Made by a program: the position numbers and the translations under genes. A stretch of 64,000 nucleotides of DNA from assembly GCA_030432565.1 (NCBI GenBank), contig JAUIGV010000006.1, positions 62,001 to 126,000 of the forward strand, written 5' to 3'. The notes below the pieces were generated by a model. That model had not been told where the DNA came from, did no database searches, and saw nothing but the letters and a program-made list of their open reading frames with translations. Below are positions 1-64,000 of the stretch, one piece after another (positions within the stretch are counted from its first letter, which is position 1; every line of letters starts with the position of its first letter). The stretch comes from Verrucomicrobiia bacterium (GTDB lineage: Bacteria > Verrucomicrobiota > Verrucomicrobiia > Verrucomicrobiales > Akkermansiaceae).

Positions 1-212
1 CAATGCATCAGGGTGGTGGATTGCTCTGCGATGGCTTTGGTTAGGGCGGGATGGCAATGCCCCAGCGAGCAGGTGGCGATGCCTGAACAAAAATCAAGAT
101 ACTCACGACCGCGCTCGTCCCACACTCTGGTGCCTTTACCGCGGGCGACGGTGAGGGGGAATCTGCCATAGGTTTCGAGGACATACTGTTTTGTTTTTTC
201 AGTGGTGGTCAT
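1..212 (-). CDS. argD: acetylornithine aminotransferase-like protein, N-terminal part (cut by window edge)
   Basis: About 70 codons are visible, starting at the ATG at 212 and running off the left edge. The protein begins MTTTEKTKQYVLETYGRFPL and continues with VWDERGREYLDF, CSGIATCSLGHCHPAL, which is the start of class III pyridoxal-phosphate aminotransferases of the ArgD/acetylornithine type. ArgD transaminates N-acetylglutamate semialdehyde in arginine synthesis. The ATG overlaps the stop of the upstream EamA gene by 4 bp (ATGA), so translation is probably coupled. An argF gene lies 54 kb away. Other class III aminotransferases (GABA, ornithine, succinylornithine) share this N-terminus, so the exact substrate is uncertain without the rest. 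Confidence 0.8.
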   Translation of the reverse strand, partial: MTTTEKTKQYVLETYGRFPLTVARGKGTRVWDERGREYLDFCSGIATCSLGHCHPALTKAIAEQSTTLMH

Positions 213-1117
213 GAGTTTGTCTGTTGGGTTGGTAGCCTTTTTGCAGTGGATTTGGAAGCGCGACGATGAATCATCAAGGTGGAGGCCAGAGTGAGGGTTG
301 CTCCGAGGAGTTCCGTTGAGCCAAGGGTTTCGCCAAAGAGAATCCAAGCCCCGAAACCGGTGGCGATGGGCAGGAGAAGCTGCATTGAGGCCCCGATTGA
401 GACTTCAAGGTGTCGGTAGGCAAAGGTCATGCTGAGTTGTCCGGCGGCCACGATGAACCCGGCGAGCAACATCAGGCCCGCTGCGGGAAGGGTGAAATTG
501 GGCATGGACTGGTGCGTCATTGGAAGCGCCAGGACGATGCAGTAGGCAGCCTGGCTCATGAAAATGGTCGAGCCGTGTTCGCTTTGATGGAGGTTCCGAA
601 TGAGGACCACCACGGCAGCCGCCAGAATGGCTCCGAGGATGGCTACCACGTCGTAGAAGCCGATCCCTTGGCTCAGGGATTTGGGTGCAAGGAAGACGAG
701 TAGGCCGATGAAGCCGGTGAGGATCCAGCAGAGCTTTTTTGCCGGAAGGGCTTCTTTGAGGAAAGCTCGTGCCAGTAGGGCGGCGAAGATCGGGTAGGTC
801 AGATTAATGACAACGGCGCGGGCGGCACCGAGCTCGATCACGGTGATGTAGTAGAAGGCAACTCCGATTCCTCCGAGTAATCCCCGGGCGATGATCTTGG
901 GGCGGTCGATCAGTGACTTGATTCTCAGATGACCGGATCTCTGGTAGAAGGCGAGGACGACGAGGGTCCCGGCGACTCCCCGGAAGAGGGTGACCTCCCA
1001 GCCTCCGCATGCCGGCAGGGCGAGCGCGAGCGCCCGCACCGCCAGAGTGTTGACGGTAAAGAAGAAGATCGAGAGCATCATGAGAATGATGCCCCGGTTT
1101 TCGGATATGGGATTCAT
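209..1117 (-). CDS. EamA/DMT-family permease
   Basis: A 302-residue polytopic membrane protein with about ten hydrophobic segments in two similar halves, as in the drug/metabolite transporter superfamily (EamA). It starts at MNPISENRGIILMMLS, where the first transmembrane segment begins at once. The second half contains the typical EamA stretch with FGETLGSTELLGA near the C-terminus. Such proteins export or take up small metabolites, and the substrate cannot be told from sequence. Its stop overlaps the start of the argD-like gene by 4 bp, so a link to amino-acid export or arginine metabolism is an inference from context only. Confidence 0.85.
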   Translation of the reverse strand: MNPISENRGIILMMLSIFFFTVNTLAVRALALALPACGGWEVTLFRGVAGTLVVLAFYQRSGHLRIKSLIDRPKIIARGLLGGIGVAFYYITVIELGAARAVVINLTYPIFAALLARAFLKEALPAKKLCWILTGFIGLLVFLAPKSLSQGIGFYDVVAILGAILAAAVVVLIRNLHQSEHGSTIFMSQAAYCIVLALPMTHQSMPNFTLPAAGLMLLAGFIVAAGQLSMTFAYRHLEVSIGASMQLLLPIATGFGAWILFGETLGSTELLGATLTLASTLMIHRRASKSTAKRLPTQQTNS

Positions 1118-1414
1118 GGGTTGGCTTGGTCGGGAGATGCCAAGCGCGACGTTCCGAAAGGGGAGGTCCCAGGGAAGCGCCGCGTGCTTGGGCGCCTCCG
1201 GTGTCGTGTCTCAATAACGAATCACTTCACCTGCGCCGAGCGGAGCCAAAGGGCTGCTCGTCGTGGGAAGTTCGGCTGAATGTTTTGAATCACGGAGCGT
1301 CAAATCTTCTGAATCTCTTGGAATGTCAATGACAGAACTTTGACACAAAGGCGATTTTTCCTGCATTTCGCAGTTCAAAAAATAGATTCAAGCCCCTAGC
1401 TTCTCCGAAACAAC
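1118..1414. other. intergenic region between divergent EamA and murG genes
   Basis: This 297-bp region should hold promoters for both directions. A TTGACA-like hexamer lies at 1339-1344 on the plus strand, but no good -10 box follows at 17 bp, so no promoter is called. No RNA gene or repeat was seen. Confidence 0.4.
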
Positions 1415-2485
1415 GTGTCTCAATCCCAAAAAATCATCATCGCGTGCGGCGGAACAGGCGGCCATCTCTTCCCCGGTATCGCTGTCGCCCAAGAGCTCAA
1501 ATCAAGGGGGCACGAGGTCTTGCTCTTAATTTCAGAAAAGAAAGTCGATGCCCAGGCTTCTGAAAAGTACTCCGATCTTCGCTTTGAAACGGTAAGGGCG
1601 ATCGCGAAGCCGCCAACCTTTTCGCTGAAGATGTTGTCCTTTCTCTGGCGACTTCGCAAAACGATCAAGCAATGTGGCGCTATTATTGATCGGGAGAAAG
1701 CAGATGCGGTCCTCGGCATGGGAGGGTTCACGTCCTTCCCACCGGTGGTTGCCGGAGCGAAAAAAGGACTCCGGACTTACATACATGATTCCAATGCCAT
1801 CCCGGGACGTTCCAACCGGATGACGGCGAAGCGCTGCACCGCCGTATTGGTTGGGCTCGATGAAGCATCGGCCCATTTTCCCGATTCGGAGGTGATTCGA
1901 ACCGGAACCCCCGTTCGTGAGGAACTCGAGAAACTGCCATCGCGGGAAGTGGCATGCCGGAAGTTCGGTCTCGACCCTGCGAAAAAAACACTCCTTGTCA
2001 TGGGTGGTTCGCAAGGAGCGCAGCGCCTCAACGAGGTTGTTGCCGGAGGGACGGAAGGCAGTGCCTGGCAAGTTCTTCACTTGGCGGGGCAGGCCGATTT
2101 TGATCGGCTTTCGGAGCAGGTGGGCGGCCGGGATGGCTACAAGGTGCTCGCGTTCTGTGACGACATGGCGGCGGCTTATGCGGCTTCGGATTTTTGTGTG
2201 GCGAGGTCGGGTGCTTCTTCTCTCACTGAGTTGAGCCATGCCGGATTGCCCGCGCTCCTCGTGCCATTTCCTTACGCGGCGGATGACCACCAAACGGCAA
2301 ATGCCCGCGTCTATGAGAAAGCGGGCGCAGCGGTTCTGACTCAACAACGTGATCTTGAGGCCAAGACCATCAGGGACATGTTGACCGAACTCAACGATGG
2401 ACACCTTGAGAGCATGTCGGGTGCGATGCGGGATCTCGCCGATCCGGATGCCGCGGCACAAATCGCAAACGTGATTGAAGGATGA
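1415..2485 (+). CDS. murG: UDP-GlcNAc:undecaprenyl-PP-MurNAc-pentapeptide GlcNAc transferase MurG
   Basis: 356 residues, the usual MurG length. It makes lipid II from lipid I on the cytoplasmic face of the membrane. The N-terminal glycine-rich loop ACGGTGGHLFPG (about residues 10-21) and the ADDHQTANA stretch near residue 290 are family signatures. The GT-B second-domain signature GGSQGAQRLNE is at about 197. The start is GTG at 1415 (the next residues are SQSQKIIIACGG). No clear Shine-Dalgarno precedes it. The stop overlaps the murC/B start by 4 bp (ATGA). The usual division and cell-wall neighbours (ftsW, ddl, ftsQAZ) are absent on both sides. Confidence 0.97.
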   Translation: MSQSQKIIIACGGTGGHLFPGIAVAQELKSRGHEVLLLISEKKVDAQASEKYSDLRFETVRAIAKPPTFSLKMLSFLWRLRKTIKQCGAIIDREKADAVLGMGGFTSFPPVVAGAKKGLRTYIHDSNAIPGRSNRMTAKRCTAVLVGLDEASAHFPDSEVIRTGTPVREELEKLPSREVACRKFGLDPAKKTLLVMGGSQGAQRLNEVVAGGTEGSAWQVLHLAGQADFDRLSEQVGGRDGYKVLAFCDDMAAAYAASDFCVARSGASSLTELSHAGLPALLVPFPYAADDHQTANARVYEKAGAAVLTQQRDLEAKTIRDMLTELNDGHLESMSGAMRDLADPDAAAQIANVIEG

Positions 2486-4782
2486 CCATCGAGCAATTCA
2501 GCGGAAAACTTTTAAACCCGGAGCAACCACTCCGGGTTCATTTGATCGGCGTGGCAGGTTCAGGAATGAGCGGGCTGGCGCGGCTCCTGATCCAGATGGG
2601 GCACCGGGTCAGTGGGTCCGACCGGGTCACCTCCGGAGAGACGGAACGCCTCCGTGTGCTGGGTCTTGATTTTTCCACCCCGCATTCGGCGGAAGCAGTG
2701 CAGGGTGTCGATGCGGTGATTTATTCTTCGGCGATTCGTACGACGAATCCCGCACTTGCAGAAGCTTTGGCGCAAGATATTGCCACCTTCCGGCGTGCGG
2801 AGTGCCTTGCGGCCATTCTTCACACCAAGGCAGGAGTGGTGGTTTCCGGCACCCATGGGAAGACGACGACTTCCTCGATGATCGCGCATATTCTTCGTCA
2901 GGGGGATTTGATGCCCTGTCACTATGTGGGGGCAGAGATTCCCGTGCTTGGATCCAATGCGGAGTGGAATGAGGACGGCGAGTATTTGGTCGCAGAGGGG
3001 GATGAGTCGGATGGAACATTGGCGCTTTATCGGCCACGACACGCCATTGTTTTAAACGTCGAGGAAGAGCATCTTGATCACTACACGCGTGGCATTGAGC
3101 AGATCCGGGAAGTCTTCAATACTTTGATGGATCAGACTTCGGGATCCATCGTCTATTGTCGTGAATGTGGGGAGGCTGCCGGGCTTTGCGGAGTGCGGGA
3201 TAATGCTGTTTCATACGGTTGGGAAGGGGCTGATTGGACTGCGACCGATCTTTCCGAACAAGTGGGAACCGTGAGCTTTACGGTCAATCACAATGGGAAA
3301 GAACTCGGGCGGGTCCAACTTGGCATTCCCGGCCGTCACAATGTTTTGAATGCTCTGGGGGCAATTGCAATTGCCACGGAATGTGGGATTGATTTCTCAC
3401 TCATGAACCGTGCTCTTTCCTCCTTTGCAGGGGCAAAGCGTCGGTTCGAAACCAAGCATCTGAGTAAGCGGTATCGGATTGTGGATGATTACGGTCATCA
3501 TCCGACGGAAGTCGCGGCCACCTTGCAGACAGCCCGGAGTTACGAGCCGGGACGGGTGATTGTTTTGTTCCAGCCCCATCGCTACAGCAGGACCCAGAAG
3601 CTCGCTGATGATTTTGGGAAGGCCTTGCAGGCGGCTGATATGGTCTTTGTCACCGATGTTTATGCAGCCAGTGAAGATCCCATCCCCGGTGTAGGCGGGC
3701 AAACGATTGTTGATGCGATTGCTGCGAATGGTCCGACGAAGGCATCCTTTGTTCCGGATCTGTCCACCGCGCACCACTCGGTGGGAAATGCTCTCGCGGA
3801 GGGCGATTTGTTCCTGACTTTGGGAGCTGGAAATGTTCATGAGGCTGGAAACAGAATCATTCGTGATCTAAAGGTTCTGGAAGAAATCCAAAATGAAACA
3901 GGGGTCTCGGGAATTAAACTCTACGAACCGATGTCGCGTCATAGTACGATGCGCGTCGGAGGTCCGGCCCAGTTTTGGATCGAACCATCCGAATTCGGGC
4001 AGTTCGCATCGTCGGTTTCTTTCTGTAAAGCCCGCGGGATTCCGGTGCGAATTGTAGGGCGTGGATCAAACCTGTTAATTCGGGATGGTGGCATCCGTGG
4101 TGCTGTCATTCATCCGACCGGTGGTGCCTTCGCCGCGGTGACTGTCGAGGGCAATACCATCACGGCCGGAGCTGGAGTTCGTTTTAAAAAGGTTGCGAGC
4201 GTGGCCCGCGAGAACCACATCGGGGGCTTCGAGTGGATGGAAGGAATTCCCGGAAATGTCGGGGGCGGACTTCGTATGAATGCCGGCGCGATGGGAGTGG
4301 AAACCTTTGATCAGGTGGTCGCGGTGACCTTCCTTGATGAAGATGGGCAAATCCGGACGCGCGATCGTAGCGAGATCGAAGCCTTCTACCGAAATGTTCC
4401 CGAGTTGCGCCGCAACTATGCACTCGAGGCGACTTTTATTGGCGCTCCTTCCAATCTGGACGCGATCCAGGAGAAGCTTGATGAGTCGCGGCACCATCGG
4501 AATACCACCCAGCCGAAAGCGGCCAGTGCCGGTTGCACCTTTAAGAATCCCGGGGTCTGCGGTGCAGGTCAGCTGATTGATGAGATGGGCTTAAAAGAGA
4601 CCGGAGTGGGTAAAGCCGAGGTTTCACTGGAGCACGGAAATTTCATCGTCAATCGCGGTAAGGCAAGAGCCGCCGACGTTCTTGCTTTGATCGAGAATAT
4701 CAAGGCGAAGGCGAAAGAAGAACGCGGAGTCGATCTTGAGACCGAGGTTCAGATTCTTGGTGAGGACGAGGTTGTTTTTTAG
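2482..4782 (+). CDS. murC/murB: bifunctional MurC-MurB fusion: UDP-MurNAc--L-alanine ligase / UDP-MurNAc dehydrogenase
   Basis: 766 residues with two complete enzymes. Residues 1 to about 450 are MurC: the UDP-binding GVAGSGMSG at 23-31, the ATP P-loop GTHGKTTT at 123-130, and the HHPTEV motif in the ligase C-terminal domain. From about 465 to the end is MurB, with the FAD-binding GRGSNLLIRDGG, IPGNVGGGLRMNAGAMG and the final ETEVQILG. MurB reduces the enolpyruvyl group to form UDP-MurNAc, and MurC then adds L-Ala, so the fusion joins two consecutive cytoplasmic steps. In the motif where E. coli MurB has its catalytic serine (AGSFFKNP) this protein reads AGCTFKNP, with cysteine in that place. 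The gene is coupled to murG by an ATGA overlap. Confidence 0.96.
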   Translation: MTIEQFSGKLLNPEQPLRVHLIGVAGSGMSGLARLLIQMGHRVSGSDRVTSGETERLRVLGLDFSTPHSAEAVQGVDAVIYSSAIRTTNPALAEALAQDIATFRRAECLAAILHTKAGVVVSGTHGKTTTSSMIAHILRQGDLMPCHYVGAEIPVLGSNAEWNEDGEYLVAEGDESDGTLALYRPRHAIVLNVEEEHLDHYTRGIEQIREVFNTLMDQTSGSIVYCRECGEAAGLCGVRDNAVSYGWEGADWTATDLSEQVGTVSFTVNHNGKELGRVQLGIPGRHNVLNALGAIAIATECGIDFSLMNRALSSFAGAKRRFETKHLSKRYRIVDDYGHHPTEVAATLQTARSYEPGRVIVLFQPHRYSRTQKLADDFGKALQAADMVFVTDVYAASEDPIPGVGGQTIVDAIAANGPTKASFVPDLSTAHHSVGNALAEGDLFLTLGAGNVHEAGNRIIRDLKVLEEIQNETGVSGIKLYEPMSRHSTMRVGGPAQFWIEPSEFGQFASSVSFCKARGIPVRIVGRGSNLLIRDGGIRGAVIHPTGGAFAAVTVEGNTITAGAGVRFKKVASVARENHIGGFEWMEGIPGNVGGGLRMNAGAMGVETFDQVVAVTFLDEDGQIRTRDRSEIEAFYRNVPELRRNYALEATFIGAPSNLDAIQEKLDESRHHRNTTQPKAASAGCTFKNPGVCGAGQLIDEMGLKETGVGKAEVSLEHGNFIVNRGKARAADVLALIENIKAKAKEERGVDLETEVQILGEDEVVF

Positions 4783-4815
4783 GCCGGGGAAGGAAGCGAT
4801 CTGCCAGATCCCGGA

Positions 4816-5202
4816 CTAAATACTTTTCAGGATGAAGTAGCCCAAGGCTGTGATTGGATAGGTGAGGGAGGTTAAAATAATCTGAGAAAGAAGGTAGCTG
4901 GTGGCGCCCCCCTCGCTGTTTGAGGGGCTTTGCTCGTCTCTGATTTGTTTTTGCAACGTGGCCTCGCGTATCGTCAGTCCGATGACGGTGAGGGCTACGA
5001 AAGTTTGAGCTCGATAGAAATAGAGATCAGGACTTTGGGCGAATAACAGGATAAGGGTCAAGAGACTGGCCAAAAGACAGGGAGCCAACCAGACGAACCG
5101 TCGAAGCAAGGGGGCTTGTGGTGGAGTCTGAGATGGCGTGGTGTTTCCTTTGCAGGGATCTTCCCACTCAAGAAACTCTTTTTCTGGATTCGGATCTTCC
5201 AT
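4816..5202 (-). CDS. hypothetical membrane protein
   Basis: About 128 residues from the ATG at 5202 (MEDPNPEKEFLEWEDP). A longer frame reaches 5394 but its extra N-terminus is low-complexity-like and would overlap the sulfatase start, so the internal ATG is preferred. After a charged, proline-rich N-terminus there are hydrophobic segments around WLAPCLLASLLTLILLF, TFVALTVIGLTI and a C-terminal segment, suggesting three membrane spans. No family was recognised. It converges with murC/B, leaving a 33-bp gap. The function is unknown. Confidence 0.5.
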   Translation of the reverse strand: MEDPNPEKEFLEWEDPCKGNTTPSQTPPQAPLLRRFVWLAPCLLASLLTLILLFAQSPDLYFYRAQTFVALTVIGLTIREATLQKQIRDEQSPSNSEGGATSYLLSQIILTSLTYPITALGYFILKSI

Positions 5203-5350
5203 GTCAACCCAAGGGTAGCACGTCGGTTTCGTTTGGGGGAAATCGAAAACGATAGAGAGATTATCATTCAGAATAATGGCGGAGGAGTCGTGACTTTGTG
5301 GGCAGGGCGATCTGGATTGCCTTGTGAGTGAAGACGGGCATGATCTGCCG

Positions 5351-6694
5351 ATGATTTTACAAACTACGTTTTTGCTGGTGGCTTCCGTGTCCATTGTTTT
5401 AGCAAAACCGAATATCGTCGTCCTTTACTCCGATGATGCGGGATATGCGGACTTTGGGTTTCAGCCGAACTGCGCGGAGGATATGAAGAAGCTCACCCCC
5501 AATATCGACCGGATTGCGAGAGAGGGTGCTAGGTTTTCGAATGCCTATATGGCCGGCTCGGTGTGCTCGCCATCGCGAGCCGGTCTGATGACCGGGCGCT
5601 ACCAGCAACGGTTTGGCTATGACAATAATCTTCCTCCCGGCTTTCAAAGCGGGTTGGAGTTGAGGGAAAACTTCGGCGTGAAATACCTCAAGGGGCTGGG
5701 TTATGCCACTGGACTCGTGGGCAAGTGGCATCTGGGATATCCTGCGGATTACCACCCGAACAAGCGTGGGTTTGATTGGTTCTATGGTCTGCTGCAGGGC
5801 TCGCGACCTTACGATGAAATACCGAAGCCGAGTGTCCATCGGGTGATTCAGGAGAATGGCAAAGTGACGAAGGAAGATGGCTACGTGACCGACCGGTTTG
5901 GAGATGCGGCCTGTCGGTTCATTCGAGAGAACAAAGAGGAGCCGTTTTTTCTTTTCGTCTCCTTCACGTCACCTCACGGACCTCTTCAGCCAAAGCCGGA
6001 AGATGCCACAAGGGTGGCGCATATCGAGCAAAAGAAGCGCGCCAGCTACGCCGGGTTGATCGTGAGTCTCGATGACAATGTGGGCAGGGTGTTGGACTGC
6101 CTGGAGACTGAAGGACTGGATGAAAATACGATCGTTTTGTTTACCAATGACAATGGTGGGCAAACCTCGACGGGAGCGAACAATGCACCGCTTCAGGGGA
6201 AGAAGGGAACCTTATGGGAAGGTGGCGTGAGAGTGCCATGGGTGATGAAGTGGAAGGGGAGGATTCCAGCGGGAAGTGTGATTGATAAACCGGTCATCGC
6301 GCTTGATTTGTTCCCGACCTTTGTGGAGGCCGCGGGTGGAACGGTGAATCCGGATTGGAATCTTGATGGGAGGAGCTTTCTGACGGGACTCGATGGAGAG
6401 CCAGAAATCGCCACGGGATCGGAGGTGCCCAGGCCGTTGTTTTGGAGGCAAGGCGGGAGTGGTGGTCCCCGGGCGATGAGGGAAGGAAAGTGGAAGATCG
6501 TTCACAATCGCAAGACTGGGGACGAACCTGCACTCTTTGACTTGAGGCAGGATATCGGGGAGTCAAAGAATCTCGCGAACGAACAAGGTGAGGTGTTCAA
6601 GGCGATGTTAAAAAAACTTAACGCCTGGGAGAAGGAGTTGGAAGAACCGCGTTGGGGCCCCGGTGCTTCGTCGACGAAATTGAAAAAGAAATAA
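5351..6694 (+). CDS. secreted arylsulfatase-family sulfatase
   Basis: 447 residues from the ATG at 5351, giving a signal peptide MILQTTFLLVASVSIVLA. An upstream GTG at 5324 is possible but would add nine polar residues before it. KPNIVVLYSDDAGYADFG carries the metal-binding aspartates. CSPSRAGLMTGR follows at about residue 72, where Cys is the residue converted to formylglycine in type I sulfatases. GKWHLGY and NDNGGQ are further family motifs. It hydrolyses sulfate esters, probably on sulfated glycans in the periplasm or outside. The substrate is not determinable here. The window also holds a sialidase and a GH20 hexosaminidase, which fits degradation of sulfated, sialylated glycoconjugates. 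Confidence 0.92.
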   Translation: MILQTTFLLVASVSIVLAKPNIVVLYSDDAGYADFGFQPNCAEDMKKLTPNIDRIAREGARFSNAYMAGSVCSPSRAGLMTGRYQQRFGYDNNLPPGFQSGLELRENFGVKYLKGLGYATGLVGKWHLGYPADYHPNKRGFDWFYGLLQGSRPYDEIPKPSVHRVIQENGKVTKEDGYVTDRFGDAACRFIRENKEEPFFLFVSFTSPHGPLQPKPEDATRVAHIEQKKRASYAGLIVSLDDNVGRVLDCLETEGLDENTIVLFTNDNGGQTSTGANNAPLQGKKGTLWEGGVRVPWVMKWKGRIPAGSVIDKPVIALDLFPTFVEAAGGTVNPDWNLDGRSFLTGLDGEPEIATGSEVPRPLFWRQGGSGGPRAMREGKWKIVHNRKTGDEPALFDLRQDIGESKNLANEQGEVFKAMLKKLNAWEKELEEPRWGPGASSTKLKKK

Positions 6695-6736
6695 GACAAT
6701 ACTGATTGATCTGTTGGTATCCTGACAACAAACAAA

Positions 6737-6766
6737 AAAAGCACCGGTATTGCTACCGGTGCTTTT
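6737..6766. terminator. bidirectional intrinsic terminator
   Basis: A perfect 13-bp stem (arms 6737-6749 and 6754-6766, core GCACCGGTA/TACCGGTGC) with a TTGC loop. It has an A-run on the left and TTTT on the right, so it works on either strand. It sits between the convergent sulfatase and LamG genes. Confidence 0.9.
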
Positions 6767-6785
6767 GAGTTGATTTTAATAGAGG

Positions 6786-9266
6786 CTATCTGGCCTCCAC
6801 CCTGAAGAAGAGCTTCGAAACTCCCGGATCAGGGTTGGGGAATACAAAGGTTGTCGTGCCATCTCCTCCCGTGATGCTATCGTTGACATCTGAGCTGAAG
6901 TCGAACAGATCGGTCGAATAATAGAGACCGTATGATGCGCCCTGGCGGGATGTGAAGGTGATACTGAACTGTCCGTTCGCTCCGATACTTGGATCGAACA
7001 GGATTTCAGTGATGACCAACCCTGCACCGCTGCCAGCGGTTGGAACCATGGCTTCCCTCACTTGTGCTTCGGTGAGAGCGGCGCCGTAGACTTTCACTTC
7101 GTCAATTGAGCCGTTGAAGCTCTGCCCCGCAGGGTCGGGAGCATCCCGGCCATGACCGCCGATGATGACGGGCAATGTCTCTGATGCCAGCGTATTTCCG
7201 GCTCCGCGAAGAGTCTCGATGCCATTGATGAAGATGACCTTATCCGTCCCGTCATATTGGAAGGCCAGGTGGGTCCACTCACCGGGGGCCACAATTCCAC
7301 CGTTGTTGAGATCATTTCCCCAGCCACCGTAGTGGGCTTGCGACCCATCAGCCTCGTCACGAATTCCGTGGTGGAGCATGGAGTTGTTACCAGGACCATC
7401 TTCGGCTCCGAAGATCATGTGGTCGCCCTGAGCTCCTCCCAAGGAGGTCGTTCCATTCCAGTTGATCCAAGCCATCGCGGTGTAGACACCGCCGGTGGCG
7501 CTTGAGGCCCCCATTCCAAGATCAATTCCATTAAACCCGGTCCGAACATAGGCGTCGTTCGCTCCGGTACGATTGCCCACAAAGGCATTTCCAAACGAGG
7601 CGTCTTGTCCTTCGCCGTAGGCTGCTCCACCCTGGAGAACGCCAGGGGTGCCAAGACTTCCAAGGTTTTCAACCTCCGTGCCATTTTCGACATTGAAGGA
7701 ATAATACAGAAGGGGTTCCGGGAGCTCGGGGACCACAGGAGTGCTGTTGGGATCGTTGGGGTCGCTGCCTCCGTCAATCTCCTCATTGTCGTCAAACAGG
7801 TCTCCGTCGGAATCCACAGAGTTAGGATCGGTCATGTGGACATCGACTTCATCTCCATCACTGAGGGTATCTCCATCAGAATCGTCTGCGACGGGATCGG
7901 TGCCGGTGTTGGTGGCATCAACAAAAGTTCCGGTGTTGGTTTCGACATTATCATTCAGGCCATCCATGTCGGAATCGGCTAATTGAGGATTTGTTCCAAG
8001 TCCAAATTCGGTGAGGCTGGAAAGAGTGTCGTTATCGGGGTCCAAGTCCGCGTCATCAACGTTTGGATCCAGCGAGTTAGTCACTTCGTAGCCATCAGGC
8101 AGAGTGTCGCCATCGGTATCGTCATTGTTGGGGTCACTTCCAGTTTCCGTATCGCTGACAAAGGTACCGCCACTATCTTCGATATCGTCCCGGAGGTTGT
8201 CCCCATCAGAGTCAGGATTTAGAGGGTTTGTACCGGTGTTGGTGGCATCAACAAAAGTTCCGGTGTTGGTTTCAACATCATCGGTCAGAGTGTCATCGTC
8301 AGAGTCTGCATCGTTCGGAAGGGTGTTGTTGTTGAACTCAGTGATGTTATTAACATTATCCGAATCGAAATCTCCGAGGGCGCCATTGATTCCTGTATTG
8401 TCATCGGGATCGAGGCCGTAGAGGATTTCCCACCCGTTGGGGAGGCCGTCGTTGTCACGATCGCCCGGAGGGGCGAAGAGAGAAGATAGAGGGTTTCCTG
8501 CTTTGCCGGCGTCATAGATCGCAGTTACTTCCGCAGCTGTAATCGCTCGATCCCACATCGCAACGTCATCGATCAAGCCGTTCCATTCCCGTCCGTTTGT
8601 CGGATTGCATCCGATGCAAAGGAGGTTTTGGCCATTTTCGTTAATCGGGCCGGTTCCTCCGGTTGCTTCTAGAACCCCGTCGAGGAAGAGTTGAGTTACA
8701 CTTCCTTGGGTGGTGACAACAATATGGTGCCAGGTAGCATCGCCAGCCGGGCCGGCCCCAACGGTCGAGGTGCTGACAATATCGGAACCGGCTCCTCCGC
8801 CGGCATAGGACATGGGGATTGGGTTGTCGCCCGCCCGGACAGCGACCCGGTAGTCTGTTCCTTCGCCGTGAGCGATCAGGGCTTGCCAATTGGTATCCCT
8901 GTTATTGAGAACAAACCAAGCTGAGATCGTGACATCCGCAGCAGAGCGATCGATGTCGTCGGTACCGGCGCTTGGGTCAGCAATGGTGATGTTATTTCCA
9001 CCTCCTCCTGGGAAGTTCGCAACTTGTCCAAATCCCGCTCCCAATCCGTCGACAGAAGCGTCGGAAAAAGTAACGGCTCCATTAATGGTTCCGGTGTCGT
9101 TGGAGGTTCCTGCCGATCCGGCCACCGTGGTCGCCGCGTCAATCGCATTTCCATCCAGTGGCCAATAGTTGAGGAGCCCATCTTCCAGTTGGGCATACGC
9201 TGATGTCGATGAAGTGAAAATTCCACTGAGTACCAGCAGACTTTTCTTGAATATGTGTGTGTTCAT
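6786..9266 (-). CDS. secreted LamG / thrombospondin type 3 repeat protein
   Basis: 826 residues. A signal peptide (MNTHIFKKSLLVLSGIFTSS, ending STSAYAQ) is followed by a LamG/concanavalin-A-like domain at about 30-265 (containing DVTISAWFVL, WHHIVVTTQG, LFLDGVL). A long acidic calcium-binding region at about 270-510 is made of thrombospondin type 3-like units (DSDGDTLSDGDEV, DSDMDGLNDNVET). A second LamG domain lies at about 525-735, then a short C-terminal beta domain. The LamG domains probably bind carbohydrate and the TSP3 units bind Ca2+, giving a rod-like surface or secreted protein. There is no catalytic motif. The TSP3 region holds an exact 41-bp repeat. It shares its terminator with the sulfatase but is convergent to it. 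Confidence 0.88.
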   Translation of the reverse strand: MNTHIFKKSLLVLSGIFTSSTSAYAQLEDGLLNYWPLDGNAIDAATTVAGSAGTSNDTGTINGAVTFSDASVDGLGAGFGQVANFPGGGGNNITIADPSAGTDDIDRSAADVTISAWFVLNNRDTNWQALIAHGEGTDYRVAVRAGDNPIPMSYAGGGAGSDIVSTSTVGAGPAGDATWHHIVVTTQGSVTQLFLDGVLEATGGTGPINENGQNLLCIGCNPTNGREWNGLIDDVAMWDRAITAAEVTAIYDAGKAGNPLSSLFAPPGDRDNDGLPNGWEILYGLDPDDNTGINGALGDFDSDNVNNITEFNNNTLPNDADSDDDTLTDDVETNTGTFVDATNTGTNPLNPDSDGDNLRDDIEDSGGTFVSDTETGSDPNNDDTDGDTLPDGYEVTNSLDPNVDDADLDPDNDTLSSLTEFGLGTNPQLADSDMDGLNDNVETNTGTFVDATNTGTDPVADDSDGDTLSDGDEVDVHMTDPNSVDSDGDLFDDNEEIDGGSDPNDPNSTPVVPELPEPLLYYSFNVENGTEVENLGSLGTPGVLQGGAAYGEGQDASFGNAFVGNRTGANDAYVRTGFNGIDLGMGASSATGGVYTAMAWINWNGTTSLGGAQGDHMIFGAEDGPGNNSMLHHGIRDEADGSQAHYGGWGNDLNNGGIVAPGEWTHLAFQYDGTDKVIFINGIETLRGAGNTLASETLPVIIGGHGRDAPDPAGQSFNGSIDEVKVYGAALTEAQVREAMVPTAGSGAGLVITEILFDPSIGANGQFSITFTSRQGASYGLYYSTDLFDFSSDVNDSITGGDGTTTFVFPNPDPGVSKLFFRVEAR
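7903..7943. repeat. 41-bp direct repeat, copy 1 (inside LamG/TSP3 gene)
   Basis: Identical to 8233-8273 over 41 bp. It encodes ETNTGTFVDATNTG on the minus strand. The copies are 330 bp (110 codons) apart, in frame. Confidence 0.9.
8233..8273. repeat. 41-bp direct repeat, copy 2 (inside LamG/TSP3 gene)
   Basis: Second exact copy of the sequence at 7903-7943. The identity at wobble positions indicates recent duplication or gene conversion inside the repeat region. Confidence 0.9.
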
Positions 9267-9386
9267 AAGGGCAATGAATTTAATACATTTATCACGGCAG
9301 ATCCATCAAAAACCTCTCGAAATTACATCGAGACGATGTTTAATCGGATTGGTTTTATCCATGGAGTTTCAACAAATTTAGTAGTC

Positions 9387-10142
9387 ATGCGATTTCCAGG
9401 CTTTGTTTATGCGCTCTTCGTTTTTTCTGTAAAGGCGGGGGGGCTGAATTTGGAGAGGCCGGTGGTGGTGGGGGCGAGCTTATCCGATGGCTTCCATCTT
9501 CAGGAAATGGGGATTCCTTTTGTGTCCCCGATTTCTGAACAGCTGGGACTCCATCACCATCTGGATGAGGCTTTACAACTCGACCATGGCAGATTTCGAA
9601 ACCTGGGGTCCAAGTGGTTTTTTCTGGCGCCCGAGCCACATGGCGCCAATCAAATCAGCAAGGCCCGGAAGATGGACCCCACGGTGGTGATCGCGGTCGA
9701 TTTTTTGTTCTGGTATTTGAGTGCGGAGCAGAAGCATCGTGGCCGGGGGTTCCGAAATCTCAGCCGCTTGGAATATCTCGAGTTGGGGCTGGCCCATCTT
9801 GCGAAGCTGGAGTGTCCGCTTGTGGTCGGGAATATTCCAGATGCCGCGACCTCCGTGGGACGCGTCCTTTCCCCTGCACAACACGCCGGTGCCGAGACCA
9901 TCGCCAAGGCGAATAAAAGGATTCGCGAGTGGGCGGCGAGTCGAGCCAACGTAGGCTTGTTGGATCTTCACAAATTCCACCAACAAGCATCGAGGAATCT
10001 TGAGGTGGAAATGGTTGGGAAGAGCATCCCGGCAGGAAAAAGCCGCGAGCTCTTCCTGCAGTGGGATCAGATTCATCCGACCCTCGAAGGGGTTCGTGCG
10101 GTTGCCTCGGAAATTGTCCCCCTTCTTGGAGACCTGCCGTAA
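9387..10142 (+). CDS. SGNH/GDSL-like hydrolase, probably exported
   Basis: 251 residues from the ATG at 9387, chosen because it starts a signal peptide (MRFPGFVYALFVFSVKAGG). The open frame extends further upstream but would overlap the LamG gene start. The GDSL-like block reads VVVGASLSDGF (Ser nucleophile candidate), and the C-terminal DxxH block reads WDQIHPTLEG. These are the first and last motifs of SGNH esterases. The middle blocks are weak. It is probably an esterase or deacetylase acting on a polysaccharide, but the substrate is unknown. It converges with mutS with a 9-bp gap. Confidence 0.65.
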   Translation: MRFPGFVYALFVFSVKAGGLNLERPVVVGASLSDGFHLQEMGIPFVSPISEQLGLHHHLDEALQLDHGRFRNLGSKWFFLAPEPHGANQISKARKMDPTVVIAVDFLFWYLSAEQKHRGRGFRNLSRLEYLELGLAHLAKLECPLVVGNIPDAATSVGRVLSPAQHAGAETIAKANKRIREWAASRANVGLLDLHKFHQQASRNLEVEMVGKSIPAGKSRELFLQWDQIHPTLEGVRAVASEIVPLLGDLP

Positions 10143-10151
10143 ACCCAAAGA

Positions 10152-12644
10152 TCAATCAAAGAGGTCCATCTGTGGTGAGTTTGCCTCGGGAAGGGCTTTC
10201 TTGGCCTTGGGTGATGTCTTTTTCTCCTTGGTTGGTTTGGCGGAAGTCATCTCAAGGTGGCTTAGGATTTCCTTGGCCCGGTCGAGGATGTTTTTGGGGA
10301 GGCCGGCTAATCTTGCAACTTGAATCCCGTAAGATTTGTCTGCCTGGCCCGGGAGGATTTTGCGCAGGAAAATGATGTCGTCATTCCATTCGCGGACAGC
10401 GACATTGAAATTCGCGACGGAATCCCTGGAATCCGAAAGGGCGCAGAGTTCGTGGTAGTGGGTCGCGAATAAAGTACGGCATCGGACTTCATCGTGAAGA
10501 TGCTCGGCGACCGACCAGGCGATGGAGAGTCCGTCGAAGGTGGCGGTGCCTCGTCCGATTTCATCAAGAATGACGAGGGAGTTTTCGGTGGCGTTGTTGA
10601 CGATGAGTGAGGTCTCGTTCATCTCGACCATGAAGGTCGATTGCCCTTTGGCAAGATCGTCGGAAGCGCCAACCCGGCAGAAAATTCGGTCGGTCAGGCC
10701 AATGTGAGCGTGCTCGGCAGGGACATAAGCTCCGATTTGAGCCATCAGGGTGATGAGGGCAATTTGTCGGATGTAGGTCGATTTTCCGGCCATGTTGGGG
10801 CCGGTGAGGATTTGAAGGAGGCTCTCTTCCGGATCAATGAGGGTATCGTTTGGAACGAACTTTTCTTCCACGAGGGTTTGCTCCAGGACCGGGTGGCGGC
10901 CGTTCACGATTTGGAGGTGCCGGGACTCGTCGAGGACCGGGCGGGTGTGCTGGTAGAGTTGGGCGGTTTCGGCAAAGGAAATGAGAACGTCTAGCGTCGC
11001 GAGAGCATCGGCCGTATTTTGAAGGGGGACGAGATGATCGGTGACTCCGGCGCGGAGTTTGATGAACTCGTCGTATTCCAGTGACTTGGCGCGATCATCG
11101 GCGCCGAGAACTTTGCCTTCGACCTCCTTAAGCTCGGGCGTAATGAAGCGCTCGGCATTGGCCATCGTTTGCTTCCGTTGGTAGTCGTCGGGGGCTTGGT
11201 CGGCTTTTGACTTTGTGATTTCGATGAAGTAACCAAAGACGTTGTTGAACTTGATTTTGAGTGTGTCGATGCCGGTGCGCTTGCGCTCGGAAGCTTGCAT
11301 TTCAGCGATCCATTGTTTGCCGGAGCGGGAGGCGTTTCGGAGTTCGTCGAGAGCTTCGGAATGACCATCTCGAATGATTCCTCCGTCTTTGAGTTGGGCT
11401 GGAGGTTCGTCGACGAGAGCGTTTTGGAGGGTCTCGACAAGGTCGGGGAATTCTTGAACGAGATCTGAAAGCTGGGTTTTGAGATTTGAAGCCTGGGAAG
11501 GGAGCGAAGAAAGGTCGGCTTTAAGGTCGGGGATGCGTTCGAGCGAAACCTGGAGCGACTTGAGGTCGCGGGCGTTGCCCGATCCTTGCGAAAGTCTGCC
11601 GGTGGTGCGTTCGATGTCGCGGATCTGCTTCAATGAGTCGCGAAGCTTGGTGAGGAGGTAGGGCTCGGCGAGAAGGGAATCGACAAGGTCGAGTCGGGCG
11701 GTGAGTTCGGAAAGATCGCGAAGTGGATGAAGGATCCAGTCGCGAAGTTTGCGAGCCCCCATGGGTGTTGAAGTGCGGTCGAGGACCCCGAGCAAGGTGT
11801 GCTGTTTTCCGGAACGGGATTCGACGAGGTCGAGGTTGAGTTGCGAAGCGGAGTCGATGAGGACGTAATCGGCGATGTTGCGCACGGAGAGTCCTTGCAA
11901 GTGATCGCAGTTTCGACGAAGCTGGAAGGTCAAGTAGTGCAGCGCGCCTCCGGCAGCGGAGAGGGCGGCGGTCATTCCCGAGCAGCCAAAGCCATCGAGC
12001 GACTGGACTTTGAATTGATCCTTGAGAGTGTGCAGGGCCTGGTCCGAGAGGAAGGCGTAGGAATCGTAAGGGAGGCAATTTCGAAGTCCGCCAAGCTCCT
12101 TGGCCTGATCTTCCGGAATGAGAAGTTCGGAGGGTGAAAGACGGGCGAGTTCATCTTCGAGTTGTTGTCGATCGGCGAATTCGGCAACCGTAAATTCTCC
12201 GGTGGTGTGATCGGCGCAGGCGAGTCCAAGGCAGGGCTTTTTGGTGGAGCCGCCAAGGAAAACAGCGGCGAGGTAATTGTGACGGGTGTCGTCGAGAAGC
12301 GAGAGATCATCGACGGTGGAGGCCGAGATGATTTGCGCGATTTCGCGTTCTACGATTTTTCCGGGCTGTGGTTCGGTGGTTTGCTCGGCGATGGCGACCC
12401 GCTTGTTGGCTTTGATGAGCTTTGCGATGTAGCCTTGGGCGGCGTGGTGCGGAACCCCGCACATGGGAATGTCGTTCCGCTTGGTCAGGGCAACGTTGAG
12501 GATGCCTGCCGCGGCTTTGGCGTCCTCGAAGAACATTTCATAAAAATCGCCGAGCCGATAGAGGAGAAGAATGTCATCGGGCAGGGAACGACGCATGGCC
12601 ATATACTGGGCCATCATCGGAGTGAGCTTCTTCTCTGCTGCCAT
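10152..12644 (-). CDS. mutS: DNA mismatch repair protein MutS
   Basis: 830 residues, normal for bacterial MutS1. The mismatch-recognition motif GDFYEMFFEDAK (Phe-x-Glu) is at about residue 32. The connector, lever and clamp regions follow. The ATPase has Walker A GPNMAGKSTYIRQ and Walker B VILDEIGRGTATFDG. It recognises mismatches and starts repair. The last residues (QMDLFD) are typical of the C-terminal tail. The neighbours do not suggest an operon; mutL is not in the window. Confidence 0.98.
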   Translation of the reverse strand: MAAEKKLTPMMAQYMAMRRSLPDDILLLYRLGDFYEMFFEDAKAAAGILNVALTKRNDIPMCGVPHHAAQGYIAKLIKANKRVAIAEQTTEPQPGKIVEREIAQIISASTVDDLSLLDDTRHNYLAAVFLGGSTKKPCLGLACADHTTGEFTVAEFADRQQLEDELARLSPSELLIPEDQAKELGGLRNCLPYDSYAFLSDQALHTLKDQFKVQSLDGFGCSGMTAALSAAGGALHYLTFQLRRNCDHLQGLSVRNIADYVLIDSASQLNLDLVESRSGKQHTLLGVLDRTSTPMGARKLRDWILHPLRDLSELTARLDLVDSLLAEPYLLTKLRDSLKQIRDIERTTGRLSQGSGNARDLKSLQVSLERIPDLKADLSSLPSQASNLKTQLSDLVQEFPDLVETLQNALVDEPPAQLKDGGIIRDGHSEALDELRNASRSGKQWIAEMQASERKRTGIDTLKIKFNNVFGYFIEITKSKADQAPDDYQRKQTMANAERFITPELKEVEGKVLGADDRAKSLEYDEFIKLRAGVTDHLVPLQNTADALATLDVLISFAETAQLYQHTRPVLDESRHLQIVNGRHPVLEQTLVEEKFVPNDTLIDPEESLLQILTGPNMAGKSTYIRQIALITLMAQIGAYVPAEHAHIGLTDRIFCRVGASDDLAKGQSTFMVEMNETSLIVNNATENSLVILDEIGRGTATFDGLSIAWSVAEHLHDEVRCRTLFATHYHELCALSDSRDSVANFNVAVREWNDDIIFLRKILPGQADKSYGIQVARLAGLPKNILDRAKEILSHLEMTSAKPTKEKKTSPKAKKALPEANSPQMDLFD

Positions 12645-12957
12645 CAGGGGAGAGACTAGGAGAGAGGAGGCGGGGTGGGAATTTTGAAAATGGAAAAAGT
12701 TGGGGGGATTGGCATTCGCCAGGGTTGGATTTCGTTCTGTCGCCGGAGATCAAGAGTCCAAAGCCGGGTGACTCGGTGAAAGTTGCGGTGACCTATTTTG
12801 TGATGCCAGGGAAGGTGGAGAGTTGTGACAGGTCGAGATGACACTTCGGGGTGGACCGGGACCGGTCAGGCCCACCGACATCTTGTGCCCCGAGAGGAAT
12901 TCGGATTTTTCGAATGAGAAATTTGGTAGGCTGGGGAATCGACCTTATCTTGGCGGC
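12645..12957. other. intergenic region between mutS and the alpha/beta hydrolase gene
   Basis: About 313 bp between divergent genes. Open frames here have no recognisable protein character. No terminator, RNA or repeat was seen. It presumably carries both promoters. Confidence 0.4.
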
Positions 12958-13797
12958 GTGAGTTCGTTGCCCGTGAGTTTTCTGGTTTGGATTGTTTTGA
13001 CTTTGCTGCTGGTTTCTTGTGCCAGCGAGCAAGCGGGATTCCCCGGAAAGACCGGAGTGGCCTCAAAAACAGATTTCAGGCAGGGTGCGATTCAGGTCTT
13101 TCAGACGAAACCTCGCGGGGAAAACCTTCGTCCGCTTGTTTTTGTTCACGGATCTCCAGGGAAAGCGGAGCACTGGAAGCGCTATTTCGATGATGACGAA
13201 CTGGCCAAGCAATTCCGGATGATTGCCTATGACCGTCCGGGATATGGGAAGTCGACAGGTGGGTTCGTCGATTTTGGGGGCCAGGTGGAGGCGCTTGAGA
13301 GACTTTTGGGGCAGCAAAAAGCCCCTGTGACGCTTGTGGGGCACTCGCTTGGCGGGCCGATTGTGCTGGCGGCTGCAGCGCGATATCCGGAGAAGGTGCA
13401 CAAGGTTGTGGTCCTTGCCCCATCTGTCGACCCGACACCGGGGTTGGTTTTTAAAATGAACCGCTTTCTCGGGTGCATCGGCTTGGGGAGGTTGATGCTT
13501 CCTCCCTGGAGGGTGTCCCATCTGGAGGTTCTTGCGCTCAACCCCTCTTTACAAAGCCTGCCGCCCGAGCTTGGCAGGATTACCTCCCCCGTGACGATTG
13601 TGCAGGGTGGGAGGGATCAATTGGTGCCCTCGACGAATGTTGGCTACCTGAAGAAATATCTAACCGCCACGAATCCCAAAGTGATTTTTCTCGAGAACGA
13701 GGGGCACTTTATTCCGTGGACCAAGTTTGAGTTGGTGAAGCGGGTTTTGTCGGGAGAAGCGAGCCCCGGCGGGAAAGTCGTGAAGATAGAAAAATAG
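12958..13797 (+). CDS. alpha/beta hydrolase, predicted lipoprotein
   Basis: 279 residues from the GTG at 12958 (VSSLPVSFLVWIVLTLLLVS, then C). This start gives a lipoprotein signal with lipobox LVSC, while an upstream ATG at 12838 would add a non-signal N-terminus. The alpha/beta hydrolase signs are FVHGSPGKAEHW (oxyanion region), VGHSLGGPI (Ser nucleophile), GGRDQLVP (acid region) and GHFIPW (catalytic His). It is likely membrane-anchored on the periplasmic side. The substrate is unknown. It ends 1 bp from the convergent pentapeptide-repeat gene. Confidence 0.8.
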   Translation: MSSLPVSFLVWIVLTLLLVSCASEQAGFPGKTGVASKTDFRQGAIQVFQTKPRGENLRPLVFVHGSPGKAEHWKRYFDDDELAKQFRMIAYDRPGYGKSTGGFVDFGGQVEALERLLGQQKAPVTLVGHSLGGPIVLAAAARYPEKVHKVVVLAPSVDPTPGLVFKMNRFLGCIGLGRLMLPPWRVSHLEVLALNPSLQSLPPELGRITSPVTIVQGGRDQLVPSTNVGYLKKYLTATNPKVIFLENEGHFIPWTKFELVKRVLSGEASPGGKVVKIEK

Positions 13798-13798
13798 T

Positions 13799-14191
13799 TT
13801 ACCCGGAAATTTCATCCGGAGCTTCGACGATGGGAAGGGGGGATCCGGCGATGACGCATTCGAGAGCGACGGTGTTTTTCCATTCGGTTTTCCCTCCGAG
13901 TTCGTTGTCTCCGACCTGGCAGTGGACGAAGCCGCAGCGGATGAAGCGGGTTTCGGTGAACGCGCCCCGGAGATCGCAATTGACGAATTTACAATCGATG
14001 AAGGTGGCCTGGAAAGCGCTGCACCAATAGAAGTCGGTGTCCTCGAAGTGGCATTTTGTAAAAATGGAGGAATACAGCTGAGCCCCGCTTAAGCCGCATC
14101 CCGTCAAATCGCAATCAACCCAGATTGTCGGCTCGAGATCATTGGGGTGTTTGTAATTCCGGATTTTTTCTCCGACTCTGAAGTGAGGCAT
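13799..14191 (-). CDS. pentapeptide-repeat protein
   Basis: 130 residues made largely of A(D/N)LXX-like five-residue units: LTGCGLSGAQLYSSIFTKCH, then FEDTDFYWC, FIDCKFVNCDLRGAFTETRF. These fold as a right-handed quadrilateral beta-helix. It has no signal peptide, so it is probably cytoplasmic. Functions in this family range from gyrase protection to unknown, and nothing here decides. It lies 8 bp downstream of the PSCyt1/DUF1553 gene on the same strand and may be cotranscribed. Confidence 0.8.
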   Translation of the reverse strand: MPHFRVGEKIRNYKHPNDLEPTIWVDCDLTGCGLSGAQLYSSIFTKCHFEDTDFYWCSAFQATFIDCKFVNCDLRGAFTETRFIRCGFVHCQVGDNELGGKTEWKNTVALECVIAGSPLPIVEAPDEISG

Positions 14192-14199
14192 GGAACTAA

Positions 14200-17169
14200 C
14201 TACTCAATCGTGATCACTTCATCGAGGTTGAGGATGAGGTGGGCGGTGGAGGTGTGGGCGGCGTGGATGACGGGGTCGATGGATTCGTCGCGTTTGCTCT
14301 CGCCGATGGTGAGGAATTTCCGGGCCTCCCCGGGTTCGGCTTTGAAGTAGTTGAGGAAGGAATCGCGGTTGCGCTTCAAGATGGTGAGGGTTTCGGCGTC
14401 GGGGGCATGGCCTTTGGCGAGGAGGTATCCGTAGGCAATGGGGGCTTCGGGGCTTTCCTTGATCATGCGCTCGGCGAGATGGCGGGAGGCTTCGACAAAA
14501 GTGACGTCGTTCATCAAGGCGAGGGCTTGAAGCGGGGTGTTGGTGATTTTTTGGCGGACGTTGCAGATCTCGCGGCCGGAGCCATCGAAGATGAGCTGGC
14601 GGGGCGGGGCAACGGCACGCTTCCAATAGGAATACATGCTTTTTCGGTAGAGGTCGGGGCCTTTGGAGGGGGTGTATTTTGTCCCGGCATTGGCGGCGAC
14701 GACCTGCCAGAGTCCGGCGGGTTGGTAGGGTTTGACGGGCGCGCCGCCGAGTTTGGTGTTGAGGAGGCCGGAGGCATGAAGGGCCATGTCACGGATGGCG
14801 AAACCGTCCATGCGGTAGCGTGGACCCCGGGCGAGGAGGCGGTTTTCGGGGTCGCGCTCGTTGAGGATGGAGTTGCTTATGGACGACTGCTTGAAAGTGT
14901 CGCTGGTGACGAGGAGGCGATACATTTTTTTGACATCCCAGCCGGAGTCCATGAATTCGACGGCAAGCCAGTCGAGGAGTTCGGGGTGACTGGGGAGTTC
15001 GCCCTGGAGGCCAAAATCCTCCGATGTTTTAACGAGGCCGATGGAGAAGAGGTGTTGCCACATCCGGTTGACAGTGACGCGGGCAGTGACGGGATTCCCG
15101 CGTGAGACCAGCCATTTGGCGAATTCGAGCCGATCCTTGGGGTGCTCGGTACCGGCGGGAAGGAGCCGGGCAATAACGCCGCGTTCGAGCGGGTGCTCTT
15201 TGATGGGGTCATCGTATTGACCGCGGTTGAGGATGTAGGAAGGGGTGGGTTCTCCTGCTTTTTCACGCATGATCATGACGGGGACCGAGCCACCTGAAGC
15301 TGTTTTGATTTTCTTTTCAATGACGGCCTTTTGAGCGATGGCGTCGCGGAGGACGGGATCAATGGTGCGGTAGTATTCGGCGAGGATTTTGGGATCGGTG
15401 GGGTTGTCCAGTTGCGCGAGAACGTTGGCGGGAATCCCGCCGGTTTTGGTGGCGGGGTTCGCGGCTTCGGTGGCGAGGATGCGGAAGGAGCCGATTTGAT
15501 GATTGGGATAACCGGTGTTGAAATGGAGATCGAGGGAGAGCTCGCCGGAGTTGGCCGGGATGGGTTTGTCGAAAACGAGAAAGAGGCTTTCTGATTCGTT
15601 GGGATGGCTGTCGATGCCCCATCCGGAGGTGTCATTTGAGTCGGTGGCATTGGTGGCGGGGTAGTTGGGTTGGGAATAGGTGGCAACAGTTGTGGCAATG
15701 GTGACGGGTTGGTCTTTGACGGAGATCCTGACGTCGGAGAGGACGAAGTTTCCGTTCGCGGCGAGGGAAAGTTTGTTTTTCCCCTTGAGCGAGGGATGGG
15801 CGAGGGCATCGACGCGGATGCCGGTAAGGGACCGCTTGCCGGTGGGGAGGCGAAGTTGATAGCTGGTCCTGCTGGCATTGCCCTTGAAGAGCCAGGCGTT
15901 GTCGGGGAGCTTCTCGAGTTTGCCGCTGGTGGCCCTGGCGCTCGAAAGGTTGACGGGGAGCCAGTCGCTTTTTTGTGAGTTTGTGGCTTGGTTTTTGATC
16001 CAGTCCTTAAGGCGGGTTGGGAGGGATTGCTCGGCGGCGGCAATTTTTCCGGAAGCGGCCTGGAGCCCGGCATGGAAGTGATCGGGAACCTTGGCGAGGG
16101 GCGAGCCGAAGTTCATCACCGGGTTTGCCTTGGGACCGGCTCCGATACCTCTTTCCCCGATATTGTTGAAGTACGAGAAAAGCTGGAAGAACTCTTTTTG
16201 CGAGATGGGATCGTATTTGTGATCGTGGCAACGGGCACAGCCGGTGGTGAGGCCGAGCCAGACAGCGGAAGTGGTTTCGACGCGGTCGATAACGTTTTCG
16301 ACGTAGAACTCGGGCGCGAGGGCTCCGCCTTCGGCATTCTGGCGGTGGTTGCGGTTGAAGGCGGTGGCGAGGAGTTGGGACTCGCTTGGGTTTGGCAACA
16401 TGTCACCGGCGATTTGCTCGATGGTGAATTGGTCAAAAGGCATGTTGTCACGGAAGGCCTGGATGACCCAGTCACGCCAGGGCCAGTTGGAGCGCCCACC
16501 GTCGTTTTGATAGCCGTCGGTATCGGCGTAACGGGCGGCATCGAGCCAGAAGAGAGTCATGCGCTCGGCGTAGGCGTCGGAGGCCAGAAGGGAGTCGACG
16601 AATTTTTCGTAAGAGCCGTGCTGTTTGAGCTCGGCGAGTTGAGCGGGTGAGGGTTGGAGGCCGGTGAGGGCGAGTGAGGCCCGGCGGGCGAGGGTGGGGA
16701 GGTCGGCTTGCGGGGAACTGTCGAGATCTTCTTTGACGAGGCGTTTTTGAATGAAGTGATCAACGGGGTTTTTGTCGGCGGGGATGGCGATTTTGACGGG
16801 GGCGACGAAACTCCAGTGGTCTTCATACTCGGCACCCTGTTCGATCCATTTTTTGATGAGGTTCTTTTGCTTTTCGGTGAGGGAGCGATTGGAGTCCTCG
16901 GGAGGCATGGGGTCGGCGTCGTCAAAGATGCGGTAGATGACTTCGGAGTCTTCGGTGTTGCCGGGGACGATGGGGGTGGTGCCTTTGTGCTCCCTGTAGG
17001 CGAATTCGGCGAGGTGGAGGGCGACGTTGGCTTCGCGGGTCTTGGGATCCTGGCCGTGGCAGTAAAAGCAGTTCTCCGAGAGGATGGGGCGAATGTGTTT
17101 GTTGTAACTAATTTTTTCTTCGGCACCGAGGGCGGTGGCGAGGACAAGGAAGAGAAGGAGACGTTTCAT
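14200..17169 (-). CDS. PSCyt1-DUF1549-DUF1553 (PSD1) cytochrome-like secreted protein
   Basis: 989 residues from the ATG at 17169, which begins the signal peptide MKRLLLFLVLATALGA. An ORF start further upstream (17250) would precede the signal by 27 residues. A c-type haem site CFYCH is at 34-38 (planctomycete cytochrome C domain), then a DUF1549 region (about 130-340, with CARCHDHKYDPISQ giving a second CxxCH), a central discoidin-like beta region, and DUF1553 at about 690-960 (NPVTARVTVNRMWQHLF, ITNTPLQALALMND). It is paired with a DUF1501 gene just upstream on the same strand. These pairs are common in Planctomycetota and Verrucomicrobiota near sulfatases; their biochemical role is not established. 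Confidence 0.9.
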   Translation of the reverse strand: MKRLLLFLVLATALGAEEKISYNKHIRPILSENCFYCHGQDPKTREANVALHLAEFAYREHKGTTPIVPGNTEDSEVIYRIFDDADPMPPEDSNRSLTEKQKNLIKKWIEQGAEYEDHWSFVAPVKIAIPADKNPVDHFIQKRLVKEDLDSSPQADLPTLARRASLALTGLQPSPAQLAELKQHGSYEKFVDSLLASDAYAERMTLFWLDAARYADTDGYQNDGGRSNWPWRDWVIQAFRDNMPFDQFTIEQIAGDMLPNPSESQLLATAFNRNHRQNAEGGALAPEFYVENVIDRVETTSAVWLGLTTGCARCHDHKYDPISQKEFFQLFSYFNNIGERGIGAGPKANPVMNFGSPLAKVPDHFHAGLQAASGKIAAAEQSLPTRLKDWIKNQATNSQKSDWLPVNLSSARATSGKLEKLPDNAWLFKGNASRTSYQLRLPTGKRSLTGIRVDALAHPSLKGKNKLSLAANGNFVLSDVRISVKDQPVTIATTVATYSQPNYPATNATDSNDTSGWGIDSHPNESESLFLVFDKPIPANSGELSLDLHFNTGYPNHQIGSFRILATEAANPATKTGGIPANVLAQLDNPTDPKILAEYYRTIDPVLRDAIAQKAVIEKKIKTASGGSVPVMIMREKAGEPTPSYILNRGQYDDPIKEHPLERGVIARLLPAGTEHPKDRLEFAKWLVSRGNPVTARVTVNRMWQHLFSIGLVKTSEDFGLQGELPSHPELLDWLAVEFMDSGWDVKKMYRLLVTSDTFKQSSISNSILNERDPENRLLARGPRYRMDGFAIRDMALHASGLLNTKLGGAPVKPYQPAGLWQVVAANAGTKYTPSKGPDLYRKSMYSYWKRAVAPPRQLIFDGSGREICNVRQKITNTPLQALALMNDVTFVEASRHLAERMIKESPEAPIAYGYLLAKGHAPDAETLTILKRNRDSFLNYFKAEPGEARKFLTIGESKRDESIDPVIHAAHTSTAHLILNLDEVITIE

Positions 17170-17246
17170 GGTGCGAAAGTTGGTGACGGCAGGGGGAACG
17201 GGCATTTCTGACCGCTTCGGATTCGAAGGAATACCCATGCTTCCAA

Positions 17247-18722
17247 TCAAGAGAGGATGTCTTTGACGACGTGGCCGTGAACGTCGGTGAGACGGTATTG
17301 GCGGCCCTGAAATTTGTGGGTGAGCTTGGTGTGGTCGATGCCGAGCTGGTGGAGGAGGGTGGCGTGAAGGTCGTGGACGTGGACGGCTTCCTTGTGGTGC
17401 TTGGTGGGGTGGGCCTCGATGGGAGCTCCATTTTTGTCGACGAGGTTGTAGCAGAAGTCATCGGTCTGGCCGAAGGTGGTGCCGGGCTTGATGCCGCCGC
17501 CGGCGGCCCAGAGGGAGAAGCAGCGGGGATGGTGGTCGCGACCGTAGTTCTCGCGGGTGAGCTTGCCCTGGCAGTACGAAGTTCTTCCGAATTCACCACC
17601 CCAGACGACGAGCGTGTCGTCGAGGAGTCCTCGCATTTTGAGGTCCTTGATGAGGGCGGCGGTGGGTTGGTCGGCGTCGTAGCACTGGCCGGAGAGTTGT
17701 TTGGGAAGGGTGAAATGTTGGTCCCAGCCCATGTGGTAGAGTTGCACGAAGCGGACATCGCGCTCGGCGAGGCGGCGTGCCATGAGGCAATTGTAGGCGT
17801 AAGTGCCGCGCTTTTTGACCTCGGGTCCATACATGTTGAGGACGGACTCGGGTTCATCCGAGATGTCGGTGAGCTCGGGGACCGAGGTTTGCATGCGGTA
17901 GGCGAGCTCGTATTGCTGGATGCGGGTGTCGATTTCGGGGTCGGCAAATTCGGCGAGCTTCTTTTCGTTCAACTCGGCGAGGTCATCGAGCATTTTGCGG
18001 CGGGCCTTGGGCGAGTAGCCCGCTGGATTGGAAAGGTAGAGGACGGGGTCTCCGACGGACATGAACTTCACGCCGGCGTGTTTGGTGGGGAGGAAGCCGG
18101 AGCCCCAGAGTCGGTCGTAGAGTGGCTGGCAATTCGGACGGCCGGTGCCGCGGGAGACCATGGAGACGAAGTCGGGAAGGTTTTTGTTTTCGGATCCGAG
18201 GCCGTAGGAAAGCCAGGCTCCCATGGAGGGGCGGCCGGGGATTTGCGAACCGGTTTGAAAGAAGGTGATGGCGGGGTCGTGGTTAATGGCCTCGGTATAC
18301 ATTGAGCGGATGAGGCAGATGTCATCGGCAATCCCGGAGATGTGGGGGAGGAGTTCGGAGATTTCGGTGCCGGATTGGCCGTGTTTTTTGAATTTGTATT
18401 TTGTGCCGGCGATGGGAAAGGACTTTTGCCCGGCGGTCATGCCGGTTTTCCGTTGGTTGAGATCGACGAATTTGCCGAGTTCTTCGCCGTGGTGTTTCTG
18501 GAGCTTGGGTTTGTAGTCGAAGAGATCCTGGGGGGAAGGGGCGCCGCTCTGGAAGAGGTAGATCATGCGCTTGGCCTTGGGGGAGGGTTTTGGGGTGGCT
18601 TTAGCGCCGAGGTCCTGGCCGAGTATGGAGGCGAGAGCAGCGACACCGATGCCGGAGGCCGACCTGCCGAAGAAGTGGCGTCGGTTGACGAGGAGCTGGG
18701 ATTGGGAGAATGGATCGTGCAT
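17247..18722 (-). CDS. DUF1501 (sulfatase-fold) Tat-exported protein
   Basis: 491 residues from the ATG at 18722. The N-terminal RRHFFGRSA at about 14-22 is a twin-arginine signal, followed by a hydrophobic stretch. DUF1501 belongs to the alkaline-phosphatase/sulfatase superfamily. Visible blocks are [50 protein letters not shown] and [16 protein letters not shown]. The C-terminus [18 protein letters not shown] is typical. It lies upstream of the PSCyt1/DUF1553 gene on the same strand with a 77-bp gap. The product probably acts in the periplasm, function unproven. Confidence 0.9.
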
Positions 18723-18819
18723 TGGAGGGTGGGTGTGAGTGAGATTTACGTCATGGAATGGGAGGTTTTTCCGAAAATCTCTCTTTCGATCAGCTCTGGA
18801 AACGGGCAGTCTTGCCTCC

Positions 18820-19647
18820 ATGAAACTATATCGTGGAAATGACGGGCTGGAATTGGAAAGAGATGGTCGCCTTCAGAAGATCGATGATGACGTGTTGGCG
18901 AGACTTTTCGCTTCGGAAAGAGGAGAGATTGAGGAGATTTTAGCGTCTGTTGAAGGAAAGGGAGACCACGTCCAAGCAAGGGGGCAGTTGCCGCCGGTGC
19001 CTGAGGGGGCAGAGATTTGGGCGGCAGGAGTGACGTATCTGCGATCGAAGTCGGCGCGGATGGAGGAGTCCGAAGCGGCTGGTGGAGATGTTTTTTACGA
19101 TATGGTTTATGAGGCCGAACGGCCGGAATTGTTCTTCAAGTCGATGGGTTATCGAGCGGTGGGAGATGGCGGGGAGATCCGGGTGCGGGAGGATTCGACC
19201 TGGGATGTGCCGGAGCCGGAATTGACTTTGGCGATCAATGCGGGAGGGGAGATTTTCGGATATACCGTGGGGAACGATGTGAGTTCGCGGTCGATTGAGG
19301 GGGAGAATCCTCTCTATCTGCCCCAGGCGAAGGTTTATAACGGGAGTTGCGCGATTGGTCCTTGTTTACTTTTGGGGAGAGAAGCGTTGAAGGAGGATGC
19401 TTTCATCAAACTAAAGATCATGCGGGGGCGGGAGGTGATGTTTAACGACTCAACTGATTTGGGGCAGTTGAAGCGCGGGCTGGAAGAATTGGTGGAGTAT
19501 CTCTACCGCGAGCTGGATTTTTCGAAGGGTGCGATGTTGATGACGGGGACGGGGTTGGTTCCGGGGACTGATTTCACGCTTCGGTCGGGAGATGTGGTTG
19601 AAATTGAGATCGAGGGAATAGGGAGATTGACGAATGTGGTGGCGTAG
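18820..19647 (+). CDS. fumarylacetoacetate hydrolase (FAH) family protein
   Basis: 275 residues from the ATG at 18820 ([20 protein letters not shown]). The C-terminal FAH fold carries the metal ligands in EPELTLAIN and the GNDVSSR block, followed by [11 protein letters not shown] and MTGTGLVPG. Family members hydrolyse or decarboxylate 2-keto acids or acylpyruvates, or hydrate 2-oxopent-4-enoates. The GH20 hexosaminidase follows 32 bp downstream, so the enzyme may act on a sugar-acid breakdown product such as a 2-keto-3-deoxy acid. That is inference. Confidence 0.85.
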
Positions 19648-19679
19648 TGGAATGGTGTAATTCTGATTATTGTAACTCT

Positions 19680-21536
19680 ATGAAAGTGATCTTAGCCTGG
19701 TTTTGGTTTCTGGTTGGCGGGATGGTGGTGGCGCAGGTGCCTCTTCCCTCCAAGATCAAGTTGGGAGAATGGCGGACTCGTCCTCTCTTGAGTCCGGAGC
19801 TTCCTTTCCATCTCGATCAGAGTGACCAGATACTCGCTTTTGAAGATGCGCTCGAAAAACTTGGCCGGGTCAAGCGGGGAGATGATGCGGGCGACTCGTT
19901 TCTACAGTTTGAAAGAGGTGAATTACCGAAAGGGGTGACTTATCGGATCCGGTCAAACGGAAAGCTGATGGAGGTCATTGCCGCGAGCGACGAGGGGCTG
20001 GCCCATGCGCTTTCCACCTTGCTGCAAACGGTGCAAATCAAGGATGGCATGGCGTGGTGGCCGTCTCTCGATATTGAAGATGGGCCGGCGACCGCCTATC
20101 GCTCCTTCATGGTGGACATGGGGCGAAATCCCCATTCCCCGAAGGTTCTCCGTCAGGTGGTGGATATGATGTGGTTGGCGAAGGCGAATTATCTGCACCT
20201 TCATTTGACGGATGACCAGATTTGTTCCTGGCCTTCGAGGGCTTTTCCGAAGGTTTACAGCAAGCAGGCGGGTTGGACCTGGGAGGACTTCGAGGCCCTG
20301 GAGAAGTATAGCCAGGCACGCGGGGTGACGATCATTCCGGAGTTCGATATGCCCGGGCATTCGACGATTTTTCGGAGGGAGTATCCCGAGGTATTTGGGA
20401 AGACACCAACGGATTTGGCGACTTCCCCGGAGGCGCAGAAGGGGGTGGAGATCTTGATCAGGGAGGCTCTTTCTGTTTTTAAATCGACTCCTTATTATCA
20501 CATGGGCGGAGATGAGGCTTATGGAGTGTCGCAGGAGTTGCAGCGGGACTTCATCAATCGGGTTAACAAGTTTGTGAAATCGCAAGGAAGGCAGCTGTTG
20601 GTTTGGGAGGGGCCACATCTCGGAAAGGGGAAGAACAAGGTCGACGAGGACGTCATTCATATTATTTGGAGAAACATCGAGGTTCCCGCGCAGACGGCCT
20701 TGGATGCCGGTTATCAGGTCGTCAATGCCCCCTGGGATCCGCTTTACATTGTGGATCACTATCCTCGCACGATGTTCACAGCAGTGGCTGTGGAACGATG
20801 CTATCACTGGAATCCCCGGCGCTGGGCGCACATCAATCACGGGATGAAGACCTTCCACGAGCCGCATTTCACGAAGACCAAAGCGGGGATTTTGGGCTTC
20901 TGCATGCCGTGGTGGGAGGGTCGTGAGGAGAATATCCTGCCGATTTGTTATGAGCGTTTCACGGCGGTGGCGGCGAAGGCCTGGAATCCGGAGGGAGAAA
21001 AGGACTTCACCTCTTTTCAAAAGCGTCAGGCAAAGGTGACGGGGCTCTTTGAGAAAATTTCGGGATATCAAAAGCCGTCACTTCCGGTGGCAGATCCGGA
21101 GAGCCAGAGAGAAAATCTGGCCTACCTGGGGAAAGTGACCCCGTCTGCGGGAGCGAGTCAGCCACATTTCGGGCCGCAGCGGCTGACAAATGGAATTCCG
21201 GATCGCTTCGATCATTTTTTGGGTTTCCCTACGCAGCCGAAGCCTTTGGAGATCAAGATCGAACTCAAGAAGCCGGCGGAACTGTCCCGAATTAAGATTA
21301 CCGAGAGAGCGATTGGGAAGAGTCATGAAATATACGAGCTTTTCGTGAGTGCCGACGGTGAAAACTACGAAAAAGTCGGGGAGTCAAAAGAAGGGACCCG
21401 GGGCGAAAAAAATTATGTCGACCATGCCTTTCCCGCCCGGAACGTCGCATTCATCAAGATTTCGACCCAAGGCTGTCATGGTCTGACGTTCCCCAGCTTT
21501 AGTCGGTTGTCGGAAGTTGAGGCTTTTGCACCTTAA
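19680..21536 (+). CDS. secreted beta-N-acetylhexosaminidase, GH20
   Basis: 618 residues from the ATG at 19680, beginning the signal peptide MKVILAWFWFLVGGMVVAQ. GH20 signs are YRSFMVDMGRN, the LHLHLTDDQ strand, PEFDMPGHS, and the catalytic pair in HMGGDEAYG (Asp278-Glu279, where Glu is the acid/base and Asp orients the substrate acetamido group). A C-terminal discoidin-like beta domain (about 500-618) may bind sugar. It removes terminal GlcNAc or GalNAc from glycans. Together with the sialidase at 60.5 kb and the sulfatases it fits host- or alga-derived glycoconjugate use. Confidence 0.93.
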   Translation: MKVILAWFWFLVGGMVVAQVPLPSKIKLGEWRTRPLLSPELPFHLDQSDQILAFEDALEKLGRVKRGDDAGDSFLQFERGELPKGVTYRIRSNGKLMEVIAASDEGLAHALSTLLQTVQIKDGMAWWPSLDIEDGPATAYRSFMVDMGRNPHSPKVLRQVVDMMWLAKANYLHLHLTDDQICSWPSRAFPKVYSKQAGWTWEDFEALEKYSQARGVTIIPEFDMPGHSTIFRREYPEVFGKTPTDLATSPEAQKGVEILIREALSVFKSTPYYHMGGDEAYGVSQELQRDFINRVNKFVKSQGRQLLVWEGPHLGKGKNKVDEDVIHIIWRNIEVPAQTALDAGYQVVNAPWDPLYIVDHYPRTMFTAVAVERCYHWNPRRWAHINHGMKTFHEPHFTKTKAGILGFCMPWWEGREENILPICYERFTAVAAKAWNPEGEKDFTSFQKRQAKVTGLFEKISGYQKPSLPVADPESQRENLAYLGKVTPSAGASQPHFGPQRLTNGIPDRFDHFLGFPTQPKPLEIKIELKKPAELSRIKITERAIGKSHEIYELFVSADGENYEKVGESKEGTRGEKNYVDHAFPARNVAFIKISTQGCHGLTFPSFSRLSEVEAFAP

Positions 21537-21616
21537 ACGGCGTTGCTTTTGCAGATTGCCCTCCGACCTTTCCTGAAATAAGGTCCGCGTCCCTGCCGTA
21601 GGTGGCAGACTGATCT

Positions 21617-24600
21617 ATGAAGTTTCTTCTTCCAATACTCGCCTTAAGTTCCGTGGCCTCCGCCCAAAAGGAGGCCCGGTTTATCCGGATCGAACTCCCC
21701 GGTGGAGGCCGCACCCTTACCCTTGCTGAAGTCGAGGTGATGGCGGGCGGTAAGAATATTGCCCGCTCCGGAAAAGCCAGCCAATCGTCAACCTCGAACA
21801 ATGCCGGGGCCGGGCGCGCGATTGATGGCAACAAGAGTCCTGATTTTAATTCTGGAGGGCAGACTCACACCCAGGAGGGGAGTAAAAACCCATGGTGGGA
21901 GCTGGATCTGGGGAAAGCGGCGAAGATTGATTCAATTTCGGTTTGGAACCGTAAAGAAGGCAATCTTGGTGACCGTCTTGACGGGTTCACGCTGACTTTG
22001 CTGGATGCGAAGAAGAAGCCCGTTTTTCAGTCCAAGGATGTGAATGCTCCCGAAACAGCGGTTGTGATTGATCTGAAGAAAGGTGGCGATGTGGCTTACA
22101 TTGGTGCTGATGGGAAGGTTGCGAAAACCGTCAAGGTCCCAGCCGACTATCGCGATCCTTCGCCCTTTAAGTTTCAGAAGGGCGACACCGTGGCCATTAT
22201 TGGGAATGGCCTTGCCGACCGCATGCAGCATGACGGCTGGACCGAGACTTTGATCCAGTCCGCTGCTCCCGGGATGGAGCTCAAGTTCCGCAACATGAGT
22301 CTCAGCGGAGACCGCCCGAACAAATACCCCCGATCCAAAGGATTCACTCCGATGCCCCAGTATCTCAAGCAGGTTGGGGCGGATGTCATCATCGCGATGT
22401 TTGGTTACAACGAGTCCTTCGACACCAAGCCCGAGGATCACGAGCAGAACCTGACCAAGATGATTGCGGAATTCCGCAAGGCGATGCCGAATGGTGAGAG
22501 CTTCCCTCGCATTGTTCTTTGCAGTCCGATCGGTCATGAGAATCTCAATGATCGCAATCTTCCGAGCGGGCGCGCCAACAACAAACGCCTCCTTGCCATC
22601 ACCGAAGCAACCCGCGTCGCTGCCGATAAGAATGGAGTCGCTTTCGTTGATCTCTACCATCCCTCGATCCAACTTTACGGGACCGCCAAGTCGCCGTTGA
22701 CTCTCAATGGGATTCACCTGAACGAGGACGGGAACCGCCTTATCGGCGAGGTGCTGGCCAAAGCTCTTTTGAAAAAAGAGATCACAGCGTCGCCAAGTCA
22801 GCAGCCGCTTCGCGAAGCCGTGCTCGATAAAAACTGGCACTGGCACAACCGCTACCGCGCCACCGACGGAAACGATGTCTGGGGCGGACGTTCCGGGCTG
22901 AAATTCGTCGATGGGCAGACCAATGCGGAGGTTCTCCAGCACGAGCTCAAGATGCTCGACGTCATGACTGCGAATCGTGATCCGCTTATTTGGGCCACGG
23001 CGCAGGGCAAGAACTATAAGGTGAGCGACAGCAACACGCCCAAGCCGATTCCGGTGATTTCCAACGTCGGTGGTGGTTCCCGTAGTTCCAGCAAGGCCAA
23101 GGAAGGTGACTTGAATTACATCAGCGGGGAGGAAGGTCTCAAAAAGATCCAGGTTCCCGATGGCTTCGAAGTGAATCTTTTTGCTGATGAAAAAATGTTC
23201 CCGGAGCTCGCCAACCCGGTTCAGCTTCAGGTGGATGGCAAAGGTCGTCTCTGGGCTGCAGCCTGGGCCACTTATCCCAAGTGGGAGCCGCTCAAGAAAA
23301 TGAACGATTCGCTCCTCATCTTCGAAGACACCGACAAGGATGGTAAGGCTGACAAGGTGAAGGAGTTCGCCAAGGTTCATAATCCGCTGGGTTTCGAATT
23401 CTGGAATGGTGGCGTGATCGTCACGAGCCAGCCGGACATCATTTTCCTCAAGGATACCGACGGCGATGATGTCGCTGATGTTCGCTACGTGATCATGCAG
23501 GGAATCGGATCGTCCGACACTCACCACGCTGCCAACAATCTGATCTTTGGACCCGACGGTGGCATTTACTGGCAGAGTGGAATTTTCCTCCAGCACAACC
23601 ATGAGACTCCGTGGGGCCCTTCGCTCACCACCGGAGCATCAGCGATGTATCGTTTTGATCCACGGCGCTACACGGTTTCGTTGGTGGCCGGTAACAGCCC
23701 GAATCCGCACGGCACCAGCTTCGATCAATGGGGTTACCTTTATGCCAATGATGGCACCGGAGGTCGTTCCTACCAGGTCCGCCCGAGTGGAAATGGATTC
23801 AAAATGTTCCCGCTGGTGAACAAGGAAGTTCGCCCGGTTGCCGCTGACGCGATCATTTCGGGAACCAACTTCCCGGATGAAATGCAGCAAAACTTTATCC
23901 TGTGCAACACCATCGGCTATCTTGGAATCAAGCATTACGACCTCCATCGTGACGGCTTCGAGGACAAGAATTACAAGTTTGGCGAAGTCTGGGGAACACC
24001 TGCTGTTGAACTTCTCAAAAGTAGCGACGGAAACTTCCGCCCGACCGATGCCATTTTCGGCGAGGACGGGGCCCTCTATGTTGCCGACTGGCACAACGTC
24101 ATCATCGGACACATGCAGCACAACGTCCGCGACCCGAATCGGGACAAGGTTCACGGGCGGATTTACCGGATGGTGAATACGAAAAAGCCGCTTCAGAAAC
24201 CTGTTAAGATCGATGGTGCTTCCATGAGTGAGCTCCTTGATAATTTCAAGCATCCAGACATGTATGTCCGTCACCGCACCCGTGTGGAAATCAGCGAGCG
24301 GGACACCGATGAGGTGATTAAGGCGACTCAGGCCTGGGTGAAGCAATTTGATCCCGCCAAGAAAGAAGATGGAATTCCCATGCTGGAAGCACTCTGGGTG
24401 CACCAGCAGCATAACGTGCGAAATGCCGATCTTCTCGAGCTCGTCTTAACGTCGGCTGACCCACATGTCGTTCAGGGTGCCAAGACCGTGAAACATTGGT
24501 GGGGACCTGCCGATCCGGCAAATGGTGAGCAGGAGGTCGAAAAAGAGGAAGAGATGAAAATCATCCCCGGAGGAGTCAACGACACTCCTTCACTGACTGA

Positions 24601-24961
24601 AGTTCGCGTGAATGCTATTGTTGAAAAAATTCAGTATGACGTGAAGAAGGTCGAATTGAAGGCCGGAAAGAAAGTGAAGCTCACTTTTGTGAATCCTGAC
24701 TTTATGCCTCACAATCTGGTGATCACCAAGCCCGGGACTGCTGATGCAGTAGCGGCGGCTGCGATTGCTCTCGGTGCCGATGGCTTCAAGAAACAATTCC
24801 TGCCCGAATCCGACGATATCCTTCACGCGACCAAGTTGCTTGAGAAGGGGCAGACCGAAATTCTCGAGTTCAATGCTCCCACCGAGCCGGGCGAATACAA
24901 CTTCATTTGCACCTTCCCGGGGCACGCGACATTGATGCGCGGCATCATGATCGTGAAGTAG
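21617..24961 (+). CDS. PVC-type multidomain dehydrogenase-like protein with discoidin, SGNH-like, propeller and azurin domains
   Basis: 1114 residues. A signal peptide ([16 protein letters not shown]) leads to a discoidin-like domain (about 20-150), then an SGNH-like domain (about 185-400) whose first block reads [13 protein letters not shown] without the catalytic Ser and whose last block is NGIHLNEDG instead of DxxH. A soluble-dehydrogenase-like beta-propeller typical of PVC bacteria follows (about 490-830; [41 protein letters not shown]). The C-terminus (about 990-1114) is azurin-like: His1032 in MPHN, then Cys1098, His1103 and Met1107 in [10 protein letters not shown], which matches the C-x4-H-x3-M spacing of azurin. 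No CxxCH haem site is present. It probably oxidises a substrate in the periplasm with the copper domain as electron acceptor. Confidence 0.87.
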
Positions 24962-24981
24962 ATGGGGACCGCTTGTTTTTC

Positions 24982-25014
24982 AAAGCACGGGAGGGAGACC
25001 TTCCGTGCTTTTTT
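24982..25014 (+). terminator. intrinsic terminator
   Basis: Stem AAAGCACGG/CCGTGCTTT (24982-24990 with 25003-25011), with an inner AGG/CCT pairing, followed by a T-run. It ends just 3 bp before the ATG of the next gene at 25018, so the small-protein cluster either has its own promoter inside the upstream gene or relies on read-through. Confidence 0.85.
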
Positions 25015-25017
25015 GTG

Positions 25018-25647
25018 ATGTCCGCAGAAAATCCATACGCACCACCGGAGTCTTGCGATAGTTCGCTTGTTGCCGGAGGACCGAACGGTTTTGTAGTCGA
25101 TGGGGAATTTCTGATCCTGCGGGAAGGAGCAAAACTTCCCGACCTTTGTGTTGGGACAGGGGCGACGCAGGGGGAGTTTTTACGCTTCGAGCGCTCCATT
25201 CATTGGATCCCTCAACGGGTTCACCTGTTTTTCTTCCCGCTGATATTGCTTGCCTGGCGCTTGAATTCTCTCGTGCTCACGATCGTGGTTTTAATCGGCT
25301 GGTGTTATTTGCTGAGCCGGTTTCAGCGGAGGGTTACGGTTGGGTTTGCGATCGAGCAGTTCTTCTTCAGAAAACAAGTGATCATGCTGGCCGGGTTGGT
25401 GGTAGCTGGTCTGGCAGTGATGGTTCCGATCATCCTGCTTCCAATTGCGTTCGAATTAAGGGTGATGATAGTTTATGTCCTGCTTGTTGATGGTGTCAGA
25501 TTTGCGACATTTCTTGGTAAGGGGATCAGAATCAAAGACATTAAAGACGGGGTCGCGCGTTTGATGAATGTGAACCCTGTTGCTCTTGCTAAGCTGGGGC
25601 AATGGAACGAGGATGATACCAATGGAGAAAGACAGTCGGACCGCTGA
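25018..25647 (+). CDS. NPYAPP-type small membrane protein, paralogue 1
   Basis: 209 residues from the ATG at 25018 (MSAENPYAPPES). After the NPYAPP tag comes a soluble segment with LPDLCVGTGA, then two hydrophobic hairpins (around HLFFFPLILLAW, SLVLTIVVLIGW and further VAGLAVMVPIILLP) and a short C-terminal tail ending LMNVNPVALAKLGQW. It is clearly paralogous to the two next genes. Proteins with an N-terminal NPYAPP tag are common in Verrucomicrobiota and Planctomycetota and have no known function. Confidence 0.75.
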   Translation: MSAENPYAPPESCDSSLVAGGPNGFVVDGEFLILREGAKLPDLCVGTGATQGEFLRFERSIHWIPQRVHLFFFPLILLAWRLNSLVLTIVVLIGWCYLLSRFQRRVTVGFAIEQFFFRKQVIMLAGLVVAGLAVMVPIILLPIAFELRVMIVYVLLVDGVRFATFLGKGIRIKDIKDGVARLMNVNPVALAKLGQWNEDDTNGERQSDR

Positions 25648-26263
25648 GAATCCTTACGCTCCTCCGGAGTCTGATTCACAAGATGGGAGGATGCGGGGCA
25701 AAGCTCTTCCCGGCAGTTTTTGGATTGAGGATGGAAAGCTCTCAATGATTCACGAAGGTTTTCTTCCTGATGTCTGTTTGAAGACCGGTGCGGTCGATGG
25801 TTGGTTGACCCGGAATCCGGAGCGTTTCTCATGGCGGCCGCCATGGATCCCCTGGCTCTTCTTTTTTCTGGTGCTTGGCAGTTTGATTTTGTGGCCCCAG
25901 TTGGTTCCGATTCTTCTTTTGGTCTGGTTCTTGGCGTCCATCTTTACGGTGGAGACGATCAGAGCCGATTATTGTTTATCGAGGGACGCGGTCCGAACCC
26001 GGAGGATTTTAAGTTGGCTTAAGTTGGCTTATCTCGGCTCGCCGATTTTGTTGGGGTTTGTTTCGCGTGAATGGATTGTGCTGGGTCTCTTTTTGTGGCC
26101 ACTTGTCGCCCTCGTGGGTCTTTTTATGCTCAACCTGTTGTTTCCTTTTCCAGCTCCCGCCGTGGTCCGGAATGGCGTCGTGACCTTGAAGAATGTTTCG
26201 CCGGAAGCACTTCGGCAGTTGAGGCGTTGGCAGAATTCTCGTCCCATGAAATCGAATGAATGA
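25622..26263 (+). CDS. NPYAPP-type small membrane protein, paralogue 2
   Basis: 213 residues from the ATG at 25622 (MEKDSRTAENPYAPPES). An ATG at 25613 is an alternative start. It overlaps the end of paralogue 1 by 26 bp. It has the shared LPDVCLKTGA block, two pairs of membrane segments and a C-terminus VTLKNVSPEALRQLRRW matching the other copies. The conserved Cys-x-x-Thr-Gly in all three suggests a functional site. Function unknown. Confidence 0.75.
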   Translation: MEKDSRTAENPYAPPESDSQDGRMRGKALPGSFWIEDGKLSMIHEGFLPDVCLKTGAVDGWLTRNPERFSWRPPWIPWLFFFLVLGSLILWPQLVPILLLVWFLASIFTVETIRADYCLSRDAVRTRRILSWLKLAYLGSPILLGFVSREWIVLGLFLWPLVALVGLFMLNLLFPFPAPAVVRNGVVTLKNVSPEALRQLRRWQNSRPMKSNE

Positions 26264-26915
26264 GGCTGTCGACGATCCGTATGCTCCTCCGCAATCTGCG
26301 ATTGGGAGCCTGGGGAACAAAGGGGATCCGGGAAGCTACTGGATTAAGGGCGGCTCGCTTCTTGTCACTGATGGGGCAAATCTTCCCGATATCTGTTTGA
26401 TCACCGGCAAAGTGGGAGGGGAAATGATGAGGTTGCACCGGGTCATTCGTTGGCAGCCCGATCACACTTTTCTTTACCTCTCAATCCTCTTGTTTGTGGG
26501 TGTTGGGTTCCTGAAAATTTTTGCTTTGCCATTTCTGGTGGTGGTTGCCGGAGTGGTTCTACGTCGCCTTTGGACATCGGTCTCAATCAGCTATGGTCTG
26601 GAAGGGAAGGCGTTCAGAAAGCAGAAGCTTTTTGGCTTGGCCGGTTGGGGGATGGTTGGGGGCGCGCTCGCATTCATTGCTCTGACTCCTTTTGATCCCG
26701 AGGCCCGACTGACATTCGGAGGGATCGTTGCTCTCCTTGGCTTGTTTCTGCTTCGGCGGCTCGATCAGTCTTTTCGCGTCGTTGAGATCAAGAAGGGGGT
26801 TGCAACCCTAAGCGGAATTCATCCGGATGCCCTGAAGTATTTGGGAGATTGGCGTCGCTCGCACCTTTCGAGATTTCTTCCGCCGGAGGTTCAAAAGCCT
26901 CGACCCGAAGAGTAA
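26256..26915 (+). CDS. NPYAPP-type small membrane protein, paralogue 3
   Basis: 219 residues, start ATG at 26256 inside the end of paralogue 2 (8-bp overlap), so translation is likely coupled. The tag reads DPYAPPQS, the conserved block LPDICLITGK, and the C-terminus VATLSGIHPDALKYLGDW. Hydrophobic segments lie in the same order as in the two copies upstream. The three genes form one transcription unit. No partner gene of known function is nearby. Confidence 0.75.
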   Translation: MNEAVDDPYAPPQSAIGSLGNKGDPGSYWIKGGSLLVTDGANLPDICLITGKVGGEMMRLHRVIRWQPDHTFLYLSILLFVGVGFLKIFALPFLVVVAGVVLRRLWTSVSISYGLEGKAFRKQKLFGLAGWGMVGGALAFIALTPFDPEARLTFGGIVALLGLFLLRRLDQSFRVVEIKKGVATLSGIHPDALKYLGDWRRSHLSRFLPPEVQKPRPEE

Positions 26916-26937
26916 ATTAATTTCCAAAAGGAGCGGA

Positions 26938-27048
26938 ATGAAAGACCCGGCCCTACCTATGCTTTATGCCGGGATTCCAGTGGGGTTGTTTGCGGGTTTG
27001 CCTGGAATGGCTGTGGATCATGTCAGACGTTTTCTTTTCGTTCGCTGA
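26938..27048 (+). CDS. possible 36-residue membrane peptide
   Basis: A short open frame (MKDPALPMLYAGIPVGLFAG and on to a VRRFLFVR end) with a hydrophobic centre. Unlike most genes here it has a good Shine-Dalgarno, AAAAGGAG, ending 6 bp before the ATG. It lies 22 bp after the third NPYAPP gene. No family was recognised. It could be a real small protein or chance. Confidence 0.3.
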   Translation: MKDPALPMLYAGIPVGLFAGLPGMAVDHVRRFLFVR

Positions 27049-27340
27049 GCCTTAGACCATCTGCCAAAAGTCCTTACGTGAAAACGGGGATTGTGGTGTC
27101 GAGAGGATCAGCCGCTGCGCGGGAGTGCTGACAGACTTCGGGCCCGTGGGAGCCGATTGCGGCGTTGCTCGTCAATTCCCACAGTCACGGCCTTTTCCCG
27201 CAATCACTTCTGGCAAATGGTCTAATGGCATGGCGGTGGTTACAGGCTGACATGCTCTTCGAAGAGAACCTTGTTCCCCCGGGACGAGAGGAATATGACG
27301 ACCAGGCAAACTGCCATCGGCAGGGGAGTGGTCCTGCGTT
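27049..27340. other. gene-poor interval, no recognised feature
   Basis: About 290 bp downstream of the NPYAPP cluster and of the convergent Sec-protein gene. An open frame at 27165-27443 runs into the Sec gene and shows no protein character. No terminator hairpin was found. Confidence 0.4.
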
Positions 27341-28015
27341 CTACTTCAATCCGGCCAGTTTGCGAGCTCTTGCGACGCTGGCTTTATCGAGTTGGGCAGC
27401 GGTCGCGCGGATTGTTTTTCCGGCCTCGGTGACAAAGAGATAGGTCTTATCGTCTTCGACGCCAACGAGTTTGGCTTTAATTTCAGTTCCGGCCGAGCTT
27501 TTCCAGCTTTCCAGCTTTCCTCCCTCAACCTTGACCACCACCGCGGGCTTTCCTCCGTCGGCAAAAGTGCCGTCCTTCTTGGCCTTGGCCACGCCATCGA
27601 GGGCCGACTTGAAAATGGTGCCGTATTTCTGGGTCTTCATGGCCGGGTGGTCGTAGCGGCCAAAGATTTTGGTCACTCCCGGATCGGTGAAGATTACGAT
27701 GGGAATGGATGCGCCACCGGTGCGGTAGGCATTTTTGACGAGGTCAGGAAGACCGGCGGTTTCCGAGATATCGACGACGATGCTTTTTGAAAATCCGAGG
27801 ACTGCTTTGCTGGCCGACACACTGACGGCTCCCGGGCAATCCACTCATGTGGCGGTCATATTTTTCTTCGCGATCACGAAGGCGATCGGCTGCTGTGCCG
27901 TAGTCGCTTTCTTCTGAACTTCATCGAGTTGCGCAAGATTATGTGTTCCTTTTGGAATCTGAAAAGCTCCCGCGAAGGAGGCGAGGCCGAGGGTGAGAGT
28001 GAGAAGGAGTTTCAT
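27341..28015 (-). CDS. candidate selenoprotein: exported thioredoxin-like protein with U-x-x-C motif and SHD1-like C-terminus
   Basis: 224 residues if the TGA at 27847-27845 is read as selenocysteine (residue 57). The frame is open without break on both sides. The start at 28015 gives the signal peptide MKLLLTLTLGLASFAGAF. The thioredoxin-like domain (about 25-150) has the beta strand IAFVIAKKNM, then T-A-T-U-V-D-C-P, so Sec57 and Cys60 form a U-x-x-C pair where C-x-x-C is expected. The strand SIPIVIFTDP carries the expected cis-proline. The C-terminus (about 152-210, LESWKSSAGTEIKAKLVGVE) resembles the SHD1 domain common in PVC bacteria. A SECIS-like hairpin follows the TGA. Conventional calling would give two fragments (56 and 167 residues). 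A nonsense mutation or base error is the alternative. Confidence 0.72.
27813..27829 (-). promoter_or_regulatory. candidate bacterial SECIS hairpin (thioredoxin-like gene)
   Basis: Read 5'->3' on the minus strand, GCCGUCA-GUG-UGUCGGC forms four G-C pairs, a U-U mismatch, two more pairs and a GUG loop. The stem begins 16 nt after the UGA and the loop 23 nt after it. That fits the known bacterial rules (loop 16-37 nt downstream with a G among its first two bases). Confidence 0.5.
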
Positions 28016-28116
28016 CGCTTTTGGAGATATTAGGATCTCTCTGGCTGAGGGCAAGCCCTCGGTTTTCTTTCGCGCACGCTTGGAAATTGCCTGTCGTTCC
28101 CTAGGATGACGACCAG

Positions 28117-29790
28117 ATGATAGTTGCTGCTGCTGATCACGTCGCTCCGGTGGTCGCCCTGCTGGGGATGGTTTTGGGGAGTGTCATCGTAGTCTCCTTG
28201 CTTTTGGTGAAAGCGCGGCAGTCGCTGTTGGTGGGGTATTTTATTTGCGGAGTGGTGCTCGCAAACACCGGAGCCACGGGATGGCTCGGGGACTCGGCGG
28301 ACGAAGCGATCTCCATCCTTTCCGAGCTTGGAGTGGTGCTTCTGATGTTCACCCTGGGCATCGAGTTTTCGCTGCGAGAACTCATGCATCTCAAAAAAGT
28401 GGTGCTGGGAGGCGGCGGGGCACAGATGTTTTTAACCACGGTGGTGGGGATGCTGGTGGGTTGGAGTTTTGGGCTCACCGGGCCTGTGTTGTTGGTTGTG
28501 GGCTTTGCGATGGCCTTGTCGTCGACGGCAGTGAGCATCAAGTCGTTCCAGGATATGGGACAGCCGGACTCGCCCGGGTCGCGCATGGCACTGGGCGTGG
28601 CGATCTTTCAAGATCTCGCGGTCATCTTCTTCATGGTCGTGCTGCCGTCATTAGTGGGTGATGGTGCGGATGGCATGGGACCGGTTTTCTTCGCTCTGGG
28701 CAAGGGTGTCTTGTTTCTTGGGCTGTGTTGGTTCTTGAGTGTTTATGTTGTTCCACATCTTCTTCATGCCGTCGCAACTTCGCGTAGTCGGGAGCTTTTC
28801 ACGGTGACGGTGGTGGGGCTTTGCGCGATCATCGCCTGGGGTGCCAATTGGTTTGGGCTGAGTCTTGCACTCGGTGCTTTTGCCGGAGGCTTGGTGGTGA
28901 GTGAGTCCATCTATTCCCACAAGGTTTTGGCTGATGTTCTGCCCTTCAAGGATCTCTTCCTGACCGTCTTTTTTGTCTCGGTCGGATTGTTGATCGATCT
29001 GGAGGCGGTTTGGCAATCAGCCTGGGTGATTGGTCTCGGGGTGCTGGCGATCCTCTCGATCAAAGGGCTGATTGTCGCCGCCATCGCAAAGCGGATGGGC
29101 TTGCGCTTGCGACAAGGTCTCATCGCGGGCGCGGCCCTGTCGAGTAGCGGTGAATTCTCCCTTGTCCTGCTCAATCGCGCGGCTGATTTGGGAGGGCTTT
29201 CGCCCGAAATCGGACAGGTTCTTTTGGCCAGTACCGCGATTTCAATGTCACTGGTCCCGACTCTCATGAGGGGCTCACTGCCGTTTTCCAGGATGCTCGA
29301 GAAGTGGCCCCTTTTTCAAAGTCACGGGAAAAACGATGAACTAAGGGATGGCGCGCAAGTGGCGGCTCTCCGCGATCACGTTGTGATCTGTGGATACGGA
29401 CCGGTTGGCCAGGCTCTTCATGAAGAGATGGGCCGGCTTTCAGTACCCGTGGTTGTGATTGAGATGAATGCCTCGACGGTTCGCGATCTTCATAAGCGTG
29501 GCGTTCAGGTGCTTTTTGCAGATGCCACCAGTTCCCAAACGATGGAACTTGCGCGGATCAAGGAGGCACGGGCTTTGGCCTTCACCTTCCCGGAACCAAA
29601 GCTGGCTCTCGAAGGAATCCGTGCGGCGCGGACTCTCAATCCGGAAATTGTGACCTTCGCGCGGGCAAAATTTGCCAACGGGGTTGAGATGCTCCAAAAA
29701 GGGGGCGTTCACCATATTTTTCATGATGAGGTCACGAGTGGGCGGGCGATGGTAAGTGCGGTCTTGGGATGCTACTCGGTGAAAGAGTGA
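28117..29790 (+). CDS. Kef-type monovalent cation:proton antiporter (CPA2) with TrkA-N domain
   Basis: 557 residues. The first about 385 form a CPA2 exchanger with around 12 membrane segments (GYFICGVVLANTGATGW, FTLGIEFSLREL, FQDLAVIFFMVVLPS). The cytosolic RCK/TrkA-N domain (about 410-530) starts DHVVICGYGPVGQALHEEM, a Rossmann NAD-binding loop. Such proteins export K+ or Na+ in exchange for protons. No kefF/kefG-like quinone reductase is next to it. A weak ribosome site (AGGA) lies about 10 bp upstream of the ATG at 28117. Confidence 0.9.
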   Translation: MIVAAADHVAPVVALLGMVLGSVIVVSLLLVKARQSLLVGYFICGVVLANTGATGWLGDSADEAISILSELGVVLLMFTLGIEFSLRELMHLKKVVLGGGGAQMFLTTVVGMLVGWSFGLTGPVLLVVGFAMALSSTAVSIKSFQDMGQPDSPGSRMALGVAIFQDLAVIFFMVVLPSLVGDGADGMGPVFFALGKGVLFLGLCWFLSVYVVPHLLHAVATSRSRELFTVTVVGLCAIIAWGANWFGLSLALGAFAGGLVVSESIYSHKVLADVLPFKDLFLTVFFVSVGLLIDLEAVWQSAWVIGLGVLAILSIKGLIVAAIAKRMGLRLRQGLIAGAALSSSGEFSLVLLNRAADLGGLSPEIGQVLLASTAISMSLVPTLMRGSLPFSRMLEKWPLFQSHGKNDELRDGAQVAALRDHVVICGYGPVGQALHEEMGRLSVPVVVIEMNASTVRDLHKRGVQVLFADATSSQTMELARIKEARALAFTFPEPKLALEGIRAARTLNPEIVTFARAKFANGVEMLQKGGVHHIFHDEVTSGRAMVSAVLGCYSVKE

Positions 29791-29838
29791 TTTCAGACAA
29801 GGTTCCCGCTTTTCACAACAGCTCGCTTGGTTTTGACT

Positions 29839-31029
29839 ATGGCCATGGCAACGATCGGAACTCCCTTCACAAATACAGCAAAAAAAGTCCTCCTTTGCGG
29901 CTCGGGAGAGTTGGGTAAGGAAGTGGTCATTGAACTCCAGCGTTATGGCGTGGAAGTGATCGCCTGTGATGCCTACGCAAATGCTCCTGCGATGCAGGTG
30001 GCCGACCGGAGTCATGTTTTTTCAATGTTGGACGGCGAGGCACTGCGACAGGTGATTGAGGAAGAGAAGCCCGACCTTGTGGTGCCTGAGGTCGAAGCAA
30101 TTGCGACTGACACTCTCGCGGAGATCGAAGCCGAGGGGCTCGCGACGATCATCCCGACAGCTCGTGCCACCCAGCTCACAATGAATCGCGAAGGCATCCG
30201 GCGCATGGCTGCGGAGGAGTTGGGTTGTCTGACTTCTCCTTATCGTTTTGCCGGAACTCTTGAGGAGTATCAGAAAGCAATTTCCGAGATTCGTCTGCCG
30301 TGTGTCGTCAAACCGATCATGTCGTCCTCCGGAAAAGGTCAGTCGACCCTGAAAACAGAGGAAGATATTTTACCAGCCTGGGAATATGCGCAGGAAGGAG
30401 GCCGGGCCGGAGCTGGCAAGGTCATCGTGGAAGGCTTCGTGGAGTTCGATTACGAGATCACCTTGCTTACAGTTCGACACGTTGGCGGGACTTCTTTTTG
30501 CGATCCCATCGGACATGTGCAGGTCGATGGAGACTACCGTGAATCCTGGCAGCCACAGCCGATGAGCGAGGCCGCTCTTGAAAGCGCCCGCGAGATGGCG
30601 GGGAAGGTGACCGGGAACCTCGGCGGATTTGGCGTTTTTGGTGTGGAGCTTTTTGTGAAAGGAGACGAGGTGATTTTTTCCGAGGTTTCACCACGGCCTC
30701 ACGACACCGGTATGGTGACAATGATCTCGCAGGACTTGAGCCAGTTCTCGCTTCATGCTCGCGCTATTCTGGGACTTCCGATTCCAAACATTCACAACCA
30801 CGGGCCGTCGGCTTCGTGTGCGCATGTCGTCGAGGGACACTCGGAGCAGGTGAGCTTTGGCAACCTTGAGGATGCTTTGGCGGAGCCGGATACCCAGTTG
30901 CGACTCTTTGGCAAACCTGCCGTCTCGGGCAAGCGACGAATGGCGGTGGGCTTGGGACGCGCGAAAGATCTCGAAACAGCCAGGGAAAAGGCCCGCGGAG
31001 TAATCGCGGCACTCAACACCCAGCTCTAG
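29839..31029 (+). CDS. purT: formate-dependent phosphoribosylglycinamide formyltransferase PurT
   Basis: 396 residues from the ATG at 29839 ([20 protein letters not shown]). A TTG 12 bp upstream is possible. It is an ATP-grasp enzyme making formyl-GAR from GAR, formate and ATP in purine synthesis. The N-terminal [41 protein letters not shown] and [13 protein letters not shown] are family signatures. The FAD-dependent oxidoreductase follows with 6 bp between, so the two are probably one operon. Confidence 0.95.
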
Positions 31030-31035
31030 GCGGGC

Positions 31036-31914
31036 ATGGTCGAGGTCATCGGGTTTGGACTCGCCGGAGCGTGTGTGGCCTTGCAGCTCCAGCGTGCCGG
31101 TTGCGAGGTGCGCGTTGTTGACGACGGCGGGGAAGGGAGCTCCCATGTTGCTGCGGGCTTGGTCAATCCGGTTGCCGGTCGTAATTTCGAGCCAAGTTGG
31201 GAGGTTGCGGACGCCTGGAAGATTGCCCTCCCGTTTTACCAAAGTCTTGGAGAAGATCTTTTTCACTCAGTGCCCATCTTACGCTTGTGGTTTGATGAAA
31301 AGGACCGGTTAAAATTTGAGCGAAAGCGTGAGCTCGTGAAGCCATGGATCGACGGTGTCACTGATGAGGGCGTTCTGTGGAGTGAAGGGGGATGGCTCGA
31401 TTGCCCGAAGTTTTTGACGGTGGCTCGCGAGGAGTTTTTGAAAAACGGAGGTGAATTGAAAGAAGCTCCCCAGGGTGGGGCTCAGATCTGGTGTGCCGGA
31501 GCGGCGGGGCTGATTCGGGGCGACTTTCCGGGAGTCGAACATCGAAGTGCAAAGGGTGAGATTCTGACCGTGCGCATTCCGGGTTGGAGGGAGGATCGGA
31601 TTTTAAATCGCGCCGGCTGGCTCATTCCGATTGGCGGTGATCTCTATCGGGTCGGGGCGACCTACGATTGGGATCATTTGGAATCCGGGCCTACCGAGGA
31701 AGGAAGGAGCAAAGTGGAGGCGATTCTGCAAACCTTCACGGATCGTTACTATGAAGTGGTCGACCATGTGGCAGGTATTCGTCCTATTATCGACCGGAGT
31801 AAACCAGTGGTGCGCTTTCAAGAGGGCAAGGGGTGGATGTTTAATGGGCTTGGTTCAAAGGGCGTGATCTACGCCCCTCGTGTTGGCCTCGAAATGGTAA
31901 GTCGGTTTGGTTAA
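31036..31914 (+). CDS. FAD-dependent oxidoreductase (DAO family)
   Basis: 292 residues. The N-terminal dinucleotide motif is VIGFGLAGACVALQLQRAG. The mid-part SSHVAAGLVNPVAGR, and the C-terminal FNGLGSKGVIYAPRVG resemble D-amino-acid/glycine oxidase-type FAD proteins and the oxidase half of MnmC. It is shorter than most family members (about 370). It lies 6 bp after purT. It may oxidise glycine or another amine, but no substrate-determining residue can be named. Confidence 0.75.
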   Translation: MVEVIGFGLAGACVALQLQRAGCEVRVVDDGGEGSSHVAAGLVNPVAGRNFEPSWEVADAWKIALPFYQSLGEDLFHSVPILRLWFDEKDRLKFERKRELVKPWIDGVTDEGVLWSEGGWLDCPKFLTVAREEFLKNGGELKEAPQGGAQIWCAGAAGLIRGDFPGVEHRSAKGEILTVRIPGWREDRILNRAGWLIPIGGDLYRVGATYDWDHLESGPTEEGRSKVEAILQTFTDRYYEVVDHVAGIRPIIDRSKPVVRFQEGKGWMFNGLGSKGVIYAPRVGLEMVSRFG

Positions 31915-32072
31915 CCTTTGAGCGGAGGGGGACGATTGTCGTTCCGATGAATTTCTAGTTTGTTCGCCTGTCTCCTCAGACCTTTCGTATCAAATGGCGA
32001 TTCATCACACCGATGAGATCATTTTTCGTTGAAAATGACGGCAGGCGACTAACGTTAACAAGTCATTGCAAC

Positions 32073-32096
32073 TGGCTTCAAACCCGACTGGAGCCA
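32073..32096 (+). promoter_or_regulatory. hairpin just upstream of tonB-like start
   Basis: Inverted repeat TGGCTTCA / TGGAGCCA (one G-T wobble) with an 8-nt loop, ending 7 bp before the ATG at 32104. It would occupy the ribosome-binding region in the mRNA. No factor is known. Confidence 0.35.
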
Positions 32097-32103
32097 AAAC
32101 TGA

Positions 32104-32859
32104 ATGAAAATAAAAAGACCAGCCCTGGAAATGAAGTTGCCGTGTCGTCGGGAGCTTTTGCTTTCGTCGATGAGTTCGGTCTTTATCGCGGGTGGTCTTC
32201 TGGGGGGATTGGCTTTCGTTTCAATCTCGCTTGCGACGGCTTTTCAAACCATTGATCCAAGCGGGCCGGTTATGGTGAAGTCCGAGGAGAGCGAGGAACC
32301 GGAGGAGGTCGAAGAAGTGACGAAGGCTTACGAACCGTCGCCCAGTGTTTCGGTTCCGCCGCTTTCATTGGTTCCGCTTGAACAACAACTGGTGGAGTCG
32401 CCCGATGCCATTCCCGTGCCGGAGGTTGAAGAAGTGCCGGTGATGGATGACCTGGATTGGTCCGAAGAAGCCTTCGAGCCGTGGGAAGAGGATCAAAAGC
32501 CGGAAGTGAAACCAAAGCCCAAGGTTGTTCGCAAGCCTGCTCCGGCCCGGAAGTCTTCGCCGACCGAAAAATCGGTTTCCGTGAAGCCGACTTCGGCGCG
32601 AGTTGTTTCCCGAAGCGCTCCTGCTTATCCGGGCAGTGCCCGCCGGGCGGGGATTGAAGGAAAGGTGATGGTTCTGGTAACTGTGTCGACGTCGGGCCGG
32701 GTTTCGGGCGCTCTCATTTCTTCAAGTAGCGGGAATGCGTCGCTCGATGCCGCTGCGTTGAAGGCAGCAAGGCGCTATCGGTTCACGCCTGCCAAAAACG
32801 GGGTCGGACAGGCGGTGGCGACGCAAGTGAAGATTCCTTTCAACTTCCGGTTGAACTAG
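32104..32859 (+). CDS. TonB-family energy transducer
   Basis: 251 residues. One N-terminal membrane segment (SSVFIAGGLLGGLAFVSISL, about 24-45) is followed by a Glu/Pro/Lys-rich periplasmic spacer (about 50-160), then a TonB C-terminal domain from about 165 (SAPAYPGSARRAGIEGKVMV, ending VKIPFNFRLN). TonB couples the proton-motive force to outer-membrane receptors. No exbB, exbD or receptor gene is next to it. It converges with the second DUF1501 gene, overlapping by 4 bp. Confidence 0.88.
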   Translation: MKIKRPALEMKLPCRRELLLSSMSSVFIAGGLLGGLAFVSISLATAFQTIDPSGPVMVKSEESEEPEEVEEVTKAYEPSPSVSVPPLSLVPLEQQLVESPDAIPVPEVEEVPVMDDLDWSEEAFEPWEEDQKPEVKPKPKVVRKPAPARKSSPTEKSVSVKPTSARVVSRSAPAYPGSARRAGIEGKVMVLVTVSTSGRVSGALISSSSGNASLDAAALKAARRYRFTPAKNGVGQAVATQVKIPFNFRLN

Positions 32860-34220
32860 GCGAGGATCCTTTTGATCACCTTGCCGTGGACATCGGTCAG
32901 GCGGAAATTTCTCCCTTTGTATTTATAGGTGAGGCGCTTGTGGTCCACCCCGAGCAAATGAAGTGCGGTCGCGTGGAAGTCGTGCACGTGAAAGGGATCA
33001 ATGGCGGCCGTGAATCCGAAGGGATCGGTTTCGCCATAAGTAACTCCACCTTGGATTCCGCCGCCTGCCATAAACATCGAGCCGGACTTGGTGTGGTGGT
33101 CGCGCCCGCTGCCCTGCGACATGGGGGTGCGCCCGAATTCGCCGCCCCAGATGACGAGGGTGTCGTCAAGCATGCCCCGTTGTTTGAGGTCGCGGATGAG
33201 CGCGGCTGCGCCCTGGTCGATGTCCTTGCAGCGAGACTTCATGCCACCCACCACGTTCCCGTGGTGATCCCAACCGGTGTGGTAGAGTTGGACAAAGCGC
33301 ACTCCTCGCTCGGCCATACGACGAGCCATGAGGCAGTTCGAGGCGAAGGAGCCGTTGGGCTTGGCCCCTACGCCGTAAAGCTTACGGGTCTCGCCTGTTT
33401 CCGAGGCGAAGTCCGCCAGGTCGGGCACGCTGGACTGCATCTGAAAAGCGAGTTCATATTGTGAAATGCGAGTGGCAATTTCAGGGTCCGCCACCTCGGT
33501 GTCGTGAAGCTGGTTGAGTTTATTGAGTGAATCGAGCGAAGCTCGCTGGGTGGTTCTACTGATCCCGGATGGTGATTTGAGATAGTTTAGAGGGGTTCCC
33601 GAGGAGTAAAACTCCACGCCCGTGTGTTTGCCGGGAAGGAAGCCTGCATTCCAGGCGGTTTGAGGAACCGGTTGTCCTTCGGGGCCGGATCTCATCACGA
33701 CGAAAGAGGGGAGATCGTTGGCAATATGGCCGAGACCATAGGTCACCCACGACCCCATGCTTGGCCGACCGGCGATGGCGGTGCCGGTATTCATGAAGGC
33801 GTGCGCCGGGTCGTGGTTGACCTGATCGGTTTGCTGGGTGCGGATGATGCAAATGTCATCTGCGATCTTTTGAATGTTTGGAAGCAGATTTGAGATCATT
33901 TGACCTGACTTTCCGCACTTTGTGAAACCAACATCAGTCCCAAAACACTTCAGCGCCGAGTGTTGCAGGAAGGCGAATTTGATTCCTTTTGTCAGGGACT
34001 CCGGGATGGGCTTGCCATCGAGCTCACGAAGCTTGGGTTTGTCATCGAATGACTCGAATTGAGAGGGGCCGCCCGCCATGTAGAGGTAGATGACGCGCTT
34101 TGCCCTGGGAGCGTGATGAAAGACCTCACCAAGACCGTCCTTGGCGAGGAGATCGGCAAAAGCAGTTCCAAGGAGAGCGGTTGAGGAACGTGCGAAAAAG
34201 TCGCGGCGTGGAATGTTCAT
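32856..34220 (-). CDS. DUF1501 Tat-exported protein, second copy
   Basis: 454 residues. The N-terminus MNIPRRDFFARSSTALLGTA is a twin-arginine signal. Blocks shared with the copy at 17.2 kb are [51 protein letters not shown] and the C-terminal YKYKGRNFRLTDVHGKVI. It is the downstream gene of a pair with the PSCyt1/DUF1553 gene, 3 bp after that gene's stop. Confidence 0.9.
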   Translation of the reverse strand: MNIPRRDFFARSSTALLGTAFADLLAKDGLGEVFHHAPRAKRVIYLYMAGGPSQFESFDDKPKLRELDGKPIPESLTKGIKFAFLQHSALKCFGTDVGFTKCGKSGQMISNLLPNIQKIADDICIIRTQQTDQVNHDPAHAFMNTGTAIAGRPSMGSWVTYGLGHIANDLPSFVVMRSGPEGQPVPQTAWNAGFLPGKHTGVEFYSSGTPLNYLKSPSGISRTTQRASLDSLNKLNQLHDTEVADPEIATRISQYELAFQMQSSVPDLADFASETGETRKLYGVGAKPNGSFASNCLMARRMAERGVRFVQLYHTGWDHHGNVVGGMKSRCKDIDQGAAALIRDLKQRGMLDDTLVIWGGEFGRTPMSQGSGRDHHTKSGSMFMAGGGIQGGVTYGETDPFGFTAAIDPFHVHDFHATALHLLGVDHKRLTYKYKGRNFRLTDVHGKVIKRILA

Positions 34221-34223
34221 GGG

Positions 34224-37200
34224 TTAGCTGCGAGTTAGGAATTCGTGAAGATTTAGGACGATGCGGGCGGTGGCGGTCCAGGCGGCATGGTTGATGGAAT
34301 CGTGGGTTCCGGGGGGAGACTGTCCGATGGCGAGAAGTGATTTTGCGGCACCGGGGTTGGCTTTAAATTCGGAAAGCAACTTCTCGTGAAGTGCTTCGAT
34401 TTCCGCGGCTTCTGCGGTCGACGGATCGCGTTGAAGGGCGAGGTGAAAGAGGTGTGCGATAGGATCTTCCTTATCGATGATGCGAGCGGCCAGTCCGCGT
34501 GCTGCTTCCACAAATTGTGGGTCGTTGAGCAAGGCGAGGGCTTGGGCCGGAGTGTTGGTAATAGCTCGTCGGGCGGTGCACTCCTGTCGGGTCGGTGCAT
34601 CGAGGGCGAGCAGGGCAGGGTGGTGGTTCTGCCGTTTCCAGAAGGTGTAGAGTGAGCGTTGATATTGCTCCTGCCCGGGGTTGGTTTCCCAAATTTGGTA
34701 TCGGGAGCCGAACATTACCTTGTTGGACTTGGCCCAGTAGCTTTCCGGTTGATAGGGGAAGAATGAGGTGCTCGGAATCTCTGTGGTGAGCTTGAGAAGG
34801 TTGGCGGCGAGTAAAGCGGAGTCGCGAATTTCCTCGGCGGTATGCCGGTGTCTCGATTGTCTCGCGTGAAGCCGGTTGGTGGGATCATTTTGCGCCAAAA
34901 GGGAACCGGGAATGGACGAGAGTTGATAGGCTTCGGAGGTGACCAGAAGACGAATCATTTTGCGAATGTCCCAGTCTTCCTGGAATTCGGCGGCCATCCA
35001 ATCGAGGAGGTCAACGTGGGAGGGCCAGTCGCCTTGGTTCCCGGAGTCTTCGAGGGTTTCACTCAGGCCGCGTCCGTGGAATTGATGCCAGAGCCGGTTG
35101 ACGAAGACGCGGGCGGTGAGCGGGTTGTTTTTGGAGATGATCCAATTGGCGAGGTCCAGGCGGGTGGGGTTTGGTGAATCAAGTTTTCCAAAGGCTTCGG
35201 GAATAGCCGGTCTGGCAACAGGTCCGGATTCGTCCATAAAGTTGCCGCGTTTGAGAATGTGGGTTTTCTTGGGAGTGCTTTCCTTGCTGACCAGGGTTTC
35301 GGTGGCTCCCTGACGATGGAGGTAAATCTCACGATAAAGGTTGTTGAGTTGGGTTGTGAGTTCCGGGTTTTGGTGTTCCCGAAAAGCCATATCGATGACG
35401 GTTTGGTGAATGGGACGGCGCGCGGCCGGCGATTTTTTGAGAGAAGTGATAAGTAGAGTTGGGAAGTCCTTGCGGTCGTCGCGATTCAGCGGGAGTTCCC
35501 AAAAGTAGCGGAAAGTTGATTCCGCCAATTCGTTGGTGAAGAAACGATGGGCAGTGGTTTGGTATCCGGAGCTCCCCCAGGTCACCTTGCCGCCTTGTTG
35601 GATCCAGGCCATTCCCTGCGGGACATAGGCTGCCTTGCCCAGTTTGCTCTTGGGGACGACGAGACGGACAACTTCGCCGGTTCCGGGCAATGGTCCCATG
35701 TGGGTGGGTTTGGTCGGAAAGGCCTTGCTGGCAGCAGGATGATCTTTCGGGCCCCAGTAAAAGGTACGGAAGTAATCGTCGTGCCAGCCCATCCGGCGAT
35801 AGGCACCATTGATGATTTGGAAGGCGACAAATTCGGGCTTGTTGTTGGGATCAATCGTAAGGTTGATGAAGTAGTCTTCGCTGTTGCCGAAGTCCGACGA
35901 AGTCAGGGTCTCGGCGCACAGGTGTTGCTTGATCTCGCCGGGCTTCGCGATGACTTCCCGGCCGGTTTCGGTTTGCGTGAAATCACCTCTCGTGATGTGA
36001 GCCACTGGCAGAGTGGCAGGGAACCAGATCCAGTCGGTCTTTTCTTTTGTCGCGCTGGCTTTCTTGTCTTGTTCCAGGACTTCGGCGGACCAATTCTTCA
36101 AGTCGTTTGGAGCGATGGGAGCTGAGTAAAGCTTCTTGCGAACGGCATCGATTTCTGCGGCCAGTGCGTGTTCTTTGGCCGACTTTGCGGGATCGTTGTG
36201 AAGATAGTGGAGAGGGACTCTCCGGTCGCCGGGTTCGTAAACCCCGGCCTCGACAAGCGGGTCGAAGAAGGCGGCGAGAGAATAGTAATCCTTTGCCAGG
36301 ATGGGGTCATACTTGTGATCATGACATTCGGCGCACCCGGTGGTGAGGCCAAGCCAGACCGTGCCGAGGGCTCTCACGTGTTCGCCTTTGAGCGCGTAAA
36401 GAGCTTCTTTTTCGATGACGCCGGCTTCGCAGTTTGTTTTGACGAGACGATTGTAAGCCGAGGCGGTCAGGGTACGGTCGTTGCGGTCCGGAAGTAGATC
36501 TCCCGCGAGCTGTTCAAGGGTAAATTGATCGAAGGGCATGTTCTGCTGAAAGGCCTCAATGACATACTTTCGGAAAGGTCCGGACGCGATGGGTTCGTCG
36601 GAAACCATGCCGTTGGAGTCGGCGTGGCGGACGAGGTCGAGCCAGCGGACGGCTTGATGTTCGGCATGCTCGAGTGATCTGACCCAGCGCTCAACAAAGT
36701 TAAGGTAGTTTTTCCGTGAGGGATCTTTTTGGAAGGCGGTGACTTCTTCATAGGTTGGCGGAATTCCGCGGAGGTCGTAGGAGAGTCTTCGCAGTAAAAC
36801 GCGAGGGGAGGCTTTTGGGACCGGTTCGACTCCCTTCTCGTTCCAGGTGCGTCTGAGGAACGAGTCGATCGGGTTCGGGTCGTTACCCGGAACCTTGGGG
36901 CGGGTCAGTTTTCGGAAGGCCCAGTGATCTTCGTATTTGGCTCCCTGTTCGATCCAAAGTCGCAAGGTCTCTTTTTCCTTTTCGGTGAGGCGGTAAACGG
37001 TATCAAGCGGTGGCATGTGCTCGTCCTTGTCCGTGCTGGAAATACGCTCGATGAGAATCGATTCATCGGGATTTCCGGGCACGATGGCGTCGAATTCAGT
37101 GGCTCCTTCAAAGGTATCGAGTCGCAGGTCGGCCTCACGTTTTTTCTCGTCGAATCCATGACAGAAAAAACAATTGTTCGAGAGAATGGGGCGGATGTCC

Positions 37201-37277
37201 CGGTTGTAGCTGATTTTTTCCACCGCCCGAGCCAAGGGGGACAGGGCCAGAATGATGAGAAGGAAAGCGCGTGGCAT
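34224..37277 (-). CDS. PSCyt1-DUF1549-DUF1553 cytochrome-like secreted protein, second copy
   Basis: 1017 residues with signal peptide MPRAFLLIILALSPLARA. The haem c site CFFCH is at 36-40, a second CxxCH in CAECHDHKYDPI, and DUF1553 near the C-terminus (NPLTARVFVNRLWHQFHGRG, ITNTPAQALALLNDPQF). It is paralogous to the gene at 14.2 kb but with a different central region. Here it precedes its DUF1501 partner, the more usual order. Confidence 0.9.
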   Translation of the reverse strand: MPRAFLLIILALSPLARAVEKISYNRDIRPILSNNCFFCHGFDEKKREADLRLDTFEGATEFDAIVPGNPDESILIERISSTDKDEHMPPLDTVYRLTEKEKETLRLWIEQGAKYEDHWAFRKLTRPKVPGNDPNPIDSFLRRTWNEKGVEPVPKASPRVLLRRLSYDLRGIPPTYEEVTAFQKDPSRKNYLNFVERWVRSLEHAEHQAVRWLDLVRHADSNGMVSDEPIASGPFRKYVIEAFQQNMPFDQFTLEQLAGDLLPDRNDRTLTASAYNRLVKTNCEAGVIEKEALYALKGEHVRALGTVWLGLTTGCAECHDHKYDPILAKDYYSLAAFFDPLVEAGVYEPGDRRVPLHYLHNDPAKSAKEHALAAEIDAVRKKLYSAPIAPNDLKNWSAEVLEQDKKASATKEKTDWIWFPATLPVAHITRGDFTQTETGREVIAKPGEIKQHLCAETLTSSDFGNSEDYFINLTIDPNNKPEFVAFQIINGAYRRMGWHDDYFRTFYWGPKDHPAASKAFPTKPTHMGPLPGTGEVVRLVVPKSKLGKAAYVPQGMAWIQQGGKVTWGSSGYQTTAHRFFTNELAESTFRYFWELPLNRDDRKDFPTLLITSLKKSPAARRPIHQTVIDMAFREHQNPELTTQLNNLYREIYLHRQGATETLVSKESTPKKTHILKRGNFMDESGPVARPAIPEAFGKLDSPNPTRLDLANWIISKNNPLTARVFVNRLWHQFHGRGLSETLEDSGNQGDWPSHVDLLDWMAAEFQEDWDIRKMIRLLVTSEAYQLSSIPGSLLAQNDPTNRLHARQSRHRHTAEEIRDSALLAANLLKLTTEIPSTSFFPYQPESYWAKSNKVMFGSRYQIWETNPGQEQYQRSLYTFWKRQNHHPALLALDAPTRQECTARRAITNTPAQALALLNDPQFVEAARGLAARIIDKEDPIAHLFHLALQRDPSTAEAAEIEALHEKLLSEFKANPGAAKSLLAIGQSPPGTHDSINHAAWTATARIVLNLHEFLTRS

Positions 37278-37493
37278 GAGAAGGTAATGGTCCGATTAGA
37301 GTATCGATTCAAATCTGTTTTGTCTTGGATGAAGTTCTGAAGGTTTTTTGCAAAGGTGGATTCAAGTGGCTGGCGCAAAGATGGGTGATAAATGGCCAGG
37401 AGCTGTAAGAGGCTTCCGGCTTAACCACCAGGTCAATCCCAGGCGCCCACTGATAACCGCCCGGCACAAGAGCAACGTTACAGCATCAAAATC
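37278..37493. other. intergenic region upstream of IS30-like remnant
   Basis: About 216 bp upstream of the PSCyt1 gene on the other strand. It probably holds that gene's promoter. The right end merges into a decayed transposase frame that stays open from about 37423 but has no start until 37494. Confidence 0.35.
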
Positions 37494-37646
37494 ATGAATG
37501 ACAGAGGATATGGTCCCACCGCGATTGCGCAGGCCATTGGTGTTCCCCCGTCGACCGCGAGCTCCGAGCTGGGATGTCACCTGCGGGAGGTTTTCCCTTC
37601 CGCTTTCGGAGGCTGCGTGTTTGAGAATCGTTGCCGGAGGGTGTGA
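37494..37646 (+). pseudogene. decayed IS30-family transposase fragment (helix-turn-helix part)
   Basis: 50 codons from an ATG at 37494, with the same frame open upstream to about 37423. The peptide MNDRGYGPTAIAQAIGVPPS, then TASSELG, and the preceding AQEQRYSIKI, follow the pattern of the N-terminal HTH of IS30 transposases (short linker, xAIAxxxGxxxSTxSxEL). The catalytic DDE domain and terminal inverted repeats are missing. It is likely a degraded remnant. Confidence 0.45.
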
Positions 37647-37989
37647 CGACTCTGGAAATTAAAACCAAGAGTGAGGGAGATGCGCTTCAATCCATGATTG
37701 CGGCTTATGAAGTCGAGCTAATTGCTCTTGATGCCTTTGGCCGCTGTACTTCCCTGGTTGAGATGCCACGTTCTCCGATTCGATCTCTGCGAACCACCGT
37801 TGTCGTTTCCATGGGGTAGCCGTTACTTTTGGGGCTTCCATCATCTCGTGGAGTTCAAAATCCCGGGAATGGGGAGAAACGAGTGTGGTTTGCCTTTGTG
37901 ACTCTAGGGCAGGTGGAAGAGTGATTTTGAGCAATCTTTGACAGAGTTTTGACACAGGTAAAATCTCAATGAGGCAGTTTGATGCCAGT
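37647..37989. other. non-coding interval with no clear gene
   Basis: About 340 bp between the transposase remnant and the exported-protein pair. An open frame at 37631-37819 with a TTG start has no recognised features. A TTGACA box occurs twice (around 37940 and 37951), the second just upstream of the gene cluster, but no convincing -10 follows. Confidence 0.35.
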
Positions 37990-38760
37990 ATGAATAAGCA
38001 AGGATTTTGCGGTCTGACACTGGGGGTTGCATTGCTCGGGATTCCCGCGACCATTTTCGCACAGGAAGATCAACCGATCCCCCCCAAACCAGTGGTGTCC
38101 ATGCCGGTGAACCCATTGCCGGTGAAGGTGGTGTATGAGGTCTTTAGCTTGCCCATGACTGATGGGGCTGCTTTGCAAAGGGCGGGAATTACCGATGCGG
38201 AATTTTACAGTCGGCTGGTAGCGGGTTTGAAAGAGAAGAAGGTGAAGCTCGAAAGCTTTCTGACCGTGCGTGGAATTTCAGGGCAGTCGATGGTGACGAG
38301 TCAGGCCGAGGACTACACCTATCCTTTGGAGTTTGAGCCAGCCGAGCTTCCCAATCAGGTGATCGGTATGGATAGGAAAAAAGACGCAAAGGGCAAAGAG
38401 ATCACAGTTTTCCCGGTCACGCCTGCAACGCCTAGCGCCTACAAAAAGAAATTACTGGGAGAAACTCTCGAGGTTGAGGCCGTGGTGAAAGAGAACGGCC
38501 GGATTGATCTGAGAGTGGCGCCGACCCGCACTGCGCTCATTCAGAAGGATAGCTACGGCCAAGGGCTTTCCAAAGTGGAGATGCCCCGGTTTTCCACACC
38601 CGAAATCCGCACGGCGGTGAAGACGCTATCGGGCCAGGCCTTCTATCTCGGAACGGTAAGCGCCCCCGACGAGTTGCAACCTGAAGAAGGGGGCCAGATG
38701 GTCAGCTTTGCCTTTATTACGGCGACAGATTTGAGCGTAGAAGCTTCCAAAACCAAGTAA
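37990..38760 (+). CDS. exported protein of unknown function, paralogue A
   Basis: 256 residues from the ATG at 37990, giving a signal peptide (MNKQGFCGLTLGVALLGIPA, cleavage after TIFA). An upstream ATG at 37969 is possible. The mature protein starts with a short Pro-rich stretch and contains VVYEVFSLPM, a Ser/Gly region RGISGQSMV, and PTRTALIQKDSYGQGLSKVE. The next gene, 3 bp downstream, is a paralogue with the same order of blocks. No domain family was recognised. It heads a cluster ending in a two-component system, so a role as signal input or target is an inference. Confidence 0.75.
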   Translation: MNKQGFCGLTLGVALLGIPATIFAQEDQPIPPKPVVSMPVNPLPVKVVYEVFSLPMTDGAALQRAGITDAEFYSRLVAGLKEKKVKLESFLTVRGISGQSMVTSQAEDYTYPLEFEPAELPNQVIGMDRKKDAKGKEITVFPVTPATPSAYKKKLLGETLEVEAVVKENGRIDLRVAPTRTALIQKDSYGQGLSKVEMPRFSTPEIRTAVKTLSGQAFYLGTVSAPDELQPEEGGQMVSFAFITATDLSVEASKTK

Positions 38761-38763
38761 GAG

Positions 38764-39531
38764 ATGAATGTAAAACTATTCGCAGTGATAAGTGGGGTTG
38801 TAATCTCCGGGGCGATGCCTCTGGTGGCTCAGGAAGAAGAGGTCCCCAAATTGATTCAGGTGGTTTACGAGGTTTTTTCACTTCCCGAAGCTGAAGCCGC
38901 GCAGAGCCAACGTGACTCGCTCACCGACCGGGAGTTGTATGCCCGGATGGTGACCGGTTTGGAAAAGGGGGAGGTGAAGCAGGAGAAGCTCCTGGCGATC
39001 AGATCGCTCGCCGGGCAAAAAGCCACGGTTGATCATGTGAGTGAATTTATGTTCCCAACTCAATTTGAACCGCCCGAGCTACCCAATCAGCTGGGAGGTT
39101 TTCTGGAGCAGGCCGGAGATCAGGAAAGTGCCGACTTGGCAGAGTCGTTGGCCAAAGCCAAAAAAGGAGCAGGTTGGCATGAAGGAAATTTCCCAGTGAC
39201 TCCGGCGACTCCGGCAGCTTTCGTAACAGCAAAACTGGGCGATTCGCTGGAAGTCGAAGCGGCACTTGGTACGGAAGCTGGATTCGTCTCATTGAGTTTT
39301 GCCGCCACCCACCTGGCCTTGAAGGGTTCGGATCTCTGGGGGCAGGGATTATCGGAAGCCAACATGCCCCGTTTCGAGGAGCAGAAGTTGCAATCGAGTT
39401 TCACTCTCAAAGGCGGGGATCCAAGCTTGATCGGAACGGTTTCACCAAGTCCGGCCACCCGGAAAAAGGATGGGGTGGCTCGGGTTTGGTTCGCTTTCGT
39501 CACGGCATCTGTCGTAGAAGGGCCGAAGTAA
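38764..39531 (+). CDS. exported protein of unknown function, paralogue B
   Basis: 255 residues, signal peptide MNVKLFAVISGVVISGAMPL. Matching blocks with paralogue A are VVYEVFSLPEAEA, LTDRELYARMVTGLEKGE, RSLAGQKATV, FPVTPATPAAF, and the LWGQGLSEANMPRFE stretch. The pair arose by tandem duplication. The histidine kinase gene starts 10 bp downstream. Confidence 0.75.
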   Translation: MNVKLFAVISGVVISGAMPLVAQEEEVPKLIQVVYEVFSLPEAEAAQSQRDSLTDRELYARMVTGLEKGEVKQEKLLAIRSLAGQKATVDHVSEFMFPTQFEPPELPNQLGGFLEQAGDQESADLAESLAKAKKGAGWHEGNFPVTPATPAAFVTAKLGDSLEVEAALGTEAGFVSLSFAATHLALKGSDLWGQGLSEANMPRFEEQKLQSSFTLKGGDPSLIGTVSPSPATRKKDGVARVWFAFVTASVVEGPK

Positions 39532-39540
39532 AATTCTTCA

Positions 39541-41061
39541 ATGGGAAAAATCTATTTCGGTCTCGTGCTCACTTTGCTGGTTTCTCTCGTTGTCCTGCTC
39601 GCGGGAGGAGTTCTGGCGAAGCGCTCGATTACGCGGGTCACTTCTGTCGACCGTGAATTACTCAAGGATCTTTCGGCCAAAGTCGCATCGGTCGTGAGTG
39701 AGTGGAAATCAAAGCGTGTGAAAGCCCTTGAAGAGATTGCCTATGAGGCTGCGAAGCCGATGGCTGAGGAGATCGAGGCAAAAATCTCGGCGCTGCCAGG
39801 AGTGCGGGGGGCTTTCCTTTTTCAAGAAGGGAGGCCGGGGCGTGAATGGGTTTTATTGGGGCGGGTTGGGTCAAGATCGCCGGCGGAAGTGGTGGTGGAG
39901 GGAGTGAAGGCTCCTTTAATCGCGGAGCGGGCAATCGTGGTGCCGGAGGGGCTTTTCAAGGAAGTGACATTCGGGGAATCAGGTCGGATCGACAATGAGG
40001 AGCGGTCATTTTACGGTTGGTGGTTTTCTCCTTTGCAGGGAGTTGTGGTCTTATATTTGTTGGAAAGTGGCTTGGAGGAGGCCGCGCTGATGAGTGAAGT
40101 CGGCTTGCAAATCCGGGACGATTTTGAGCGGGCTGCGATAGCCGGGGCAACGGTGGAAGCCGTTTACAACGGGAAGCGCCTTGCTGGCGAGGGGTTGACG
40201 GAACGGATGGCAACAGCTGAAACGGGAGACGGTAGGTATGCGGTCCGCGCGTGGGATCGCAGGACCGAGGAGCAGGAATTTGACTGGACCACGATGTTTG
40301 GTGCGATTGGACTCGCGGTTGTGATCGCCGGAGTAGGCCTTGGATTGTTTTATTCACAGCAGCGGATGTGGCGGGCTTCCGAACAAAGGGTTTCCTTCGT
40401 CAACCGGGTTTCCCACGAGCTTGGCACCCCGCTGACAAATATGACTTTGAACCTGGAGTTGGCATCAAGGTCGCTTCGGTCACAGCCCGAGATGGCCGGG
40501 CGTCGGTTGGAGAAGGTGAGTGAGGAGATTTCAAGGCTGGGACGTCTTGTGACGAATGTTCTGACTCACTCTGGGAAGCCGGGCGACGGGATTCAGGATC
40601 GCCTGGTTGTCTGTGATCCCGATGCGGTGATTCTCGGGGTCTTGGACCAGTTCCGGCCCGCGCTTGAGCGGCGTGGAATCGAGATTGAGTGGACCCCAGG
40701 CGAGACGGGGGAACAACGAATCAATTCGGATGCCTTATCCCAGATCGTCTGGAATCTGATATCGAATGTTGAGAAGTATGCCTCAAGTGGTGAATGGTTG
40801 TCGGTTTCTGTTTCGCAGGTTGATGGGTCTTTGAGGGTAAGGGTGTGCGATCGGGGTGAAGGAATTCCCCGTGAGCGCCGTGCAAAGGTCTTCAAACCAT
40901 TCGAGCGCGTTTCCGACTCAACCAAGGAAGGAGTGAGCGGAACAGGGCTGGGACTTTCGATTTCGCGTGAGTTGGCGGAGTCGATGGGTGGAAGCCTCTC
41001 GCTGCTTGATGACCCCGAGATGACTATTTTTGAACTCATAATCCCCCTGAAAACGACATGA
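39541..41061 (+). CDS. membrane sensor histidine kinase
   Basis: 506 residues. A membrane segment (about 5-24) and a second (about 252-271, MFGAIGLAVVIAGVGLGLFY) flank a periplasmic sensor region of about 225 residues with no recognised fold. The HisKA domain has the phospho-acceptor His292 in SHELGTPLTN. The ATPase domain shows NLISNVEKYA, DRGEGIPRE and GTGLGLSISRELAESMGG. The gene overlaps the response regulator by 4 bp (ATGA), so the two form a system. Confidence 0.95.
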   Translation: MGKIYFGLVLTLLVSLVVLLAGGVLAKRSITRVTSVDRELLKDLSAKVASVVSEWKSKRVKALEEIAYEAAKPMAEEIEAKISALPGVRGAFLFQEGRPGREWVLLGRVGSRSPAEVVVEGVKAPLIAERAIVVPEGLFKEVTFGESGRIDNEERSFYGWWFSPLQGVVVLYLLESGLEEAALMSEVGLQIRDDFERAAIAGATVEAVYNGKRLAGEGLTERMATAETGDGRYAVRAWDRRTEEQEFDWTTMFGAIGLAVVIAGVGLGLFYSQQRMWRASEQRVSFVNRVSHELGTPLTNMTLNLELASRSLRSQPEMAGRRLEKVSEEISRLGRLVTNVLTHSGKPGDGIQDRLVVCDPDAVILGVLDQFRPALERRGIEIEWTPGETGEQRINSDALSQIVWNLISNVEKYASSGEWLSVSVSQVDGSLRVRVCDRGEGIPRERRAKVFKPFERVSDSTKEGVSGTGLGLSISRELAESMGGSLSLLDDPEMTIFELIIPLKTT

Positions 41062-41723
41062 AGATTCTTGTGACTGAAGATGAGCCGATGACCCTTGAAG
41101 CCTTGGGGGAACTCCTGCGGATGGAAGGTTTTGATGTTGTGGAAGCCAGCGGTGGTGAAATGGCCTTGAAACTTTGGGAGGAAGTTCATCCTGATTTGGT
41201 CTGCCTGGATATTATGATGCCGGGAATGGACGGGTACGAGGTTTGCCGGAGATTACGGGAGAAGGATTCACGAACCCCCATTCTGTTTCTTTCAGCGAAA
41301 AATGAGGAGAAGGATATCGTTGCCGGGCTTGAACTCGGGGCGGATGATTTTATCCGGAAGCCTTTTTCGACAGGAGAGGTGATGGCGAGAATCAAATCGG
41401 CCTTACGGCGTGCCTATCCGGAGAAGGGGAGCCGTAAGATCCAAATGGCGGACGTGGTGGTTTGGCCGGATGAACTTCGGGCCGAGCAAAACGGGTCGGG
41501 GATCGAGTTGACACTCCGGGAGGTGAAGATGCTTCTCTTGCTCGAAGAGAAGAAAGGTCTGCCGGTGTCGCGTGACGAGTTTTTGGATCGATGTTGGGGG
41601 ATGGATTATTTTCCGGATTCGCGGACGCTGGATCAACATGTGCACATGCTGCGCAAGAAGATCGAAGGCGGGAGCGAGTTGATCGAGACGGTGCGCGGGG
41701 TGGGGTATCGATTCCGGGGTTGA
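41058..41723 (+). CDS. OmpR/PhoB-type response regulator
   Basis: 221 residues. The receiver domain (1-120) has acidic residues at EDE, the phospho-acceptor Asp51 in LVCLDIMMPGMDG, and the conserved Lys in IRKPFS. The winged-helix DNA-binding domain (about 130-221) ends RTLDQHVHMLRKKIEGG, TVRGVGYRFRG. It is likely phosphorylated by the kinase encoded upstream and may control the exported paralogues in the same cluster; this is inferred from context. Confidence 0.95.
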   Translation: MKILVTEDEPMTLEALGELLRMEGFDVVEASGGEMALKLWEEVHPDLVCLDIMMPGMDGYEVCRRLREKDSRTPILFLSAKNEEKDIVAGLELGADDFIRKPFSTGEVMARIKSALRRAYPEKGSRKIQMADVVVWPDELRAEQNGSGIELTLREVKMLLLLEEKKGLPVSRDEFLDRCWGMDYFPDSRTLDQHVHMLRKKIEGGSELIETVRGVGYRFRG

Positions 41724-41770
41724 GAAAGAAACGGTTGCCGATTCTTCCTGTGGAGGCGACTCTCCCTGCG

Positions 41771-41941
41771 ATGAATGACAACGAGGTCCAATGTCCGTCC
41801 TGCGGTGAGTGGTTTTCCATTTCCATGGTGGCACCCGAGGACTACGGGAGCCAGATGGACTACGATTGCGAGGTGTGTTGACGCCCGATGACGCTCATGG
41901 TCGATGAGCAGGGGGGGGTAAGCGCGATGGGGGGCTGCTAG
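41771..41941 (+). CDS. candidate selenoprotein: CPXCG zinc-ribbon-like protein with in-frame TGA
   Basis: 56 residues if TGA at 41879-41881 is read as selenocysteine (residue 37). The protein MNDNEVQCPSCGEWFSISMV continues to DYDCEVC-U-RPMTLMV and ends GGC before TAG. The CPXCG Cys-rich family has CPxCG near the N-terminus and DCxxCC-P further on, with a second Cys of the CC pair directly after the first; here Sec sits at that place. The last TAG (41939-41941) is immediately followed by the next gene's ATG at 41942, so the read-through frame fits the gene boundaries exactly. A strong SECIS-like hairpin follows the TGA. Function of this family is unknown; metal binding is likely. Confidence 0.75.
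41893..41909 (+). promoter_or_regulatory. candidate bacterial SECIS hairpin (CPXCG gene)
   Basis: GCUCAU-GGUCG-AUGAGC forms a perfect 6-bp stem with a 5-nt loop. The loop starts 18 nt after the UGA and begins GG. In E. coli fdhF the SECIS apical loop also begins about 18 nt after the UGA and contains GGUC (remembered, not checked). Near-perfect geometry makes this the best SECIS in the window. Confidence 0.65.
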
Positions 41942-42940
41942 ATGAGCGATTTGGTGTCGGTGGTTTTCCCGATTGGGCCCGGGGTGTTTGATGCGGTTTT
42001 GGCACTGGATGATTTGCTGGGGCAGAGCTACTCCAGTCTCGAGGTAGTGGCGGTGCTGAACGGGTGTCCGGAAGGAGTAAGGCGGGAGTTTTTGGACCGG
42101 AATGATTCTCGACTCAGGATCATTGATTTGGGGGGTGAGCCCGGATTGTTGGATGCTCTTGATGTGGCGGTGGAGAATTGCCAGGGCAGGTGGCTGGCGC
42201 GGATGGATGCAGATGACCGGTGCGATTCGACGAGGATCGAGAAGCAGGTCGCGTTGCTGGAATCCGGTCAGTGTGAGGTGGCGAGTTGCGGGATCTCGCT
42301 CAAGGGGGCATTGGGTGATGGAATGCAGCGCTATGTGGATTGGGTCAACGGACTGGACAATCCGAAGAAGGTTTCGCGGGAGAGATTTGTGGAGAGCCCG
42401 GTGGTGCAACCCACGGTGATGATGGCCAGGTGCTTGTTTGAGGAAGTCGGAGGTTACTTGCGGAACGGTTTTGCGGAGGACTACGATTTGTGGCTACGCT
42501 TACTGGAGCTCGGCGCACGATTTGGAAAGGTTCCGGAGTTGCTTTATGACTGGTATGATCGACCGGATCGTTTGACCCGGAGCGATCCCCGTTTCGACCA
42601 TAAAATGATGCTGGCATTGAAAGCTGATGCCTTGGCCCGCCTTCCTGAGATCCAGGAGAATGGCGTCGTGATTTCGGGTGCCGGACCCATCGGGAAGGTG
42701 CTGGGACGCGAATTGATTTCGCGGGGAATTGCGGTGCGGGGGTATTTTGAGGTGAGTCCCAAAAGGATTGGGAGCACTTGCCAGGGGGCTCCGATCGCGG
42801 GCCCTTGGGAATTTGGGCGGCGCTGGCGGGACGCCATTTTGCTGGCAGCGGTGGGCGTGGGTGGTGGCCGGATGAAAGTAAGAAAGTTGGCCAACGAGGC
42901 GGGATTCAAGGAAGGAAGCGACTTTTGGTGCTGTTGTTAG
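41942..42940 (+). CDS. family 2 glycosyltransferase with C-terminal Rossmann-like domain
   Basis: 332 residues. The GT-A domain (about 1-215) has VSVVFPIGPGVFDAVLALDD, the DxD-like MDADDRCD, and YDLWLRLLELGARFG. The C-terminal part (about 230-332) begins GVVISGAGPIGKVLGRELIS, like a dinucleotide-binding or PglD-type fold, which is not usual for GT2. The protein ends in FWCCC. It starts directly after the TAG of the CPXCG gene, so translational coupling is likely. It probably transfers a sugar to a surface polymer; acceptor unknown. Confidence 0.85.
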   Translation: MSDLVSVVFPIGPGVFDAVLALDDLLGQSYSSLEVVAVLNGCPEGVRREFLDRNDSRLRIIDLGGEPGLLDALDVAVENCQGRWLARMDADDRCDSTRIEKQVALLESGQCEVASCGISLKGALGDGMQRYVDWVNGLDNPKKVSRERFVESPVVQPTVMMARCLFEEVGGYLRNGFAEDYDLWLRLLELGARFGKVPELLYDWYDRPDRLTRSDPRFDHKMMLALKADALARLPEIQENGVVISGAGPIGKVLGRELISRGIAVRGYFEVSPKRIGSTCQGAPIAGPWEFGRRWRDAILLAAVGVGGGRMKVRKLANEAGFKEGSDFWCCC

Positions 42941-43027
42941 GCGCAGCCAGTGGATTTTCTGAGAAAAGGCAAAGATTTCGACTTGCCAAATGTCGCTGTG
43001 TGACACAGTTTCCCGCCCTCGAAGTGA

Positions 43028-43104
<77 letters not shown>

Positions 43105-43115
43105 CTTTGCTTTTC

Positions 43116-43146
43116 GAGGCTGCCGATTTCGGCAGTCTCTTTTTTT
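43116..43146 (+). terminator. intrinsic terminator after tRNA-Pro
   Basis: Stem with GAG/CTC and CTGCCG/CGGCAG pairing and an ATTT loop, followed by a run of seven T. It ends the tRNA transcript. Confidence 0.85.
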
Positions 43147-43568
43147 GTGGACAGGAAATTCGGTTCGATCGCTGGTCCGGACTGACTGTCGAGATATCAA
43201 GATCGATTCCCTGGTGATCGGTACGGAATTGGATTCGATAGACAAATTTCTGATCTTAGGAGCTTTTTAGGATTAGGACGACTCCGGGCTGTTTGTTGAG
43301 TATGGAATCCATACCACAGGCTTTGTCCAAATCTCTGATACCACTTGTTGGTCCACTCGATGAAAATGCTCGTGCGGACTCCGGCCCTTTCATGTGTCTC
43401 TTTTACCCAGCAAAAATCGGGGGAAAAGAAGGGTCCTCCTTTTCGCTGGAACAATCCACTCCCTGCCGGTTTTGAGCAGGAAAGACCCAAGTATGGGACT
43501 TTTGAGAGCAAATTGAACAGAGGCTGCCATTGGACACAGTGTTCTTCAGCTCAAGGTTCTTGAGGCGA
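43147..43568. other. gene-poor interval after tRNA-Pro
   Basis: About 420 bp. An open frame on the minus strand at 43197-43511 (104 codons, including IEWTNKWYQRFGQSLW) shows no known family. No copy of the tRNA 3' end was found that could mark an attachment site. Confidence 0.35.
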
Positions 43569-44993
43569 TCAAGAAGGGTGGAATTGGATCCGCCCGCTGA
43601 CTTCTCTCACCCGGTGGGTTTGAAGAGCCTTGCAAACGGGACGGCGGGCCGGGCTTCCATCGGCGAGGTTAAAGCGACCGTTGTGCTTTGGACACTCGAT
43701 CATTTTCTCAATAACGAGTCCGTCGGCAAGGTGGGTTTTGCCATGAGTGCAGATGCCATCGGTGGCGTAAAGTTGCCCTTCACCGTCGCGGTAGATTGCG
43801 TAGGTCTGGTCGTGGTGATTGACTCGAATGACTTCCGAGTCTTCCAGAGCAGCTGATGGGCAGATCTCAAGCCAGCCTTCCGCATCGGCAGGGCATGAAG
43901 GTTTGATGGCAGGTTTTTTCTCGCGACCTGCAGTTGGGGGAAGGCTACGTTGGATGTGGTATCCGGGCTCTTCGGTTTGCCGGGCGACGGTCGGAATGAT
44001 TTCCTTCCAGCATGCCCAAAGGCTGGGGTAGGGGGCGGGGCAATCGTCTTTGACGATCTCGTGAAGTGCCGGGAGATTATAATAGGGGACCAGGGGAAAC
44101 ATGTGGTGTTCCACATGGTAGTTCATGTTGAGGTAGAGGAACCGGTTGACGATGTTGGTGAGGAACGTTCGGGAGTTGAGTCGGTGGTCGAGGACGTTTT
44201 CGGCCAACCCGGTGTGCTGGGTGAGGCCGTAAAGTGACATCAACCAAGTGCCGAAAATATTGGGAAGGCCGATGAGAAAAAGAGGAAGAAAGCTACCGGA
44301 GATCAGGGCCGCTGCCATCACCAGCAAATAGACTGCGAGATGGACGCGGGCGGTGCGGAAGATCTTCGGAAATTCGTCTTCGGGGATGAATTCGCGTTCG
44401 CGTTCCGCGAGCTGGCCCCGGGCATGATGGAGGAGGTTGCCGAAGTATTTGGGGTAACGCTTGATGGCGAAGCAGCCGAGGAGCATGCCGGTGATATCAG
44501 GGGGGCGGGGGACGGCAATTTCCGGGTCCCGGCCCACGATGATGGTGTCGCTGTGATGCCGGGTGTGGGACCAGCGCCATACCGTTGATTCGCGCAACAC
44601 CATGAAGGAGGCGATTTCGTAGAGGGCGATATTCAACCAGTCGGTTTTAAAAGCGGTGCCGTGAAGTCCTTCGTGCCAGCGAGCATCGGCGCTCCCGGCA
44701 AAGAGTGCGGCGTAGATCAAGTAGGGGGCAATGACCCACCAGGTTCCCCATAGGCTGATGGTGGCTGCAGCGGATGCAAAGATCAGGCCAAACCAGATGA
44801 AGGCGTCGCGGAGGGCGGGTCCATTCCGGCGGACGAGGAGTTTGCGCATTTTTGCCCGTGGAACCGGGCTTTGATACCACTCGGCCTCGGCCAGCCCGGC
44901 TTCCATCGCCTTTCGGGAATTTTGGCGGTTGAGCAAGTAAACCGACGGGTCGGGGAAGGCGACCTGGTCCGTTGGTTTGGAGGTGGCGGACAT
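43569..44993 (-). CDS. fatty-acid-desaturase-like oxygenase fused to a Rieske ferredoxin (MocD-MocE-like)
   Basis: 474 residues from the ATG at 44993. The start of a longer frame is rejected because its extra part lies in the next gene's end. Residues 1-330 are a membrane desaturase/hydroxylase with di-iron His boxes HEGLH (107-111), HTRHH (143-147) and HVEHH (293-297). Residues 370-474 are a Rieske-type [2Fe-2S] domain with CTH at 415-417 and CPKH at 434-437. In rhizobial rhizopine (methyl-scyllo-inosamine) catabolism the oxygenase MocD and Rieske ferredoxin MocE are separate; here they are fused. With MocA- and MocC-like genes upstream it likely demethylates or hydroxylates a polyol or amine. 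A reductase (MocF) is not in the cluster. Confidence 0.85.
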   Translation of the reverse strand: MSATSKPTDQVAFPDPSVYLLNRQNSRKAMEAGLAEAEWYQSPVPRAKMRKLLVRRNGPALRDAFIWFGLIFASAAATISLWGTWWVIAPYLIYAALFAGSADARWHEGLHGTAFKTDWLNIALYEIASFMVLRESTVWRWSHTRHHSDTIIVGRDPEIAVPRPPDITGMLLGCFAIKRYPKYFGNLLHHARGQLAEREREFIPEDEFPKIFRTARVHLAVYLLVMAAALISGSFLPLFLIGLPNIFGTWLMSLYGLTQHTGLAENVLDHRLNSRTFLTNIVNRFLYLNMNYHVEHHMFPLVPYYNLPALHEIVKDDCPAPYPSLWACWKEIIPTVARQTEEPGYHIQRSLPPTAGREKKPAIKPSCPADAEGWLEICPSAALEDSEVIRVNHHDQTYAIYRDGEGQLYATDGICTHGKTHLADGLVIEKMIECPKHNGRFNLADGSPARRPVCKALQTHRVREVSGRIQFHPS

Positions 44994-45007
44994 GACGGGT
45001 GTGCAGG

Positions 45008-45829
45008 TTATCCCCTCAGGCCGACCTGATCCATTAAACGGGCGGTTTGCGTGTAGGCCTCTTCCACCCATTCCACAATTCGATCCGGGTCGGGTGAGTA
45101 TTCCAGTTCGATGGAGACGGCGCCATCAATTTCCAGTTCCTTGATCGCTTGCAAATATGGCGCGAACTTCACGACGCCTCGTCCCGGCGGGAGATCGCCG
45201 TGAACTTTTCCGTCGCAGTCACTGATGTGAACATGGATGGCTTGGTCTGCGAGTTTGCAGACCTCCTCGGGGCCGTTGTCTGCCAGGACGAGGTGTGAGA
45301 TGTCGATGTTGGCCCGGACGCGCGGGTGGTCACATTCGCGCACAAAGCGTGACATTTCATCGATACTGCACAGGAGGCTGAGTCGGAATGGTTCGAGCTC
45401 CAGGGCAATGTCGACTCCTTTGCTTTCGGCGTAGTCGCCAAGGATCCGGCAGGATTCGATCCCCCAGCGCCATTGGTCTTCCGGAGTGATGACTTCGCGC
45501 TGCCACAGGTATTCGCCAAGAACGAGGAGGATGTTGTCGGCACCCCAGTGTGCAGCGAGGTCGATGAATTCCTTGCAGCGCGAGATGTGGTATTCGCGAA
45601 CAGGGTCGTTAAAATCGATAAGGCCGATGGCAACGACGGGGAGGGAAAGAATGGGCAGGTTTTTTGCCTCGCAGGTTTTGGTGATCGTCGAGATTTCATC
45701 GTTCGAAATCAGGGACGGTTCAGTGAAGATGTCGACGGAGTCAAAGCCGATTCGTGCGATGTGCTCGAGGCCGGTAACGGTGTCGACTCCGGCTTGGCTG
45801 AAGGCGCTGTTGATGATTCCAAGTTTCAT
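45008..45829 (-). CDS. sugar phosphate isomerase/epimerase family protein (MocC/IolE-like TIM barrel)
   Basis: 273 residues of the xylose-isomerase-like TIM-barrel family. Typical blocks are MKLGIINSAFSQAGVD at the start, DIALELEPFRLSLL (metal-ligand Glu), ANIDISHLVL, HVHISDCDG and VSIELEYSPD. Related proteins act as inosose dehydratase, or epimerase. In the moc rhizopine cluster the analogous protein is MocC. It lies 14 bp upstream of the desaturase-Rieske gene and 12 bp after the MocA-like gene, in one operon. The substrate is inferred as an inositol-type compound only from context. Confidence 0.8.
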   Translation of the reverse strand: MKLGIINSAFSQAGVDTVTGLEHIARIGFDSVDIFTEPSLISNDEISTITKTCEAKNLPILSLPVVAIGLIDFNDPVREYHISRCKEFIDLAAHWGADNILLVLGEYLWQREVITPEDQWRWGIESCRILGDYAESKGVDIALELEPFRLSLLCSIDEMSRFVRECDHPRVRANIDISHLVLADNGPEEVCKLADQAIHVHISDCDGKVHGDLPPGRGVVKFAPYLQAIKELEIDGAVSIELEYSPDPDRIVEWVEEAYTQTARLMDQVGLRG

Positions 45830-45841
45830 GAGGAGAAGGTC

Positions 45842-46903
45842 TTAAGGGTGGAGGATTTCGTCGAGAAGAACCCGTCGTTTTTCGGTCGAGCTGATCACTG
45901 CGGCTTCGACCAGGGCGATGGTCTTTAGATTTTCGCGCCCACCGAGGGTTGGTTGGTTCCCATATTGGAGGGCGTTGAGGAGCTCCAGCATGGTTCCGCC
46001 AAAGGCATCGGGGAACCAGCTGCCCCGAAGGTCGGAGACAATAAATTCCGGGTCCCCAATTGCCGCGTGGCGGAGGGTGGATGGGCTCGTGTAAGGGTCC
46101 TGGCACCAGCCAATATTTCCGATGGCGAGACCTTTGGTTCCTTCGATACGGAACTCGATGTTGATATCGGATGGGCAGCCTTCGTGCGCCGGTCCGGTCC
46201 AAACATCGTCGATGATGGTGGCGCGTAAGCCATCGCCATACTCAAGGATGCTGGTACAGATTCCGTCGTGGTGCGGGAAGGATGTGCGTGGATCGGGGCG
46301 GGTGCTGCAATAGACGGCCTCGGGATCGCCGTGCCAGTGGCGGAGGCAATCGAAGTGATGAATGGACATGATCTTGAGTGTGGCGCTTTCGAGTTCGGCC
46401 TGCCAAGGCTGCCAATGGGGGATGGCCCGCATGTTGATGGTGGTGAAGACCGGATCTCCAAATCTGCCGTTGCGGAGGAGTGAGGAGGCTTCGGCCACCG
46501 AGGGGTCGAAGCGCATGTTTTGGTTCACTGCGAGCACGATACCCGAGGATTCGCAGGCCTCGACCAGGATGCGTGCGTCGTGGTAGTCCAACGCGAGAGG
46601 TTTTTGCGCAAGGATGCCCTTGACGGTTCCCCTCCGGCAGGCGGTGAGAATGAGGTCCGGCTGATGTTGCGGGGGAACCGCAATATCCAGGACTTCAATT
46701 GAGGGATCATGGAGAAGCGACTCAATGTTATCGTAAACCTTGGGAATCTGATGAAGGTCGGCAACCTTGCGGGCGTTTCTTGGGGTTCGCGATGCAATGG
46801 CGGCGACATTGAGTCCGAGTTTTTTGTAGGCGGGGAGATGACAATCGCTGACGATGAAGCCGCTTCCAATCACTCCGATCTTCTGGTTGGGCTTCATAAT
46901 CAT
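45842..46903 (-). CDS. Gfo/Idh/MocA-family oxidoreductase
   Basis: 353 residues from the ATG at 46903, which overlaps the preceding gene's stop by 4 bp (ATGA). It has the Rossmann loop GVIGSGFIVSDCHLPAY and the family pattern with AQKPLALD (Lys near the sugar site) and DIAVPPQHQPDLI. Members oxidise sugars, inositols or amino-inositols with NAD(P). It heads the metabolic genes of a small moc-like operon. Its exact substrate is unknown. Confidence 0.88.
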   Translation of the reverse strand: MIMKPNQKIGVIGSGFIVSDCHLPAYKKLGLNVAAIASRTPRNARKVADLHQIPKVYDNIESLLHDPSIEVLDIAVPPQHQPDLILTACRRGTVKGILAQKPLALDYHDARILVEACESSGIVLAVNQNMRFDPSVAEASSLLRNGRFGDPVFTTINMRAIPHWQPWQAELESATLKIMSIHHFDCLRHWHGDPEAVYCSTRPDPRTSFPHHDGICTSILEYGDGLRATIIDDVWTGPAHEGCPSDINIEFRIEGTKGLAIGNIGWCQDPYTSPSTLRHAAIGDPEFIVSDLRGSWFPDAFGGTMLELLNALQYGNQPTLGGRENLKTIALVEAAVISSTEKRRVLLDEILHP

Positions 46904-47808
46904 TTTTTTTCCAGGCCGAACATGAGTATTCCCATTTGGTATTCGGCGGTTTTTTGCTTTCGTGAAATCTTCCATTGTGTGAGGAATTTTTCGGTTTGCG
47001 ACGGTGTGAGAAGGTCGGGGATGCTTTGCGCGATCTGTGCGTCGGTCGCTTTCCAGCGATCTTCAATCGTTGAAAAATCAGTGCCGCTGGAAAGGGCGAG
47101 CCAGTTTTCTTCATCGCTTCCGTTTCCTTTGCCTGAGTGGAGCCGCGCCTGATAGAGGATTTCGATCAGCTCTTCTTCGACGGCCGGCTCGAGCTGTTCC
47201 GTTGAAAGTGCCGACCGGATTTTTGGCATCTGTTGGCGTTCCGGCAGTTGCTGTTCATATTTTCGGAAAGCCGCTGCGTCTCGGTCGTTCTGAAGAAACT
47301 GCTCAATCTCCCGGGTGTTTTGGTCACGCTTTGCTGCCATCTCCCTTTCGATTTTTTGACGGTCTTCCCTGCCCGACTGCATCCACTTGAAAATTGTTTG
47401 TTGCTGGTTCAGCAAGCGCTTGGTCAGGAGTTCTTCAAAGTATTGGGATTCGTCTTCCGAGAGGGCCATTGAATCGATGAAGTCCCCGTAGATTGTGGGA
47501 AGGCCGGTCTTGATTCCTTCCTTGATGAGAGTTCTTCCTTCCTCGCTTTGCATCACTTCGGTCATGGAGCGGGGTGTTCGTGATTTTGGTGACGATACTT
47601 TTCTGGGGTTGGAGCGACTGACTTGGGAAGTGTTCGCATCCTGCCCGCCGGCTCCCGAAGAGCCCGCGCGCTTTGACTGATGGTCAGGCCGGGTTGTGTG
47701 GCTCGCCGAAACGATTTGATCGCGAAGTGATTGAAGTCGAATCTCCTGAACGATGAAAACAAGAACCCCGGTGACGATCGCTGCGAAGGCGCTGGGAAAG
47801 ATTTTCAC
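46900..47808 (-). CDS. membrane-anchored protein of unknown function
   Basis: 302 residues, start GTG at 47808. A single N-terminal membrane segment (FAAIVTGVLVFIVQEI, about 8-23) is followed by a low-complexity Ser/Arg/Gly linker (about 45-85), then a mainly helical, charged region (about 85-300) with long heptad-like stretches and no recognised domain. It precedes the MocA-like gene with an ATGA overlap, so it belongs to that transcript. It is divergent from the esterase gene. Confidence 0.75.
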   Translation of the reverse strand: MKIFPSAFAAIVTGVLVFIVQEIRLQSLRDQIVSASHTTRPDHQSKRAGSSGAGGQDANTSQVSRSNPRKVSSPKSRTPRSMTEVMQSEEGRTLIKEGIKTGLPTIYGDFIDSMALSEDESQYFEELLTKRLLNQQQTIFKWMQSGREDRQKIEREMAAKRDQNTREIEQFLQNDRDAAAFRKYEQQLPERQQMPKIRSALSTEQLEPAVEEELIEILYQARLHSGKGNGSDEENWLALSSGTDFSTIEDRWKATDAQIAQSIPDLLTPSQTEKFLTQWKISRKQKTAEYQMGILMFGLEKK

Positions 47809-47887
47809 CCCGTGAGTCTTTTGGAAATCTTATGGAGATGACAGAAAAAATTGGCATCGCTTTCATTAGGAGGTCAGGATCTGCTTC

Positions 47888-48997
47888 ATGAAAACTGTAA
47901 TTTACTGTGTCCTGGCATTTTCAGGATTGGTTCGGGCTGAGTTGAGCAAGGAAGAGGCCTTGAAGGTGGTGGCCGGGACTTATCAGGAAATGGCGGCGAA
48001 GCGTGAGCTTAAGATGAAGGCGGTGAAGGAGGGTTTTCAATATTTCGAAATCAAGGCAGCGGATAAGACGATGAAGTGCGTTGGGAAGCTCTATGGTGAG
48101 GCAGAAGCGGGAAAGCGTGCTCTTTACATTTCCATGCACGGAGGGGGAGGAGCCCCGACCCGGGTGAATGACCAGCAGTGGAATAATCAGATTCAGCTCT
48201 ATGTGCCAAAAGAAGGTTGGTATGTGGCGCCGCGTGCGCCGAGTGATACCTGGAATCTTTGGCATGAGGGGCACATTGATGCGCTTTTTTCCAGATTGAT
48301 CGAAGATATGGTGGCCCTGAAAGGCGTAGATCCCAATCGGGTTTATTTGATGGGTTACTCGGCCGGAGGCGATGGCGTATATCAGCTGGCCCCGCGTTTG
48401 GCGGACCGGTTTGGAGCCGCGACAATGATGGCCGGGCACCCCAACGATGCGACGGCGGATGGGCTTTATAACCTGCCTTTCCGAATTTACATGGGGGGCA
48501 GGGATGCGGCCTACAAGCGGAATGAGGTCGCCGCACAATGGGGGGATCAACTGGCGAAGCTTCAGAAGGAACGCGGAGGTTATGAGCACAAGGTGACGAT
48601 TTATCCGGAGATGGGGCACTGGATGAACAAGAAGGATGCCGAGGCCGTTCCGTGGATGGCCACCAAGACACGGAAGGCGTGGCCCCAAAAGGTGATTTGG
48701 GGAAAATCAGGGAAGCGTTCGGAGCGATTTTATTGGCTGGGCGGCAAGCCCAAGGGTGTGGTTTTTGCGTCGGTCAAGGGGCAGGAGGTCACGGTCAAAG
48801 GTGCCGAGGATGCTGCTCTGATTCTTTACTTGAACGACGAACTATTGAATCTCGACGAGCCCGTGAAGGTGATCGTGGATGGCAAGGAAGTTCACCATGG
48901 CAGGGTAAAGAGGACTGCTGAGGCGATCCGAAAGTCTTTAAAGCAAAGGCTTGATCCGGCAATGGCTGCGACCGCGATCCTCCCGCTCAAGAAATAG
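47888..48997 (+). CDS. secreted alpha/beta hydrolase (feruloyl esterase/PHB depolymerase-like)
   Basis: 369 residues with a signal peptide MKTVIYCVLAFSGLVRA. The oxyanion region is ISMHGGGGAP, the Ser nucleophile is Ser158 in GYSAGG, the acid candidate Asp206 is in GGRDAAY, and His244 is in EMGHWMN. A C-terminal beta-rich tail of about 90 residues follows. An AGGAGG ribosome site lies about 14 bp before the ATG. It probably hydrolyses an ester in a plant or algal polymer. Confidence 0.82.
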   Translation: MKTVIYCVLAFSGLVRAELSKEEALKVVAGTYQEMAAKRELKMKAVKEGFQYFEIKAADKTMKCVGKLYGEAEAGKRALYISMHGGGGAPTRVNDQQWNNQIQLYVPKEGWYVAPRAPSDTWNLWHEGHIDALFSRLIEDMVALKGVDPNRVYLMGYSAGGDGVYQLAPRLADRFGAATMMAGHPNDATADGLYNLPFRIYMGGRDAAYKRNEVAAQWGDQLAKLQKERGGYEHKVTIYPEMGHWMNKKDAEAVPWMATKTRKAWPQKVIWGKSGKRSERFYWLGGKPKGVVFASVKGQEVTVKGAEDAALILYLNDELLNLDEPVKVIVDGKEVHHGRVKRTAEAIRKSLKQRLDPAMAATAILPLKK

Positions 48998-49116
48998 GAG
49001 GTGCGGCAGAGGGGGAGGTCGCTGGATTACAAATCCCGTCGTTTTCTGGAATGGCGGGAATGTTGCTTTCGCGGGATTGACATGCTATCACATCGGCCCG
49101 CTGCGGCGGATTCGTG

Positions 49117-51297
49117 ATGAACCGGAAACTGAGTGAGCGCTGGCATGGTCCCTTTTGGTTGGGGGGCATGGTGTTGGCAATCCTGCCATTTTTTGTGGCG
49201 ATTGGTTTCAACGGACCACGGGCGTCCTGGGTCCTCGGGCCCGGAAAATTTGGTGAGAATATCATATTGGCAACATGGTGGGCTCTGGGTGGGGCTGCTT
49301 TGGGTGGCTTGATTTGGATCAAGCTTTCCGGCCGGACCATGGTGGGTAGATTTCGCCGGTGGTGTTCGGAGAAGCACCAGTTCCATTGGATGTGGTTCAT
49401 TATCTCGGTCGGGATTTTTGGATTCCACAATTACCTGTTTCTGGATGGCTTTCGTTTCACCTTCTTTGAGAAGACGAGTACGATGTTGGGGCGCGTGCTC
49501 ACAGGTGCGGTTGTCGTGGGCGTTTTTTGGCTGGCCTGCGGGTTGGCCGGGGCACTGGCTCCCAAAAGAATGGCGCGGTGGCCCTGGGTGGTCGCGGCTT
49601 TTCTGCCGATGATTATGATCGCGGATTTCGTTTCGATTATTTACTCCAAGAATCCGATCATTAATTACATCAACCAGCTGGACGAGGAAGGGAGTTTCGA
49701 TCTCGCAACGAATCTGGCGGCGAGTGGGTTACCCATTCCGTCGTGGGCTGTCGTAATCGGATTCGCTGCGATTGTTTTTGGAATCTATCTTTTGTTTCAT
49801 TGGCTGGCCAATCTGGATTTCGCGTCGCGCCTGCACATGCCCCGGTGGATTATGGCGGTCTTTTTAGTGGGTTTGTGGGGTGGGGTTTGGGCTGAGAAGG
49901 TGGCGGGCAAAGGTTGGAAATCCCGCAACGCCCAAAGGTGGAGTCACAACGTCTATGACGTCCATGTGATCGTAGGGTTTGAGCCCCCATTGGGAGTGGC
50001 GGAATTCAAGGTGCAATTCGTGGCGAAGGCGAGTCTGGGTGAGGAGAATCGGGTGGAAGAGTTTGATGGCGAGCAGAAGCGTCCGGACATTTTTATCATC
50101 ATGGTGGAGAGCACCCGGCAGGATGCCATTGCGCCGGAGCATGCCCCGTTTCTGACGCACTTTCGCGATTTCGAATGTCAGAAGCTCGGAGCGACCTGGG
50201 CTTCTTCGAACTCCACAGCTTTATCTTGGTATGGACTTTTTCACGGTGTTTTACCGGTCTTTTGGGCCGGGGACAAGGGGACCTCGGTGAGCGAGAACAA
50301 GCTTGCCACTCCCGCTTGGTTTGAGTCGCTCAAGAGGGCCGGGTATCGTATGAATATCCGGACGGTGTGCGACCTTTCATACCGAAACATGGGAGCGACC
50401 AGTTTTGGAACAAACCAGGAGTTCTTCCAGGTCTATTCACACTCTCCGACCGGGGAGACTCATTGGCAGGACTACTACGAGCAGATCCCGCAACGCGAAA
50501 AAGAATCGTTTGAGTCCGTGACCGAATCGCTTCTGAGCGCTCCCTCGAGCGGCAACTTTCACTTTATCGCCCTCGATTCGACTCACTACGGATATCGCTG
50601 GCACGAGGATTTTGAGCCGCCCTATACCGACTATCATGACGATGCGGGGGTGCCGGGATTTCCGAACGAAGAGGATATTGCGTCGATTAAAAGGCGTTAC
50701 CACAACTCGGTTGCGTGGGTTGATTTTCAGGTCGAGACGTTCGTGATGGAGCTCAAGAGGCTGGGGCGATATGACGAAAGTGTGATCATTGTGACCGGCG
50801 ATCATGGCGAGGAATTTTACGAAAACGGGAGTTGGTTTCACAGTTCGTCGCTGCTGCCGGCCCAGACCCAGGTGCCATTGTTGATCAAATGGCCGAAGGG
50901 AGTGGATGCTCCGCCCCAGGCCTCGGCATCGCATTTGGACCTTTTGCCAAGCTTGCGCGATTTGTTGGGGCTTCCCGAGGTGCCCGGGATGCCCGGGCGT
51001 TCGCTTCTTAAGGCTTCCGAGGAAGAGAGAACGCAGATGTCCTTCGCCTGCAACACGGGAGTGAGCGGAGTTTGCATGGCCTGGTATCGGGACGGCTGGG
51101 TGGCCACCTTCCGTTGGGAAGATCCTTTCTCGTACGGGCCGCCCGAAGAGATCCATCTGGACGAGATCATCGGGCCGGACGGTAAGAGTGAGGAGCTGGA
51201 GGATTCAGCTGAATGGCTGGACTTGTTGCTGGCAAAATTTCCGGATGCTCCCGGGCGCTTGTTTTCCGAGTTCAATCTGGTTGTCGAGGAACCGTGA
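49117..51297 (+). CDS. membrane phosphotransferase/sulfatase-fold protein (EptA/LtaS-like)
   Basis: 726 residues from the ATG at 49117 (the GTG at 49114 is an alternative). The N-terminus has about five membrane segments (LGGMVLAILPFFVAIGFNG and others to about residue 250). The catalytic domain begins PDIFIIMVESTRQDA with a metal-ligand region, the nucleophile candidate in SSNSTALSWYG (Thr), and TGDHGEEFYENG near residue 570. Such proteins add phosphoethanolamine or glycerol-phosphate to surface polymers, or act as sulfatases. The neighbouring glycosyltransferase genes suggest envelope modification. Confidence 0.8.
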   Translation: MNRKLSERWHGPFWLGGMVLAILPFFVAIGFNGPRASWVLGPGKFGENIILATWWALGGAALGGLIWIKLSGRTMVGRFRRWCSEKHQFHWMWFIISVGIFGFHNYLFLDGFRFTFFEKTSTMLGRVLTGAVVVGVFWLACGLAGALAPKRMARWPWVVAAFLPMIMIADFVSIIYSKNPIINYINQLDEEGSFDLATNLAASGLPIPSWAVVIGFAAIVFGIYLLFHWLANLDFASRLHMPRWIMAVFLVGLWGGVWAEKVAGKGWKSRNAQRWSHNVYDVHVIVGFEPPLGVAEFKVQFVAKASLGEENRVEEFDGEQKRPDIFIIMVESTRQDAIAPEHAPFLTHFRDFECQKLGATWASSNSTALSWYGLFHGVLPVFWAGDKGTSVSENKLATPAWFESLKRAGYRMNIRTVCDLSYRNMGATSFGTNQEFFQVYSHSPTGETHWQDYYEQIPQREKESFESVTESLLSAPSSGNFHFIALDSTHYGYRWHEDFEPPYTDYHDDAGVPGFPNEEDIASIKRRYHNSVAWVDFQVETFVMELKRLGRYDESVIIVTGDHGEEFYENGSWFHSSSLLPAQTQVPLLIKWPKGVDAPPQASASHLDLLPSLRDLLGLPEVPGMPGRSLLKASEEERTQMSFACNTGVSGVCMAWYRDGWVATFRWEDPFSYGPPEEIHLDEIIGPDGKSEELEDSAEWLDLLLAKFPDAPGRLFSEFNLVVEEP

Positions 51298-51343
51298 GGG
51301 ATTGCCTGTCTGCCGATCGGGTGTTAGAGATCACCCCCTGCCT

Positions 51344-52315
51344 ATGAAAGAGAGTCCCAAATCACTGAGCGTGATCGTCCCGTGCTTCAACGAGGAGGAA
51401 TCGCTGCCGACCCTCTTTGAGCGGATCGAAAAGATCTCGGGAGATTGGCCCGAGAACTATGAGGTCGTCTGTGTCGATGATGGTTCAAGCGATCGCACGG
51501 TGGATCTGCTTCGGGAACAGAACAAAAGGAATCCGCGGTGGAAGCTCGTCATTTTGAGCCGGAATTTCGGGCACCAGGCGGCGGTTTCGGCGGGGTTGGA
51601 ATCGGTCGCCGGCGAGGTTGTTGCGATCATCGATGCCGATCTTCAAGATCCCCCCGAGTTGATTTCCGATCTCATTGAGAAGTGGCGCGAGGGCTTTGAG
51701 GTGGTTTATGCGGTGCGTAAAAAGCGCAAGGAAGGGATCCTCAAGCGCGCGGCTTACTTCTGTTTTTATCGCCTGATGAAATCGATGACTGAGATCGAAG
51801 ACTTTCCCCTTGATTCAGGCGATTTTAGTTTGCTCGACCGGAAGGTGGTCGACACTCTGGTCGCTTTCCCCGAGAAGAACCGCTTTCTTCGTGGCTTGCG
51901 GGCATGGTCGGGATTTCGGCAGACCGGCTTGGAATATGAGCGAAGCGCGCGCTTCGCGGGGGAGCCGAAATACACGCTTAAAAAGTTGCTCGGCTTGGCA
52001 AGTGACGGGCTCTTTTCCTTCAGCGGTGTTCCGCTGCGGCTGGCATCGTATGTGGGCATTCTGGTTTCGTTTTTTTCCGCCCTGGGGGCGATGTTTTTCA
52101 TCGTGCAAAAACTCTATCCGGCCCCTTTCCGTGAGATGGGACTACCCATCGTTCCCGGTTTTGCGGCAACGATTGTAACCATCCTCTTTTTGGGTGGGGT
52201 TCAGTTGCTTTTCCTGGGTGTGATTGGGGAGTATCTTAACCGGATCTATACCGAGGTGAAGGGGCGGCCTGAGTTTTTGGTGGCAGAGAAAGTGGGGCTC
52301 GAGAAATCTCAGTGA
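51344..52315 (+). CDS. GtrB/DPM-type undecaprenyl-phosphate glycosyltransferase
   Basis: 323 residues from the ATG at 51344 (MKESPKSLSVIVPCFNEEES). The GT2 A-fold carries VDDGSSDRTVDLL and the DxD in IIDADLQDPPELI. Two C-terminal membrane segments (about 240-260 and 275-300) match GtrB/ArnC-type enzymes that load a sugar onto undecaprenyl phosphate in the cytoplasmic leaflet. The next gene overlaps its stop by one base, forming a Gtr-type O-antigen or glycan-modification set with the GtrA-like protein at 53.7 kb. Confidence 0.92.
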   Translation: MKESPKSLSVIVPCFNEEESLPTLFERIEKISGDWPENYEVVCVDDGSSDRTVDLLREQNKRNPRWKLVILSRNFGHQAAVSAGLESVAGEVVAIIDADLQDPPELISDLIEKWREGFEVVYAVRKKRKEGILKRAAYFCFYRLMKSMTEIEDFPLDSGDFSLLDRKVVDTLVAFPEKNRFLRGLRAWSGFRQTGLEYERSARFAGEPKYTLKKLLGLASDGLFSFSGVPLRLASYVGILVSFFSALGAMFFIVQKLYPAPFREMGLPIVPGFAATIVTILFLGGVQLLFLGVIGEYLNRIYTEVKGRPEFLVAEKVGLEKSQ

Positions 52316-53637
52316 TGAATTCGAGTTCTCAACCAGCCTCACTAACACCCGGCATGATCCGGGTTCTGGCCATTGCCTTGTTTGCGGTGATCTCGGGAGC
52401 GCTTTGGATTGGATTTGCGGCGGACACTTACTTCGCGAGTGATGGTTCCTTCTACTTTGCGATCATTCTGGATAACGCGACCTTCACCAATATTGCGCCT
52501 TCCAGGGCTCATGCCGAGTATCTCACTCAATGGCCCCTGGTGATGGCGGTCCGGTCGGGGGTGACCGACCAAGCAACGCTGGAGATGTTCTTTGGTTTGG
52601 GTATTTGGTTTCCGTGGGTTCTTTCCTTTGCCATCTCTCTTTATGCGACTCGCGACCGACCGGCCCTCATCTTCTTTTTTCTGATTTCGATGGTGAGCTT
52701 GAATCTCTCGGCGTGGTGTTTGATTTATGGCGAGCATCTGACCTTGCTCTCGCTGGCCTGGCCTATTTTTTATTTTGGCATTCTCCGGAGGCGGCTCACG
52801 ATTTGGGAGCAGTTGCTGACCGCTTTGCTTCTGGTGGCCCATCTCAAACTTTATGAAACGACCTTGGTTTCAGGAGCGATGTTCACGCTTATTTTTTCTT
52901 TCCGGGCGTGGGTTGAGAAGCATCCACGCGAGCGATGGGGGAGCGGAATTCTGGCTGCCCTGGCCTTGGCTTCGGTCGTGATTGCTGTGACGTGGATTCT
53001 GTTTCCACGTGATCCTGAAAACCGGGGGCATTTCCTGGGCGCGATTTTGGCTTCCCTTGCCCATCCCTATCCTTGGATTGGAGTTTCCTTTGTCGTCTTA
53101 AATGTAGTTGGAGTGATGTTCAATTCCACCAAGGCATTGCGGGCCGCGTGGATTGTGCCGCTTGTCATTGGCGCGCTTTCCCTGCTTTCCCCGGGGATTA
53201 TGGGTGGGATTTCCTTTTCGACCCGGACTCTCACTTTGACTGCTTTGCCCTTGTTGATGGCGGTCACGTTCTTGTTCAGCCTTTCGAATTTTAAGCTGAC
53301 CAGGAAGTGGGCTCTTTCGGTCTCTGCAGTGGTGGTGGGCGTTTCCCTGCTGCATGTCAGGCATCTGCAAAGCTGGATGGCTTTTAGGAGCGAGTTTCAG
53401 GGGATTCTTAAGGAGGAGAGGGGGTTTGTCGATCCGGCTGATCATGATGACATTGATCATTGGGGATGGACGAATCCGCTGCTCAGCTATGTTTGGGCCA
53501 AGGGTGAGGTGAAATCAGTGATCCTGAATCGAAATTTTGAGGATGGGTATGAACCCTTTGATCCTTTTACCGAGATGGTGATGGAGAAGTATCTTGATCA
53601 GAAGCCGGACTTTCTGCGCGAGGAGGAAGGCGAGTAG
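52315..53637 (+). CDS. polytopic membrane protein, candidate GtrC-like glycosyltransferase
   Basis: 440 residues from the ATG at 52315, which shares a base with the previous stop (TGATG). It has about ten hydrophobic segments, and a periplasmic loop with the sequence DTYFASDGSFYFAII near the N-terminus. Its layout resembles GtrC-type or GT-C membrane transferases that move sugar from undecaprenyl phosphate to an acceptor, but no family motif is certain. It is likely the third member of a GtrA/B/C-like set. Confidence 0.7.
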   Translation: MNSSSQPASLTPGMIRVLAIALFAVISGALWIGFAADTYFASDGSFYFAIILDNATFTNIAPSRAHAEYLTQWPLVMAVRSGVTDQATLEMFFGLGIWFPWVLSFAISLYATRDRPALIFFFLISMVSLNLSAWCLIYGEHLTLLSLAWPIFYFGILRRRLTIWEQLLTALLLVAHLKLYETTLVSGAMFTLIFSFRAWVEKHPRERWGSGILAALALASVVIAVTWILFPRDPENRGHFLGAILASLAHPYPWIGVSFVVLNVVGVMFNSTKALRAAWIVPLVIGALSLLSPGIMGGISFSTRTLTLTALPLLMAVTFLFSLSNFKLTRKWALSVSAVVVGVSLLHVRHLQSWMAFRSEFQGILKEERGFVDPADHDDIDHWGWTNPLLSYVWAKGEVKSVILNRNFEDGYEPFDPFTEMVMEKYLDQKPDFLREEEGE

Positions 53638-53662
53638 AGCAGGTATCCCGCCTGTGTTCAGG

Positions 53663-54160
53663 CTACTTTTCGAAGACGAGGAATTTCCGGCAGACGAAAT
53701 TCACCATTGCCGATGAGATGATGAAGGAAAAGTGAACAACGGGACGTGGCAGGTCCAAGTTGTTGATGAGCCAAAATGGAAGAACTTCTCCAATGGAAAA
53801 ACTCAGAAGTGAGATAATCGTGAACAGGCTAAGTTCCTTCCTGCCGGAATGTCTTCCGGGGGTAAACACGAGCCAGCGGTTGAGCCCGTAGGCCACAAAG
53901 TTTGAGGGCACGAAGGCGATGAAATGCAGGACCGCGGTATTCCATGCGATGGTCTTATCGGGGAGATCGTTCGAAAAATATTGTGGAGTCAAGGCCTCTC
54001 CGAGGTAGATGACGAGGGCAAGGACCACCACCGAGATGACTCCGCAGACGCCATACTTTCCGAACTGAATCAGGAAAGGAGCTTCACGGGAGAAGAGAGT
54101 TTGCTTGAACCCTTTCTCCTTAAAAAATTTCCACGCCCTGCCGACTTCCCGTGTGATCAT
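53663..54160 (-). CDS. GtrA-like membrane protein
   Basis: 165 residues with four membrane segments (FGKYGVCGVISVVVLALVIY, and three more). A family-typical stretch is SNFVAYGLNRWLVF and the final FVCRKFLVFEK. GtrA proteins are thought to flip undecaprenyl-P-sugar. The gene is on the minus strand and its ATG overlaps argF's stop by 4 bp, while its partner gtrB-like gene is on the plus strand 1.3 kb away. Confidence 0.85.
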   Translation of the reverse strand: MITREVGRAWKFFKEKGFKQTLFSREAPFLIQFGKYGVCGVISVVVLALVIYLGEALTPQYFSNDLPDKTIAWNTAVLHFIAFVPSNFVAYGLNRWLVFTPGRHSGRKELSLFTIISLLSFSIGEVLPFWLINNLDLPRPVVHFSFIISSAMVNFVCRKFLVFEK

Positions 54161-55050
54161 TCGACGAGAGTGGCAAGGACCGCTTTTTGGGCGTGGAGAC
54201 GATTCTCAGCCTGTTGGAAAACAGTATCGGCGTGAGCTTCCAGAATCTCTTCGGTGATTTCTTTGCCGCGATAGGCAGGGAGGCAATGCAGAACGATATG
54301 TTTGTCGGCGCAGTGGGAGAGCAGTTCGGAATTGACCTGGTAGTCACCAAAAAGCGCTTCTTTTTCATCCTGACCTTCCTGCCCCATGGAAAGCCAGACG
54401 TCGGTGTTGATGACGTCGGCATCCCTGGCGGCCGTCGCGGGATCGGTGGTCAGGGTGACGTTGGAAGCATCAAGGCGGTCCATGAATTCCTTGGGAGGAA
54501 GGCAGGACTCGGGAGCAGCGACGACAAATTGAAAGCCGAGATACTTGGCGGCCCACATCCAGGAGCGGGACATGTTGTTGTCACCGTCGCCGATGAAGAC
54601 GATCTTCTTGCCTTCCCAGGTGCCGAGCTTCTCGCGAATGGTCAAAAGATCAGCCAAAATTTGGCAGGGATGTTCTTCATCGGTGAGGGCGTTGACGGTG
54701 GGAATGCCCGAGTAGGAGTAGAAGTCTTCCACATCTTGCTGGGCAAAGGTTCGGATGACGGCACCGTGAACCATGCGCCCCAGAACGCGGGCGGTGTCCT
54801 TGATGGGTTCTCCCCGACCGAGCTGGATATCGTTCTTGGAGAGGAACATGACATTACCGCCAAGTTCGCGGATACCGACTTCAAATGAGACGCGGGTCCG
54901 GGTAGAGGCTTTGGTGAAAATAAGGGCCCAGGTTTGTCCTGCCAGTGGTTGGTTGGGGTGCGTGCCACGGGTCGACTTCATCTCGGCAGCGAGATGGAGC
55001 AGAGACTCGAGTTCGTGGGAGTTGGATTCTTCGATTGAGAGAAATTTCAT
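54157..55050 (-). CDS. argF: ornithine carbamoyltransferase
   Basis: 297 residues, typical OTCase length. Carbamoyl phosphate binding is shown by STRTRVSFEVG, HPCQILADLLT gives the second loop, and HCLPAYRGKEIT near the C-terminus contains the ornithine-binding Cys. It makes citrulline from ornithine and carbamoyl phosphate in arginine synthesis. The gtrA-like gene is translationally coupled downstream (ATGA), which is functionally odd. Confidence 0.95.
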   Translation of the reverse strand: MKFLSIEESNSHELESLLHLAAEMKSTRGTHPNQPLAGQTWALIFTKASTRTRVSFEVGIRELGGNVMFLSKNDIQLGRGEPIKDTARVLGRMVHGAVIRTFAQQDVEDFYSYSGIPTVNALTDEEHPCQILADLLTIREKLGTWEGKKIVFIGDGDNNMSRSWMWAAKYLGFQFVVAAPESCLPPKEFMDRLDASNVTLTTDPATAARDADVINTDVWLSMGQEGQDEKEALFGDYQVNSELLSHCADKHIVLHCLPAYRGKEITEEILEAHADTVFQQAENRLHAQKAVLATLVE

Positions 55051-55175
55051 CTTTGAAAAACGGGGAAGCGCACAGGATGAACTAAAAATGGAAAATGTTC
55101 AAGGTTTGCCTGCTGAGTTTTTGTGGGAAATATTTTGTGACCATTCCGAAGGCGGCGGGAGTAGGATGGGTAAAG

Positions 55176-56582
55176 ATGATGGCTTCGAACAGTTCCAGCG
55201 ATCTCCGGAAGCACCTGCGCGAGTATGTGCGGGGGGATGAGAAGGCTTTTCAAACGATTGCCAGGCAAGTGGGCGGGCTGATTTATCACACTGCTTTTCG
55301 CCGGGCAGGTGACCATTCCTGCGCCGAGGAGGTGGTGCAAATTGTTCTGGTGCAAATTTCAAAGAAGGCGGCGAAGCTTGTGACACATCCCGAGTTGCTG
55401 GCGTGGGTTCATGAGGCGAGCCGGCTTGAGACGTTGAAATTCCAACGAGGTGAGCTGCGCCGAAAAACGAGAGAGAAGGAGGCAATGAAGGCACTTGGTG
55501 ATGATCAATTAACCGACCCCCATCTGTTGGCCGATTTGGATGAGTCGATGGTGGAGCTGAAGGATTCCGAGCGGGAATTGATTCTGATGAAGTATTTTCA
55601 GGGGCGGACTTTTTCGGCAATTGCGGCGGAGACCGGACGAAGTGAGTCGGCCGAGAAGATGCGGCTGAAGCGGGCACTGGAAAAAATGGCGGGATGGTTC
55701 GGGAAGAAGGGGGTGACGCTTTCGGTGGCGGGCCTGACAACCGTGCTTTCGACCGAGATGGGGAAGGCGGCTCCGGTGGGATTGGTGTTTGGGCTCTCGG
55801 GAGCTACCGGGGTTGCGGGACTTGGATCGGCCAAAGTGGGTTGGGGAATTGCTTTGTTGATTTCGGCAGGAGTTGCGATTCCGGTTTTAACGAGTTGGGC
55901 AGAGCTCAGGGAGTTGCAAGATGAGAAGAAGAGGGTTTTGGAGTTGCGCGGAGAGAGTGCCGGGGGGGGACGGGATGGGGAGGTGCGAACGGTATCGCGC
56001 CGTGCTCGGGTGATCAGTGATCAAATCGAAATGGAAGAGATGGGTCTTCCGATTGCGGAGCTGGCCTGGCGCTATCGGAAAGCGGATCACCAAAGTGACA
56101 AGATTGCGATTGGGCGAATTGAGCGGGTGCTCGAGGTGATGAGCAAGTCGGAAGTGGAAGAGTTGGCCCTGGCTTTGCGTGGAGACTATCCCGGAAATTT
56201 CTCGACCTTTGTAGGATGGAAGATGAAGCCAGGGGAGAGGGTCGATTATTTGATGAAGCTGGGAATGGGAAGCAGGTCGGTCGGTTACGTTTTTCAAGAA
56301 ATGGAGCTCGAAGAAGCCAGGGAGTGGTTGCTGGAAAGAGAGCGCCAGGGGGAGCTGATTTCGATTTCACATTCTCGCGCTTATCGTGAGGATTTGTGGG
56401 GAGTGTATGTCCGGAAACTGAGGAACGAAGTGATTGGAGATGACAAGAAGCCAGGCGTGGAACAGTTAAAGCTTGTTGAGGAGGCGCTTCGGGTGGGGCC
56501 GTTAACCAGTCGATCTTTCCTTATGAAATTACGAGATGAGGCACTGGGACATGTGGACAAACAGGAAGGGGGTAAGGAGTGA
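55176..56582 (+). CDS. ECF sigma factor with membrane-spanning C-terminal extension
   Basis: 468 residues from the ATG at 55176 (MMASNSSSD; a second ATG is at 55179), preceded by an AGGATGGG-like ribosome site. Residues 1-160 are a sigma-70 family ECF pair: DEKAFQTIARQVGG, AEEVVQIVLVQI in region 2, and RTFSAIAAETGRSESAEKMR in region 4. After about 175 there are two hydrophobic segments, then a helical, charged region of about 240 residues with Lys/Glu-rich coils. The extension may act as a built-in anti-sigma or sensor. The next gene overlaps by 4 bp (GTGA). Confidence 0.88.
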   Translation: MMASNSSSDLRKHLREYVRGDEKAFQTIARQVGGLIYHTAFRRAGDHSCAEEVVQIVLVQISKKAAKLVTHPELLAWVHEASRLETLKFQRGELRRKTREKEAMKALGDDQLTDPHLLADLDESMVELKDSERELILMKYFQGRTFSAIAAETGRSESAEKMRLKRALEKMAGWFGKKGVTLSVAGLTTVLSTEMGKAAPVGLVFGLSGATGVAGLGSAKVGWGIALLISAGVAIPVLTSWAELRELQDEKKRVLELRGESAGGGRDGEVRTVSRRARVISDQIEMEEMGLPIAELAWRYRKADHQSDKIAIGRIERVLEVMSKSEVEELALALRGDYPGNFSTFVGWKMKPGERVDYLMKLGMGSRSVGYVFQEMELEEAREWLLERERQGELISISHSRAYREDLWGVYVRKLRNEVIGDDKKPGVEQLKLVEEALRVGPLTSRSFLMKLRDEALGHVDKQEGGKE

Positions 56583-57772
56583 GGCACTTGCTTTTATTTG
56601 CGACAACTCCGGTCGTAGTCGGGTTGATCTTTCTGGCGTGGATGGAGAAAACGAAGGAAGGTTTAAAGGCTGAACCCGGATCGTTGGAAGAGGGGGCAGT
56701 CCAAAACATTGTCGATGATTTGAGGGGAGTGCGGCGGGAAGCTGCTGAAAAAATTTCACAAGAACGGCGGGAGTATTTTGGTCCGACTTTTTTGGACAGG
56801 GTTGGGGAGCTGTCCGATTTGAAAAGGGAGGAGTTGAAGAGGCTGGCGTCCTGGGTTTTATCAGAGCAGACCACTCCGGGAGGGGAGGAGGTGGGCAAGC
56901 GACAACAGGAGGTTTTGGCCTTGATAACAGAGTTGGAGCCGGATTGGGTGTTGCACCAACTGGAGAACAGAGCGGCGGGGAGGAGGAAGAGTTATCCGCG
57001 TTATTCGAGAACTATAGCGACGACTTCATTCGGAGTGTTTCTTCGGCATGATCGGACGAGGGCCCTGCAGTGGTATCAGGATGGATTGGGAGATCGAAAC
57101 TCTGAATTTTTCAGTGAACCCTATCTCGCAAGGTTGGCGGCCGCAGAACTTTTGAAGTCGAATCCTGAGCAGGCAATTGAGGTTCTCGAGTGGGCTGCTG
57201 ATTACCAAAGTAAGGATGGCTTTCTCGGAGTTGTTTCGTTTCCTGAATTCGCTAGATTGGAGAATATTCAGCAGCTTACGAATTGTATGTCCCAATTGGA
57301 GCAAGTGAGATCGATCAGTAGAAAAAGTTTGGAAGACTTTGTGATCGCTGAGACTTACCGAATCCGGGGGGTGGATGGTCTGCGAAGGCTATTTGAGTCA
57401 CGTATTCTGTTGGATGACAGGCAGAATCATGGCATCTTCGGAAAATTGACTTCTTTGGTGAATCGGTCTCGAAGTAATACGGAGATGCGTGAACTGGCGG
57501 GCTTCGCTTACGAGGCGCCGGAAGAAGTTCGTGCGGGATTGGTTGGGTCGCTGGTGGGATACTGGGGATATTTTGATGCCCCTGCTGCGGAGCAGTACAT
57601 CCGGGAAATGAGTCCCGGAGAAGCCAGACAGTTGGCATTTGATCGTCTGATTCAGGCCAAGAACGAATATGATCCGGATAAGGGATACGAACTTCTCCCA
57701 GAAATTACGGATGATGCGAGGAGGAACGCGTTGAGGAAATCAATGGACGAGAAGTGGGGCGGCCAGGAATGA
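56579..57772 (+). CDS. membrane-anchored helical protein, partner of the ECF sigma gene
   Basis: 397 residues, GTG start at 56579 inside the previous stop. One N-terminal membrane segment (LLLFATTPVVVGLIFLAW) is followed by an all-helical region rich in Glu, Arg and Leu with TPR-like short helices (YQDGLGDRNSEFFSEPYLAR and EQYIREMSPGEARQLAF). No catalytic motif. Its coupling to the sigma factor suggests a joint signalling role. Confidence 0.75.
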   Translation: MRHLLLFATTPVVVGLIFLAWMEKTKEGLKAEPGSLEEGAVQNIVDDLRGVRREAAEKISQERREYFGPTFLDRVGELSDLKREELKRLASWVLSEQTTPGGEEVGKRQQEVLALITELEPDWVLHQLENRAAGRRKSYPRYSRTIATTSFGVFLRHDRTRALQWYQDGLGDRNSEFFSEPYLARLAAAELLKSNPEQAIEVLEWAADYQSKDGFLGVVSFPEFARLENIQQLTNCMSQLEQVRSISRKSLEDFVIAETYRIRGVDGLRRLFESRILLDDRQNHGIFGKLTSLVNRSRSNTEMRELAGFAYEAPEEVRAGLVGSLVGYWGYFDAPAAEQYIREMSPGEARQLAFDRLIQAKNEYDPDKGYELLPEITDDARRNALRKSMDEKWGGQE

Positions 57773-57814
57773 CATTTCACGGTCCATTTGAAGTCGGGTC
57801 TCAGCCGGTCCGAT

Positions 57815-58393
57815 TTATGACATCGGAGGAGGTGTTTGCGGAAGTCGTTGGTTCTTCGACCCAAGGAATTTGACGAGGCCAATGATGCCGAAGACGAGGA
57901 CCAGAACGACCGTGATTCCGGCGACTCCGAATGCGCCCAGTCCCCTGCCGATCATGGAAAAGACCGCGGTGGGCGAGATGTCTGAGATCAAGATGGTGCT
58001 GCCGTCGGCAGCTCCCTTGGCGGCAATTTCGTAGGTTTTGTCCTTCTCGACGCTGAAAACGGCGAGAAGATGTTGTTCGTTAATGTTGCTTGTGCCATTC
58101 GGTTTGGCAGCCTGCTTTGTGATTCCGGTGGAGGTGTCGGTGTATTCGAGATCGATGGTGCTCAGGTCGAGTGCTTCATCGCGCAATATCCAGGCGGTGA
58201 CTTCGCTGTTTTCCTTGGGCGTATAGGTGAGGGTCTGTGGGGTGACAAATGATTCGCCTTTCCTGATGTTTTCAGTGAACTCTTTTCCAGAATCAAAAGC
58301 GCCAAAGCCCAGAAAGGCCGCTATTCCTCCTCCTAAAACGAGAATGATGAGAGCGGTTAGAAGGAAGCCGCAGCCATTTTTTGGGTTTGCCAT
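57815..58393 (-). CDS. hypothetical membrane protein with periplasmic beta domain
   Basis: 192 residues. Two membrane segments (LLTALIILVLGGGIAAFLGF at about 11-30; GVAGITVVLVLVFGIIGLVKF at about 160-180) enclose a beta-rich domain (about 40-150) with no known fold. It converges with the preceding gene. Function unknown. Confidence 0.65.
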   Translation of the reverse strand: MANPKNGCGFLLTALIILVLGGGIAAFLGFGAFDSGKEFTENIRKGESFVTPQTLTYTPKENSEVTAWILRDEALDLSTIDLEYTDTSTGITKQAAKPNGTSNINEQHLLAVFSVEKDKTYEIAAKGAADGSTILISDISPTAVFSMIGRGLGAFGVAGITVVLVLVFGIIGLVKFLGSKNQRLPQTPPPMS

Positions 58394-58471
58394 AAGAACT
58401 TCGGAAGAATTGGAAATTTTTAACTGAGAGCCCGAGGATATCTACTTTTGATTTAGGGATCAATTTGGTTT

Positions 58472-59299
58472 TTAAATGGGCTCGGCCTGACAGGTAGGGC
58501 ACCAGGCGGTGGTTCTGGTTGCGATGGTGTCGCGGGAGAGGTCGGTCTTGCACTTGGGACATGTCCCTCCTTTTTTCCAGCGGTGCTGGAAGAGCCAAGT
58601 CTTGGGAGGAACGTTGGCGACGTAGCTGCCGGGAGCGAAGCCATCGGATGAGGCGGTGGTGTTTTTTTCGGCGACGTGTTTGAGGGCCCCGAGGGTGACG
58701 AAGCGGATTTCCTTGCGAAGCGGGGCGGGTTCAAGTTTTGCGGTGGCGATGCCGGGATGGAGTCCGAGGCGCCAGCAGATTTCATCGGCCATCCAGTTCC
58801 CAATTCCGGGACAGGCGTTTTGATCCAGGAGGAGGGCTTTGAGTGGCTTTTTGGGATGGCGCTCGATGAGCTTGCGGACGCGGGCCAGGGAGAATTTGGA
58901 GTCCTGGGGTTGAGGCGGGAAGTCGGCCCATGGGTCTTCGCAATCGTGGAGCATGACGCGGCCGAACATGCGGTAGTCGTTAAATACGAGGGCTGCTTTG
59001 GGCGTGCGGAGAATGAGGTGATCGTGCTTTTGCACTTCGTGATCGGGCGGCGCGGTGGAGAGCTTTCCGGACATGCCGAGGTGGACTTCGAGGTGGAGTT
59101 CGGGACCAAAGGTGAAGAGCATGCGCTTGCCATGGGCTTTGGATGAGAGGAGGCATTTTCCTCTAAGAATGCGTAGGGCTGGAGAGGGGCAATCACGATA
59201 AATGCGTGCCTTGGGGTGGACATCAACATCGGTGATGGTGTCTCCTTGGAATACGGCCCACTGGCGGCGGGCAAGTTCGACTTCGGCGAGTTCGGGCAT
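58472..59299 (-). CDS. formamidopyrimidine-DNA glycosylase (Fpg/Nei family)
   Basis: 275 residues. The N-terminus MPELAEVE carries the catalytic Pro-Glu and a downstream Lys in AHGKRMLF. The H2TH region includes NACPGIGNWMADEICWRLGL, and the C-terminal zinc finger is C-x2-C-x(16-ish)-C-x2-C in CPKCKTDLSRDT to WCPTCQ. It removes oxidised bases and cuts the strand. Whether it is Fpg (MutM) or Nei type is not certain. It lies 1 bp downstream of the regulator gene on the same strand. Confidence 0.93.
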   Translation of the reverse strand: MPELAEVELARRQWAVFQGDTITDVDVHPKARIYRDCPSPALRILRGKCLLSSKAHGKRMLFTFGPELHLEVHLGMSGKLSTAPPDHEVQKHDHLILRTPKAALVFNDYRMFGRVMLHDCEDPWADFPPQPQDSKFSLARVRKLIERHPKKPLKALLLDQNACPGIGNWMADEICWRLGLHPGIATAKLEPAPLRKEIRFVTLGALKHVAEKNTTASSDGFAPGSYVANVPPKTWLFQHRWKKGGTCPKCKTDLSRDTIATRTTAWCPTCQAEPI

Positions 59300-59300
59300 G

Positions 59301-60389
59301 TCAGGAGCGAGTCAGTTTTTTCACCGAGCCGCCATCGAAAAATTCCGGGAAGAGCAGTTTTGTTTTGGCCGTTGAGGATGTTCCCTCGACAAGTTGGAGG
59401 ACATTGCGGCTGACCGCACGTGCCATCGTGATGGGGTCGGACCGGTAGTGGCTAATAGCGGGGATGAGATGGTCAAACCATGCTTCCGAGGAAAGAGCGA
59501 TGACGGAGATGTCACGGGGAATGCTAAGTCTGTGAGAAGCGAGCCAGGAGATCAGGGTGAGAATGTGGCGCGAGCGGGTGGCAATCAGGGCGGAAGGCGG
59601 TTCGTCGAGACCGAAGGCAATGTCGAGGGCCCGGGTAACGCTTTTTAGGTCACCTTTGTCGGTCATGGTATGGATGGAAAGCGGCTGTGGTTTTTCGGAA
59701 GCCGCTTCCTTTAGTCCGGCTTCGGTGGCGCGGAGACCGGCAAGCTTGGTGTCGGGTACCAGAAGTCCGATGCGGTGGTGGCCCATGCGCTTGAGATGGT
59801 GGCCGGCGTGAAAGGCTGCGGAGCGCCAATCATCGTCGATGCAGGGAAGATCGATGGCATCGTGGCTTAATCCTCTCACGAGGGCGGGGATCTGGTTCTG
59901 GCAAAACCATTCCTGAATTTTTCGGTCGCATTGGTAGAGAATCCAGACATCGGCCTCGTGATCTTTTATGAGGTTCTTCAATCTGGCGGATGGGTTTTGG
60001 AGGTGAAAAATTCCGGGGGAGACGAGTTCGAGTTCGTAGGCCCGCTTTTGGAGAAGCTCGCGAAGGGTGTCAAATTCGGCCAAAAGTTGCGGGGGGAATT
60101 GGAGGAGTTTTTTGGGGGAGAGGAAGGCGACCCTCTTGGTGGAGGTGTGTCGGGGGAAGGGAGATGGGTTGAGAATGGAGCGTCGTTTTCCGTGTTGGCG
60201 TTCAGAAATCACGTTTTTTTTCTCAAGGATCTCGAGTGCGGCGCGGAGGGTGTCGCGCCCGATTTGTAGCTTTGCGGCAAGCGTGCGTTCGCCGGGAATG
60301 AGGTCGCGCAGTTCGCCGTGCGTAATCATTTCTTCGATGATGCTGGCTGCTTGCGCGGGAAGGGCCTGGCGCTGGGGAAGGCGTGGCAT
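59301..60389 (-). CDS. GntR-type DNA-binding domain fused to LacI-type ligand-binding domain
   Basis: 362 residues. The N-terminus has a GntR winged helix (GERTLAAKLQIGRDTLRAAL, EKKNVISERQHGKRR, about 28-75). From about 85 to the end is a LacI/periplasmic-binding-protein-like sugar domain (VAFLSPKKLLQFPP, DRISVIALSSEAWFDH-like region). This mix is known from AraR-type regulators. It is divergent from the sialidase gene, with 82 bp between them, so it probably senses a sugar and controls the sialidase and itself. Confidence 0.85.
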   Translation of the reverse strand: MPRLPQRQALPAQAASIIEEMITHGELRDLIPGERTLAAKLQIGRDTLRAALEILEKKNVISERQHGKRRSILNPSPFPRHTSTKRVAFLSPKKLLQFPPQLLAEFDTLRELLQKRAYELELVSPGIFHLQNPSARLKNLIKDHEADVWILYQCDRKIQEWFCQNQIPALVRGLSHDAIDLPCIDDDWRSAAFHAGHHLKRMGHHRIGLLVPDTKLAGLRATEAGLKEAASEKPQPLSIHTMTDKGDLKSVTRALDIAFGLDEPPSALIATRSRHILTLISWLASHRLSIPRDISVIALSSEAWFDHLIPAISHYRSDPITMARAVSRNVLQLVEGTSSTAKTKLLFPEFFDGGSVKKLTRS

Positions 60390-60471
60390 GTGGATAAAGG
60401 TTAAGGTGGTCTTTTTCTGACACCAGTTAATATTTGGGGTTTCAGGGCGTATGGTCTGACAGGATTGGGTT
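60390..60471. promoter_or_regulatory. shared promoter/operator region of regulator and sialidase
   Basis: 82-bp divergent spacer. The word TCTGACA occurs twice (about 60416 and 60455). No unambiguous promoter hexamers were identified. Autoregulation and control of the sialidase are inferred from layout. Confidence 0.4.
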
Positions 60472-62427
60472 ATGAAAAATTTGCTATGGATTATTCTGGT
60501 GATGGCCTGGCTCAGGGCTGCTGGTGAAGGTTTTGAAAAACTACCCCTGGGTGGGTTTGAGAAGGTTGAGAGCGAGCTTGGGACCTTGGTTGCTAAAAAG
60601 GGTCATGGCGTGATTCACGGGAGTCACGCCAAGGAGGGAAGGCAATCGCTCCGGTTGCTTGGAGGCAGAAAGCGTGAGGTGGAGTTACTTTTTGAGGAAC
60701 CGCTTGAGGAGAAGAAGATTCTATCTTTTTGGTCGGAGCGGTGGACATCGAGGGAGCCATTTTCGTTCGAGATTGAGGCTCGGGCGGGGGACGGGTGGGG
60801 TGAAATTTATCGTGGGGACAAGGTGGTCCGGGTGGGTGGTTTTTTGACTTTGGTAGAAGTGCCCTTGGCCGAGGGAACCGTGGCGGTGAGGTTTCGGAGC
60901 ACGACTCCGGGAGCGAGCGGGATCATGATTGACGATCTGCAATTGGAGGAATTGAAGCCAATGGGGGTGATCAAGGTGACTACGATTCAACCGGTGGTCC
61001 CGGTGCTGATTCGCAAGGAGATCAATCCGGTGGTGGGATTGCATGTGATGACCGAAGGTCGAACGGAGGCGAAGGAAGTGGCCAAGCTTCGGATCGATTT
61101 AAAAGGAACCACGGAGATCGATGCCGTGAAGTCGGTGAAGGTGCTCTTTTCGGCGGGACAAGCGAAGGCGGGAGCGGGAAAGGTTTTCGGGGTGGCGAAA
61201 AAGGATGGTGATGGTTGGCTCTGTGAGGGGAATGCCAGGCTTGTTCCCGGGCATAATTATTTTTGGGTCTCGGTGGAGATGGACGAGAGCGCTGACCTGG
61301 ATGGGAGAGTGGACGCTCAGGTATTGTCGGTGGAGTGGCGCGATGGCACGAGTCAGAAGCCGGAGGTGATTTCGCCCGAGGGGAGTCAACGGATTGGTTA
61401 TGCCATACGATTGCAAGGGGATGATGGGGCGAAGGCCTACCGGATTCCAGGGATGGTTGAGACCAATGAGGGGAGTTTGATTGCGGTCTATGATGTGCGC
61501 TGGCGCGGGGGTGGTGACTTGCCGGGTGATATTGATGTGGGGATGAGCCGAAGCACGGACGGGGGACAAAGTTGGGAGAAAATGAAGATCATCATGGATA
61601 TGGGGGATGATCCCAAGTGGAGGTATGATGGCGTAGGTGACCCGGCGGTTTTGGTGGATCGCAGGACGGGACGGACTTGGGTGGTGGCGACCTGGAGCCA
61701 TGGGAATCGGTCATGGAATGGTTCGGGCCCGGGGATGACGCCGGAGGAGACGGGGCAGTTGATGATGAGTTACAGTGACGATGATGGCGTGAGTTGGTCG
61801 GAGCCGAGAAATTTGACCAGGCAATTGAAGAAGCCGGAGTGGCATTTTCTGTTGCAGGGGCCGGGGGCGGGCATCACGACGAAGGACGGCACCTTGGTTT
61901 TTGCGGCGCAGTTTCAGGCGGGGCCGAAGCGGACCCCGTATTCCTCGATAATGTTTAGCAGAGACCGTGGCGAGACCTGGGAAATGGGGACGGGGATTAA
62001 ATCAAATACCACCGAGGCGCAGGTGGTGGAATTGAAAGATGGGTCATTGATGTTGAACTGCCGGGATAATCGTGGTGGCGCCCGGACGGTGGGAGTGACA
62101 CGTGATTTGGGAAAAACGTGGGAGCTTCATCCGACTGATCGCAAGGGGCTTCGCGAACCGGTGTGCATGGCGGGGTTGATCCGGATCGGAGAGCGCTTGT
62201 ATTTTTCCAATCCAGATACGACACGGGGGCGATACAATACCACGATCAAGGTTTCGGAGGATGATGGAATGACCTGGCCGGAGAAGTGGCATATCCTCTA
62301 TGACGCACGCCTTGGTAATGGATATTCCACGCTGGCTCCGGTGGGCGAGGATAGGATCGGAGTGCTTTACGAAGGAGTGACGGAATTGTATTTCATCCGT
62401 TTCCCACTGGATGAGTTATCGAGATAG
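60472..62427 (+). CDS. secreted exo-alpha-sialidase (GH33) with N-terminal beta domains
   Basis: 651 residues, signal peptide MKNLLWIILVMAWLRAA. A beta-sandwich region (about 20-300) precedes the six-bladed propeller. The sialidase start is YRIPGMVETN (FRIP-like arginine block), and several Asp-boxes follow: SRSTDGGQSWE, SYSDDDGVSWSE, SRDRGETWE, TRDLGKTWE and SEDDGMTWPE. It removes terminal sialic acid. Next to its own regulator. It fits use of sialylated glycans. Confidence 0.92.
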   Translation: MKNLLWIILVMAWLRAAGEGFEKLPLGGFEKVESELGTLVAKKGHGVIHGSHAKEGRQSLRLLGGRKREVELLFEEPLEEKKILSFWSERWTSREPFSFEIEARAGDGWGEIYRGDKVVRVGGFLTLVEVPLAEGTVAVRFRSTTPGASGIMIDDLQLEELKPMGVIKVTTIQPVVPVLIRKEINPVVGLHVMTEGRTEAKEVAKLRIDLKGTTEIDAVKSVKVLFSAGQAKAGAGKVFGVAKKDGDGWLCEGNARLVPGHNYFWVSVEMDESADLDGRVDAQVLSVEWRDGTSQKPEVISPEGSQRIGYAIRLQGDDGAKAYRIPGMVETNEGSLIAVYDVRWRGGGDLPGDIDVGMSRSTDGGQSWEKMKIIMDMGDDPKWRYDGVGDPAVLVDRRTGRTWVVATWSHGNRSWNGSGPGMTPEETGQLMMSYSDDDGVSWSEPRNLTRQLKKPEWHFLLQGPGAGITTKDGTLVFAAQFQAGPKRTPYSSIMFSRDRGETWEMGTGIKSNTTEAQVVELKDGSLMLNCRDNRGGARTVGVTRDLGKTWELHPTDRKGLREPVCMAGLIRIGERLYFSNPDTTRGRYNTTIKVSEDDGMTWPEKWHILYDARLGNGYSTLAPVGEDRIGVLYEGVTELYFIRFPLDELSR

Positions 62428-62512
62428 CCGGTGATTTCGGGCGAGGGCCGGAATATCGACTCGGGATTTGGCACGGGATCCGCTAGAAGGGATGCGCGTG
62501 GCCGGGGAAACG

Positions 62513-63271
62513 ATGAAATTGATGGTGGTGAGCGACCTGGACGGGACGCTGCTTGACCATGATGATTATTCGTATGAGGCGGTTTTGCCGGTTCTTGACC
62601 GGATGGACGAGGCCGGGATCCCGTTGGTCGTCAATACCAGTAAAACCAAGGCGGAGTGGCTGGCGATGCGGGGGGATTTTGGGAATCTGGACCCCTACAT
62701 CGTAGAGAATGGTTCGGCGATTTACGATGGCGAGAAGGTTGAGGTCTTTGGAGTTCCGAGGGCTGACATTCTGGATGTTCTGAAGCCGCTTCGGGCGAAG
62801 TTCAAATTCACCGGGTATTCCGATGTCGGGGTCCCTGAGATTATGAAATGGACCGGTCTGGGGCGTCAATCGGCGGAAAGGTCGGCGGATCGGCATTTTA
62901 GCGAGCCTTTGGTCTGGCAGGATACGCCGGAGAAGGAGGAGGAGTTTTGTGAAACAGTAAAGGCGCGCGGTCTGATGACACTGTGCGGAGGGCGTTTTCT
63001 CCACGTGCTGGGCGAGACCGACAAAGGAAGGCCGCTGAAGTATTTTCGTGATGAGAAGGTCGCCATCATCGCGCTGGGTGACCGGCCCAATGATCTCGCC
63101 ATGCTGGAAGCGGCGGACATCGGGGTCGTGATCAAGGCCCCGGGTGATTTTGTTTTGGAAGCGGAGGGTATGCTTCGCAGCACCGAGACCGGTCCACGGG
63201 GATGGGCTGAAATGATGACTCAAATTCTCGACCAACTTCAAATCCCACAATCAACAACAAACAATGGCTGA
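62513..63271 (+). CDS. HAD-family phosphatase, mannosyl-/glucosyl-3-phosphoglycerate phosphatase-like
   Basis: 252 residues from the ATG at 62513, with MKLMVVSDLDGTLLDHDDYS: the HAD nucleophile in DLDGTLL. The motif III/IV block is LGDRPNDLAMLEAADIG. It resembles MPGP-type enzymes that dephosphorylate mannosyl- or glucosyl-3-phosphoglycerate, making the compatible solute. Earlier ATGs at 62468 and 62492 are possible. The synthase-like gene starts 8 bp before its stop. Confidence 0.88.
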   Translation: MKLMVVSDLDGTLLDHDDYSYEAVLPVLDRMDEAGIPLVVNTSKTKAEWLAMRGDFGNLDPYIVENGSAIYDGEKVEVFGVPRADILDVLKPLRAKFKFTGYSDVGVPEIMKWTGLGRQSAERSADRHFSEPLVWQDTPEKEEEFCETVKARGLMTLCGGRFLHVLGETDKGRPLKYFRDEKVAIIALGDRPNDLAMLEAADIGVVIKAPGDFVLEAEGMLRSTETGPRGWAEMMTQILDQLQIPQSTTNNG

Positions 63272-64000
63272 TTTCCATCAAGGCGGGCCAGTCGCCACCC
63301 TTCACAACCTGACCAACAGACCTCTTGAGGATCTTGAGGCCGAGCTCGTGGGCTTTTCAAAAAAGCGACCGATGGGCCTCTTGCTCCCATCGCTCTTTTC
63401 CGAACTCGAGACCGAGGCCATGCCAAAGATTCTTGAGGAGGTGAAGAAGGTTCCTTATTTGAGTCAAATCGTAATTGGTTTGGACCGGGCGACCGAGGCC
63501 CAGTATCGCGAGGCCCTGGAATTTTTTGGAGAGTTGCCACAGCATCATCGGGTGCTTTGGAACGATGGTCCGCGATTGCGGGCGCTGGATGCCGAACTCC
63601 AGGAGCAGGGGCTTGCACCGGAGGAGGAAGGGAAGGGGCGAAATGTTTGGTACTGTCTCGGCTACATGTTGGCCACCGACAAGACCGAGGCAATCGCACT
63701 GCATGATTGCGACATCGTGACTTACGATCGATCTCTTTTGGCACGGCTGATCTACCCGATGGCAAACCCGCAATTCAGTTATCAGTTTGCGAAGGGATAT
63801 TATCCGAGGATTGCCGATGGGAGCCTCAATGGTCGCGTCACCCGACTCCTGATTACTCCGCTCTTGCGATCTCTTGAGCAGGTTTGCGGTCCCAGTGATT
63901 ATTTGAGCTACCTGGATACTTTTCGGTATCCTTTGGCGGGCGAGTTTTCCTTCCGCAAGGGCGTGATCCCCGATATCCGGATGCCCAGCGATTGGGGGCT
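63264..64000 (+). CDS. glucosyl-/mannosyl-3-phosphoglycerate synthase-like glycosyltransferase (cut by window edge)
   Basis: About 245 codons are visible from the ATG at 63264 and the frame is open at the right edge. The N-terminus MADFHQGGPVATLHNL is followed by QIVIGLDRATEAQY, the DxD-like HDCDIVTYD, and YYPRIADGSLNGRVTRLLI (typical of GpgS-type enzymes). It would join a sugar nucleotide with 3-phosphoglycerate, and the adjacent phosphatase would finish glucosylglycerate or mannosylglycerate synthesis, an osmolyte pathway. Confidence 0.82.
   Translation, partial: MADFHQGGPVATLHNLTNRPLEDLEAELVGFSKKRPMGLLLPSLFSELETEAMPKILEEVKKVPYLSQIVIGLDRATEAQYREALEFFGELPQHHRVLWNDGPRLRALDAELQEQGLAPEEEGKGRNVWYCLGYMLATDKTEAIALHDCDIVTYDRSLLARLIYPMANPQFSYQFAKGYYPRIADGSLNGRVTRLLITPLLRSLEQVCGPSDYLSYLDTFRYPLAGEFSFRKGVIPDIRMPSDWG

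Follow-up and report, generated by a model that had tools for sequence, protein, structure and literature searches.

A TGA-interrupted CPXCG-family gene of marine Akkermansiaceae very probably encodes a selenoprotein

A small gene of the CPXCG family carries a TGA codon inside its reading frame, which raises the question of whether the codon ends the protein or is read as selenocysteine (Sec). The gene lies in a stretch of DNA of 64,000 nucleotides, which was analysed as a whole and is referred to below as the window. An initial annotation of the window had proposed that the TGA hides a 56-residue selenoprotein that standard gene calling would stop early. We compared the locus with its relatives, searched the genome for the Sec machinery, and evaluated the hairpin that follows the TGA. 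Decoding of the UGA as Sec, with the gene being the Sec form of Cys_rich_CPXG, was found to be very probable on this comparative evidence.

TGA and Cys at one codon of the CPXCG gene

The frame, the in-frame TGA and the TAG (41939-41941) that directly abuts the next ATG (41942) were found to be correctly described, to the base. The translation is MNDNEVQCPSCGEWFSISMVAPEDYGSQMDYDCEVC (36 residues, ending in DYDCEVC), then the TGA, then RPMTLMVDEQGGVSAMGGC (19 further codons) and the TAG. In a search of the whole genome with PF14255 (Cys_rich_CPXG), the locus was matched across the TGA with 28.3 bits, and the 56-residue protein with the TGA read as Cys scored 35.3 bits; the gathering cut-off is 25.2 bits, and Pfam membership is set by score and not by the fifth Cys. 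All 41 members of an alignment of relatives match PF14255. Counting the TGA as C at column 37, the residues C8, P9, C11, E13, D32, C33, C36, C37, R38, and P39 are invariant in this alignment. The TGA corresponds to C37, second in the CC pair (DYDCEVC(C)RP), and the Cys of the homologues falls exactly at the TGA codon, where the initial annotation had expected it. The four knuckle Cys, C8, C11, C33, and C36, are all retained in the UGA forms.

Table 1 Features of the CPXCG-U locus, in positions of the window.
Feature	Coordinates	Strand	Remarks
Sensor histidine kinase, presumably paired with the response regulator	39541..41061	+	HisKA, HATPase_c; ends at TGA
OmpR/PhoB-type response regulator, directly upstream	41058..41723	+	PF00072, PF00486; ends at ordinary TGA
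Predicted selenoprotein gene CPXCG-U	41771..41941	+	56 residues, putative Sec at position 37, then TAG; PF14255 match through TGA
Putative Sec codon TGA, residue 37	41879..41881	+	At the fifth invariant Cys column of the CPXCG family
Putative bacterial SECIS hairpin	41893..41909	+	GCUCAU / loop GGUCG / AUGAGC, 17 nt from UGA to loop
Glycosyltransferase family 2, FWCCC tail	41942..42940	+	PF00535 45.5 bits; start abuts the stop of CPXCG-U

To determine how the codon varies, we used 145 genomes of the family, each from a different species and each matching PF14255; 23 of them belong to the genus of the window. Within the genus, one TGA was found inside the PF14255 match in 16 of the 23 genomes and none in the other 7, while a stop inside the match was found in 0 of the 122 family genomes outside the genus. 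In the loci that were read, the TGA occupies the identical codon every time (DYDCEVC, TGA, RP, or a near variant). The 7 stop-free genomes of the genus have Cys at this codon, as does every further family locus read. The stop in the 16 genomes is always TGA and never TAA or TAG. The genus with the UGA form consists of marine Akkermansiaceae/Verrucomicrobiales MAGs.

A DNA-pattern scan of 84,980 species genomes gave 18 matches, 15 of which are the same locus, from public MAGs named Akkermansiaceae, Verrucomicrobiales or Verrucomicrobiota. The remaining matches (L088, L089, and L093), from outside Verrucomicrobiota, have broken frames without CPxCG and were rejected as chance. A scan of the phylum found no further UGA form among 50 matching genomes. 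The CPXCG gene was not detectable in four genomes of the same genus (G001, G007, G013, and G015, 81-96% complete). Three of these (G007, G013, and G015) have a tRNA-Sec match above the cut-off, suggesting that the gene may be dispensable or lost.

The codons after the TGA evolve as coding sequence. Among the 16 UGA forms, pN/pS is 0.20 upstream of the TGA and 0.40 downstream in frame, and the other two frames downstream give 0.96 and 1.55. R, P, and G at positions +1, +2, and +11 are invariant, yet all four codons of each (CGN, CCN, GGN) are used. The frame closes 18-20 codons past the TGA, near the length of the Cys homologues. Judged by these substitution patterns, the frame after the UGA is under purifying selection at the protein level.

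The genome was found to contain SelA (489 bits, cut-off 267.9), full-length SelB (316 bits, cut-off 242.25), SelD (387 bits, cut-off 125), which has one in-frame TGA of its own, and a tRNA-Sec gene (54.4 bits), which ARAGORN calls as tRNA-SeC with anticodon tca. All UGA genomes but one gave SelA (15 of 16); the exception, G022, is 72% complete. Beyond the genus, SelA was found in several genera of the same family and order, which makes the Sec form of CPXCG, as far as seen, a narrow acquisition within a wider Sec-using group. The two genes just upstream, for the histidine kinase and the response regulator, terminate at UGA, indicating that the code has not been reassigned. The initial annotation had named stops at unrelated positions in relatives, loss of the frame after the TGA in close relatives, and absence of selA, selB, selC or selD as signs against Sec. 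At this codon the relatives carry either TGA or Cys and no other stop, the frame is kept in all 16 UGA genomes, and all four genes are present. The proposed 56-residue selenoprotein is thus supported by the TGA/Cys exchange among relatives, by selection on the frame, and by the Sec genes.

The history of the exchange was examined in trees. In the CPXCG gene tree, the Cys forms of the genus group together (100/99), either beside the UGA forms or nested among them. In the SelA tree, two Cys lineages are basal in the genus and a third is nested within it, and the base of the genus is poorly resolved in the SelD, SelA, and gene trees. These trees are compatible both with a single gain of Sec plus one reversion to Cys and with multiple gains.

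The hairpin downstream of the UGA

The perfect 6-bp hairpin with a GGUCG loop that the initial annotation had reported was confirmed at the given distances: GCTCAT (41893-41898), GGTCG (41899-41903), and ATGAGC (41904-41909), with the first stem base at the 12th nt after the TGA and the first loop base at the 18th. The SECIS of E. coli fdhF has a GGUC loop; the distance from UGA to GGUC is nearly the same in CPXCG-U, and the stem sequence differs. A published model of the bacterial SECIS sets a loop of 3-9 nt, a stem of 4-16 bp, a G in the first two loop positions, a spacing of 16-37 nt, and an MFE of at most -7.5 kcal/mol (PMC13188914). The hairpin of the window agrees with this model (6 bp, GGUCG, 17 nt, -15.8 kcal/mol). 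The published rules are satisfied by 52% of the 2,287 TGA triplets in the window, and 5.4% of them have a GG/GU loop on a stem of 6 bp or more. The single-sequence fold gave z -0.65 for 48 nt and z -1.8 for 27 nt. Hairpin thermodynamics were rejected as proof of Sec because such hairpins are too common and the fold is not significant. The proposal that the hairpin is a SECIS therefore stands as regards the published rules, which half of the TGAs in the window also pass, so that the hairpin alone says little.

The comparison among genomes was more informative. In 16 of 16 UGA genomes, GGUC is found 17 nt downstream of the UGA. The hairpin is held by codons +5 to +9 (mostly CTC, NTG, GTC, GAT, and GAG), whose mean third-position entropy in the UGA forms, 0.27 bits, is the lowest of any five-codon run of the gene (median over all such runs, 1.26 bits). 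The Cys forms have 1.27 bits at the same codons. By this measure, an RNA-level constraint on the hairpin is present in the UGA forms only. In terms of sequence comparison, it is the position of the TGA in 16 genomes and the synonymous freezing that go beyond chance, not the hairpin alone.

Pairing itself is kept to a varying degree. Two stem pairs are changed on both sides in G024 (G-C to C-G and A-U to G-C), both compensatory changes coming from this one sequence. The stem is weakened or shifted in four genomes: it is re-formed with a bulge around the GGTC loop in G017 and G025 and has one mismatch in G020 and G023. Pairing cells amounted to 88.9% for the real stem and 22-47% for slid versions, and a pair-shuffle control was modest (6/500 for pairs with double changes). 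An Rfam scan of the locus matched only a tRNA-Pro downstream.

A covariance model (R1) was tried as a finder of other SECIS elements and was set aside, as it returned the gene itself plus weak matches. R1 scores the Cys forms weakly because the coding sequence is shared, which is not evidence of a relic SECIS. In the Cys forms of G002, G009, and G018 (L032, L038, and L045), which belong to one clade, a stem of 5-7 bp is possible if G-U pairs are included, and it carries a GGTA loop at the same 17-nt distance. This stem is possibly a relic SECIS left after reversion to Cys, or a chance product of the coding sequence.

In nearly every genome of the genus, SelD is itself a selenoprotein, most often with SCGG-U-ASKLG (L097-L116; G000:C73:16415-17344). 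Its hairpin is conserved and has a loop sequence unlike that of the CPXCG hairpin. As the loops differ, the SelD hairpin was rejected as the source of a common SECIS consensus, and two SECIS types may serve one SelB.

In one genome (G003; L033, L132, L154; G003:C127:34400-47170), the selenoprotein gene is interrupted at the SECIS hairpin by an insertion of about 12.7 kb, with the 14-bp direct repeat CTCATGGTCGATGA on both sides. At the left junction the UGA and loop are kept and followed by a new C-terminus; the right junction retains what is left of the original tail, together with the glycosyltransferase. By eye, no recombinase was evident among the longer ORFs of the insertion.

Alternative readings and the role of residue 37

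If the UGA were a real stop, the product would be a 36-residue protein ending in DYDCEVC and the downstream codons would be an untranslated leader of the glycosyltransferase. UGA does terminate the two upstream genes, and the truncated product would keep the four Cys of both CxxC knuckles. However, the sequence past the TGA is selected as protein in frame only (the pN/pS of 0.40) and matches the Cys homologues, the codon is never TAA or TAG in the 16 genomes, and each of the 16 frames ends at a length usual for the family, so we regard termination as very unlikely. Readthrough of UGA occurs in bacteria, and a near-cognate tRNA or a reassigned code might read it as Trp, Cys or Gly. That homologues carry Cys, not Trp or Gly, that neighbouring genes end at UGA, that tRNA-Sec, SelA, SelB, and SelD are present, and that a conserved SECIS-like hairpin follows the UGA makes such decoding highly improbable. 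A pseudogene, or a stop made by sequencing or assembly error, would be in keeping with the draft state of the MAGs and with the insertion of 12.7 kb in the 3' part of the G003 copy. Nevertheless, 16 species genomes, each assembled separately, share this TGA and conserve both frame and hairpin, and pN/pS stays low on both sides of the codon (0.20 before, 0.40 after), which reduces the probability of a pseudogene or error to almost nothing.

Under Sec decoding, tRNA-Sec and SelB would read the UGA by recognising the hairpin with its GGUC loop 17 nt later. The product would adopt the fold of a small zinc ribbon resembling LysW, with a single zinc bound by C8, C11, C33, and C36. U37, adjoining C36, would be an extra selenolate for redox chemistry, through a C36-U37 or an inter-protein selenenyl-sulphide, or for soft-metal binding, and this chemistry would serve the adjacent glycosyltransferase with the FWCCC end.

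The AlphaFold model shows a small, mainly beta domain (pLDDT 82, pTM 0.58). In a second-look structural alignment, the five best listed matches were LysW zinc-ribbon carriers (Z 4.6-5.3), and the ZitP zinc finger (Z 3.6) ranked after the LysW chains and one other chain. No Foldseek match reached E 0.001, and a PDB sequence search gave weak zinc-finger matches only. The modelled CPXCG fold thus looks weakly LysW-like. The LysW amino-group carriers, small zinc ribbons with a CPxCG knuckle and a C-terminal Glu attachment site, are the closest solved fold among the matches listed (rmsd 2.0-2.8), but identity is 11-22% and the attachment site is not apparent in CPXCG-U.

The two CxxC knuckles (C8/C11 and C33/C36) suffice for one zinc, which leaves residue 37, next to C36, as an additional and invariant thiol or selenol. 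The initial annotation had placed the Sec in a CC pair next to a metal-ligand Cys; the position holds (C37 of CC), and is refined to an extra fifth Cys after a CxxC knuckle that is not obviously a zinc ligand. With Sec insertion granted, the Sec could still be a zinc ligand or a mere substitute for Cys, without redox or soft-metal chemistry. Sec can coordinate zinc, and residue 37 directly follows the knuckle Cys C36. Against this, C8, C11, C33, and C36 already provide four ligands, all kept in the UGA forms, and the fifth Cys is invariant in its own right. In most families with Cys-to-Sec changes, Sec takes the place of a redox-active Cys (PMC1794560), from which we infer a redox or soft-metal function of residue 37. 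A ligand or substitute role therefore appears possible though doubtful; a free redox- or metal-reactive residue beside the zinc ligand is more likely from the sequence pattern, and a zinc ribbon plus a reactive extra Sec is the somewhat favoured description of the product.

Related selenoproteins and neighbouring genes

CPXCG-U shares its length, CPxC, the DYDCEVC-C-RP motif, and all invariant columns with the PF14255 Cys form, and differs from it in the UGA (Sec) for the fifth Cys and in the SECIS-like hairpin. The UGA forms have CPSCG and a different tail, whereas the Cys forms of the same genus have CPTCF...SLDE. FmdB is a predicted zinc-ribbon protein. It resembles CPXCG-U in its small size and in having Sec among its Cys, but has Sec at both positions of a CxxC knuckle, whereas in CPXCG-U the Sec follows an intact CxxC. 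The FmdB-family putative regulatory protein (TIGR02605) is listed as a UxxU selenoprotein (PMC13188914), so the principle is not new: Sec in a zinc-ribbon-like protein, which the initial annotation had called unusual, has a precedent. The CU-motif selenoproteins (KCU-star/DUF466, SaoC, and MbdU; PMC13188914) also have Sec directly after Cys and, by their listed accessions, belong to different domain families.

Neither PF14255 nor any CPXCG protein appears among the 119 prokaryotic selenoprotein families inventoried in 2026 (PMC13188914). No family of the NCBIfam release of June 2026 matches CPXCG-U up to E 0.1, and no earlier report of a CPXCG selenoprotein or of a Verrucomicrobia case was found in titles and abstracts of the open-access literature. 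CPXCG-U would thus add a selenoprotein family to the known list, from marine bacteria with little described selenium biology, which standard gene calling would report as a 36-residue stub or miss. Inert positions seldom acquire a fixed Sec, which points to the fifth Cys in the CPXCG family as the probable reactive residue. Singling it out makes the function of this broadly distributed, uncharacterised family testable, and a natural Cys/Sec comparison is available within one genus.

The glycosyltransferase gene is located directly downstream in the window and in 10 of the 15 UGA loci of the pattern scan, and not directly at the locus in five UGA genomes (G003, G010, G016, G019, and G024). Most Cys forms of the genus show the linkage as well, as do several other genera. 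In many relatives the stop of the selenoprotein gene abuts or overlaps the glycosyltransferase start (TAGATG or TGATGG), which suggests coupled translation. The C-terminal part of the glycosyltransferase (stretch 242-321) has a weak NeuD-like match below the cut-off. Its FWCCC end is common to most relatives, including UGA genomes, Cys genomes, and other genera. This Cys-rich tail, on a glycosyltransferase adjoining a Cys/Sec zinc-ribbon gene, lies at 42920-42940 in the window and was also seen in L001, L003, L006, L008, L028, and L079-L094, with the variants FWSCC, FWCLC, FWSVC, and YYCCC.

From gene order, the glycosyltransferase is a tentative candidate for the partner of the CPXCG selenoprotein. 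We consider it unlikely that Sec insertion gates the glycosyltransferase, with its translation coupled to ribosomes passing the UGA. If it did, selenium status would set the level of the Cys-tailed glycosyltransferase, with the CPXCG selenoprotein as its redox or metal partner.

Upstream of the kinase gene, two adjacent similar ORFs of 263 and 255 aa were found at 37969-39531, both with a VYEVFSLP motif and one with a weak secretin match. Such a pair beside the kinase was also observed in L087.
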